A stretch of DNA of 39,164 nucleotides, from NCBI GenBank assembly GCA_016188575.1, contig JACPHN010000063.1, positions 1 to 39,164 of the forward strand, written 5' to 3'. Positions 1-39,164 of the stretch are shown here, piece by piece. Position numbers and translations under genes: made by a program. The notes beneath the pieces are model-generated. The model had not been told where the DNA came from. It made no database searches and worked only from the letters and a program-made list of their open reading frames with translations. The stretch comes from Candidatus Schekmanbacteria bacterium. GTDB lineage: Bacteria > CSSED10-310 > JACPHN01. Numbering within the stretch: position 1 is the first letter of the stretch; each line of letters begins with the position of its first letter.

Positions 1-71
1 TCTCTTTGGGGTCGAAATCCGTTCTGCAAGTGACAACGTGGTGACAGGTGCAATTGCCGACTGCGTAACCA

Positions 72-1052
72 TGCACCTTTCGGGGCAAGGTGGATCTATT
101 CTGCTACAAGGGCTACAAGAGCTACCAACCGTTCAACTTCTTCTGGGCGGAGCTGGGGATGGTGCTCTACACCCAGTTCCGCGACGGCAATGTGCCCGCC
201 GGATACGGTCAACTGGAGGCCTTCAAGAACGCGCTCGAGCTCCTTCCCGCCGGTGTCGAGGAGGTGTTTTTCCGCGCCGACAGCGCGTCCTACGACCATG
301 AGCTCCTGAAGTACATGGCCCGGGGCAAGAACGCGCGCTTTGGGGTGATTCCGTTCACGGTGAGCGCCGACATCAGCTCCGAGCTTCGCGGCGCGATCGC
401 TGCGGTTGCCGAGAAGAGTTGGAAGCCGCTGCTGCGAAGGAAGTGAGACAGGTTGGTCCCGACCGGTCAGGAGCAGTCGGTGGTGGACTTCGTTCCCAGC
501 GCCATCGCCGATACCAAGAAGGACGAAGGGTATCGCTACGTGGCGACCCGCGAGCTGCTGCCCAAGCAGCCGCTGCCGGGCGTCGATCCCCAACAGCTCA
601 ACCTTCCTTTCGCGGCGACGCGCCTGGGCCCTCGCCAGCGTCTCTACAAGATCTCGGCCATCGTGACCAATCGGCAACTGCCGGGAGACGAGATCATCTG
701 GTGGCATCGGCAGCGCTGCGGCAAGGACGAGCCCAGTCACGGCGAGCTGAAGGGCGCTTTGGCCGGCGGTCAAATGCCCTCGGGCGACTTCGGCGAGAAC
801 GCCGCGTGGTGGGCTTGCGCGGTCCGGGCCGACAACCTGAACCAGGCGATGAAGCTCCTGAAGCTACCGGGCGAGTGGGTAGGAAAGCGACTGAAGGCGA
901 TTCGCGCGCGCCTCATCAACCTGCCGGGGCGCGTGGTGACGCGGAGCAGGCAACTGGTGATCCGGCTCACGGCTGCTCACCCGTCCAACTGGCTCATCCA
1001 GGCGGTATGCCGCGGCGTGGCAAAGATCGCGCAGAGCCAAGCCGTCATCTAA
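72..1052 (+). pseudogene. IS1380-family transposase remnant, 5'-truncated and interrupted by a stop codon
   Basis: One reading frame gives two pieces that belong to a single DDE transposase of the IS1380 type. The first piece contains the YKGYKSYQPF stretch and FRADSASYD, which resemble the family's conserved YKGY...HP and FRADSGF segments. The second contains YRYVATRE and a long C-terminal part around GDFGENAAWWACAV, resembling the family's FGANAAW region. Both pieces are in the same frame and are separated only by a TGA at 444-446, so this is a nonsense mutation and not a frameshift. The frame is also closed by a TAA at 66-68, and the N-terminal third with the first catalytic Asp is absent. 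I see no clear terminal inverted repeats. The copy is almost certainly inactive. The family call is by motif memory, so moderately confident. Confidence 0.75.
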
Positions 1053-1438
1053 TGGACGACATCCACGGCAGCTCCGGCGAGGCTGGGGACGGACAGGTGC
1101 GCGCGGCGCGCCCCATCAGGCACACCGCGACGCGAAAAAGAGGCGAAAATGACATGAAAAGCGGCAGAGACCCTCCACCATAACGTCTGGCTGCCCCTCA
1201 CAGCCGTCTCCCAGGGATGCGTTTGGCACAAGCTGGACGCAACCGAGCAAAGTCGCCCGCGGGCCGGTGGATTTAGGCATGCCCCTCCCATTGCAAATCG
1301 CGGCGATCACGTGCAGAATTCCGCCTGTCTCGTCCAGTCGGTGAAACGGCTTCGCCGCCGCTCCTGGCCCATGGCCGGAGCGGCGCTGGCCGCCAAGCCG
1401 AGCTGCGCTCGTTGGGTACTTAGCGGAGGAGCTTCGTG
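1053..1438. other. Non-coding stretch between the IS remnant and the esterase gene
   Basis: This 386-bp stretch follows the transposase stop and precedes the esterase. I see no ORF with a plausible ribosome binding site, no RNA gene and no convincing -35/-10 pair. It probably contains the distal end of the decayed IS. The esterase ribosome binding site, GGAGGAG, lies at its 3' end. Confidence 0.5.
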
Positions 1439-2152
1439 ATGGCCGAGTCAATCGTTGTACACCATTCCTTCCATTCGTCGGCGCTGGGGTACGAGAAGCG
1501 ATACTGCATCTACCTGCCTCCGAGTTACCCATACCGGCCGGATTTGCGCTACTCTACCCTGTTCCTCTTGCCCGGTCTGCTGGACTACGAACGCACGTGG
1601 GTCGACCGTGGCCGCATTCAGGAGCACATGGACGAGCTCCTCTGCGCCGGGACCGTCGGTGAGATGATCGTCGTGATGCCGGACAAGGACGACGCTGCTC
1701 TCGATGAGAACCGGCGCACCGAATTCGCCGGCTACCTCGGCCGCGACCTAATCGACCACATCGATCGCGAGTATCGAACGCTCGGCTGGCGCGGCCATCG
1801 CGGTATCGAAGGCCTATCGCTGGGGGCCAGTTGGGCGATTCGCATGCTGCTCTACTTCCCGGAGCTGTATTGCTCCGTAGGGTGCCTCAGCGGCGCGTTC
1901 GGCGAGGAATGCTGGCGGCTGCTCGAGCAAAAGCAGTGGCATCTGCACCGAGCCGGAACCCGTTTTCGCGTGGGCGTCGGCAGCAGCGAGAGCGACTTGA
2001 TTCCGGGGAACCTGGAGTTTGTCAACCACCTGCGTGGTCTCGGTTTCTACTGCGAGTATGATCAGATGGAGGGGCCGCACGATTGGGAGCTGTGGTCGCG
2101 GCAGGTGCGGCATTCGCTGCAGTTCCATTACTTTTCGTTCAATCCGAAGTAG
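1439..2152 (+). CDS. Esterase D-like alpha/beta hydrolase
   Basis: A 237-residue protein of the putative esterase family (PF00756 type; relatives include esterase D and the antigen 85 fold). It would hydrolyse a carboxylic ester, with unknown substrate, in the cytoplasm; no signal peptide is visible. The nucleophile elbow GLSLG places the catalytic Ser at residue 127. GSSESD supplies a candidate acid at Asp186 and GPHDWELW the His at 214, in the expected order and spacing. FLLPG near residue 43 matches the oxyanion region. I chose the ATG at 1439 over a GTG three bases earlier because GGAGGAG sits about 8 bases upstream of it. The next gene starts 43 bases downstream with its own ribosome binding site, so the two may be co-transcribed. 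Confidence 0.8.
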   Translation: MAESIVVHHSFHSSALGYEKRYCIYLPPSYPYRPDLRYSTLFLLPGLLDYERTWVDRGRIQEHMDELLCAGTVGEMIVVMPDKDDAALDENRRTEFAGYLGRDLIDHIDREYRTLGWRGHRGIEGLSLGASWAIRMLLYFPELYCSVGCLSGAFGEECWRLLEQKQWHLHRAGTRFRVGVGSSESDLIPGNLEFVNHLRGLGFYCEYDQMEGPHDWELWSRQVRHSLQFHYFSFNPK

Positions 2153-2195
2153 GCGTGCGGCAACGGCGCGCCGTTGTTGGCAAGGAGGTCCGTTG

Positions 2196-3002
2196 ATGTC
2201 GAGCGATGAGCCGGGCTCCGCGCCTCGGGCGATCGCCTATGTTCACTGGCACGCTGAGGAGGGGCAGCAGCGCGCCGCCGTGCTCACGGGGCTCGGCTAC
2301 AAGGTGACGTTCTGTCGGCCCGAGAACGCCGCGGACCTGCGCGCCCTGCGCGATGCGCCGGTGAGCGCGTACGTCATCGACCTGTCGCGACTGCCTTCCC
2401 ATGGGCGGGATGTCGCGGTGGCGCTCCGTAATTGGCGAGCTTCCCGGTCTATCCCCATCGTGTTCGCGGGAGGCACACCCCAAAAGGAGGCGCGCCTGCG
2501 CGAGACCTTGCCCGATGCTCACTATTCGTCGTGGGCAGGCATCGGGGATAGCGTCTCGGCGGCCCTTGCGACTCCCCCCCAGGACCTGGTCGTTCCCGGC
2601 CACAACCTGGCGGGCTATTCCGGAACGCCGCTGCCCAAGAAGCTGGGCATCGCCGCGGGATCGCGAACCGCGGTCCTCAACGCGCCTGCTGACGTCGCGG
2701 CCATTCTGGGGCCGCTGCCAGACGGTGCGGTGCTGGAGCCGGCAATCGGTCCGGGTTGCGACCTCGCGCTGTGGTTTACGAGCGAGCGGACGGCGCTGGA
2801 AGCAGAGATCGCTCGCCATGCCGCCGCGGTGCCGGGGCGGGGGCTGTGGATCCTGTGGCCCAAGAAGTCCTCGGGCGTTGGGTCCAACCTGACGGAAGCC
2901 ATCGTGCGGAGCTGTGGCCTGGCAGCAGGGCTAGTCGACTATAAGGTCTGCTCGGTCAACGAGGTCTGGTCGGGCTTGCGCTTTACGCGACGGAAACCGT
3001 GA
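2196..3002 (+). CDS. Receiver-like domain fused to a DUF3052 domain
   Basis: A 268-residue two-part protein. Residues 1 to about 120 resemble a response-regulator receiver: YVIDLSRLPSHG has the Asp, Pro and Gly spacing of a phosphoacceptor strand, followed by the strand SIPIVFAGG. The usual conserved Lys at the end of strand 5 is not obvious, so this may be a pseudo-receiver. The C-terminal 130 residues match DUF3052 as I remember it: YSGTPLPKKLGI near the start, DLALWF in the middle, and WPKKSSGV followed by GLVDYKVCSV and WSGLRF at the end. DUF3052 has no settled function. The ATG is preceded by AAGGAGG about 8 bases upstream. An open frame extends further upstream into the esterase gene but lacks a ribosome binding site, so I reject that longer form. 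Confidence 0.75.
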   Translation: MSSDEPGSAPRAIAYVHWHAEEGQQRAAVLTGLGYKVTFCRPENAADLRALRDAPVSAYVIDLSRLPSHGRDVAVALRNWRASRSIPIVFAGGTPQKEARLRETLPDAHYSSWAGIGDSVSAALATPPQDLVVPGHNLAGYSGTPLPKKLGIAAGSRTAVLNAPADVAAILGPLPDGAVLEPAIGPGCDLALWFTSERTALEAEIARHAAAVPGRGLWILWPKKSSGVGSNLTEAIVRSCGLAAGLVDYKVCSVNEVWSGLRFTRRKP

Positions 3003-3051
3003 CCTCACGATTCGGCCGCCCGCGCTGATCGGCGCGACAGTGCGCCTCCGT

Positions 3052-3125
3052 CCCTCCCCCGCTTGCGGGGGGGTCTTCGTGATGCGCATTCCGCGCAGCT
3101 TGCAGTCGACAAAGCGGTGGATTCA
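3052..3125 (+). repeat. Dispersed repeat copy A with GC-rich hairpin, between convergent genes
   Basis: The C-rich/G-rich palindrome CCCCCGC-TT-GCGGGGG spans about 3056-3071. It is followed at 3073-3125 by a 53-bp segment that aligns without gaps (about 43 of 53 identical by hand count) to 27383-27435. The hairpin lies between two convergent genes ending at 3002 and 3236 and may also act as a transcription end. The 3003-3235 interval otherwise shows no gene. Confidence 0.6.
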
Positions 3126-3235
3126 GGCCGTGCTCGGCCTCTTGCGGCGAACACACAGCACCCCGCGCCTTGCCCTGACAACCCCGCGGCGCGCTGATGG
3201 CACCCCGCCCGCTCCGCATCCCGGCGGCGGGTCCG

Positions 3236-4345
3236 TCAGTGCGCAACCAGCGCTGCCGAAAACGTCTCGGCCGTCATCGGGGGCAATGCGGCAACGGCGA
3301 GGTTTTCCTCTACGTGGTCAAGGTGCTTCATGCCGACGAGCGCGACCTTGATTCCCGGCGCCGACCGCGCAAATTGCAGCGATCGCTGCGCGTCGGTCCG
3401 CAACCCCGGCAGTGCCGCCGTGACGCGCCGCGGCAAGTCCCGGCACAGGCGCGCCTGCAGCAGCGAGGCCGAGGCGACCACCGCGATGTCGAACCGGTTC
3501 GCAGCCTCCACCAGCGTGCAATGCTCCCCGCGCACCACCTGATTTGTCTTGGTAAGAGCTTCGCACATGGCCACGTTGAACGGTAGCTGCACGACGCGGA
3601 ATCGGTGTCCTTCCCCGCCGACGGCCATGGCGATGTCGACCACTTCTGACAAGGATAGATAACCGGGCTCCCCCTCGCTCAGGCGAAAGCCGTTCCACGT
3701 GGCGACGCCGTACATCTGGATCTCGCCCTTCGACGCCGCATGCTCGAGGGCCTCGAAAGCCCCCGTCAGGCGCTTCACGAAGGTGGAGCGATCGATCTCG
3801 TCCAGTTGCTCCTCGGGATTGTGCAGGTAGTAGATGTCGATCGTCTCCAGCTCCAGATTGCGCCGGCTTCGCGAAATCTGGTCGGCGATGAAGCGCGGAG
3901 AGATGGCATGGCAGCCCGAAACGACCTCGCGCTGGTCAAGAATAGCGGGGCGGTAGTACGCGTCCATGAAAGTGGCGTAGGGATCGTCGGGGATATCGCT
4001 GTCGAACGGCAAGTATCCGCCTTTCGTCGCGACCAGCACCTCGTCGCGCGAAATCCGGCCCGAGAGCAGCAGACGCTGCAGCGCTCGCCCCGTGGTGCGC
4101 TCGCTGCGCATGCACCGGTAGTTGATGGCGGTATCGATGAGATTGACGCCGCCCTCGACCGCGTGGCAGATGGCGTCCTCGTACAACTGGTCGGTGGTCG
4201 CATCAGCGCTGCCCAAATAGGTGCCGATGCCAATCGACGAGACCGTCAGGCCGCAATGCGATCGGAAATGCTCCGCGGGCAGGATGCCGGCAAATCGCGC
4301 CTGGAATCGCGCAGTGCCCTCAGCAGTAGCGTGCGACAACGACAT
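3236..4345 (-). CDS. Aldo/keto reductase family protein
   Basis: A 369-residue NAD(P)H-dependent oxidoreductase of the aldo/keto reductase (AKR) TIM-barrel superfamily; substrate unknown. The catalytic tetrad can be read in order: Asp71 in NLIDTAINY, Tyr76 in the same motif, Lys108 in VATKGG and His175 in YYLHNP. A C-terminal VALVGMKHLDHVEENL fits the cofactor-binding end of the family. Residues 170-180 (LETIDIYYLHNP) are typical of AKR proteins with the DIYYLHN signature. The start at 4345 is chosen because GGAG lies about 8 bases upstream; a longer open frame to 4489 has no such support. It is transcribed convergently with the DUF3052 gene. The 240-bp gap upstream, before the VWA gene, shows nothing I can name. 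Confidence 0.85.
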   Translation of the reverse strand: MSLSHATAEGTARFQARFAGILPAEHFRSHCGLTVSSIGIGTYLGSADATTDQLYEDAICHAVEGGVNLIDTAINYRCMRSERTTGRALQRLLLSGRISRDEVLVATKGGYLPFDSDIPDDPYATFMDAYYRPAILDQREVVSGCHAISPRFIADQISRSRRNLELETIDIYYLHNPEEQLDEIDRSTFVKRLTGAFEALEHAASKGEIQMYGVATWNGFRLSEGEPGYLSLSEVVDIAMAVGGEGHRFRVVQLPFNVAMCEALTKTNQVVRGEHCTLVEAANRFDIAVVASASLLQARLCRDLPRRVTAALPGLRTDAQRSLQFARSAPGIKVALVGMKHLDHVEENLAVAALPPMTAETFSAALVAH

Positions 4346-4585
4346 TTCCGAGCTCCAGAAAAACCAGACCCTCTGCCCCATGGGGCTACAGACGAAAACT
4401 GTGTTGAGAAGATACTCTCCCAGTTGCGGAAGCGCAAGGATCAACCCGCAGGAGCGACACAGGCGTCGCTCCTTCAGCGTGCGCGGCAAGGTGCCCCGAC
4501 GGCGCCGGCAGGTTGGTTTCGAAACGCCAGGGGGTCCCCTATTTGCGCCTGGCCGGCTATCAGGCTTCGCTGCGGTGTGCCTCCG

Positions 4586-6334
4586 TCAGTTTCCGCCTGG
4601 CGCCGCGCCGCCCGCGCCGCCCGCGCCGCCCGCGCCGGCCGCCGCCGCGGCGCCTGTCCCGCCGCTCAGCGACTTCGCCAGCCGCACCAGCTCCACGAGC
4701 TCGCTCCGATATCCGTGCGGATCCTGTCCGCGGGCGCCGCGCGCCAGCTCCTCGACGCTGTCAAAGCTCGCCGTGCCCCGATAGCGAGATTCCCGCAGCA
4801 GCATGCCAAATCCTGCCACCGCCGCGGCAAATCTGAAATCGCCCGACGCAGCCTCCACCTGGCGCGGGAGATCTCTCACTTTCCAGCTCAGGAGCTGGCT
4901 CGTATCGGCGGTCGGATCCTTGTAGCGCAGCTTGACGAGCACCATGTCGTTGGTGTCGGCGGCGCCCGAGGGTGCCGCGGGCTTCTGAAAGGTGAGCGGA
5001 TCTACGGAGCCGGCGCTCGAGACCTCGAAGCCGGCTGGCACCACCTCATACAGTGCGGTGACCGTGTGACCCGCGCCAACTTCCCCGGCGTCCTTCGTGT
5101 CGTCGTTGAAGTCCTCGGATCGCAAAATGCGGTTTTCGTAACCGAGCAGACGATAGCCGGCGACGGTCTCGGGATTGAATTCCACCTGGATCTTGACATC
5201 CTTGGCGATGGTCACCAGAGTGCCGCCGATCTGCTCCACAAAGACCTTCCGGGCCTCGGCCGCGTCATCGATGAACGCGTAGCTGCCGTTGCCGTGGTCC
5301 GCCAGCTCCTCGAGCGTGGCGTCCTTGAGATTTCCCATCCCGAAACCCAGCACTGTCAGAAAAACGCCGCTCCTGGCCTTCTCCTCGATGAGGCGTTTGA
5401 GGTCCCCGCGGTTGGTAATCCCCACGTTGAAGTCCCCGTCGGTCGCCAGGATTACACGATTTGTGCCAATCTGAAGAAAGTTCTCCCGGGCGACCTGGTA
5501 GGCCAGCTCGATCCCGGAACCTGCATCCGTGGAGCCGCCAGCCACGAGATTCTCCAGGGCCTCCAGGATGGCCTGCGAGTTGTCGCACGCCGTCGAGGGC
5601 AGCACCAGGCCCGAGGCGCCAGCGTACACGACAATCGCCACGCGGTCCTGCTTGTTGAGGTTATTGACCAGCATCTTGAGTGCGGTCTTGAGCAGCGGGA
5701 GCCTGTTGGGAGCCTTCATGGAGCCGGAAACGTCGAGCAAGAACACCAGGTTTGCCGGTGGCCGTTGCTCGGTCGGGATTACGCGGCCTTTCAAGCCGAT
5801 ACGGACCAGGCGATGATCGCGGTTCCAGGGGCACGATGCCGCCTCGACCGTGGCGGAGAAGGGAGCGCCTCCCTCGGGTTCGGGGTAGTCGTAGTCGAAG
5901 TAGTTGACCAGCTCCTCGAGGCGAACCGCGTAGGGCGGCGGCAGTTGGCCCTGCCTCAGGAAGCGCCGGACGTTGGAATATGACGCGGTGTCGACATCAA
6001 TGGAGAAGGTCGAGAGCGGATAGCCAGCGACGGTCAGGAAGGGGTTCTCGTCGATGCGATCGTATTGCTCGGCGTTCGGACTGCCGCTCGGTTCGTCTCG
6101 TTCGCCCTGCGGAGGCTGTGCCATTCTGGACGCAACAGCTCGCATCTTCTCCAGTCCCGGCGAACCGGCGTCGAGTGACATGCTGAGGAGCTTTTCCGGC
6201 ACCGGGGCCGGCTCCGGGGATCTGCCCTGATCTTTCGAGCCAACCGAGCACCCTGACCCTCCAAGCGGCAGCAGCAATAGCAGCGCACTCGTGAAAACCG
6301 CAGACATCGCAACCGCAAATCGTGTTCGCTTCAT
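4586..6334 (-). CDS. VWA-domain lipoprotein, YfbK-like
   Basis: A 582-residue secreted lipoprotein. Residues 1-29 form a signal sequence ending in GGSGC, so Cys29 is the probable lipidation site. Residues about 100-160 match the domain that precedes VWA in YfbK-type proteins (FSIDVDTASYSNVRRFL, then LVNYFDYDYP). The VWA domain begins near residue 195 and has an intact metal-ion adhesion site, Asp201-x-Ser203-x-Ser205, with the later TDGDFN. The C-terminal third fits the DUF3520-like region of this family. The protein ends in a Gly/Ala-rich tail encoded by 9-bp GC repeats around 4600-4650, which may vary in length by slippage. The start is fixed by GGAGG about 9 bases upstream. It probably binds a protein partner at the envelope; the partner is unknown. 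Confidence 0.85.
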   Translation of the reverse strand: MKRTRFAVAMSAVFTSALLLLLPLGGSGCSVGSKDQGRSPEPAPVPEKLLSMSLDAGSPGLEKMRAVASRMAQPPQGERDEPSGSPNAEQYDRIDENPFLTVAGYPLSTFSIDVDTASYSNVRRFLRQGQLPPPYAVRLEELVNYFDYDYPEPEGGAPFSATVEAASCPWNRDHRLVRIGLKGRVIPTEQRPPANLVFLLDVSGSMKAPNRLPLLKTALKMLVNNLNKQDRVAIVVYAGASGLVLPSTACDNSQAILEALENLVAGGSTDAGSGIELAYQVARENFLQIGTNRVILATDGDFNVGITNRGDLKRLIEEKARSGVFLTVLGFGMGNLKDATLEELADHGNGSYAFIDDAAEARKVFVEQIGGTLVTIAKDVKIQVEFNPETVAGYRLLGYENRILRSEDFNDDTKDAGEVGAGHTVTALYEVVPAGFEVSSAGSVDPLTFQKPAAPSGAADTNDMVLVKLRYKDPTADTSQLLSWKVRDLPRQVEAASGDFRFAAAVAGFGMLLRESRYRGTASFDSVEELARGARGQDPHGYRSELVELVRLAKSLSGGTGAAAAAGAGGAGGAGGAAPGGN

Positions 6335-6479
6335 CGTGTTTTCCTCCATGTCGTGTGCGTATTCTGACATCGGGGGCGGGCCGATGTTCCCTGGTTGGCG
6401 GGCCGTGGGGGTTCGCAAGAGCAAGCGACAGAGCCCTGGTCAGCGCCTCCGCCTCCGGGCTCTTGGGGGCCACGGGCGG

Positions 6480-6508
6480 TTGACATGACCATGCAAGTGG
6501 ACTAAGTT
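6480..6508 (+). promoter_or_regulatory. Candidate sigma70 promoter giving a leaderless antitoxin transcript
   Basis: A perfect -35 hexamer TTGACA at 6480-6485 is followed by a 17-base spacer and TAAGTT at 6503-6508 as a weak -10. The antitoxin ATG begins at 6515, about where transcription would start, and no Shine-Dalgarno sequence precedes it. The arrangement suggests a leaderless mRNA, which is an inference. Confidence 0.45.
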
Positions 6509-6514
6509 GGCCTC

Positions 6515-6742
6515 ATGATAGAAGTTACCATTCACGAAGCCAAGACCCAGTTGTCGCGCCTCATCAAGGCCGTACAGGACGGTGACGAAGTCGTCATCTG
6601 CAATCGCAACACGCCCGTTGCGCGGCTCGTCGCACTCCGGAAGCCTCCCGTTGTCCGTCCACTCGGGTGGGGCGGAGCGGACGGGATGTGGATGGCGGAC
6701 GACTTCGACGCGCCCCTTGACGACTTCGCCGACTCCATCTGA
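6515..6742 (+). CDS. Phd/YefM-type antitoxin
   Basis: A 75-residue DNA-binding antitoxin of the Phd/YefM superfamily. The N-terminal 50 residues have the family pattern: IHEAKTQLSRLI, then a short loop with GDEVVICNRNTPVARLV. The C-terminal part, rich in Trp, Asp and Phe (DDFDAPLDDF), is of the kind that wraps into the partner toxin. It is followed 6 bases after its stop by a PIN-domain toxin, which fixes its role. Antitoxins of this class usually repress their own operon by binding a palindrome near the promoter. I see no convincing palindrome in the short region between the -35 and the ATG. Confidence 0.85.
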   Translation: MIEVTIHEAKTQLSRLIKAVQDGDEVVICNRNTPVARLVALRKPPVVRPLGWGGADGMWMADDFDAPLDDFADSI

Positions 6743-6748
6743 GGCGCC

Positions 6749-7135
6749 GTGGCCTACCTCCTGGACACCCACACTTTCCTCTGGATGCGACACGCGCCAG
6801 ACCGCCTGGGCGAGAAGGCCCATGCGGTCTGTGGCGAGGTGAATAGCGAGCTGGTCATGAGCCTCGCCAGCGCCTGGGAGATGGCGATCAAGCTCTCCAT
6901 CGGGAAGCTGAGGCTGCACGAGACGCTCCGCGAGATCCTCGTCGATGCGCGCACGACGAGGGGTATCGCCCCGCTCGCCATCAAGGAGACCCACGTGCTT
7001 CGTGTTCGCGAGCTGCCTTTCCATCACCACGACCCCTTCGACCGCATCCTGGCGGCCCAGGCGCTGGAGGAAGGGCTGACGCTTCTGAGCGCGGACGCCT
7101 GCTTCGACGCCTACGCGGTGCCGAGGGTCTGGTAG
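6749..7135 (+). CDS. PIN-domain ribonuclease toxin, VapC-like
   Basis: A 128-residue PIN-domain protein, the toxin partner of the gene just upstream. PIN toxins are Mg-dependent endoribonucleases, often acting on tRNA or rRNA. The acidic residues are in place: Asp6 in YLLDTHTFLW, Glu44 in SAWEMAIK, Asp95 and Asp98 in HHHDPFDRILAAQA, and Asp116 in LLSADACFD. The LLDTHTFLW start and SAWEMAIK motif resemble the Sll0205-type PIN subgroup found with Phd antitoxins. It begins with GTG, directly after the antitoxin stop, so translation is probably coupled. The uracil-DNA glycosylase gene starts 6 bases after its stop. Confidence 0.85.
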   Translation: MAYLLDTHTFLWMRHAPDRLGEKAHAVCGEVNSELVMSLASAWEMAIKLSIGKLRLHETLREILVDARTTRGIAPLAIKETHVLRVRELPFHHHDPFDRILAAQALEEGLTLLSADACFDAYAVPRVW

Positions 7136-7141
7136 GACGAC

Positions 7142-7897
7142 ATGCGTGAGCGTCTGCATCCGATGGACCTCTCCGAGAGCGACCGACCGGCGCTGGGACG
7201 CATCGCCGACGACCTCGTGTGCGAGCTGGAGGGCCTGTGCTTCGGCCCGCCGGTCACGCACGTCTACCACCCGCTCAGCTACGCCCGGGCGCCGTGGGAC
7301 GCCTATTGCGAGCGGTACGGCGTAGGCCCGCGTGAGGTTCTACTGCTGGGCATGAATCCCGGGCCCTTTGGCATGTGCCAATCTGGAGTGCCGTTCGGCG
7401 AGGTTAACCTCGTCCGCGACTGGCTGGGCATCCAGGCCCGCGTCGGCAAGCCGCCCGTCGAGCACCCGAAGCGCCCGGTGACGGGGTTCGCGTGCCACCG
7501 GAGCGAGGTCAGCGGCGCTCGCCTCTGGGGCTGGGCACGGGACCGCTTCGGCACACCCGACCGCTTCTTCCGCCGCTTCTTTGTCGCCAACTACTGCCCG
7601 CTGGTGTTCATGGTCGAGAGCGGAGCCAACCTCACCCCCGACAAGCTCCCGTCCCGGGAGCGCGAACCCCTCTTCGCCGCCTGCGACCGCGCCCTCCGGC
7701 GCACCGTCGAGCACTTCGACCCGCGTTTCGTGATCGGGATCGGGAAGTTCGCCGCGGCCCGGAGCAGCGCTGCGCTCGGCGAGTGCCCCGGACGGGTCGT
7801 CGGCTGCGTGCCGCACCCGAGCCCGGCGAGCCCGCTCGCCAACGGAGGCTGGGCCGCGCTGATGGATCGGGCCCTCGCCACGCTGGGAGTCCTCTGA
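7142..7897 (+). CDS. SMUG1-like uracil-DNA glycosylase
   Basis: A 251-residue protein matching SMUG1, the single-strand-selective monofunctional uracil-DNA glycosylase, which removes uracil (and some oxidised pyrimidines) from DNA to start base-excision repair. The water-activating motif is GMNPGPFGM at residues 70-78, with Asn72 as the key residue. The second motif, HPSPASPLAN, begins at His225 and would insert into the DNA minor groove. Length fits the bacterial SMUG1 family. The ATG is 6 bases after the PIN toxin stop, so the gene appears to sit in a three-gene transcription unit with the toxin-antitoxin pair. It converges on the methyltransferase gene; the 164-bp gap shows no feature. Confidence 0.88.
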   Translation: MRERLHPMDLSESDRPALGRIADDLVCELEGLCFGPPVTHVYHPLSYARAPWDAYCERYGVGPREVLLLGMNPGPFGMCQSGVPFGEVNLVRDWLGIQARVGKPPVEHPKRPVTGFACHRSEVSGARLWGWARDRFGTPDRFFRRFFVANYCPLVFMVESGANLTPDKLPSREREPLFAACDRALRRTVEHFDPRFVIGIGKFAAARSSAALGECPGRVVGCVPHPSPASPLANGGWAALMDRALATLGVL

Positions 7898-8061
7898 CGT
7901 GGACGCTCCCGGAGCCCGGAACGAGAGGCGGCGCTAGCTCCCCGAACGCCCGCGCACGATCGTCGGCTCGGCGATCGAGGTGTGCAACCGGGCGTCCCTG
8001 GAGAACCGCCTCGACACCCGAAATGGATGGGCAGTGACGAGCCGGCCGCCAGGCAGCGGCG

Positions 8062-8739
8062 TCACGCGCGTCTGGCCCACAACAGCCAGCCCGGGGCGCC
8101 GGGCACCCTCTCGACCGACGCCGGCGCCAGCGGCAGGCCGGCGAGCAAGGCGCGGGCGTCGTCCAGGTCCAGCGAGCGCCCCGCGACCAACGTGCGGAAA
8201 AACACCCGCGCGACCGGCTTCGCCAAACCAGGCACGCGCCACCCCTCCACGAAACGCGCGACGTCATCAGACCTGCAGCCCCTGTCCGCTTCCACCACGG
8301 CCAGAACACCGCCGGACCGCAGCACGCGGGCGCATTCCGCAAGGCCCCGGGCCGGCTCCGGCCAGTGCTTGATCGAGCCGACGCTGACGACCGCGTCAAA
8401 GCCGCCGTTCGCGAATGGCAGCTCCAGCGCACTGCCTTCGGCGCAGCGGACGCGGTCGCCGAAGGACCCCGTCCGCGCACGCGCCCGGCCGATCTGCTGC
8501 GGCGACAAATCGATGCCACACAGCTCCAGGTCCTCCCGCGCCGAGGCCAAAGTGGCGAGAAGCTGCCCGCCTCCGCAGCCGACCTCGAGAAGCCTGCCGC
8601 CACTCGGAATTTCCGGCAACAGGCGCTGCCCGATCTCGCCATCGAATTGGCGGAGCGAGGGGGCAATAATCGTATCGTAGAACCACGACTCAAGTCGGCT
8701 GTATTGCGCCACGGGGTTCCACAAGTTCGAAAAATACAT
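8062..8739 (-). CDS. Class I SAM-dependent methyltransferase
   Basis: A 225-residue soluble methyltransferase with the Rossmann-type fold of the Methyltransf_11/25 group. Motif I is LEVGCGGGQ at residues 51-59 and binds S-adenosylmethionine. GIDLSPQQI follows as motif II with the acidic residue that contacts the ribose. LPFANGGFDAVVSVGSIKHW is motif IV, and RVLRSGGVLAVVE is the post-motif strand. The substrate cannot be told from sequence. The start at 8739 is supported by AGGAG 7 bases upstream. A longer open frame to 9012 runs through a GC-rich simple repeat and is rejected. It is divergent from the DUF4403 gene. Confidence 0.85.
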   Translation of the reverse strand: MYFSNLWNPVAQYSRLESWFYDTIIAPSLRQFDGEIGQRLLPEIPSGGRLLEVGCGGGQLLATLASAREDLELCGIDLSPQQIGRARARTGSFGDRVRCAEGSALELPFANGGFDAVVSVGSIKHWPEPARGLAECARVLRSGGVLAVVEADRGCRSDDVARFVEGWRVPGLAKPVARVFFRTLVAGRSLDLDDARALLAGLPLAPASVERVPGAPGWLLWARRA

Positions 8740-8833
8740 GTCCGCGCTCCTGCTCGTGTCTGTTTCCGCCGCGCCACGTTCCGGTGTTGCCCGCACGTCG
8801 TCACGACCGCACTTCCGCGTGCCACCGGCCGCG

Positions 8834-8861
8834 GCGCCGGCGCCGGTGCCGGTGCCGGCGC
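8834..8861. repeat. Short GCCGGY simple repeat
   Basis: About five tandem 6-bp units alternating GCCGGC and GCCGGT lie in the 260-bp divergent spacer between the methyltransferase and DUF4403 genes. Such runs are prone to length change and could affect promoter spacing; no such effect is shown. Confidence 0.6.
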
Positions 8862-9001
8862 GACCCACATTGTAGGGCGACCGGATGTTCCCTGCCACTC
8901 GCCAGCCGAGGCCACGCCAGCAGGTGACGTTGCCGCGGCGAAGGCAGGGAGCGATAATGAGCACCGGAGACCCTGTCCTGAAAACTCGCGGGGAAAATCG
9001 C

Positions 9002-10414
9002 ATGCACCGCATCCCTCAACTAGCAGCCATCATCGCCACGGCCGCCATGCTCAGTTGCTCGCCCGAGCGCGCCGGCCAGTCGCGCCCGCCAAGGGCGAGC
9101 ACCGCGCCACCCGCCGTGCCACTGTCCTCGCTCACCATTCCCATAGAAGTGTCGCTACCCGATCTGGCGGCGCAGATCAATGGCAAGGTGCCTCGCATCC
9201 TGCGACAGAAGGGGTTCGAGGGCGACCCGGAGGGAGTGAAGCTCGAGGTGCGCCGCGGCGATATCTCGCTTTCCGCGGCGGGCCAGGTGCTCACGATCAA
9301 GGTGCCGATATCCTTCTCCGCGGAAGCGCGACCACTGGCGGGAAAGCTTTCGAATGGGCCACGGCGGCTGCAGCGTCTCGCGCAGGAGGATCGCCCAGGA
9401 TCGGGGCCGCTCTCATGTTCGGCGGCGATGGATGTGGAGCTGACCAGCTCGCTCTCGGTCGACGCGGACTGGAATCTGGTGGCGCGCACGACGCCCGGGA
9501 GCTGGACCTGGGCCGAACCGTGTCTGATGACACCGCTGAAGATCGACGTGACCCGCAAGATCGACGAAAAGCTCGGGGACAAGCTTGCGGAAATCTCCAG
9601 CACGCTCGACGCGCGAATCAGCGCCGCCGCCGACATCCGCGACAAGGTGACCAGGGCCTGGGAGGCGCTACAGCAGGCAAAAAAGGCCGAGCAGGGGTTC
9701 TGGCTCGCGCTGGCGCCGGAATCGCTCGCGCTTGGTGCCTTTGATGGTAACGGCGAGATCTTGCGAACGCGAGTAGCGGTGCGATGCCGGCCAGCGCTGA
9801 CCCTGTCGGAGCCGGTAGCGGCGCGCTCGGCGGCGCTGGCGGTGCCGCGAAACGGGGGCGCCGGCGCCATCGCCGAGAGCGACGGCTTCAGCATCGCCGT
9901 CGAGGCGAAGGTCGCCGTTGCGGACGCCACGCGGCTGCTGGCGGCACGCCTGGAAGGAAAACGCATGACGTTGGCGGGCCATCACGTCGAGGTGCGAAAC
10001 CCCCGTGTAAGCGCCTGGGGCGACCAACTGGCCATCGACGCGGAGCTTTCCGGCGCCGTCGATCTTGCCGTGACGCTCGTCGGGGTTCCCGCGTACGACG
10101 CCGTCGCCGGCGAGCTTGTCGTGCGCGACCTCGACTATGCCGTAGAGACGAAAAACGCGCTCGCTCAGAGCGCGGACTGGCTGTTGCACGAGCACCTGCA
10201 GAAGGCCATGGCCGACCACGCGCATTTCCCGCTTGGCGAGAAGATGGCCGAGGCGCGGGCGAGGGTCGAGAAGTCTCTGAACCGCGACCTGCGGCCCGGG
10301 GTGCACCTGGAGGGAACCGTTTCCGCGGTTGAACCGCTCGGGGTCTACGTCGCGGGTGACGCATTTCTTGCGATCGTGCTCGGCAAAGGGCAACTGCGAA
10401 TTCGCGTCGCGTAG
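9002..10414 (+). CDS. DUF4403 family lipoprotein
   Basis: A 470-residue envelope protein. It begins with a lipoprotein signal peptide whose lipobox reads AMLSC, putting the modified Cys near residue 19. The body shows the alternating beta-rich, amphipathic pattern of the DUF4403 family: an early IPIEVSLPDLAAQIN segment, TPLKIDVTRKIDEKL in the middle, and a repeated second half ending with a strand-rich tail. DUF4403 proteins resemble tubular lipid-binding folds, and several are thought to be outer-membrane associated, but I would not assign a ligand. The ATG at 9002 is chosen because it starts the signal peptide. Upstream in-frame starts add a charged segment with no function. No obvious operon partner exists. 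Confidence 0.75.
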   Translation: MHRIPQLAAIIATAAMLSCSPERAGQSRPPRASTAPPAVPLSSLTIPIEVSLPDLAAQINGKVPRILRQKGFEGDPEGVKLEVRRGDISLSAAGQVLTIKVPISFSAEARPLAGKLSNGPRRLQRLAQEDRPGSGPLSCSAAMDVELTSSLSVDADWNLVARTTPGSWTWAEPCLMTPLKIDVTRKIDEKLGDKLAEISSTLDARISAAADIRDKVTRAWEALQQAKKAEQGFWLALAPESLALGAFDGNGEILRTRVAVRCRPALTLSEPVAARSAALAVPRNGGAGAIAESDGFSIAVEAKVAVADATRLLAARLEGKRMTLAGHHVEVRNPRVSAWGDQLAIDAELSGAVDLAVTLVGVPAYDAVAGELVVRDLDYAVETKNALAQSADWLLHEHLQKAMADHAHFPLGEKMAEARARVEKSLNRDLRPGVHLEGTVSAVEPLGVYVAGDAFLAIVLGKGQLRIRVA

Positions 10415-10512
10415 GCGCGTGGGCCCACGCTTTTCGGCCGGTGAAGGATCGTGGTACCATGTAGCGATCGGACTCGAAGCAGGCCGGATCCCTGGAAAGG
10501 CACGGTGGATAG

Positions 10513-11184
10513 ATGAATGGCGCAGACCTCGTTATCGGCAACAAGAACTACTCCTCCTGGTCGATGCGCGCGTGGCTCCACCTGGAGCTGAGCGGTGTGC
10601 CCTTTGCGGAAACGCGCATCCCGCTGTGCACACCGCGCTGGGACGCCGAGATTCACCGCTATTCGCCGTCGGGCAGAGTCCCCGTGCTGCGCGACGGCGC
10701 CATCACGGTCTGGGAATCCACAGCAATCATGGAGTACGTGCTCGATACGTTTCCGCGGGCGATCGGCTGGCCTCTGGATCCGGCGGCCCGGGCCGTCGCC
10801 CGGGCCGTCAGCGCCGAAATGCACGCCGGCTTTCTCGCCCTGCGCACGGAGCTGCCGTTCAACTGTCGAGCGCGGATTGCGGGAGTCTCCATTTCTGAGG
10901 CGGCGCAACGAGACATCGCGAGAATCCGGGAGGTGTGGGTGGGATGCCGCGAGCGCTTCGGTGCCGGCGGTCCCTGGCTGTTCGGGGCGCTCTCCATTGC
11001 GGACGTCATGTACGCGCCCGTGGCGCTGCGCTTCGTGACCTACGGCGTGACCGTGGGGGCGGCGGAGCAGAGCTGGATGGAGGCCGTGCAAGTGCTTCCG
11101 GCAGTGCGGAAGTGGTGTCAGGACGCGGAAGCGGAAACCGAGGTGGTTGAGCGCTACACGAGAAAGTCAACTACCTCGGCCTGA
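10513..11184 (+). CDS. Glutathione S-transferase family protein
   Basis: A 223-residue two-domain GST. The N-terminal thioredoxin-like domain carries NKNYSSWSMRAWL with the candidate catalytic Ser in the SSWS segment, PSGRVPVL with the cis-Pro, and WESTAIMEYV, which binds the glutamyl part of glutathione. The C-terminal helical domain has LFGALSIADVMYAPV, the usual N-capping segment of helix 6. The architecture fits the bacterial GSTs annotated near maleylacetoacetate isomerase or beta-type GSTs; the exact substrate is unknown. No strong Shine-Dalgarno sequence is visible. The 160-bp spacer to the convergent relA gene holds no clear gene. Confidence 0.85.
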   Translation: MNGADLVIGNKNYSSWSMRAWLHLELSGVPFAETRIPLCTPRWDAEIHRYSPSGRVPVLRDGAITVWESTAIMEYVLDTFPRAIGWPLDPAARAVARAVSAEMHAGFLALRTELPFNCRARIAGVSISEAAQRDIARIREVWVGCRERFGAGGPWLFGALSIADVMYAPVALRFVTYGVTVGAAEQSWMEAVQVLPAVRKWCQDAEAETEVVERYTRKSTTSA

Positions 11185-11346
11185 AACGCATGAGTGATAT
11201 TGTCGGACGCGAACGAGATCCTGCCGCGGTTCTCCTCACCCCGCTACCCGTGTCCAGGGGGAAAAAGAAGGAAGTCGACAGCGCCGTCATGCGGTCTGCC
11301 GTAATCTCGCTCATGCGTTGAAGGCCGGCGCCGCGCCCGCCACCCC

Positions 11347-13557
11347 CTACCTCCGATAGGCCTTGATCACCCCGGCCAGCCGCTGAACGCGCAGCAGCAC
11401 CTTGTCGAGGTGCTCGCGGTCGCGCACGCCGAGCGACACGTGGACGCACACATTCCACCTCGAGCGCAGCGGTTTGGCGTGCAGATCCGTGATGCGTCCG
11501 CCCTCGTCACCGATCGCCGCGGTGAGGTCACGCACCAGCGAGGCGCTGCTGTCGGCCTCTACCTCGACACTGGTGCGAAAGTCGCCGTCGCGCTTGGTCG
11601 CCGCCCACTCGACCTCGATGAAACGCCCGGCATCCTGGGTATTGACGACGTTTGAGCAGGTTCGGCGATGAATGGTGATGCCGCGGCCGCGCGTCACGAA
11701 GCCGATGACGACGTCCCCAGGGATAGGTTCGCAGCAGCGTGCCGGGACGGTCAGCAGGCCCTGCAATCCCCTGACGGACGTGCCCTCGACCGACTTCTGC
11801 CGCTGGCGCTGCTCCTGCGGCGTTTCGACAACGCTCGCCGCGGCCTCCGCCTCGGCTTCTGCCGCCTCCGCCTCGGACTCCTGATGCTGCACGCGCTGGA
11901 CGGCGCTGACCACTTGCTTCAACGCGATGTCGCCGTAGCCGACGGCGGCGAAAAGCTCCTCGGCGCTCTCCTTCGCGAGCAGGCGCGCCAGCGACTCGAA
12001 GTTGAGCGCGGTGGCGGCGAGCCGTTTCAGCTCGCGCTCCACCATCTGCCGCCCCGCCGCGATGCTCTCCTCTCTGCGATGTTTGCGAAACCACGACCGC
12101 ACCTTCGCGAGCGACCGCCGCGAGCGCAAAAAGCCGAGCGCAGGATTGAGCCAGTCGCGGCTGGGGTTCTGCTGTTTGCGCGTCAGCACCTCGACGACAT
12201 CGCCGGTCGCCACGGTTGTCGTCAAGGAGACGAGCTTGCCGTTGAGCTTGGCTCCGCGGCAGCGATGCCCGACATTGGTGTGCACGGCGTAGGCGAAGTC
12301 GAGCACGGTGGCGCCGGCGGGCAAGTCGATGACGTCCCCGGCGGGCGTGAAGACGTAGACCTCGTCGGCGAATAGCTCGGCGCGCACCTGCTCGCTGAGC
12401 GCCCCCGACTCGCCGATTTCCGCGCCCCACCCGAGAATTCGGCGCAGATGCGCGATCTTGTCCGCGAAACCCGCTTCCCGGTCGTCGTCGTCGTCGCTGC
12501 CTTCCTTGTAGCGCCAGTGCGTGGCGACGCCGTACTCCGCAACGTCGTGCATCTCACGAGTGCGAATCTGCACCTCGACGGGTCGCCCGCCAGGGCCGAT
12601 GACCGCGGTGTGCAGCGACTGGTAGCCGTTGGCCTTGGGGGCGGCGATGTAGTCGTCGAACTCACCCGGAACCGGGTTCCACAGCGAATGCACGCAGCCG
12701 AGCGCGGCATAACAATCGTTGACCCCGGGGACGAGCAGGCGCACCGCGTGGGTGTCGTAGATCTGATCGAGCCCGACGTCCTTGCGCATCATCTTGTTGT
12801 AAATGCTGTAGATGTGCTTGGGCCGACCGCTGATCTCGGCGGCGATGCCCGCCTCCGCGAGCTTGGCGGCGAGAATGTCGCGAACCTCTCTGACGAACGC
12901 CTCGCGCTCGTCGCGCTTCTGGGCGAGCGCCTTGCCGATCCCCTTGTAGGTTTCCGGCTCAAGCGCGCGCAGCGAAAGATCCTCGAGCTCCCACTTGATC
13001 TGCCACACGCCGAGCCGGTTGGCCAGCGGTGCGTAGACGGACAGCGCCGTGCGCGCGAGCTGCGAGTACACCTGCTCGCCGAGCTCCCGGGCGTGCCGCA
13101 GCGCCTGCATGCGATGCGCCAGCACGAGCAACACGGCGCGCACGTCGCGGGCCATGGCGAGCAGCATCTTGCGGAAGACCTCGACCTGTTCGGCGGACTG
13201 GACCTTGCCGGCAGCCTTGCTTTCTTCGAGCACGCGCACCGCATCCTCGATCTTGCCGACGTCCAGGAGCAGGCGCGTGATCTCGCCGAGCGGTTCGTCG
13301 CGCAGGCGCTCGGTGATCGCCTCGGCCTCGGTAGCGGACGGCAACGGCATGAACAGCGCGGCGGCCGCCGCGATCGGGTCGGGGACGATCTCGAGAAGAA
13401 TCCCCGCGATTTCGATGGCTTCGAGCCCGGCCCGCCCGACGCTGTGGGCCGCCGTGTCGCAACGCAACAGCCGCTCGCAATCCTCCGCCGTGAAGCTCGG
13501 AGGGATCGTCCGGACGAGCTCCTCGATGCTCGTTGGCGCCGCCTTACCCTTGGCCAT
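11347..13557 (-). CDS. relA: RelA-type (p)ppGpp synthetase with a dead hydrolase domain
   Basis: A 736-residue long RSH protein that makes the alarmone (p)ppGpp from GTP/GDP and ATP on starved ribosomes. Domains in order: a pseudo-HD domain (about 1-200) in which PIAAAALFMPLPSATE replaces the HDxxED metal site; a synthetase domain (about 240-350) with GRPKHIYSIYNKM, the acidic signature Glu299-Phe-Asp301-Asp302, NGYQSLHT and VEVQIRT; a TGS domain (about 396-460); a helical segment; an Ala/Glu-rich linker (HQESEAEAAEAEAEAA); a Cys-containing RIS/zinc-finger region around ARCCEPIPGD and RRTCSNV; and a C-terminal ACT domain. The ExDD signature with a lost HD site marks monofunctional RelA and not SpoT/Rel. 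The ATG follows the stop of the upstream gene by 2 bases, so it is translated as the last gene of an operon. Confidence 0.93.
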   Translation of the reverse strand: MAKGKAAPTSIEELVRTIPPSFTAEDCERLLRCDTAAHSVGRAGLEAIEIAGILLEIVPDPIAAAAALFMPLPSATEAEAITERLRDEPLGEITRLLLDVGKIEDAVRVLEESKAAGKVQSAEQVEVFRKMLLAMARDVRAVLLVLAHRMQALRHARELGEQVYSQLARTALSVYAPLANRLGVWQIKWELEDLSLRALEPETYKGIGKALAQKRDEREAFVREVRDILAAKLAEAGIAAEISGRPKHIYSIYNKMMRKDVGLDQIYDTHAVRLLVPGVNDCYAALGCVHSLWNPVPGEFDDYIAAPKANGYQSLHTAVIGPGGRPVEVQIRTREMHDVAEYGVATHWRYKEGSDDDDDREAGFADKIAHLRRILGWGAEIGESGALSEQVRAELFADEVYVFTPAGDVIDLPAGATVLDFAYAVHTNVGHRCRGAKLNGKLVSLTTTVATGDVVEVLTRKQQNPSRDWLNPALGFLRSRRSLAKVRSWFRKHRREESIAAGRQMVERELKRLAATALNFESLARLLAKESAEELFAAVGYGDIALKQVVSAVQRVQHQESEAEAAEAEAEAAASVVETPQEQRQRQKSVEGTSVRGLQGLLTVPARCCEPIPGDVVIGFVTRGRGITIHRRTCSNVVNTQDAGRFIEVEWAATKRDGDFRTSVEVEADSSASLVRDLTAAIGDEGGRITDLHAKPLRSRWNVCVHVSLGVRDREHLDKVLLRVQRLAGVIKAYRR

Positions 13558-13559
13558 GC

Positions 13560-14153
13560 TCAGAAATGATACGCCAGCCCACCCGACGCGAAAATGAGGT
13601 TATCCGTGAGGTTTGCCAGACCGGGATGCCAGATGTGGTGCAGTTGTCCCTCGACGCGAATGCCGAGCACGTCCGAGATCGGAAACTCGGAACCGGCGCC
13701 GAGGTGGATGCCGAGATCTCGCTCGACGGTGTCGATGGTCTTGCCAAACGGCGGGGGACCGTCGACGCGGGTTTCGAACTTCCCGCGGTAGATCCCGAGG
13801 CCGCCGAGCAGGTAGACGGGCCCCACGTCGTAGACGGCCGATCCCATGAGCACCGTCTCGGTGGCGTCCGTGCGATCCGCATCGAGCGAAAAGTGGGCAA
13901 CGGTCCCGCGCAGCGAGAGGTCGTCGACGAATGCGTCCATGCTCCCCTCGAAAAAGCCCGTGAGGCCGACACCCCAGGAGGCCGAGTCAGCCCAGTCGCC
14001 GGTTCCCAGACCGAAGTGCAACTGACCACCGGCGGCCATGAACGAGCTCGGGTACTTTCGGTAGCCCTGCTTCTGCTGCGCTCCGCAGACCGTCGCGCCG
14101 GACAGCGCCACGGCCACGGTGGCGAGCGTCACCGCGATAACTTTCTTGAGCAT
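13560..14153 (-). CDS. Outer-membrane beta-barrel protein, unassigned
   Basis: A 197-residue exported protein. Residues 1 to about 25 form a signal peptide (basic MLKK, hydrophobic core, cleavage near GAQQ). The rest alternates hydrophobic and polar residues with many Gly and aromatic residues and ends in Phe (GGLAYHF), the usual beta-barrel assembly signal. It is about the size of an eight-stranded barrel of the OmpW/OmpA-N or PagP-like kind, but I recognise no specific family. The start at 14153 has AAAGGA about 8 bases upstream; the longer open frame to 14297 is discarded because the signal peptide begins at 14153. It lies 49 bases after gpsA and 2 bases before relA. Confidence 0.7.
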   Translation of the reverse strand: MLKKVIAVTLATVAVALSGATVCGAQQKQGYRKYPSSFMAAGGQLHFGLGTGDWADSASWGVGLTGFFEGSMDAFVDDLSLRGTVAHFSLDADRTDATETVLMGSAVYDVGPVYLLGGLGIYRGKFETRVDGPPPFGKTIDTVERDLGIHLGAGSEFPISDVLGIRVEGQLHHIWHPGLANLTDNLIFASGGLAYHF

Positions 14154-14202
14154 GATCTGTCCTTTCCTTTGACCGGGGGTGGCAGGCGCGCGAGCCCGGG
14201 TC

Positions 14203-15270
14203 TCACTCGCGCCGGCGCCGCAAGATGCTGTCGATATCGTCTCGCACGCTGCGTCCCATGAGATCGTCGAGCACCATCTGTGGGTTTTCTCCCGCAAAGA
14301 GCACCCGGTGCACGCCTTCGGTCACCGGGAGATCCATGCCGAGCGCGCGCGCGTGCCGCATCACGGCTCTGGTCGTGGATACGCCCTCCGCGACCGCTCC
14401 GAGCCGGGCCACCGCCGCTTCCAGCGTGCTACCCGTAGCAACAAGGCGGCCGACTCGAAAGTTTCGACTGTGCGGGCTCGTGCACGTGACGATCAGGTCC
14501 CCGACGCCGGCGAGGCCGCTGAACGTGAGCGGGTCGGCGCCGAGCACCGCGCCGAGCCGGGCGATTTCCGCAAGACCGCGCGTGATCAGCAGCGCCCGGG
14601 TATTGTCCCCGAATCCCATCCCGTCCATCATTCCCGAGCAAATCGCGACGACATTCTTGAGTGCCGCCGCGATTTCGACCCCCACGACGTCCGTGCCGCT
14701 GTAGACGCGAAAACGCGGAGAGTGCAGGCTCGCAATCCCCGCGTCGACGACCTCGCGGTATCGCGACGCGATGACGGTGGCGGCGGGCTGGCCCTCCAGG
14801 ATCTCGCGTGAGATGTTCGGGCCGGACAGCACCCCAATCCGCCGGACGCAGGTTTCCTCGCGGATGATCTCGGTCATCCTCCGAAACGTCTCGATCTCGA
14901 ATCCCTTCGATGCCGAGATCAGAAAGTGATCCGCCCGGAGAAAGGGCCCCATGTCGCGCATCACCGAGCGAAAGCTCTGCGACGGCACGACACCGTAGAG
15001 CAGGTGGGCGCCGCCGCACACTTCCTCGAGGTCGAGCGTTGCGCGCACCCCCCGAGCGATTTCGAGATTCGGCAGATACCGTGGATTGATGCGCTTTTCG
15101 TTGATGCTCGCGGCGACGTCGCCGTCGCGCATCCACAGCAGCACCTCATTGCCGTTTGCCGCCAGCAGATGAGCGATGCCCGTTCCCCAGCTCCCGCCGC
15201 CGAGCACGCCGATGACCGGCCGGTCCGCCGCCGATTGCCGGCGCGTGGTGGATTCGCGCTCCTGGCTCAT
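14203..15270 (-). CDS. gpsA: NAD(P)H-dependent glycerol-3-phosphate dehydrogenase
   Basis: A 355-residue cytoplasmic enzyme that reduces dihydroxyacetone phosphate to sn-glycerol 3-phosphate, the backbone of phospholipids. The N-terminal Rossmann domain shows GGGSWGTGIA at residues 24-33, then the NPRYLPN segment and ISASKGFE. The C-terminal helical domain contains AALKNVVAICSGMMDGMGFGDNT with the catalytic Lys, the family signature GLAGVGDLIVTCTSPHSRN, and a late EGV motif. The ATG has AGGAG upstream and lies one base after the stop of the acyltransferase gene, so the two steps of phosphatidate synthesis are made from one message. A short hydrophilic extension of about 15 residues precedes the Rossmann fold. 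Confidence 0.95.
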   Translation of the reverse strand: MSQERESTTRRQSAADRPVIGVLGGGSWGTGIAHLLAANGNEVLLWMRDGDVAASINEKRINPRYLPNLEIARGVRATLDLEEVCGGAHLLYGVVPSQSFRSVMRDMGPFLRADHFLISASKGFEIETFRRMTEIIREETCVRRIGVLSGPNISREILEGQPAATVIASRYREVVDAGIASLHSPRFRVYSGTDVVGVEIAAALKNVVAICSGMMDGMGFGDNTRALLITRGLAEIARLGAVLGADPLTFSGLAGVGDLIVTCTSPHSRNFRVGRLVATGSTLEAAVARLGAVAEGVSTTRAVMRHARALGMDLPVTEGVHRVLFAGENPQMVLDDLMGRSVRDDIDSILRRRRE

Positions 15271-15271
15271 G

Positions 15272-16987
15272 TTATGACCGCTCCTTTGCCGATCCCGCGA
15301 GGACACCGGTGGCCGCGGATGCCTCCAGGCCGTATCCGGTCGCGCGATTGTGATAGTAGTAGAGCAGGTTTCGATCCACGGCATACAGCCGGTCGCCGCG
15401 TCGCTCCAGCACCGGCCGGCGGTGGTAGGTCCCGAAGTAGCGGAGCGCGTTGGAGATGAGCTGCTCGGCGCCGCTCTTCGCCAGTCGCTCGTCGCACCGC
15501 ACCGCTCCCGCGCGCGCCAGTTGACGGACGGCGTCCAGCACCCGGATCATCGCTTCCTCGACCTGGTACATCGAGAAGCTCTCCGTGGTCCCCCCGGTGC
15601 GCAGCAGCCGAAACAGGTCCACACCTGGGTTGTCGGCGACGAGCATGCGGAAGACGCAAAAGGCGACCAGGTGGGTCGACATGAGCAGGTTGTCCCGCGC
15701 AAACGCCGCGGCGACCTCCCTGCCGAGCTCCCGAGTATACTCCTCGTCGCGCGCGGGAAAATGCTCCGGGCTGCCATTGATCGACACGTAGCGCCGGATG
15801 TCGATGGGCCTGCCGGCGGGGTCGAGGCTGCGACCTTCATCGTCCACGCGGTTGCCGAACGGATCGAGCGCGCGCGAGACCACCAGGTAGATCGTCGAGT
15901 CCAGCCCCATGATGTTGCGGAGAAATTCGGCGATGCGCTGCGGCTGTGAGAACTCGTCGTCGAGAATGACGAAGCGGCTCTTTCCGGTCTCCGCGAGGTA
16001 GTCGGCGATCAGCGTCTCGGCCTCGAGCACGAGCTGATAGTTCAACGTGCAGGGCACGACGTAGATGTTGGGGCGGTCCTTGCCGCGCTTGAGGTTGTTG
16101 ATGTAGGCACGCAGCCCGGCGCCGAGCAGCCCGAGCTTCAGGTGCCGCTCGACCGCGCCACTGCGCGAGCGCGTCCCGCCAGGGAAGAACAGGTTGTCGT
16201 AGCCGAGCTCCATGGTCACCGTCGCATACTCTTTGAGCGATTCCTTGTAGAGCGGCGCGGTCTTCTTGCGGTCGACGGTGTAGGCGCCCAGGTGGTGCAT
16301 AAAAAAGCTCGTCAGCGGGTTGATGAACAGGTTCAAGCCCGCTCCGTAGGTAAACGGCGGCAGCCCCAGAAAGTGCAGCGCCCAGCCGACGGCCAGGGAA
16401 TCGAGGTTGGAGAGGTGGGTCGGAGCGAGCACGACAGTGCCGCGCGCGCGCAGCCCCCGCAGTTGCTCCGACTCGCCGCGAATCACGAGCCGGCTCGTGA
16501 GGTCCTGCAGCTCCGGGAAGGATGAAAACAGCCGCCGCGGGCTGAGCGCGTGCAGCAGCAGGGATAGCGCGGGGGGCACGACCCGGGTCGTGAGCTGGTA
16601 GACGGTGGGGCTGAAATGGCCGATGATCTCGCCGGCGAAATGCGCGACGATGCGGCGCGTCAGCTCCAGCCGCTCCGCTTCGGCGTGCCGCGGGAGCGCC
16701 CGTGAGATCTCCTCCCAGAAGACCCGGTCGCGCCGCGCGGAAGGCGCGCCGGGATCGCGCTCGAGGCGCTGTCGCTCGTGGTAGAGCGTGTCGAGCAGCA
16801 CGAGCTCTGCTTGCTCCGCGTCGGAGTCGCGGCGCGCTCCGGCGGCCGGGGCACCGCCGCCACTTTGAGCCATGCTCGGGGTGTAGGCCGGAATTGGCCC
16901 GAGTGGGTGGTTCGCGCCGCGGACGACCCGTTCGACGATCCGACCGATGACTTCGCTGAGTACCTGTTCCTTGTGTTCGGTGCGCAA
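15272..16987 (-). CDS. PlsB/PlsC-type glycerol-3-phosphate acyltransferase
   Basis: A 571-residue acyltransferase that would transfer an acyl chain to glycerol 3-phosphate or lysophosphatidate at the inner membrane. The catalytic H(x)4D box is THLSNLDS, the substrate block reads FPGGTRSRSG (usually FPEGTRS), and YVVPCTLNYQ fits the later PlsC block. The protein is longer than PlsC (about 250 residues) and shorter than E. coli PlsB (about 800), with a helical N-terminal 170 residues and a C-terminal helical part, so it belongs to the PlsB-like group but I do not give a symbol. The start appears to be TTG, preceded by GAGGAA; no ATG is well placed. The gene leads the block continued by gpsA, the outer-membrane protein and relA. 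The Glu-to-Gly change in the substrate block is worth noting. Confidence 0.8.
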   Translation of the reverse strand: MRTEHKEQVLSEVIGRIVERVVRGANHPLGPIPAYTPSMAQSGGGAPAAGARRDSDAEQAELVLLDTLYHERQRLERDPGAPSARRDRVFWEEISRALPRHAEAERLELTRRIVAHFAGEIIGHFSPTVYQLTTRVVPPALSLLLHALSPRRLFSSFPELQDLTSRLVIRGESEQLRGLRARGTVVLAPTHLSNLDSLAVGWALHFLGLPPFTYGAGLNLFINPLTSFFMHHLGAYTVDRKKTAPLYKESLKEYATVTMELGYDNLFFPGGTRSRSGAVERHLKLGLLGAGLRAYINNLKRGKDRPNIYVVPCTLNYQLVLEAETLIADYLAETGKSRFVILDDEFSQPQRIAEFLRNIMGLDSTIYLVVSRALDPFGNRVDDEGRSLDPAGRPIDIRRYVSINGSPEHFPARDEEYTRELGREVAAAFARDNLLMSTHLVAFCVFRMLVADNPGVDLFRLLRTGGTTESFSMYQVEEAMIRVLDAVRQLARAGAVRCDERLAKSGAEQLISNALRYFGTYHRRPVLERRGDRLYAVDRNLLYYYHNRATGYGLEASAATGVLAGSAKERS

Positions 16988-17110
16988 GATTGTTCCTCGG
17001 GGCTCTGGTCCAGGCTGCCTGTGTGTGCGCGCATCCTAGCCCGACTCCGCCGCGCCCTCAACGCGCACCGCTCGCGTCGCGCGCGACCGCGCGCCAACCC
17101 GGCACCACAT

Positions 17111-17137
17111 GCCCTCCCCCGCTCGCGCGGGGAGGGC
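17111..17137. terminator. GC-rich hairpin downstream of hppA, REP-like
   Basis: A 9-bp perfect stem, GCCCTCCCC at 17111-17119 with GGGGAGGGC at 17129-17137, is followed by CAGGGTGGGG. It lies just after the hppA stop on the minus strand and could end that transcript, although no T-run follows. The sequence resembles the GC-rich dispersed hairpins seen near 3056 and 27345. Confidence 0.5.
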
Positions 17138-17155
17138 AGGGTGGGGGGAAGGGGA

Positions 17156-19573
<2,418 letters not shown>

Positions 19574-19750
19574 GTGAGTGTGGCCTCCTGAAGTCGAGCT
19601 CAAGGTTCACCAAATCCCGGGCTCTCCGGGACCGCCTTCGGGAAAGGGCCCGCTGCCGATCACGATTGCGCGTGTCGGCGGGCGAGCGGCGGAGCGACCG
19701 GAAAGGAAGCTCGGTGTTTTCTTGCGCGGGAGCGCTACCGCCGGCACGCT

Positions 19751-19779
19751 AGAGTAGCCCGTTGGCCTTATCCCGTCAA
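19751..19779 (-). promoter_or_regulatory. Candidate sigma70 promoter of hppA
   Basis: On the minus strand, TTGACG (19779-19774), a 17-base spacer and TACTCT (19756-19751) form a fair -35 and weak -10. This would leave an untranslated leader of about 170 bases before the hppA start. The 334-bp spacer 19574-19907 between divergent genes otherwise holds no gene. Confidence 0.4.
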
Positions 19780-19839
19780 TCGGTGGTGAGTCATCGGGGC
19801 CGGTAAATGGGAGCGGGGACCAACAAGGATGCCGGCAGC

Positions 19840-19868
19840 TTGCCGACGCCCGGCTTTTCCGGTATCGT
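19840..19868 (+). promoter_or_regulatory. Candidate sigma70 promoter of the 19908 gene
   Basis: TTGCCG at 19840-19845, a 17-base spacer and TATCGT at 19863-19868 match both sigma70 hexamers at four of six positions. The gene's Shine-Dalgarno sequence follows about 25 bases later. Confidence 0.4.
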
Positions 19869-19907
19869 CCATAGTGATCGCGAACCGAAGCAGGAAGGAG
19901 GATAATC

Positions 19908-20600
19908 ATGCGGAAGTACCGATCGGGTGCGGGATCCACTATCCGGGTGAACTTTGGGATCGAGCTTGTCGAAGGACTTGCTGCGTTCCCCCAGACAACG
20001 CCGCTGGCGGCTGCCTTCGAGCAGCTCAACGACCGGTTGCAGCAGGCCTACCTCGCGCGCATGAGCACGCAGAAACCTTTCCGCAAGGCGCGCGCCGCCC
20101 TGCGGATCGCGGAGTTTCAGGCCGAGCAAGAGGTCCGAAAGCTCCTCCGAGCGGCCGAAGCGGCCGACGGGGGACGGCGGGGCCCACTCGCCGAGGCGCT
20201 GTTTCCCGTAGGCATTGGCCCCGTCGTCGACCCTGCTGGCAGCAGTCAGCCGCAACCTGTTGCAGACCTGATCGACCGCCTCACCAAGAGCAGCCGCGAG
20301 GGGATGGCCGCGCTTGGGGATGAGTGGAAGTCGAGGCTGGAAGCGGTTCATGGACGCCTCCTGCAGGCGCTCGACACCTACCAGTCGGCGCGCCGGGCGA
20401 GCTACGACGCCTTCACGACGGAGCTAGCGCTGCGGGACGAGCACGAGCTGGCCGTCGAGCGGATCATGGGAGCGGTCCGGGGTGCCTTCCCGAAGGATAG
20501 GGCGCGGCAGGACATCGTCTTCCCCGCCGTCGTTTCGGGATCGCGGGGCGGCAACGACCCTGACGACGAGGACGAGCCGGACGAGAGCAAACCTGCCTGA
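19908..20600 (+). CDS. Helical protein of unknown function
   Basis: A 230-residue soluble protein I do not recognise. It is rich in Ala, Arg, Leu and Glu and looks almost wholly helical after residue 25, with heptad-like stretches around LAAAFEQLNDRLQQAY, KARAALRIAEFQAEQEVRKLL and LLQALDTYQSARRASYDAF. A Pro- and Gly-rich break near residues 100-115 separates two helical parts. The last 20 residues are strongly acidic (NDPDDEDEPDE). There is no signal peptide, membrane segment or catalytic motif. The ATG is well supported by AAGGAGG and a candidate promoter, so the gene is likely real. It ends 15 bases before a 43-bp tandem repeat. Codon pattern and base composition look like the surrounding genes. 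Confidence 0.65.
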   Translation: MRKYRSGAGSTIRVNFGIELVEGLAAFPQTTPLAAAFEQLNDRLQQAYLARMSTQKPFRKARAALRIAEFQAEQEVRKLLRAAEAADGGRRGPLAEALFPVGIGPVVDPAGSSQPQPVADLIDRLTKSSREGMAALGDEWKSRLEAVHGRLLQALDTYQSARRASYDAFTTELALRDEHELAVERIMGAVRGAFPKDRARQDIVFPAVVSGSRGGNDPDDEDEPDESKPA

Positions 20601-20615
20601 GAGGCAAAAAAAACG

Positions 20616-20916
20616 TTGCAGGTCCCTGTTCGCCCGAGCCGAGGGGCACAGGTCACCCTTGCAGGTGCCTCATCCGTCGTTCCGAGGGGCATCTGTCACG
20701 ATTGCCGTCGCCTGTCCGGACGGCCCGACAGGCACCTGCAAGGGTTGCAGGCATACGAGCAAGCGCGCCGAGTGGCATCGGTCATCGTTACCTGTGGCCC
20801 CTGGCCCGCGCCGAGGGGTCCTTGCAGTCCTTGCAGGTGCCACATCCGACGCCCGGAGGGGCTCATGTCACGATTGCAGGTGCCTGTCCGGACGGCCCGA
20901 CAGGCACCTGCAATCA
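20616..20916. repeat. Seven-unit 43-bp tandem repeat with a 172-bp higher-order period
   Basis: Units start at 20616, 20659, 20702, 20745, 20788, 20831 and 20874, exactly 43 bases apart. Most begin TTGCAGG and share a central CCGAGGGGC-like block; units 2 and 6 end TGTCACGA. Units 3 and 7 are nearly identical, and units 2 and 6, and 1 and 5, are also alike, so a four-unit (172-bp) block seems to have been duplicated. Unit 7 is a near-perfect dyad: a 15-bp arm (20874-20888) pairs fully with 20899-20913 across a 10-base loop. The period is not a multiple of three, so it is not a coding repeat. Confidence 0.9.
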
Positions 20917-20965
20917 AAATTCAGACCGTCCTCTCCACTGCCCTCGGTGGCATGGCCATGGCGCC

Positions 20966-21336
20966 CAGGAGGTGCTGATCGAGCGTCGAGACACCCACCT
21001 GGATTCCCTCGCCGTGCGACTCCGAGAGGAACGCGTACGGAATTGGTCGCGCGGGAGTATGCGGTCGGGAGCGGCCGCATGGACCTGCTGATCCGCTTCA
21101 GACACCCGGGCGGAGAGCAGCGAGACGCAATCGAGATCAAGGTCTGGCGCTCCAACAGGCCCGATCCCCTCCGCCAGGGACGCGCACAGCTCTCGGGCTA
21201 CCTCGCGCGCCTGGGGCTGGACGAAGGCACGCTCGTCGTCTTCGGCCGCCGCGAACAGGCTCCGGCGCTGCCCGACCGAGCTTCCCTGGCCCGCATCGAG
21301 CACCCCGGCCGCCAGATTCGCCTCCTTCGCTTGTAG
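20966..21336 (+). pseudogene. C-terminal remnant of a PD-(D/E)XK protein, frameshifted
   Basis: From about 21037 to the stop at 21334-21336, one frame encodes the tail of a PD-(D/E)XK nuclease-like domain: AREYAVGSGRMDLLI, then AIEIKVWRSNRPDP, then QLSGYLARLGLDEGTLVVF. The Asp in RMDLLI and the Glu-x-Lys in EIKVW are the usual catalytic residues. Just upstream, 20966-21037, a different frame encodes EVLIERRDTHLDSL and VRLREERVR, which resembles the linker that precedes this domain in AAA-ATPase/PD-(D/E)XK proteins. The pieces are therefore out of frame, and the ATPase portion is missing where the tandem repeat now lies. I read this as a decayed gene. Family assignment is by memory of the motif order, so moderate. 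Confidence 0.65.
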
Positions 21337-21416
21337 CAGCCCGTCATCTCCGAGATGCGCCCAAGGACTTGCGACGGGCCGTCCGGAACCCCGGCCTGAA
21401 ACGCGTGCTGCCCATT

Positions 21417-21433
21417 GTTTGGGATCACCAAAC
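21417..21433. promoter_or_regulatory. Inverted repeat upstream of the comM promoter, possible activator site
   Basis: GTTTGG at 21417-21422 and CCAAAC at 21428-21433 form a perfect 6-bp dyad around five bases. It lies about 135-150 bases upstream of the -24 element of the sigma54-type promoter, a usual distance for an enhancer-binding protein. The role is inferred. Confidence 0.35.
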
Positions 21434-21565
21434 CAGACGCTCGAAGGTTACCTGGTGCAACTGCGGTTACCATCCCGCGCCCGAGCGGTGCGAGCGCGCC
21501 CGCGGGAGAATGACGAGAACAGGCGGCGCGATGCCACCGGCGACCTCACGCGGGAGGCGCCGTCG

Positions 21566-21583
21566 TTGGCACAAGCATTGCAT
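21566..21583 (+). promoter_or_regulatory. Sigma54 (RpoN) promoter of comM
   Basis: TTGGCAC, five bases, then TTGCAT matches the -24/-12 consensus (YTGGCAC-N5-TTGCW) at every invariant position. The GG lies at 21568-21569 and the GC at 21580-21581, the required spacing. The predicted start near 21593 leaves about 29 bases before the comM ATG, with AGGAG in between. Confidence 0.65.
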
Positions 21584-21621
21584 ATCCGCCGCCGGAGACC
21601 CCAACAACAGGAGCAACCCCC

Positions 21622-23196
21622 ATGTTTTCCGTCATCGAAAGCAGTTGTCTTCAAGGCGTGGAAGCCTGGCCCGTGCGCGTCGAAACCGATATCCGCAGCG
21701 GCCTGCCCGCCCTCAACATCGTCGGCCTCCCGGACGCCGCGGTGCGCGAGAGCCGCGAGCGCGTCCGCGCCGCGATCACCAGCGCCGGATACAACTTTCC
21801 CGCCCGCCGCATCACCGTCAACCTCGCCCCGGCAAACCACCCCAAGGACGGCACTGACCTCGATCTCGCCATCGCCCTGGGGATCGTGGCCGCCGATGGC
21901 GCGTTCGACCCGGACCTCAGCGCGAGCGCCATGGTCGTCGGGGAGCTGTCCCTGGACGGCCAGTTGCGCCCGGTGCGCGGCGTGCTCCCGCGCGCGCTGC
22001 TGGCCCGCGAGCTCGGCAAGGAACTGATCGTCCCGAGCGCGAACAGCTCCGAAGCTGTGGCGCTGCGGGGCCTGAGCATCCGGCGCGCGGCCACCTTGGG
22101 CGAGATCGTCTCGCACTTCGTCGGCGGCAGCCGCCTGCCGCTGGCAGAGCCGGCCGAGCCGGCGGAGGACGACTCCGTCCCGCCGGGAGCCGACCTGAGC
22201 GCCGTCCGCGGCCAGTCGGAGGGCAAGCGCGCGGTGATGGCCCTGGCCGCGGGCGGCCACAACGTCCTGCTGTGCGGTCCCCCCGGCACCGGCAAGTCGC
22301 TTTTGGCGAGCTGTATTCCGGGCATATTGCCGCCGTTGACCGCAGAAGAGTCGCTGGAGGTAACCGCCGTTTATTCGGCCGCGGGCCTGCTGCCGCGGGG
22401 CTGCTCCCGGGTGCGGAGGCGACCTTTCCGCGCGCCGCACCATAGCTCCAGCGACGCGGCCATGGTCGGCGGCGGCCCTGAGCTGCGGCCCGGCGAGCTG
22501 ACCCTGGCGCACCGCGGTGTGCTCTTTCTCGACGAGCTCGCGGAGTTTCACCGCAACGTCCTGGAAGCGATGCGCGCCCCGCTCGAGGACGGCGCGCTGC
22601 GGCTGGCGCGCGCTCGCAGAGCGCTCACCTTGCCGGCGCGCTGCTCCCTGGTCGCCGCCATGAACCCGTGCCCCTGCGGTAGCTATGCCGGCCGCGGCGG
22701 CCGGCAGCACGCCGCGACCGGCGGCACCGGCGCCGGGGAATGCCGCTGTCTTCCCGGGGACACGCGCCGCTATCAGGCGCGCGTCTCAGGCCCTCTCCTC
22801 GACCGCTTCGACGCGCTCATCGGCATGGCGCCCATCAGCCCGGACCTCTTTTTCGCCGACTGCCACGGGCCAGGCAGTGCCGCCGCCCGCGCTCTCGTCA
22901 TCGCCGCCCGCGAGCGCCAGCGACGGCGCTACGCGGAGCTGCCCGGGGTCACGACCAACGCCGAGCTTCCCGCCGCGGCGCTCGAAGCCGCCGGCGGGTT
23001 CGGCCCGCGCGAACAGACGTGGCTGTTCGACGAGCTCCGCGGCGCCGCCCAGATGTGCTCGCCTCGCGGCATTGTCCGCATCGCCCGCCTGGCGCGAACG
23101 CTCGCGGATCTCGGCGACCGCGACGCCATCTCCCGCGAAGACGTTCAGGAGGCCGCCGCCATGCGCTTCGGTGCCAGCGAGCTGCTCTCGACGTAG
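21622..23196 (+). CDS. comM: ComM/YifB-type AAA+ ATPase
   Basis: A 524-residue AAA+ helicase-like protein of the Mg-chelatase subgroup. In naturally competent gammaproteobacteria ComM is a branch-migration helicase that extends integration of imported single-stranded DNA. Domains: an N-terminal Lon-protease-like fold (about 1-170) with NIVGLPDAAVRESRERV and NLAPA; the ATPase core with Walker A GPPGTGKS at 219-226 and Walker B LFLDE at 301-305; the Cys-containing MNPCPCGSYAGR segment; and the C-terminal Mg_chelatase_C helical part ending near RTLADL...AISREDVQEA. Length and motif order are those of full-size ComM. It has AGGAG upstream and a sigma54-type promoter, so it may respond to an enhancer-binding protein. 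It converges on the CoA-transferase gene, whose stop is 5 bases away. Confidence 0.93.
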   Translation: MFSVIESSCLQGVEAWPVRVETDIRSGLPALNIVGLPDAAVRESRERVRAAITSAGYNFPARRITVNLAPANHPKDGTDLDLAIALGIVAADGAFDPDLSASAMVVGELSLDGQLRPVRGVLPRALLARELGKELIVPSANSSEAVALRGLSIRRAATLGEIVSHFVGGSRLPLAEPAEPAEDDSVPPGADLSAVRGQSEGKRAVMALAAGGHNVLLCGPPGTGKSLLASCIPGILPPLTAEESLEVTAVYSAAGLLPRGCSRVRRRPFRAPHHSSSDAAMVGGGPELRPGELTLAHRGVLFLDELAEFHRNVLEAMRAPLEDGALRLARARRALTLPARCSLVAAMNPCPCGSYAGRGGRQHAATGGTGAGECRCLPGDTRRYQARVSGPLLDRFDALIGMAPISPDLFFADCHGPGSAAARALVIAARERQRRRYAELPGVTTNAELPAAALEAAGGFGPREQTWLFDELRGAAQMCSPRGIVRIARLARTLADLGDRDAISREDVQEAAAMRFGASELLST

Positions 23197-23201
23197 TCCG
23201 C

Positions 23202-25082
23202 TCAGGTGAAATCGAGCTGATATTCCAGCACGCCTTCCTCGCAACGGGCGCGCACGCTCAGGCCGCTGTTTTCGAAAACCCGCTGCATCGGCCGGTTGTC
23301 GCCCAGAACCGAGGCAGTGAACCCGCCGATGCCGTGGCGGCGCGCAATGGTCGTCAAATGGCGCAGCAAGAACGAGCCAATGCCCTTTCCCTGCCAGTCG
23401 TCGCGCACCAGAAAGGCCACTTCGGCGTGGTTGGTGCCCGGTTCCAGGCAGTAGCGCCCGATCGCGATGATCTCGTCGCCGTGCGCCGCGGGGACGACGC
23501 CGACGATGGCGACGTCCCCGCGGTGGTCCACATACAGGAAGCGGTCGATCGAACGGTGCGGGAACGTGCGCAGCGGCGCAAAGAAGCGGTAGGTAATCGT
23601 CTGCGGCGACAGCGCGTAAAACATGTCCCGCATGTTCGGCTCGTCGGTCGGATGGATCGGTCGAAAGTCGATGAGCGTGCCGTCCGAGAGGCGCAGCGAC
23701 GCGCGCTGGTCGGAGGGGCCGACGACGACGTGGCGGCCGTGCGCGTCGAGCCGGGTGCGCACGAAGCCGGCGGCGATCGCTTCGTCGAGAAGCTGCTGCC
23801 GGAAAACGGGATCGGCGATGGCGATCAGCGACATGGCGCGCTCCTGCACGGTCTTGCCGTGCAGGTATGCCGCACCGTGCTCGGTGACCACGTAATGAAC
23901 GTCGCCGCGCGTCATGACCACGCCCGCGCCGGCGCTGAGGTGGGTGACGATACGGGATACCGACCCCTGCCTGGCGGTCGAAGGCAGCGCGATGATCGCT
24001 CGCCCGCCCGGCGACGCCGCGGCGCCGCGACTGAAGTCCACCTGCCCGCCCACGCCGGCGTAAAACGCATCTCCGAGCGAGTCGGCGCACACCTGTCCGG
24101 TCAGGTCGACCTGCAACGCCGCATTGATCGCGCACACGCACGGGTTTCTGGCGATGGTCGCGGGATCGTTCACGTAGGCGGTGGGGCGGAACGAGATCGC
24201 CGGGTTGTTGTGCAACCAGTCGAAGAGCCGCTGCGAGCCGACCGCGAAGCTGGCGACGATGAGGCCGGAATCGATGGCCTTGCGCTTACCGGTGACCGCG
24301 CCGGTCGCCACCAGGTCGGCGACAGCATCGCTGAGCATTTCGGTGTGAATGCCCAGATCCTTGCGGCTGCCAAGGTGCTTGAGGATCGCGTGCGGAATGC
24401 GGGCGATGCCGACCTCGAGGGTCGCGCCGTTGGGGATCAGCGCCGCGGCGTTACTGGCCACCCGCTCCGCGGCCTCGCCGAGCGGCTGGCGCGCGACCTC
24501 CACGAGCGGCCGGTCGACGGGCACGAGAATGTCGATGTCATCGAGCTGAACGAAGGCGTCCCCGAGCGCCCGCGGCAGGCGCTGGTTGACCTCCGCGATG
24601 ACCAGGCGGGCGTTCGCGGCGGCGGCCTTGACGATGTCGACGGAAACCCCGAGGCTGCACCAGCCCCGGGAGTCGGGCGGCGTCACCTGAATGAGCGCCG
24701 CGTCGAGCGCGATCTGGCCACTATCGAAAAGGCGCGGGATTTCGGACAGCGAGATCGGCACGTAATCGCCCCGTCCCTCGTGGAGCGCGGCGCGGATACT
24801 GTCCGTAATGAAGAAGCTCTGCAGCAGAAACGATCCCAGGCACTCCGGATCCGCGTGCGGCGCCACCGCGGTGCTCAAGAGCTGCACCACGGTAACGTCC
24901 GCGAGCTCGTGCCGGCGGCTCGCCAGGGCGCCGACCAGCCCCGCTGGCTCTCCGCACCCGGTTCCGAGGAAAACCCGCTGGCCGGAGCGAATGACGGCGA
25001 CGGCCTCCGCAGCGGTGCGAATGCGGTCGCCGCACCGCCGCTCCCAGTCCGGGTCGAACGGTTCGCTGCGGTGCGATCTCAC
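23202..25082 (-). CDS. Acetyl-CoA hydrolase/CoA-transferase fused to a GNAT acetyltransferase
   Basis: A 626-residue two-enzyme fusion. Residues 1 to about 450 are a family I CoA-transferase/acetyl-CoA hydrolase (4-hydroxybutyrate CoA-transferase-like): RVFLGTGCGEPAGLV near the start, the conserved VTEHGAAYLHGKT with the candidate catalytic Glu, and GVGGQVDFSRGA. Residues about 455-626 are a GNAT acetyltransferase with the acetyl-CoA loop in RDDWQGKGIGSFLL. The fusion is a known architecture, and the GNAT part may acetylate a protein lysine, but the target is unknown. The start is a GTG at 25082 whose GTGA overlaps the stop of the synthetase gene. A longer open frame to 25499 lies inside that gene and is rejected. 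Together the two genes interconvert acyl-CoA, CoA and the free acid. Confidence 0.85.
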   Translation of the reverse strand: MRSHRSEPFDPDWERRCGDRIRTAAEAVAVIRSGQRVFLGTGCGEPAGLVGALASRRHELADVTVVQLLSTAVAPHADPECLGSFLLQSFFITDSIRAALHEGRGDYVPISLSEIPRLFDSGQIALDAALIQVTPPDSRGWCSLGVSVDIVKAAAANARLVIAEVNQRLPRALGDAFVQLDDIDILVPVDRPLVEVARQPLGEAAERVASNAAALIPNGATLEVGIARIPHAILKHLGSRKDLGIHTEMLSDAVADLVATGAVTGKRKAIDSGLIVASFAVGSQRLFDWLHNNPAISFRPTAYVNDPATIARNPCVCAINAALQVDLTGQVCADSLGDAFYAGVGGQVDFSRGAAASPGGRAIIALPSTARQGSVSRIVTHLSAGAGVVMTRGDVHYVVTEHGAAYLHGKTVQERAMSLIAIADPVFRQQLLDEAIAAGFVRTRLDAHGRHVVVGPSDQRASLRLSDGTLIDFRPIHPTDEPNMRDMFYALSPQTITYRFFAPLRTFPHRSIDRFLYVDHRGDVAIVGVVPAAHGDEIIAIGRYCLEPGTNHAEVAFLVRDDWQGKGIGSFLLRHLTTIARRHGIGGFTASVLGDNRPMQRVFENSGLSVRARCEEGVLEYQLDFT

Positions 25083-27229
25083 GGCGGCGTCTCCGGGCGG
25101 CTCACGGTCATGCGCGCGTCTACTACCCAGGCGGGCTGGCCGGCGCCTCCCACGATCAGGGGATTGATCTCGATTTCCGCGAGCTCGGGGAAGTCCGCGG
25201 CGATCTGGCTGAGCCGCTGCAGCGCCTCGGCGACTGCGGCAGTGTTCGCGAGGGCGCCGCCGCGCGCTCCCTGCATGCGGTCCCATGCCCGCGTCGAACG
25301 AATCATGTCCCGGGCCTCGTCGGCCGTGATCGGACCGAGACTGAACGTGACGTCTCTGAGCGCCTCGACGAAAATACCGCCAAGGCCGAACATGAGCACC
25401 GGGCCGAAGCGCGGGTCGCGGACGACGCCCACCACGAGCTCCTGGCCCGGAGGGCACATCCGCTCCACGTAGACCGTGTCTGCCGGCGCCTCGGGCCACA
25501 TCGCGCGCATGCGCAACGCGAACAGATCGTAGGTATCCCGGACCGCCTGCGGCGTGGCGATCGACAGGCGGACGCCGCCGACGTCGGTCTTGTGCGCAAG
25601 GTCGGGCGAGCTCATCTTGACTGCAACCGGAAACCCCAACGTCTCGGCGACGGCGACGGCCTCGTCGGCGCTGTCGGCGAGAAACCCTTCGGGCACCGAG
25701 AAGCCATAACAGCGCAGCATCCGCTTGGCGTCGGGCTCGCTGACCAGAGACCTGTGGGCGCGCTCGAGGCGCCGCAGGACCCGTTCAGCGCCGCGGCGGT
25801 TCACGGGAAAGCGGCGCACCTCGCGCGGCGGGCGGCCGCGCCAGGAGGCGTACTGCCACGCCGCCGAGAACGCCAGCGCCGCCCGCTCGGGTGAGCAGAA
25901 GTCGGCGACGCCCGCCTGCCGCAGCGTTTCCTGGCCACGGCGCACCGACGCGCCGCCGAGAAACGCCGCATAGATCGGTTTCGCGGCGCACGCAGCCGAC
26001 GCGATGCGCGCGGCGGTTTCCTCCGGCCGCGTCATGGCCTGGGGTGCCAGCACGACCAATACCCCGTCCACGTCGCGGTCGCTCACGGCGGCGCGCACCG
26101 CCTCGGCATAGCGCTCCGGGTCCGCGTCGCCGAGCACGTCGACGGGGGTGCGGGTGCCGGCAGCGGCGGCGGCGGCGCCGGTGACTGCGCCTCCGCGCGG
26201 CAGCCTGGCCCGCAATGCGGCGCTCGTCGCTCCGGTCAGTGCCGCCACCACGAGGTTTTGCTCCGCGAGCGCGTCAGCGGCAATAATTCCGGGACCACCC
26301 GCGTTGCTGATGATGGCCACGCGCGGGCCTGCCGGCAGGGGTTGTCGGGTCATCGCCAGGGGAATATCGAGCAACTCTTCGATGCGGCGAGCGCGTATCG
26401 CCCCGGCGCGGCGAAAGGCCGCGGCGTAGGTGCTCTCGGACCCGGCGAGGCTACCGGTGTGGGACATCGCAGCGCGACTCCCCGCTTCCGAGGTCCCGGA
26501 CTTGAAGACGATCAGCGGTTTACGTTCCGACACGTACTGGGCGACTTCCAGGAACGCCGCTCCATTGTCGATGTGCTCGAGGTAGCATGCAATGGCGCCG
26601 GTGGGCTCGTCCTCGGCCAGGTAGCCGAGCACGTCGATTTCGGTGAGGTCCGCCTTGTTGCCCAGGCTGACGATCTTGGCGAAACCAATGCCGCGGCCGT
26701 GAGCCTCCTCCACGATGGCGGTGCACAGCGCGCCCGACTGCGATACCAGGCTGATCCGCCCCGCCGCCGGGCAGCCGAGCGAAAAGGCGGCGCACATGCG
26801 GTTTTGCGTGTTGATCACGCCAAGGCAATTGGGGCCGAGCAGGCGGGCACCGTGGCGATGACACAGCGCGCGCAAGCGCTCCTCCGCGGCGATCCCCGCC
26901 TCGCCGGCCTCGCGAAACCCCGCGCTCAACACCACGATCGCCCTGGCCTGGGCGCCGAGCGCGTCCTGCACCGCCTCTTCCGCGCGCTCCCGCGGCACGG
27001 CGACGACCGCCAGATCCACCTTTTCGCCGGATGCGGACAGCGACGCGCGAGTGGGTCGCCCGCAGATGGTTTGCGCGACGGGATTGAGCGGAATGAGCTC
27101 GCCGGCAAACCCGCCGGCCACGAGGCTGGCAAAAACCTCGGCGCCGACCTTGTGCGCCGCCTGGGACGCCCCGTATACCGCCACCGCGCGGGGGGCGAAG
27201 AAGGCTGAGAGATCGCTCTTGCGTAGCAT
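25079..27229 (-). CDS. ADP-forming acetate/acyl-CoA ligase, alpha-beta fusion
   Basis: A 716-residue ADP-forming acyl-CoA synthetase with both subunits in one chain: acyl-CoA + ADP + Pi gives acid + CoA + ATP, reversibly. Domains in order: a CoA-binding domain (about 8-100, VAVYGAS), a succinyl-CoA-synthetase-like flavodoxin domain with ISLVSQSGAL and AAMSHTGSLAG, where His257 is the phosphorylated residue, a second flavodoxin-like domain (about 290-450), and a C-terminal ATP-grasp domain (about 490-716) with GFPVAVKMSSPDLAHKTDVGGV and EINPLIV. The start at 27229 opens exactly at the family N-terminus and has GGAGGGAG upstream. The TGA overlaps the downstream GTG. A longer frame to 27727 is a shadow. 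Confidence 0.9.
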   Translation of the reverse strand: MLRKSDLSAFFAPRAVAVYGASQAAHKVGAEVFASLVAGGFAGELIPLNPVAQTICGRPTRASLSASGEKVDLAVVAVPRERAEEAVQDALGAQARAIVVLSAGFREAGEAGIAAEERLRALCHRHGARLLGPNCLGVINTQNRMCAAFSLGCPAAGRISLVSQSGALCTAIVEEAHGRGIGFAKIVSLGNKADLTEIDVLGYLAEDEPTGAIACYLEHIDNGAAFLEVAQYVSERKPLIVFKSGTSEAGSRAAMSHTGSLAGSESTYAAAFRRAGAIRARRIEELLDIPLAMTRQPLPAGPRVAIISNAGGPGIIAADALAEQNLVVAALTGATSAALRARLPRGGAVTGAAAAAAGTRTPVDVLGDADPERYAEAVRAAVSDRDVDGVLVVLAPQAMTRPEETAARIASAACAAKPIYAAFLGGASVRRGQETLRQAGVADFCSPERAALAFSAAWQYASWRGRPPREVRRFPVNRRGAERVLRRLERAHRSLVSEPDAKRMLRCYGFSVPEGFLADSADEAVAVAETLGFPVAVKMSSPDLAHKTDVGGVRLSIATPQAVRDTYDLFALRMRAMWPEAPADTVYVERMCPPGQELVVGVVRDPRFGPVLMFGLGGIFVEALRDVTFSLGPITADEARDMIRSTRAWDRMQGARGGALANTAAVAEALQRLSQIAADFPELAEIEINPLIVGGAGQPAWVVDARMTVSRPETPP

Positions 27230-27530
27230 TCCGGCAGCTCCCTCCGGAGCCCCGCCGAGGGCGGCGGGGCGCGGTTGTTGTCGCTGACTATAGCACTCCG
27301 CCGCACGGTTTGCGGTAGCCACACCGTTGCTGAATCGCACCTGCTCACCTCCGCCCGGGTGCGGGGAGAGGTCAGGTGGGGTGTCTTCGTGATGCGCTTT
27401 CCGCGCAATTCGCAGGCGCACAGGAGGTGGATTCACATATGCATCACGCCTTGACGGGCGGCGAAATCGCTGCGATCCTCTGGCCGCAGCGATCCCACCA
27501 GCTCGAAAATCAGAGGCCCGGAGGCGTCCC
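27230..27530. other. Divergent spacer between the acyl-CoA ligase and cas1
   Basis: This 301-bp spacer carries the divergent starts of the acyl-CoA ligase (minus) and cas1 (plus). It contains a GC-rich imperfect hairpin at about 27345-27375 and the dispersed repeat copy B. I see no ORF with support. GGAGGCGT just before 27531 is the cas1 ribosome binding site. No convincing cas promoter can be picked out by eye. Confidence 0.5.
27383..27435 (+). repeat. Dispersed repeat copy B
   Basis: This 53-bp segment aligns without gaps to 3073-3125, starting GTCTTCGTGATGCGC in both and ending GGTGGATTCA in both, with about 43 matches. Both copies follow a GC-rich hairpin, so hairpin plus tail may form one repeat family. 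Confidence 0.65.
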
Positions 27531-28589
27531 ATGCAGCTCGTCATCAACACCTTTGGCGCGAGCCTTCGCAAGACCGGAGACCGCTTCGTGATCCAGGCCG
27601 GCGAGCGCTCGCTGGCAGTCTCGGCGAAGAAAGTGCAGAGCATTCTGATCGCCACCGCGGCGTGCTTCTCCACCGATGCCATCGAGCTCGCGAGCCAGCA
27701 CAACATCGACGTCATCTTTCTGGACAAGTACGGCGATCCCTATGGGCGCGTATGGTTGCCGCGACTGGGCAGCACGGCGGCGATCCGCAGGCGCCAGATC
27801 GAGATCGCCCGCGAGCCCGAGGGGTTGGCCCTGGTGCGCGACTGGATCGTCACCAAGCTGCGGAACCAGGAGGAGTTTCTTGACGAGCTGTGGCGGCGGC
27901 GCCCGGGCACGGATGAGCTGTTCGCCGCCGCCGTGGAGACGCTGCGCGACAGCCGCCGTAAGCTCGGCGCGCTGACCGGCGGGATCGACGAGCTCCGCGG
28001 CACGATCATGGGTATCGAGGGGAGCGCCGCCCGCGCCTATTTCCAGTGTCTGGGGGCGCTCATGCCGGAACCCTACGCCTTCTCCACGCGCAGTCGCCAC
28101 CCCGCCAAGGACCCCTTCAACGCCACCCTCAACTACGCCTACGGTGTCCTCTACAGCATGGTCGAGCGCGCCTGCATCGTCGCCGGCCTCGACCCCTTCG
28201 TCGGCTTCCTGCACACCGACAACTACAACAAGCAGTCGCTCGTCTTCGATCTCATCGAGCCGTTCCGCATCATCGGCGAGCGCACCGCCGTCCTGATGTT
28301 TACGGGCCGGCGCGCTCACCAGTCCTACTTCGCGGAGATTCCGGCAGGCGTCACCATCAGCAAGGACGGCAAGGCGGCGCTGATCGAGTCGCTCAACCAG
28401 CGGCTCGACCGCGCCGTGCGCTACGGGGTCCAGGCAGACAAACGCAAGCGGCGTAACGTCAAACAACGCCACGTCGTCCAGCTCGAGGCGCACGCGCTGG
28501 CCAATGCGCTGATCGGGCGCCGCGACTTGCCGACGATCGTCGAGACCCGCGAGCTGTGGAAAGAAGACGCCGAGCCGGGCGCGAGCTGA
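27531..28589 (+). CDS. cas1: CRISPR integrase Cas1, type I-B
   Basis: A 352-residue Cas1, the integrase subunit that inserts new spacers at the leader end of the array with Cas2. The N-terminal beta domain runs to about residue 75 (QLVINTFGASLRKTGDRF at the start). The catalytic helical domain has Glu163 in GIEGSAARAY, His228 in GFLHTDNYNK and Asp240 in VFDLIEPFR, the expected metal-binding triad. NYAYGVLYSMVE is the usual core helix. The length (about 330-350) and the TDNYNK...DLIEPFR spacing fit Cas1 of type I-B/I-C loci. ATG is preceded by GGAGG. It opens the adaptation module, ahead of cas2 and cas4; in most loci cas4 comes first. Confidence 0.95.
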   Translation: MQLVINTFGASLRKTGDRFVIQAGERSLAVSAKKVQSILIATAACFSTDAIELASQHNIDVIFLDKYGDPYGRVWLPRLGSTAAIRRRQIEIAREPEGLALVRDWIVTKLRNQEEFLDELWRRRPGTDELFAAAVETLRDSRRKLGALTGGIDELRGTIMGIEGSAARAYFQCLGALMPEPYAFSTRSRHPAKDPFNATLNYAYGVLYSMVERACIVAGLDPFVGFLHTDNYNKQSLVFDLIEPFRIIGERTAVLMFTGRRAHQSYFAEIPAGVTISKDGKAALIESLNQRLDRAVRYGVQADKRKRRNVKQRHVVQLEAHALANALIGRRDLPTIVETRELWKEDAEPGAS

Positions 28590-28600
28590 GAGGGGCGCTG

Positions 28601-28690
28601 GTCGACGGGGCGCGGGTCGACGGGGCGCGGGTCGACGGGGCGCGGGTCGACGGGGCGCGGGTCGACGGAGCGCTGGTTGACGGGGCGCAA
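28601..28690 (+). repeat. Six-unit 15-bp tandem repeat between cas1 and cas2
   Basis: Units of GTCGACGGGGCGCGG start at 28601, 28616, 28631 and 28646; those at 28661 and 28676 are slightly diverged. A partial unit precedes 28601. Each unit contains a SalI-like palindrome, GTCGAC. The period is five codons and lies in frame with cas2, reading VDGAR. The cas2 start is more likely at 28787, which makes this non-coding. Confidence 0.9.
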
Positions 28691-28786
28691 GCATTTGAAG
28701 CCGATCTGCGTCAATCGCTTGCACCTTGTAAACTGCGCTTGGGCGTGGCACAATCTTCTCCCGGGCAACAACAAGGAGGCGTGACT

Positions 28787-29077
28787 GTGCTGACGTGGGT
28801 CATCTACGACATCTCTGCCGACAAGACGCGCACACGCATCGCCAAAGCTTGCCTCGACTACGGGCTCTACCGCGTGCAAAAGAGCGTCTTCCTCGGCGAC
28901 ATCGATCGCAACCAGGTCGACGAGATCCTGCTGTTCTCCAAGGAAATCCTCGACGCCGCGGCCGATTCCTTCTACGTCTTCCCTATGTGTCGCGAGGATT
29001 TCAAGCGCGTCCGCATCCACGGCCAGGGTTTCGACCGGCAGCTCGTCGCCGACGAGATCCTCACCAAGATCATCTGA
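28787..29077 (+). CDS. cas2: CRISPR adaptation protein Cas2
   Basis: A 96-residue Cas2, the dimeric partner that clamps two Cas1 dimers in the spacer-integration complex. The ferredoxin-like fold begins with VIYDISADKTR, where Asp8 is the conserved residue, followed by ACLDYGLYRVQKSVFLGDI, the typical RVQxSVF segment. It ends in a helix after DSFYVFPMCREDFKRV. I chose the GTG at 28787 because AAGGAGG lies 7 bases upstream. A GTG at 28781 is only one base from that sequence, and an in-frame extension back through the tandem repeat lacks a ribosome binding site. cas4 starts 14 bases after the stop. Confidence 0.93.
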   Translation: MLTWVIYDISADKTRTRIAKACLDYGLYRVQKSVFLGDIDRNQVDEILLFSKEILDAAADSFYVFPMCREDFKRVRIHGQGFDRQLVADEILTKII

Positions 29078-29091
29078 GCCGCGCGGGCGCG

Positions 29092-29676
29092 ATGGACGTC
29101 TACATTTCCCCGAGCCACATCGTAGAATACCTCTACTGCCCGCGGTTCACCTACTTTGAGCTCGTTCTGGCTGTGCCGCAGCGCGAAGAGCTACGCTTCA
29201 AGGTCATGAAAGGGCGGGAGGTGCATCACGAGCGCGAGAAGGTGAACCCGCACTATCTGCGCCGCCGGCTCGGCGTGGTCGCGCGCCGGCATGCGGTGGA
29301 GATGTCCTCGGCCGAGCTCCGGGTCAAGGGCATCGTCGACGAGGTGCTGGAGCTCGCCGACGGCACCATGGCGCCGCTCGACTACAAGTTCGCCGAAGAC
29401 ACCGGCCACCTGTACGAAAACCGCAAGATGCAGTCGGTGCTCTACGGGCTGTTGATCCGCGACGTTTTCGGGCGCGACGTGCGCGCCGGCTACCTTTGTT
29501 ATGTGCGCTCGGAGCACAAGATCGAGGAGATCCCGTTCACCGCGGACGACTTCGCGGCGGCGCGGCAGGCGGTCGACGAGGTGTTCGCTATCATCCAACA
29601 GGGGGCGTTCCCGCAGGCGACGCGGTGCGCAGCGCGTTGCGAGGACTGTACCTACCGCAACCTTTGCGTGCAGTGA
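29092..29676 (+). CDS. cas4: CRISPR-associated nuclease Cas4
   Basis: A 194-residue Cas4, a RecB-family exonuclease with an iron-sulfur cluster that trims prespacers and helps choose those next to the right PAM. The four cluster Cys are Cys16 (YLYCPRF) and Cys183, Cys186 and Cys192 in the C-terminal ARCEDCTYRNLC; Cys179 is also nearby. The nuclease residues are Asp83 in KGIVDEV and Asp97-x-Lys99 in PLDYKFA, with His45/His46 (EVHHER) at the first site. ATG follows cas2 by 14 bases. The gene is complete, and its stop lies only 7 bases before the first base of the IscB element's structured RNA, so the insertion has not damaged it. Confidence 0.93.
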   Translation: MDVYISPSHIVEYLYCPRFTYFELVLAVPQREELRFKVMKGREVHHEREKVNPHYLRRRLGVVARRHAVEMSSAELRVKGIVDEVLELADGTMAPLDYKFAEDTGHLYENRKMQSVLYGLLIRDVFGRDVRAGYLCYVRSEHKIEEIPFTADDFAAARQAVDEVFAIIQQGAFPQATRCAARCEDCTYRNLCVQ

Positions 29677-29683
29677 GGCAACC

Positions 29684-30005
29684 GTCACCTTCTCCATCCA
29701 ACCGCCGAAAGGCGGTATGGATGGAGCTTGGGGGAGCAATCCCCCGGGCTCCGAGGTGACCAGCCCCAGCCAGGAGGAGAAGTGATGAGCTGATCTTCAA
29801 CGGGCTACGTCGGGCGGGTGACGACACCCGGGAGTGCGAGCGCCAGCTCCCGGCCCTGTCGCCCCGGATCATGAGCGGCCAAGGAGACCACCGCGAAGGT
29901 CCGGGGTACTCAAGCCTGTCCGACATCGGCGAGGCGCACGTTACCGCCCCTTCGGGGGCGAGAACCCAAGGTAACAGGGCCCCTTCGGGGGACAGGAGGA
30001 AGCGA
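29684..30005 (+). ncRNA. HEARO / IscB omegaRNA
   Basis: The 322 bases before iscB fold strongly and match the HEARO RNA plan that accompanies iscB. A 6-bp closing stem, GTCACC (29684-29689) with GGTGAC (29755-29760), encloses a 9-bp stem (29692-29700 with 29718-29726) capped by ACCGCC-GAAA-GGCGGT, plus a 5-bp G/C stem (29730-29734 with 29741-29745). Further on, GGTCCGGGGTACTCAAGCC near 29900-29918 is reminiscent of conserved HEARO sequence. At the 3' end, GTTACC (29940-29945) pairs with GGTAAC (29970-29975) around a C4-TTCG-G4 hairpin, and a second CCCC-TTCG hairpin follows directly before the iscB ribosome binding site. In this family the guide is the sequence just 5' of the scaffold, about 29668-29683, inside the cas4 end. 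Confidence 0.85.
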
Positions 30006-31322
30006 ATGGTCAATCGGGCGTTGGTCCTCGACAGCGAGCGCAAGCCGCTCATGCCGTGCCACCCGGCGCGGGTGAGACGGCTCCTCCGCGACGGCAAGGC
30101 GGCGGTCTTCCGTCGCGAGCCGTTCACGATCATTCTTCGAGAGCGAGTCGGAGGAGAGACCCAGCCCATCGAAGTGAAGCTCGATCCCGGATCGAAGACG
30201 ACGGGCATCGCCCTCGTCGCTCGGGGCAAGCGAGGCCGGAAGGTCGTCTTGGCCGCCGAGATCACCCATCGGAGCGGAGAGATCCGCGACGCCATGACGA
30301 AGCGCCGGGCGCTCCGGCAGGGGCGACGATACCGGAAGGTCCGGCACCGAGCGCCCCGGTTCCTGAACCGGCGGCGGCCCGAAGGCTGGCTCCCTCCGTC
30401 ACTCGAGAGCCGGGTCCGCCAGGTCGAGACCTGGGCGCGGCGGCTCGCTCGCTTTACGCCGGTCACGGCGGTTGAGGTCGAGACCGCGCGGTTCGATACG
30501 CACGTCCTGTCGGTCGGCTACGACCTCGAGGGCGTCGAGTTTCAGCGCGGCACGCTCTTCGGATGGGAGCTCCGCGAGTACGTCTTCCACCGGGACGGCC
30601 ACCGGTGTCGGTACTGCGGGGGCGAGTCGGGAGTTCCCGTGCTCGAGCTCGAGCACGGGATCCCGAAGGCCCGGGGCGGAAGCGACCGCGTCGCCAATCT
30701 CGTGACGGCCTGCCGGGCGTGCAACCAGGCCAAGGGCAACCGAACGGCGACCGAATGGGCCGAGGCCCTCGCAGGGAGCCCGACGAAGCTCGATCGCGTC
30801 CGCCGGGCTTATGCGACGAAGGTCGCCGTTGGCAAACACCCGAGCCTCCGGGACGCGGCGGCGATCAATGCGACCCGATACGCCATCGGGGACCGACTGA
30901 AGACCCTGGGGATCCCAGTCGGGTTCCGGACGGGCGGGCGGACGAAGATGAACCGAACGACCCAGGGGTACCCGAAGCGCCACTGGATCGACGCGGCGTG
31001 CGTCGGGGAGACGGCACATCGCGTCAGGCTCGACCCGGGGATGACGATCCTGCGGATCCGGGCGAGAGGCCACGGGACACGCAAGCGGTGCGGGACAGAC
31101 GCCCATGGGTTCCCGATTCGGCACGCGCCTCGAGCCAAGCGCTTCCTCGGGTTTGCGACCGGAGACCTGGTACGTGCGGTGATTCCGGTCGGGAAGTATC
31201 GGGGCATCCATGTCGGCCGGATCGCGATCCGGCACCGCCCGAGCTTCAAGCTCGCCAGGTTCGACGTCCATCCGAAGTACCTTGCGCTCCTCCAGAGGGC
31301 GGACGGCTATGAGTACGCGTAA
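30006..31322 (+). CDS. iscB: IscB RNA-guided nuclease (Cas9 ancestor family)
   Basis: A 438-residue IscB that uses the upstream omegaRNA to find and cut double-stranded DNA. Domains in order: the PLMP domain (about 1-50, ERKPLMPCHPARVRRLLRDGKA); RuvC-I with VKLDPGSKTTGIAL, catalytic Asp60; an Arg-rich bridge helix (about 98-125); RuvC-II with AVEVETARFD, Glu157; the HNH domain with Cys201/Cys204, His217 in LEHGIP and Cys236/Cys239, with Asn231 in the metal loop; and RuvC-III with HWIDAACVG, Asp329. The TAM-interacting region follows. All catalytic positions are present, so it looks active, with length typical of IscB. ATG has AGGAGG 6 bases upstream. Its stop lies just after an in-frame start that would serve cas6. 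Insertion here is unusual. Confidence 0.95.
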   Translation: MVNRALVLDSERKPLMPCHPARVRRLLRDGKAAVFRREPFTIILRERVGGETQPIEVKLDPGSKTTGIALVARGKRGRKVVLAAEITHRSGEIRDAMTKRRALRQGRRYRKVRHRAPRFLNRRRPEGWLPPSLESRVRQVETWARRLARFTPVTAVEVETARFDTHVLSVGYDLEGVEFQRGTLFGWELREYVFHRDGHRCRYCGGESGVPVLELEHGIPKARGGSDRVANLVTACRACNQAKGNRTATEWAEALAGSPTKLDRVRRAYATKVAVGKHPSLRDAAAINATRYAIGDRLKTLGIPVGFRTGGRTKMNRTTQGYPKRHWIDAACVGETAHRVRLDPGMTILRIRARGHGTRKRCGTDAHGFPIRHAPRAKRFLGFATGDLVRAVIPVGKYRGIHVGRIAIRHRPSFKLARFDVHPKYLALLQRADGYEYA

Positions 31323-32079
31323 CGAAGGCAAAAGCACCGCTTCCCCACCCCCCAACCGCTGCGCGGTGGGGGAGCACCCGCGGCGCGATCCGGTGGAAGA
31401 GCTGACCTACCTGGAGATCGCCGAGGCGCGGTTGCGCTTTCCGCGCGTGCTGCTCCCGAGCGAGACGCCGAAGCTCAGGGGCTACCTCGGGACCGCGTTC
31501 AGCGAGGCCGAGCTGCTGCACAACCACAACGCGGCGGGCGGGCTGCGCTACGATTACCCGCGCGTGCAGCTCAAGGTGGTGGCCGAGGAAGCGCTGCTCG
31601 TCGGCATCGGCGAGGGCGTGCCGATCGTCGTGGACGTGTGGTCACGGTGCGACGTCGCGCGCCTCGGCGACGAGCTGCTGCCGATTCTCGAGGCGACGCT
31701 GAACCGGCGGCGCGCCGCCATCGGCGCCCTGGAGCAGCCGCTGCGCTACACCTTCCGCAGCCCCTGGCTCGGCCTGAACCAGGACAACCACTTCGCCTAT
31801 GCCTGCACCACCAACGAGGAGGTGCGCGAGCAGCTCCTGCGGCGCGTGCTGATCGGCAACTGCCTGTCGCTCGCCAAGAGCTTCGGGCATCGGGTGGCGA
31901 CGCGGCTTGCCGCCGACTGCCGGGCGCTGCACGCGCTGCCCTGCCGCCTCAAGGGCGTTTCGATGCTGGGCTTTCGCGGCAGCTTCTCTCTCAACTTCTC
32001 TATTCCCGACCGCCTCGGTATCGGCAAATCCGTGTCGCGAGGCTTCGGCATTGTGGAGCGATGGAACGGTGATTATTGA
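31309..32079 (+). CDS. cas6: CRISPR pre-crRNA endonuclease Cas6
   Basis: A Cas6 that cuts the repeat RNA to make crRNAs and often stays on the 3' hairpin. The C-terminal half shows the two hallmark elements: LKGVSMLGFRGSFSLNF and the Gly-rich loop GIGKSVSRGFGIVE. LLHNHNAAGG offers candidate catalytic His residues near the start of the fold. Two starts are possible. The ATG at 31309 lies within iscB, overlaps its stop and gives 256 residues; the first 28 are encoded by the IscB terminus and right-end hairpin and have no Cas6 character. The GTG at 31393 gives 228 residues beginning EELTYLEIAEARLRF, a normal Cas6 start, but has no Shine-Dalgarno sequence. The GTG is probably the original start. 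The stop overlaps the cas8b start. Confidence 0.85.
   Translation: MSTRNEGKSTASPPPNRCAVGEHPRRDPVEELTYLEIAEARLRFPRVLLPSETPKLRGYLGTAFSEAELLHNHNAAGGLRYDYPRVQLKVVAEEALLVGIGEGVPIVVDVWSRCDVARLGDELLPILEATLNRRRAAIGALEQPLRYTFRSPWLGLNQDNHFAYACTTNEEVREQLLRRVLIGNCLSLAKSFGHRVATRLAADCRALHALPCRLKGVSMLGFRGSFSLNFSIPDRLGIGKSVSRGFGIVERWNGDY
31339..31375. repeat. Terminal hairpin at the right end of the IscB element
   Basis: GCTTCCCCACC (31339-31349) pairs with GGTGGGGGAGC (31365-31375) with one G-T wobble, enclosing a GC-rich loop. Subterminal imperfect hairpins of this kind mark the ends of IS200/IS605-like elements. It lies 17 bases after the iscB stop and about 18 bases before the likely original start of cas6. 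Confidence 0.65.
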
Positions 32080-34150
32080 GGACCTGATACGGCTCGGGCG
32101 CGCGCTGCTGGCCGGGGAGCTGGAAGCGCGGGTGCTGGTGGAGATGCTCACCGACGTGAGCGAGACGACCACGAAGAACTTTTATCAGAATGTTTTCGTC
32201 GTCGAGCTTGGAGACGGCGGTGGCGAGGCCGGTTTGCCGGTGGTGTTGCCGGTGCAACGGTGGGGGGACGAGGTGCCGGTGCCGGACAAGCCGAAGAAGA
32301 CGGAGCTCCGCGTCGACGTGGAGCGGGCGGCCGGGGCGCCAATTGTGCTGCCGAGGGGAGGCAATCCGCTGGTGCCGCAGGGGCGCTACGGTTTGCCCGC
32401 CTACCCGCTGTATGAGGCGCACGTCCGCGGTTTCGCCGAGGGCGCGGGCAAGGCGGCGGAGTTTCTGGCGGGACGCGTAAAGCGAACGCAGGGGCTGACC
32501 CTGGCACCGGCGGTGCTGCACGCCGCGGCGGAAGGCCTGCACGCGGAGGCGAAGCGGCTCGCGCTCGACTCAAAGCAAAAGGTGCTGGGCGTGCTGGTGC
32601 TGGCGCGGTGCGGCGAGGCGGACCCGTACCGGTACGCGCCCGGCACCTCATCGGACCGGGCGATCGGCCGCAGCGCGAAGCGCCCGGGGGAACAGATCCT
32701 GCCGCGCGCGGAGGTGTTCGGCGAACGCCTCTGGGAGGGCAAGATCGAGGAAGGGCGATCGGCCGGAGCGCGGGACGGCAGGTGCTCGATTTGCGGCGGG
32801 CCGGGCCCTGTGGTCTCGGCGTACAACAAGGCCTGGCCGTGGCTCACGCCGACCTGGACCTGCCCGCTGCCGCACGCGGGCGACAAGGATCGGATGGTCG
32901 AGATGGTCGCGCTCGACGACGCGTGCTACCGCGCGTTGACCGCGGGCGCCTCCGTATTCTCCAAGCTGTCCCGCCAGGTGCACGTCGAGGTGACCCGCGA
33001 GCTGTTCTCGCCGGTCGCCGACCCGGAGGCCCGGCGCATCGCGGGCGAAAAATCGATCACGGATATCCCGAAGATCCTCGGCGGCGCCTTCGTGGTTCCC
33101 GTGCATCGCGACCTGACCGAAGATCCCGAGGAGGCGGCTGATCTGTGCCGGCTCACGCTGGAAATGATGGCGGAGGATGGCAAGGGTGCCGCGGCCGCGG
33201 GCCGCATGGGCCATCATCTCGCCGACATCGTCGGTTTTGATTGTTGGTTGCCGCGGGCAGCGGCCCAAAGAGCCGAATACCGGATGAAGATCCTCTACTA
33301 TTCGGGGGATCCGAGCCGTGCCGACATTCACCTGCGCGCGGTCATCGACGACGTCGCTCCCACCGTCATGCCGCGTCTGGAGGCGCTGGCCCGCCGCACC
33401 GGCGACGAAGCGGTGGCGCTGGCCCGCGAAATCATCCGCAAGCCATCCGACAAGCAGCTCGCGTTTTACAAACGCCGCTTCGGCGCGGTGCCCTACCTGC
33501 TCGGCCGCGGCTACGGCGGTGCCTACCTCTGGGAGCGGCTGCAGTCCGCCTTTCACCGCCGCCCGATGGACGCGGCGCGGCCGACCGCCAACAGCGCCCA
33601 CCGGCTCGCGGGTCTCGCCGCCCACTATCCCGATTCCAACCCGCAGGTCGCCGAGGAGGTCGTTTTCTTCCTCGCGTTTCGCGGTTTTCTCGAGCGCTAC
33701 AATAACCAGCTCGCCAACACCAGGAGCACCCCGATGTCGATGCGGCCTTGGAGAGAGTTGCTATCCGTTGTTTTCGAGGCTCCGATCGAGGAGATTCATT
33801 TCCAGAGCCCCGCGGAGATCGGCTTCGCCGCGGGCGCGCTCCTGCGGCGCTTCGGCCGCTGGTATTATCACGCTACCGATCGCGATCTGCTCAAGCATCG
33901 CGTCATGACGTTCGGCTCGGATTTGTCGCCGCTGGCGGTCTGGCATCGCGGCGTGGCGCGCATCTTCGACGTGGCCGCGCGCCATGACAAGATCAAGATG
34001 CCGGAGGACTTCCGGCGCCGCGTCGGCGCGATTCTGGCGGAGCTCGACCGCCTGGCAGACGGCGTTCGCTCCGACCGCGATGGGTTCATGACGGGTTTTT
34101 GGTCCGGGCATGCGCTTGAACCATCCACGCAGCACAAGGAGGAAGTCTAA
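32069..34150 (+). CDS. cas8b: Type I-B Cascade large subunit Cas8b (Csh1-like)
   Basis: A 693-residue large subunit that recognises the PAM and recruits Cas3. It matches the TM1802/Csh1 type as I recall it: VETLTDV-like opening (LVEMLTDVSETTTKNFYQNVFVV), a Cys pair at 239 and 242 in RCSICGGPGPV that suggests a zinc site, and a C-terminal helical domain of about 140 residues. The start is a GTG at 32069, overlapping the cas6 stop by 11 bases; the nearby ATG at 32061 is in another frame. Its stop directly precedes the cas7 ATG. A second start within the gene at 33734 has its own ribosome binding site and would make the small subunit. Sequence identity across Cas8 families is low, so the subtype rests also on the Csh2-type Cas7. 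Confidence 0.85.
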   Translation: MIIEDLIRLGRALLAGELEARVLVEMLTDVSETTTKNFYQNVFVVELGDGGGEAGLPVVLPVQRWGDEVPVPDKPKKTELRVDVERAAGAPIVLPRGGNPLVPQGRYGLPAYPLYEAHVRGFAEGAGKAAEFLAGRVKRTQGLTLAPAVLHAAAEGLHAEAKRLALDSKQKVLGVLVLARCGEADPYRYAPGTSSDRAIGRSAKRPGEQILPRAEVFGERLWEGKIEEGRSAGARDGRCSICGGPGPVVSAYNKAWPWLTPTWTCPLPHAGDKDRMVEMVALDDACYRALTAGASVFSKLSRQVHVEVTRELFSPVADPEARRIAGEKSITDIPKILGGAFVVPVHRDLTEDPEEAADLCRLTLEMMAEDGKGAAAAGRMGHHLADIVGFDCWLPRAAAQRAEYRMKILYYSGDPSRADIHLRAVIDDVAPTVMPRLEALARRTGDEAVALAREIIRKPSDKQLAFYKRRFGAVPYLLGRGYGGAYLWERLQSAFHRRPMDAARPTANSAHRLAGLAAHYPDSNPQVAEEVVFFLAFRGFLERYNNQLANTRSTPMSMRPWRELLSVVFEAPIEEIHFQSPAEIGFAAGALLRRFGRWYYHATDRDLLKHRVMTFGSDLSPLAVWHRGVARIFDVAARHDKIKMPEDFRRRVGAILAELDRLADGVRSDRDGFMTGFWSGHALEPSTQHKEEV
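33734..34150 (+). CDS. cas11: Small subunit Cas11 from an internal start in cas8b
   Basis: An in-frame ATG at 33734 is preceded by AGGAG at 33722-33726, a spacing of 7, which is as good as any ribosome binding site in this operon. It would give a 138-residue helical protein beginning MSMRPWRELL and ending at the cas8b stop. Internal translation of Cas11 from cas8 is established for types I-B, I-C and I-D, and the product size fits those cases (roughly 120-150). Cas11 subunits line the belly of Cascade and hold the displaced strand. The start is read from sequence; its use is inferred. Confidence 0.7.
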   Translation: MSMRPWRELLSVVFEAPIEEIHFQSPAEIGFAAGALLRRFGRWYYHATDRDLLKHRVMTFGSDLSPLAVWHRGVARIFDVAARHDKIKMPEDFRRRVGAILAELDRLADGVRSDRDGFMTGFWSGHALEPSTQHKEEV

Positions 34151-35161
34151 ATGAGCGACAATACTGTGCGATCCGGCGAGATCCTTTTCATCAAGGCGGT
34201 CAAGGATGGCATTCCCAACCGCGATCCGCTGCGCGACAGCGACGCGCGCCGGCTCTTCGGCGAGGAGGACGGGCGCATTTCCCTGTCCGACGTGAGCATC
34301 AAGCGTGACGTGCGCGATTACGTGCTCGCCCGCCACGCCGACGGCGGTCCCGGGCGCGACCGCTTCGTGTTCGTGCGCAAGGAATTCAGCGACGGCGGCA
34401 AGCTGCTCGGCCGGGAGAACCTGGCAAAGACCCTGCTGGCGCGCGCCGGGCGCAGCGTCAAGGACACGGACAAGGCGTCGATCCTGTCGGTGGCTTTCGA
34501 CGCGCGCGCGTTCGGCATCGTGTTCAGCGTCGGCGACAAGGCGTTCAATCAGGTCGGCCCGGTGCAGTTCGGCTGGGCGCATTCACTGCATCCGGTCGAG
34601 ACGCGGTACACACAGGGCACCGTGGTGATGCCGTCCAAGGACACGAACACGGCGGCGGACGCGGGCGCGGAGGCGGAGGGCAGCACGCAGGGGACGATCT
34701 GGACGATGTACACGGTGCCGTTCGCGGTCTTCGCGATGCCAGCGGTGATCAGCAGCAGCATCGCCCGCGACACCGGGCTGTCGGCGGCTGACCTGGAGCT
34801 GTTGCTCGAAGCGCTGTGGCGGGGCACCTCGGCGCGGCAGGCGCGCGGCCGCGGGTTGCAGCGGCCGCTGCTGCTGCTCCACGTCGAGTACCGCGACCCG
34901 TTCGACCGCATCGGTTACCTCGAGGAAGGAATCGCGCTCGAACCCGGGCGAGAGTCGTGGCTCGGCGGCAAGCAGCCGACGTCGGTCGCGGACGTGTCGC
35001 TCGATGTGCGCGGTCTGGCGGGAGTGCTCGAGAAGAACGTCGGGCGCATCGCGCGGGCGCGGGTGTGGCGCGACGAGCGGCTGGCGATCCGCGGCGAGCT
35101 GCCTGCCGAAGTCAGCGTGTGGCCGCCGTGCGACCCGAGCGCGGCGGAGCTGGGGAGATAA
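34151..35161 (+). CDS. cas7: Cascade backbone protein Cas7, Csh2 family
   Basis: A 336-residue Cas7 that polymerises along the crRNA as the Cascade backbone. The opening matches the Csh2 family of type I-B: SGEILFIKAVKDGIPNRDPLRDSDARRLFGE followed by LSDVSIKRDVRDYV. These are the RRM core and the SxxSIKRxxR segment. The middle thumb region includes FNQVGPVQFGWAHSLHPVE and VVMPSKDTN. LLLLHVEYRDPFDRIGYLEEGI lies near the C-terminal part. The ATG follows cas8b directly (stop at 34148-34150) with AAGGAGGAAG upstream, so translation is coupled. The family fit is strong and is the best single evidence for subtype I-B. cas5 begins 6 bases downstream. Confidence 0.95.
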   Translation: MSDNTVRSGEILFIKAVKDGIPNRDPLRDSDARRLFGEEDGRISLSDVSIKRDVRDYVLARHADGGPGRDRFVFVRKEFSDGGKLLGRENLAKTLLARAGRSVKDTDKASILSVAFDARAFGIVFSVGDKAFNQVGPVQFGWAHSLHPVETRYTQGTVVMPSKDTNTAADAGAEAEGSTQGTIWTMYTVPFAVFAMPAVISSSIARDTGLSAADLELLLEALWRGTSARQARGRGLQRPLLLLHVEYRDPFDRIGYLEEGIALEPGRESWLGGKQPTSVADVSLDVRGLAGVLEKNVGRIARARVWRDERLAIRGELPAEVSVWPPCDPSAAELGR

Positions 35162-35167
35162 CCGCTC

Positions 35168-35875
35168 ATGCGGGTGCTGAGCTTCGACCTGCGTGGCGCG
35201 ATTGCGCACTTCCGCCGTCCCGACACGTTCGGCACACAATCCACCTACCCGATTCCGACGCCCACGGCGCTGAGCGGTCTTGCTGCCTCGGTCCTGGGCC
35301 TGCCGGAGCTGCCGGAGCGCGCCATGCTCGGCCTGGAGCTGCTCGCCCCCGTGCGCACCGTGGCGCAGGAGCTGAGCCTGCACGGCAAGACGTGGGTGAG
35401 CGGCGGGGATGCCGCCGGTTTCTCGCGGCCCACGTCCATCGAGCTGGTCGTCGCGCCGCGGTATCGGGTGCATTACCATGGCCCGCTGCTCGACGAGCTG
35501 TCGGCGCGCATTCGCGACAGCCGCAGCACCTACCATACCTACCTGGGCGCGGCCTTTTGCCTGACGTTTCCGCTGTTCGTCGCCGAAGGCGAGCGGCCGG
35601 CGATGGCAGCGGCGCCGGAAGGCCAAGGCGCGATCACCTGCCGGTCGGCCGTCCCATCGGCGGCCGTCGCGCGCCTGGAATGCGCCGAGGAGCACCAGTA
35701 TTGCCGCGTCGGGGGGGTGCCCGTGCGCGTCGAGCCGGGCCGGAAGTTCCGCGGGACGACGAGTGTCCTGTTCGAGTCCGCCGGCGGTCCGATGCGCATC
35801 GTGCCGCGAGCGAGCCCGGACGCGAGCTGGGTGTTCTGCGACGGCGGCGACGGGACGTGGATCTGCCTGTGGTAA
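35168..35875 (+). CDS. cas5: Cascade subunit Cas5, type I-B
   Basis: A 235-residue Cas5 that caps the 5' handle of the crRNA next to Cas8. The N-terminus reads MRVLSFDLRGAIAHFRRPDTFGTQSTYPIPTP, the typical beta-strand followed by the PxxxxPTPTALSG segment, and GLAASVLGLPE is the following helix. A C-terminal stretch gives the beta-hairpin thumb region. The size matches Cas5 of I-B loci, and cas6 is separate, so this Cas5 is not expected to process RNA as in type I-C. It starts 6 bases after the cas7 stop and overlaps the cas3 start by 7 bases. The ribosome binding site is weak (GGGGAG). Confidence 0.92.
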   Translation: MRVLSFDLRGAIAHFRRPDTFGTQSTYPIPTPTALSGLAASVLGLPELPERAMLGLELLAPVRTVAQELSLHGKTWVSGGDAAGFSRPTSIELVVAPRYRVHYHGPLLDELSARIRDSRSTYHTYLGAAFCLTFPLFVAEGERPAMAAAPEGQGAITCRSAVPSAAVARLECAEEHQYCRVGGVPVRVEPGRKFRGTTSVLFESAGGPMRIVPRASPDASWVFCDGGDGTWICLW

Positions 35876-38298
35876 CGCCGTTTGCACAGTGCATCGCGCG
35901 GCCGCCCGAGGAGGGGCGGCCGCGGCTGTTGGTGGAGCACCTGACCGCGGTGGCCGCCGGGTGTGGGTCGCGCGACGGCGACCCCGCCGAGCGCCTCGGC
36001 CACCTTGCGGGATTGCTCCATGACGCCGGAAAGGCGACGACAGGCTGGCAGCGCTACATCCGGGAAGGTAAGGGAAAGGGGCCGCCGCATGCGCCGCTGG
36101 GCGCGGCGCTTTTTGCCTACTGCGCGGCGCCGCTCGTTGGGGTATGGGCGGAGGGCAACCGCGCGGCACGGGAGGCGCTCGAAGACCTGGTGCTGGACTG
36201 GACGCGCGCGGTCTATGACCATCATGGCGTGCTCGAGAACCTCGAGGATCTGCCGCCATGGGAGGCCACGGCGCACCCGATCACGGTTCGGGACCTGGTG
36301 GGCGATCTCGATCTCGCGGGAGCGCTGAGGCTGGTCGCGGATGCGTTTGCCGGCTTTTCGGGCACAGCGGAGGATTGCCGCGACTGGCTAGACAGATGCG
36401 AGCGGGACTGGGCGCGAGCGAAGAAGCTCACGCGCGCCAGGGTGCTCGAGCGCGACCTGGGGCGCGCTCCGGCGGCGCTGGCGGTGGCGGGGCGCGGGCT
36501 GCGTCTGGCCGGATTATCCGCGCGGCTGGTGCGCGCGGATCGCGGCGACGCGGGACAGATGTCGCGCTTGCCGCTGTTACAGGAGCTGGCTCTCGAGGCC
36601 GGCGAGGCGCTCGTGACGACGTGCCGTGAAAAGGCGGCGGCAGCGCTAGGGGAGGGGGCCAACGCCGCGCTCGTCGGCGCCCGCGGGGAGCTCCAGGCGG
36701 CCGCGGTGGCGCGCTATCGCCGGCACCCCGGCGCCAGCCTGTTCACCCTGCTCCTGCCGACCGGCTACGGCAAGACGCTGGCGGCGTTGCGGGTAGCGCT
36801 GGCGGCCGTGGCGGCCGGGCGCTGTGACCGGATCATTTACGTAGCGCCCTACCTTTCCATCCTCTCGCAGGCGGCACGCGAGATCGCCTCGGCGACGGGC
36901 CTGGAGGTGTTCGAGCACCACCACCTGACGGTCGCGTCGGAGGCCGCGGACGTCGCCGACGAGATGGGGCCGCTCGACAACTGGGAGGCTCCCGTCCTGG
37001 CGACGACGTTCAACCAACTCTTCCGTGCCTTGTTTCCGCGGCGCGCGCAACACACGCTCCGCCTGGGAGCGCTCGACCGCGCCTTCATCATCGTCGACGA
37101 GCCGCAAATTATCGACAGCGCAGTGTGGGCTGCCTTCGTCCGTGCCCTGGCCGCACTCTGCGAGCTGCGGAGCTGTCAGGTCCTCTTTGCCACAGCCACG
37201 CTGCCGCCCATCGCCCCGGCCGCGGGCGCCGAGCCCGTTCACCTTGCCGGGGAGCTGCCGCCGGCACGACCCGGGCGCTATCGGGTGCTTCCGAGGAGCG
37301 TGCCGTTCGCCGCCCGGGAGGTGGCGGAGGCCGTGCGGCTGGCGCGGGGCGGCGACGGCGCGGTTTCGGGGCCACCACGCTCGGTGGCGGTCGTCATGAA
37401 TACGATCGCGGATGCCGTGGCGGTATGGCGGGCTGTCGAGGAAAGCATCGACGATGGCGACGGCGAGCGGTTCTTTCTCAGCGCCATGATGCTCCCCGGA
37501 CACAAGGCTCTGACCATCGCGCAGATCGCCGCGGCGCTGAAAGCGGGATCCGGTCCCATCGCCATCTGCACCCAGGTCATCGAGGCGGGCGTCGATCTCA
37601 GCTTCGACGAGATCCTCCGCGCCTCGACCATTCTGCCCTCGGTAGCACAGGTAGCGGGTCGGGCGAATCGGCATGGCGAAAAGCAGCGGGCGCGCGTGAC
37701 GGTCTTTCCTTTCGTCCGCGGCGACGGCAAGGACTCGCGGCCGTATGTCTATCGCGATGCCGTGACCAGGGAAGAGACCGACGCGCTGCTGGGGGCATCG
37801 CCGGAGCTCCAGGAGGAGGAGATGGGCGAAGCGCTCGCGCGCTACTATGATCGCGTGTGGCAGCGATCCCAGGGCACCGCCTGCCTGGAGCGTTTTCGCG
37901 AGGCCGCGCGCGGGAATTGGAAGGAGCTTGGCGGCTTGCAGCCGTACTCCGACGGCCCCCCGCGCCGCGAGCTGCTGGTCCCGCGCGAAGCCGAGGGCAT
38001 GAGCGCCGCCATGTGCCGGCTGCGAGAGCGATTCGCGCCGGAAGGTGTTGACCAGCTCATCGACCGGGTGCAGAACCCGAGGTTCCTCAAGCGGCTCGCC
38101 TTCGCGGACCGGAAGCGGCTGTGGGCGCTGGTTCGGCAGTATTGCGTGGCGGTGCCGGAGCGGATCGCCCGCGACCAAGGCGCGGCGCTCACCGAGTGGC
38201 TCGCGGTGCTCAAGGACCTCAAGGATTATGACGAGCGGCTGGGGATGGCGATTCACTTCGCCGAAAACGTGGAGGAGGCATCGTGCACGATCTTCTGA
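35869..38298 (+). CDS. cas3: Type I effector Cas3, HD nuclease-helicase fusion
   Basis: An 809-residue Cas3 that nicks and processively degrades DNA bound by Cascade. The HD nuclease is N-terminal: His24 (VEHL), LLHDAGK with His51/Asp52, and VYDHHGVLEN near residue 115. The SF2 helicase follows: Walker A LPTGYGKT near residue 297, the DEAD-box variant DEPQ near 410, FATATLPP near 440, and motif VI QVAGRANRHG near 593, with a C-terminal accessory domain to the end. The start is uncertain: the GTG at 35869 overlaps the cas5 stop, a GTG at 35857 is also open, and neither has a clear Shine-Dalgarno sequence. An open frame extends upstream to 34816 but only as an overlap with cas7 and cas5. It is the last cas gene before the array. 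Confidence 0.93.
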   Translation: MVTPFAQCIARPPEEGRPRLLVEHLTAVAAGCGSRDGDPAERLGHLAGLLHDAGKATTGWQRYIREGKGKGPPHAPLGAALFAYCAAPLVGVWAEGNRAAREALEDLVLDWTRAVYDHHGVLENLEDLPPWEATAHPITVRDLVGDLDLAGALRLVADAFAGFSGTAEDCRDWLDRCERDWARAKKLTRARVLERDLGRAPAALAVAGRGLRLAGLSARLVRADRGDAGQMSRLPLLQELALEAGEALVTTCREKAAAALGEGANAALVGARGELQAAAVARYRRHPGASLFTLLLPTGYGKTLAALRVALAAVAAGRCDRIIYVAPYLSILSQAAREIASATGLEVFEHHHLTVASEAADVADEMGPLDNWEAPVLATTFNQLFRALFPRRAQHTLRLGALDRAFIIVDEPQIIDSAVWAAFVRALAALCELRSCQVLFATATLPPIAPAAGAEPVHLAGELPPARPGRYRVLPRSVPFAAREVAEAVRLARGGDGAVSGPPRSVAVVMNTIADAVAVWRAVEESIDDGDGERFFLSAMMLPGHKALTIAQIAAALKAGSGPIAICTQVIEAGVDLSFDEILRASTILPSVAQVAGRANRHGEKQRARVTVFPFVRGDGKDSRPYVYRDAVTREETDALLGASPELQEEEMGEALARYYDRVWQRSQGTACLERFREAARGNWKELGGLQPYSDGPPRRELLVPREAEGMSAAMCRLRERFAPEGVDQLIDRVQNPRFLKRLAFADRKRLWALVRQYCVAVPERIARDQGAALTEWLAVLKDLKDYDERLGMAIHFAENVEEASCTIF

Positions 38299-38831
38299 GG
38301 CGGTGCTCGTCCGGAATACCGGACGTAGCTCCTGTGACACGTAGCGACGCCTGATGGCCTGGTAATGCGCTCCGCAACGCCTTTCCGTTTCGTTTCCCCC
38401 CACTTATCGCGTGTCCCACCTGGCACGCCCAAACGAACTACCCAGCAATTCCGGCGAGAACCGGTTGCATGTTGACCAGCCAGGGGCATTATCCCCGCCC
38501 TCGCCGCCCCAGAAGAACGTCGCTGACAACGCCGAATCCAGCGAAAACGCCGTTGCCATCAACGACGCCCTTCTGAGGGCGCGCCACAGAGCTCTCAGTC
38601 GTCGCGTCTTCCGGTCGCAGCGCCGACAATTTCTCCGTCCGATTTATCGAGCCCACCGCCCATCTCCTCATCGGAACGCGTTTCTCATGCGGCTTTCAGG
38701 CCAAAAAAACCTGCGCAGGTCGTCCGCGATGGCCTGGATTTTTTCGTTCTGCCGGCGTATTCTGCTGAAAAAGAGGCAACGAGAATGCCGCCGAAATGAC
38801 GCTCTGATGCCCATTTCGGGCGCCGCATGAG
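38299..38831 (+). promoter_or_regulatory. CRISPR leader region
   Basis: 533 bases lie between cas3 and the first repeat, upstream of an array whose repeats end ATTGAAAC on the plus strand, so this side should be the leader that drives pre-crRNA and receives new spacers. It is less GC-rich than the cas genes near its end. At 38703-38720 an A7 run abuts a perfect 12-bp palindrome, ACCTGCGCAGGT. No clear promoter hexamers are visible. An open frame at 38411-38830 has no supported start and is not called. Confidence 0.6.
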
Positions 38832-39164
38832 GCCTCTATGCTCAATCCAGAAGAACAAGGATTGAAACATTTTCTCTGGCGCCTTCGCGGCCGAGAAATC
38901 CACCAGCCTCTATGCTCAATCCAGAAGAACAAGGATTGAAACTAGCTTAGATAATGGTAGGATGCTGTATTTCAGCACGCCTCTATGCTCAATCCAGAAG
39001 AACAAGGATTGAAACATGCAACAGTGCTTCCTCGTGCCAATGAAGCATTGGGCCTCTATGCTCAATCCAGAAGAACAAGGATTGAAACCATGTAGCCTGA
39101 GCATCTTGCCAGTTTTCTTAATCTTGCCTCTATGCTCAATCCAGAAGAACAAGGATTGAAACAT
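38832..39164 (+). CRISPR. Type I-B CRISPR array, five repeats in view, continuing past the window
   Basis: Five identical 37-nt repeats start at 38832, 38906, 38979, 39052 and 39126. Each begins GCCTCTATGC and ends ATTGAAAC. Positions 11-17 (TCAATCC) pair with 28-34 (GGATTGA) across a 10-base loop, and the last 8 bases are the expected crRNA 5' handle. Spacers are 37, 36, 36 and 37 bases (38869-38905, 38943-38978, 39016-39051, 39089-39125). The window ends two bases into the fifth spacer. Perfect repeats next to the leader are consistent with a functional array. Spacers 2-4 are visibly AT-richer than the host, as expected of phage or plasmid DNA. None matches another place in the window that I can find by eye. 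Confidence 0.97.

Follow-up and report, generated by a model that had tools for sequence, protein, structure and literature searches.

IscB nucleases belong to a family thought to be ancestral to Cas9. In TnpB systems the guide lies 3′, whereas the IscB guide considered here lies 5′. According to the general OMEGA rule, reportedly set out by Altae-Tran 2021 and Meers 2023, the guide is taken from the host flank and the target is the element-free site, and Weinberg et al. 2009 are said to have described HEARO integration at ATGA/GTGA. For TnpB, PMC11870625 describes a guide formed by the flank of the insertion site, a target-adjacent motif (TAM) that is the insertion motif, and cutting of the empty site, which restores the element. 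For OgeuIscB, the guide is about 16 nt long and about 14 TAM-proximal guide bases must match (PMC9640706). Here, we describe a HEARO-IscB element located between cas4 and cas6 and compare its ends, its predicted guide, and its exit with those of related copies.

A HEARO-IscB element within a cas operon

The window, meaning the whole 39,164-nucleotide stretch of DNA that was analyzed, derives from contig C174 of a 9.2 Mb genome (G000, hereafter the source genome). It carries cas1, cas2, cas4, cas6b, a large gene without a family match, cas7, cas5, cas3, and a CRISPR array, in that order; the family-assigned genes whose coordinates follow, the array, and the parts of the element all lie on the plus strand. 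We assigned cas1 (27531–28589; TIGR00287, 251.4 bits), cas2 (28556–29077 for the frame as listed; TIGR01573, with Cas2 homology from about residue 82 of that frame), and cas4 (29092–29676; TIGR00372, 114.7 bits, with its TGA at 29674–29676). The cas6 gene (31393–32079, 228 aa counted from GTG) has Cas6b_N and Cas6b_C matches, and the model nearest to cas7 (34151–35161) is Csh2. Of the proteins expected in a type I-B system, Cas6b is present, the Csh2 and Cas5h models both score below their cut-offs, and the cas8 candidate, the gene at the cas8 position (32073–34150), had no Pfam or NCBIfam match. Five repeats of the CRISPR array fall inside the window (38832–39164), and the array continues past the window end. 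Two repetitive regions were also noted: tandem 15-base units (GGGGCGCGGGTCGAC-like) at 28577–28690, spanning the end of cas1 and the start of the listed cas2 frame, and a region at 20632–20915 that contains two 110-base direct copies (82% alike) along with inverted copies of a 42-base unit.

The HEARO-IscB mobile element is 1709 bp long (29684–31392), with an exact left end and a right end set just before GTGGA. Its HEARO, or omegaRNA, scaffold (RF02033; 29684–29944) covers the full model, positions 1–211, with 83.7 bits, which is just above the gathering score of 83. Downstream, iscB (30006–31322) encodes 438 aa and scores 372.8 bits with NF040563 against a cut-off of 175, alongside RRXRR and HNH matches. 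When aligned to solved IscB chains, the catalytic residues were found intact, comprising the PLMP motif, RuvC residues D60, E159, and H326/D329, and HNH residue H217. The first helix of the scaffold (GUCACCUU/GAGGUGAC) opens at base 29684, which is scaffold base 1, and the guide adaptor hairpin of the solved OgeuIscB complex likewise opens at scaffold base 1 (PMC9640706).

Five other copies of the same subfamily in the source genome (L026, L027, L028, L033, and L034) have their first base at the equivalent of 29684, with unrelated DNA upstream; a sixth copy, C117, was excluded for its rearranged left end. The shared first base and the unrelated upstream DNA identify 29684 as the left end of the element and 29668–29683 as host DNA. 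The original prediction had placed the scaffold start at about 29684, seven bases past the cas4 stop, and had proposed that 29668–29683, made up of the last two codons and stop of cas4 with the seven bases after them, would be a guide supplied by the host flank. The HEARO match and the five sister left ends confirm the former, and the unrelated DNA upstream of the sister copies bears out the latter.

On the right side, four other ends in the source genome stop at the equivalent of 31397, with the motif included, and their flanks are unrelated. A second HEARO-IscB subfamily in this genome yielded ten left ends, all beginning GTCA, and five right ends. Overall, at least 16 left ends were found in the genome, and their guides are unrelated to one another. 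The right-end motif is G(T/C)GGA in all five ends of the window subfamily and ATGA in the second subfamily, and two iscB relatives, L178 and L179, apparently have their right end at ATGGA. No TnpA is present inside the element, and none of the eight Y1 TnpA genes in the source genome has the same ends; a right-end hairpin, which is a sign of IS200/IS605 elements, was no stronger than in shuffled sequences.

Predicted guide and reconstructed cas4-cas6 junction

The predicted natural guide, GTGCAGTGAGGCAACC, consists of the 16 nt directly 5′ of the scaffold (29668–29683) and lies outside the element. It runs from the last two codons of cas4 through its stop to the seven bases beyond, and includes the Shine-Dalgarno sequence and spacer of cas6. 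The Shine-Dalgarno sequence, GAGG (29675–29678), overlaps the cas4 stop and would lie 5 nt from the GTG once the flanks are joined. At the opposite end of the element is the predicted target motif, or TAM, GTGGA (31393–31397), whose GTG starts cas6. Joining the flanks reconstructs an empty site of GTGCAGTGAGGCAACC followed directly by GTGGAAGAGCTG, with the junction cas4-TGA/GAGG/CAACC/GTGGA. Homology to Cas6b begins a few residues past this GTG, and a homologous cas6, read from its ATG, differs by no more than 4 residues in N-terminal length from the cas6 described here. Judging from these alignments, the element has probably inserted exactly between the cas6 ribosome-binding site and the cas6 GTG, and the predicted guide is the translation-initiation region of cas6, which overlaps cas4 because the two genes are only 7 bases apart.

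No empty cas4-cas6 junction was found in the 98 genomes searched, and plasmids were also without a match. Relatives of cas4 were present in 15 of these genomes and relatives of cas6 in 4, the best full-length ones being 49% and 40% identical, respectively. The two genes were never joined at any relative locus read, and in the two genomes with relatives of both on one contig, they lay kilobases apart. With no empty cas4-cas6 site found in this search, GTGGA at cas6 is only presumed to be host DNA.

Within the source genome, no second guide target with fewer than two mismatches was found. One viral contig (L217, 5867–5886, minus strand) carries the exact 16-base guide plus ATGG at a stop/GAGG/ATG gene junction. 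This was the single exact viral match, in a collection whose size in bases was not given and for which there is hence no comparison with chance; its location at another stop/Shine-Dalgarno/ATG junction points to a generic motif.

Filled and empty sites on Pseudomonas plasmids

Filled and empty versions of a site could be compared directly on Pseudomonas plasmids. The filled site in L177 (...ACAGAGCGA, then the element, then ATGAAGAAGG) matched the empty site in L186, L187, L190, and L191 exactly. In all four of these empty plasmids, both flanks are joined directly at ATGA, and in the filled L177 copy ATGA is present once, at the right end. As the motif is present in the empty plasmids and kept once in the filled copy, it belongs to the host, and an empty site consists of the guide followed by the motif. 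It had been predicted that the target in the window is the element-free junction; this stands as the general OMEGA rule, exact at one sister site, but the CRISPR-specific meaning given to it is not supported. At the L177 site, the empty plasmids annotate a gene start 54 nt upstream, which makes ATGA internal there. A second filled site, L174, has the same layout relative to the empty L184, L185, L188, and L189, though the junction is ambiguous owing to tandem ATGA, with the filled site having one ATGA more than its four empty counterparts. Joined flanks of L179, which belongs to the RTGGA class of the window itself, yielded no filled-versus-empty pair, and neither did the joined flanks of L181, which would have given a third empty site of the ATGA class.

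Start codons at the right ends

We examined 28 right ends, comprising all 10 found in the source genome and 18 others (12 from a set of 67 loci and 6 from plasmids). At 8 of the 10 right ends in the source genome, the RTG of the motif opens a frame of 228 codons or more. Among 1144 control RTGA/RTGGA sites taken from those flanks, 257 reach 100 codons (p = 2e-4 for 8/10 versus control). The exceptions were L031, with 29 codons, and L032, with GCG in place of a start. In L032, this GCG (position 1842) stands before an acyltransferase gene where sister copies have GTG, and the element leader could supply the reading. The 12 sites from the 67-locus set were picked after results had been seen, mostly for an iscB stop overlapping a long frame, and the all-site tests (24/28, and 20/30 with 100 codons; p = 9e-5 for the frame test, allowing for one frame pre-closed by the TGA of ATGA) are biased upward by this choice. 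Because sites outside the source genome were partly picked with the result in view, the claim rests on the source genome and the plasmid sites. The right end could not be placed in four plasmid records (L222, L223, L225, and L226).

Guides in the source genome were enriched for Shine-Dalgarno sequences, with a 4-mer in the last 18 nt at 11 of 16 left flanks, compared with 28 of 144 control windows taken from farther upstream (p = 9e-5). The main Shine-Dalgarno count excludes L122 and seven cyanobacterial sites, and C117 had no usable left end. Outside the source genome the signal was weaker, at 12/34 versus 62/304 for the 4-mer (p = 0.04) and 7/34 versus 17/304 for the 5-mer (p = 0.006), and it was absent from six cyanobacterial sites.

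For several captured genes, the native N-terminus is recognizable at the motif. ThiF has profile position 1 at residue 9, and the matches begin from residue 3 for Glycos_trans_3N, from residue 10 for BenE, and from residue 5 for N_methyl of a type IV prepilin. The start of a parB gene is captured directly behind parA, and NCBI annotation places the start of the next gene over the iscB stop in L218 and L220. As a measure of how often such motifs coincide with starts, 50 kb of pCAR1 has annotated starts at 26 of 323 ATGA, 0 of 299 GTGA, and 3 of 209 RTGGA sites.

A survey for HEARO found matches in only 6 of 386 genomes, and the best populated besides the source genome, G054, ran contrary to a start-codon rule. 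Copies of the G054 clade end in GTTTACGT, and the start codon is missing in three of the five copies fetched; L206, L207, and L208 represent this distinct HEARO-IscB clade. Collectively, these comparisons suggest that the window subfamily and its relatives are likely to occupy the start codons of genes, in sense orientation, although the pattern is not universal. A different neighbor was seen in four Streptomyces loci (L107, L115, L128, and L129), where Ms_IGR-5 (RF02471) lies directly behind iscB. A check of two genomes showed a single occurrence of this RNA, next to which iscB may be a stable resident.

Exit from the element

The comparison of element exits took in 41 of 67 loci; those omitted were fragmentary or matched weakly. 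Most copies of the ATGA class have an iscB frame that reaches the element end, where the TGA of the host ATGA serves as its stop or the stop is part of a TGATG overlap. Exceptions were L099 and L105, in which iscB stops 3 bases before the end, and L174, L177, L182, and L183, in which it stops about 50 bases before. In the window class, iscB stops 70 bases ahead of the element end, and a 28-codon leader (31309–31392) bridges into the GTG; this leader begins with an ATG within the last iscB codons and is in frame with cas6. At three of the four other right ends of the window subfamily, the leader is also in frame, at 87 instead of 84 nt, and at L029 the leader frame is lost. L178 has a comparable leader, and L179 has one that ends in a TGATG overlap. 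Overlaps of the ATGA and TGATG types coupled translation experimentally in 13 of 14 pairs, according to PMC6728339. From the reading frames, a coupled exit of this kind would soften the damage caused by insertion.

Discussion

The explanation that we favor, and consider likely to be the best one, is ordinary OMEGA retention at an unusual address, with the element placed on the cas6 start. It builds on what was observed, namely where the element ends, where the guide and the start codon lie, how the frames run, the enrichment of Shine-Dalgarno sequences, and an empty sister site that matches exactly; from these we infer cutting, retention, and translational rescue by the element. The omegaRNA would use as its guide the 16 upstream host bases, with GTGGA at the cas6 start as the predicted TAM, and IscB with this omegaRNA would cut the element-free junction of the same site, for example, on a sister chromosome or once the element has been excised. 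Repair templated by the filled copy would then keep the element in place, as general homing-like retention that is not directed at CRISPR. Ribosomes leaving iscB, where its TGA shares bases with the captured ATG in ATGA or TGATG, would arrive at the captured start; in the window copy, ribosomes leaving the leader, which overlaps the iscB stop and is in frame with cas6, would arrive at the cas6 start. Going further, a large HEARO-IscB group could be specialized for start codons, with a ribosome-binding site as guide, a start codon as TAM, and an exit that hands over ribosomes, a proposal for which we put the chances at about even. Such a group would enter operons like one more gene, its nuclease guarding translation start sites.

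The most serious alternative, somewhat less probable than not in our estimation, is that survival alone shaped the pattern. Insertion would then take place at any RTGA or RTGGA, those insertions at gene starts or outside genes would persist, and there would be no rescue by coupling. Transposases of the IS200/IS605 type read just 4–5 target bases, and such a short target, along with the frequency of ATGA at starts (26/323 sites), would suit this alternative. Intergenic and antisense sites should persist too under survival alone, yet 8 of 10 sites in the source genome are sense and in frame. Furthermore, overlap between the iscB stop and the captured start recurs in lineages that are not related, and the leader of the window subfamily is still in frame despite a 3-nt change in length.

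We think it unlikely that the element is a fossil, with an inactive omegaRNA and nuclease and a guide position now without function. The HEARO score is close to its threshold (83.7 versus 83), and the source genome holds many partial or deleted copies of the element, but the window copy has a full 438-aa frame with its catalytic residues, and helix 1 is intact.

It is more doubtful still that GTGGA belongs to the element as its final bases. In that case, the junction in the host would read ...GTGAGGCAACC followed by AGAGCTG..., and cas6 would start at a GTG overlapping the cas4 stop, in an alternative frame that does work (GTG AGG CAA CCA GAG CTG). As all five subfamily right ends carry G(T/C)GGA, the sequence alone cannot assign its owner. 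Nonetheless, the empty plasmids of the sister ATGA class reveal a motif that is host DNA and is kept once, and the apparent ATGGA ends of L178 and L179 also count against element ownership. In addition, GTG opens an in-frame long gene at three right ends (the window, L029, and L030), and such frequent agreement in frame would not be expected of a start that the element brings along.

We can largely set aside the original prediction's view of an effective cas4 guide, by which the nuclease targets other I-B loci or incoming related cas4 and so favors spread into CRISPR loci: two cas4 codons and the stop do lie within the guide, whose predicted target is an allele with cas4 and cas6 joined, but the at least 16 left ends in the source genome have unrelated guides and the one in the window is the ribosome-binding region of cas6; 10 of about 14 TAM-proximal bases are cas4 stop and spacer, which makes action against incoming elements with a related cas4 unlikely; spread into other CRISPR loci would require a conserved target sequence, which the junction does not offer; cas4 and cas6 are non-adjacent in the two searched genomes with relatives of both on one contig; and the source genome has no other near match, while the exact viral match sits at a generic stop/Shine-Dalgarno/ATG junction.

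Under OMEGA retention on a start codon, the CRISPR-specific reading is removed, and IscB here would be a generic start-codon element that landed by chance in a cas operon. If true, this would explain HEARO integration at ATGA/GTGA and would predict that natural IscB guides are ribosome-binding sites and natural TAMs are start codons. It would also give transposable elements a route into operons that causes little polar damage.

The window element resembles described HEARO/IscB systems (OMEGA, RF02033/NF040563) in having the omegaRNA at its left end, a host guide directly 5′, and IscB downstream, and in that one sister site, when empty, equals the guide joined to the motif. The start-codon position with a coupled exit was not found among the literature matches listed, though Weinberg et al. 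2009 could contain such remarks. Host-flank guides and cutting of the empty site are already known; occupation of start codons with a hand-over of ribosomes is the claim to check. TnpB in IS200/IS605 is similar in its flank guide and in an insertion motif that serves as the predicted TAM, whereas the window element has no TnpA and the captured sites are gene starts. Finally, the overlaps between iscB and captured genes are the same ATGA/TGATG overlaps as those of termination-reinitiation gene pairs, but unlike ordinary gene overlaps, they are made by a mobile element whose stop codon the target site completes.

Follow-up and report, generated by a model that had tools for sequence, protein, structure and literature searches.

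An IscB/HEARO element directly before the cas6 start codon of a type I-B CRISPR operon, very probably a passenger placed by its target rule

The closest described systems to the locus analysed here are the IscB/HEARO elements (OMEGA systems of the IS200/IS605 type; RF02033 and NF040563), in which a HEARO RNA, or omegaRNA, lies directly 5' of iscB. CRISPR-associated IscB exist as well, and the first description of the HEARO RNA reportedly remarked that insertion takes place before ATGA or GTGA. For IsrB, which has no HNH domain, the published target-adjacent motifs are NTGA and, in BbIsrB, NTGG (PMC9581776). Cas9d (type II-D) adjoins its own CRISPR array and tracrRNA (PMC9755519), and the title of a work on CRISPR-associated IscB is cited in PMC12991159. 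For TnpB, another nuclease of this IS superfamily, gene-drive behaviour against IS-free plasmids has been reported (PMC11870625). Type I-B loci with an IS256-like element inside their CRISPR arrays have been described (PMC8473940).

The window, a whole contig of 39,164 nt from a Candidatus Schekmanbacteria bacterium, holds an element that resembles the IscB/HEARO elements in its full-length HEARO directly 5' of iscB, its RRXRR, RuvC and HNH regions, its multiple copies, the guide position 5' of the scaffold and its landing before an RTGA-type motif. Unlike the usual elements, the window subfamily lands at GTGGA and not at RTGA, the window copy lies inside a cas operon, and it has no transposase of its own. 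Both junction motifs seen here match those published for IsrB, but the window IscB has an HNH domain. Cas9d and CRISPR-associated IscB belong to the same nuclease superfamily as the window IscB; unlike the Cas9d arrangement, the array here lies over 7 kb from iscB as part of the I-B operon, and an ordinary HEARO serves as the RNA. The IS256-like case is likewise a mobile element in a type I-B locus, but it is a different transposon and it sits in the array.

The element and the operon that holds it

The features of the locus, all on the + strand, are as follows.

27531..28589, +, cas1 (Cas1b; Pfam, NCBIfam, PADLOC)
28781..29077, +, cas2 (Cas2b), GTG start likely at 28781
29092..29676, +, cas4 (Cas4b), I-B model match
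29661..29683, +, left flank of the element: 3' end of cas4, cas4 stop and GGCAACC, with GAGG as the likely native cas6 ribosome-binding site
29684..29944, +, HEARO/omegaRNA scaffold (Rfam RF02033, 83.7 bits)
30006..31322, +, iscB, 438 aa, RuvC and HNH residues present, from ATG 30006 to a TAA stop
31309..31392, +, element tail with a hairpin; its ATG overlaps the iscB end and is in frame with cas6 (possible 28-aa leader)
31393..31397, +, GTGGA landing motif (TAM-like NTGG) containing the cas6 start codon; same junction motif in the C181 and C241 copies
31393..32079, +, cas6 (Cas6b), GTG start, I-B model match
32069..34150, +, cas8b (PADLOC Cas8b, 593.7 bits), start inferred from sequence
34151..35161, +, cas7b, I-B model match
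35168..35875, +, cas5b, I-B model match
35875..38298, +, cas3 (Cas3b), I-B model match
38825..39162, +, CRISPR array of at least 5 repeats, reaching the contig end

The preliminary description had placed an intact HEARO/omegaRNA and iscB in a complete type I-B operon, flanked by cas4 and cas6, and this was confirmed, with the element running from 29684 to 31392. Its right end, first given as 31375, was moved to 31392 by comparison with the sister copies; the next base opens the cas6 GTG codon. The match to RF02033 is full-length and just above the gathering score (83.7 against 83 bits, E 1.3e-15). The protein scored 372.8 bits with the NCBIfam guided_IscB model (NF040563; cut-off 175), carries the Pfam domains RRXRR and HNH, and matches solved IscB structures by sequence. 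It shows the features of IscB, with RuvC split by HNH, an RRXRR/bridge helix and the omegaRNA directly upstream, and a weak match to the HNH stretch of Cas9d. Residues D60, E157, H217 and D329 stand where they had originally been placed, numbering from ATG 30006. Because its C-terminal domain did not match the solved structure, GTGGA could not be linked to the TAM-reading residue known from DtIsrB.

No Y1 transposase lies inside the element, and there are eight Y1 transposase matches elsewhere in its own genome; the element is at most a non-autonomous member of the IS200/IS605 type. By IscB anatomy, the left flank at 29661..29683 would be the guide segment of the omegaRNA. No copy of the CRISPR repeat was found in the omegaRNA or near iscB.

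The operon reads cas1-cas2-cas4-[HEARO-iscB]-cas6-cas8b-cas7-cas5-cas3-array. As had been claimed, the flanking cas genes are all intact and on the same strand; their frames are open and matched the I-B models Cas1b, Cas2b, Cas4b, Cas6b, Cas8b, Cas7b, Cas5b and Cas3b. With Cas8b, Cas7b, Cas5b, Cas6b, Cas3, Cas1, Cas2, Cas4 and an array, the locus is of type I-B. The gaps are 14 nt between cas2 and cas4, 0 between cas8 and cas7, 6 nt between cas7 and cas5 and -1 between cas5 and cas3; cas6 and cas8 overlap. No terminator-like site was found between cas4 and cas6. The suggestion that IscB and its omegaRNA are co-transcribed with the operon stands as probable, judged by orientation and tight spacing.

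Several repeats were also seen. A 15-nt unit (GGGGCGCGGGTCGAC) is present in 6.5 tandem copies at 28592-28688, between the cas1 stop and the likely cas2 start. A 58-nt imperfect direct repeat (81%) occurs at 3068-3125 and 27378-27435, the second copy about 100 nt before cas1, and 20632-20915 contains two direct repeats of 110 nt, inside which inverted repeats occur.

Other copies and the landing motif

The genome itself (9.2 Mb, 275 contigs) gave 20 IscB and 15 HEARO matches in two subfamilies. These make up about a dozen element copies, and IscB copies or fragments occupy unrelated sites. Sisters of the window copy, with 82-92% DNA identity, lie on eight contigs (C117, C131, C157, C177, C181, C201, C210 and C241). 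All are truncated, by contig ends or internal deletions, and the window copy is the only complete one of its subfamily in the assembly. The second subfamily has four copies with long open iscB frames (C5, C90, C162 and C218). No two of the listed copies share a left flank, even immediately before the HEARO, which is what a guide drawn from the flank would predict. Of 13 left flanks in this genome, 9 end in a Shine-Dalgarno-like sequence, compared with a background of 20% (p 1.5e-4).

At the right end, three window-subfamily copies are alike through ...CACCCGCGGCGCGATCCG (GATCCG) and then GTGGA, and diverge after it; the GTGGA rule of this subfamily rests on these three copies, two of them near-identical. 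The GTG is the cas6 start in the window; in C181 it opens an ORF of 840 aa whose beginning is signal-like, and in C241 it opens only 29 codons. In the second subfamily ATGA follows the right end in all four resolved copies, each ATG opening an ORF of 360 to more than 500 aa; in C5, further in-frame ATGs lie shortly before the junction. The iscB stop TGA of this subfamily (L041, L043, L044, L045) comes from the landing ATGA itself, giving a 4-nt overlap with the host start. In the window and in L119 and L120, the open frame from the ATG at the iscB end would give the host protein a leader of 28-29 aa.

The rule extends to relatives. RTGA is kept in the G134 relatives wherever the junction was resolved, and of the four full copies of G054, three are followed by GTGA and one (L109) by GTAA. 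Among cyanobacterial relatives with a readable iscB end, RTGA stands 80-111 nt downstream in 22 of 22 (background 31%, p 9e-12), the distance range having been picked after the result of the first test was seen. That first test, which took the first RTGA anywhere after iscB (p 0.05), caught RTGA inside the tail hairpin and was replaced. In L117, a G134 locus, two element right ends stand in tandem at a spacing of 89 nt, and a ribosome hibernation factor-like gene follows the second one immediately.

Empty sites were found for two cyanobacterial relatives. The joined site of the G414 copy is empty in six congeners, with GTGA present and without duplication; this element landed between an AAGGG..GTT leader and a GTG start. 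The site of a G054 copy, about 7 codons inside a gene, is empty in G344 (94% identity), again without duplication. The empty sites carry the motif and the motif thus belongs to the target. A fixed short motif beside the insertion and no target duplication are the marks of IS200/IS605-type insertion, and start codons mark the landing place exactly in some cases and approximately in others. GTGGA fits NTGG, and by analogy the junction motif would be the TAM of the window IscB.

Related cas loci

A search for the cas4-iscB-cas6 order in related loci, the check put forward in the preliminary description, gave no support for a conserved arrangement: by tblastn, iscB was found in none of 26 loci with Cas1 relatives (Cas1 identity 24-58%), and no HEARO in the 20 of them that were scanned. 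The closest operon, L046 of a Planctomycetota MAG, reads cas1-cas2-cas6-cas8-cas7-cas5-cas3, uninterrupted and with the same effector gene order. The nearest Cas8 relative is only about 41% identical, and cas4 is placed elsewhere there. No Cas8 relative other than that of L046 was found in 294 genomes of its phylum, and none in plasmids; Cas7 relatives were absent from viral contigs. In 145 genomes there were seven Cas6 relatives outside the genome itself, with 27-40% identity over most of the protein, and the three loci read (L025, L026, L028) had no cas4 beside cas6.

The relatives searched yielded no close sister locus, either filled or empty, and the genome itself no empty copy of the cas4/cas6 junction. 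From the sequence, the empty site is predicted to be cas4-TGA-GGCAACC joined directly to GTG-GAA-GAG of cas6, with a 7-nt gap, so that an element-free allele would read ...CGTGCAGTGAGGCAACC-GTGGAAGAGCTG.... Such a gap, with GAGG before the start, resembles the other tight junctions of the operon.

Passenger, partner or burden

The locus is best explained by a single insertion event, in which an IscB/HEARO element (IS200/IS605-type OMEGA), non-autonomous and present in multiple copies, entered the operon; for the CRISPR system it is very probably a tolerated passenger. The preliminary description had pointed to the position at the seam of the operon and the shared orientation, and had allowed for either a neutral passenger or a role. 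Since the motif is often the downstream start codon and reads one way, position and orientation follow from landing before RTGA or GTGG and need no special reason; the landing rule likewise leads to a place between genes, in the direction of the operon, with intact neighbours.

That IscB and its omegaRNA gained a CRISPR role, as a second effector, an aid to adaptation or a regulator, and were kept by selection is very unlikely. The copy is intact, lies in the orientation of a complete operon and is probably transcribed with it, no terminator-like site intervening, but the element is absent from all related loci examined, it has many further copies in its own genome, its landing rule accounts for position and orientation, and its guide would simply be the flank, the omegaRNA being free of CRISPR-repeat copies. 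The gene is not found at the same place in related loci, as a conserved cas accessory gene would be; nor does it have the adjacent array with repeats serving IscB that marks CRISPR-associated IscB, the array lying behind cas3. Capture by the I-B operon is very unlikely too; IscB and its omegaRNA would then be made from the cas transcript, translation of Cas6 would be coupled to that of IscB, and the pair would act either as an additional RNA-guided nuclease or as a switch through which crRNA maturation is tied to the expression of IscB. A role in CRISPR was not supported, with the element family at many unrelated sites of its own genome and in 0 of 26 related Cas1 loci. The preliminary description had held that chance insertion would be marked by equally intact copies at many unrelated sites and by uninterrupted sister loci; the many sites and the uninterrupted loci were found, whereas the other copies of the window subfamily are incomplete.

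An effect on the operon short of a new role was also weighed. The insertion displaced the native cas6 ribosome-binding site by 1.7 kb, and a polar or translational block might have crippled a CRISPR system now on its way out; this is improbable, as the downstream cas genes are all open, the array is present, and the host genes immediately downstream of many copies of the family have stayed open. Rewiring of Cas6 expression, with the native ribosome-binding site removed and translation made dependent on iscB via ATG 31309 and its 28-aa leader, is possible if rather doubtful, and is compatible with the passenger explanation. AGAGGG stands upstream of ATG 31309 and no good Shine-Dalgarno sequence lies close before GTG 31393; the distance from ATG to GTG, 84 nt in the window and 87 nt in both L119 and L120, is in each case a multiple of three without a stop. 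The two siblings are near-identical, however, so that the frame is tested independently only once, with a chance of one in three, and a relic copy with an internal deletion does not keep the frame.

For the tolerated passenger a course of events can be proposed. The element would have landed precisely before the cas6 GTG, splitting the start codon from its ribosome-binding site, and may have been moved in trans by one of the Y1 transposases of the genome. The omegaRNA and IscB would then be expressed off the cas operon transcript, and the guide, copied from the left flank (the cas4 end), is predicted to end in GTGAGGCAACC. This guide may direct IscB to the element-free junction beside the GTGGA target-adjacent motif; the empty junction would be cut and then repaired from a filled copy, by which the element would be restored or spread (retention or homing), the kind of action reported for TnpB on plasmids. 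The filled allele would be spared because the element separates the guide match from the motif. Translation of Cas6 would continue, starting either at the cas6 GTG or at the in-frame ATG that overlaps the iscB end.

An apparently meaningful gene order can thus arise from an insertion rule. The junctions suggest that the HEARO/IscB target motif, RTGA or GTGG, is often a start codon and that the elements slip between the ribosome-binding site and the start, in the direction of the gene. Slipping in before start codons explains the positions in operons, would let the elements be transcribed by the host, and leaves the frame of the downstream gene open.
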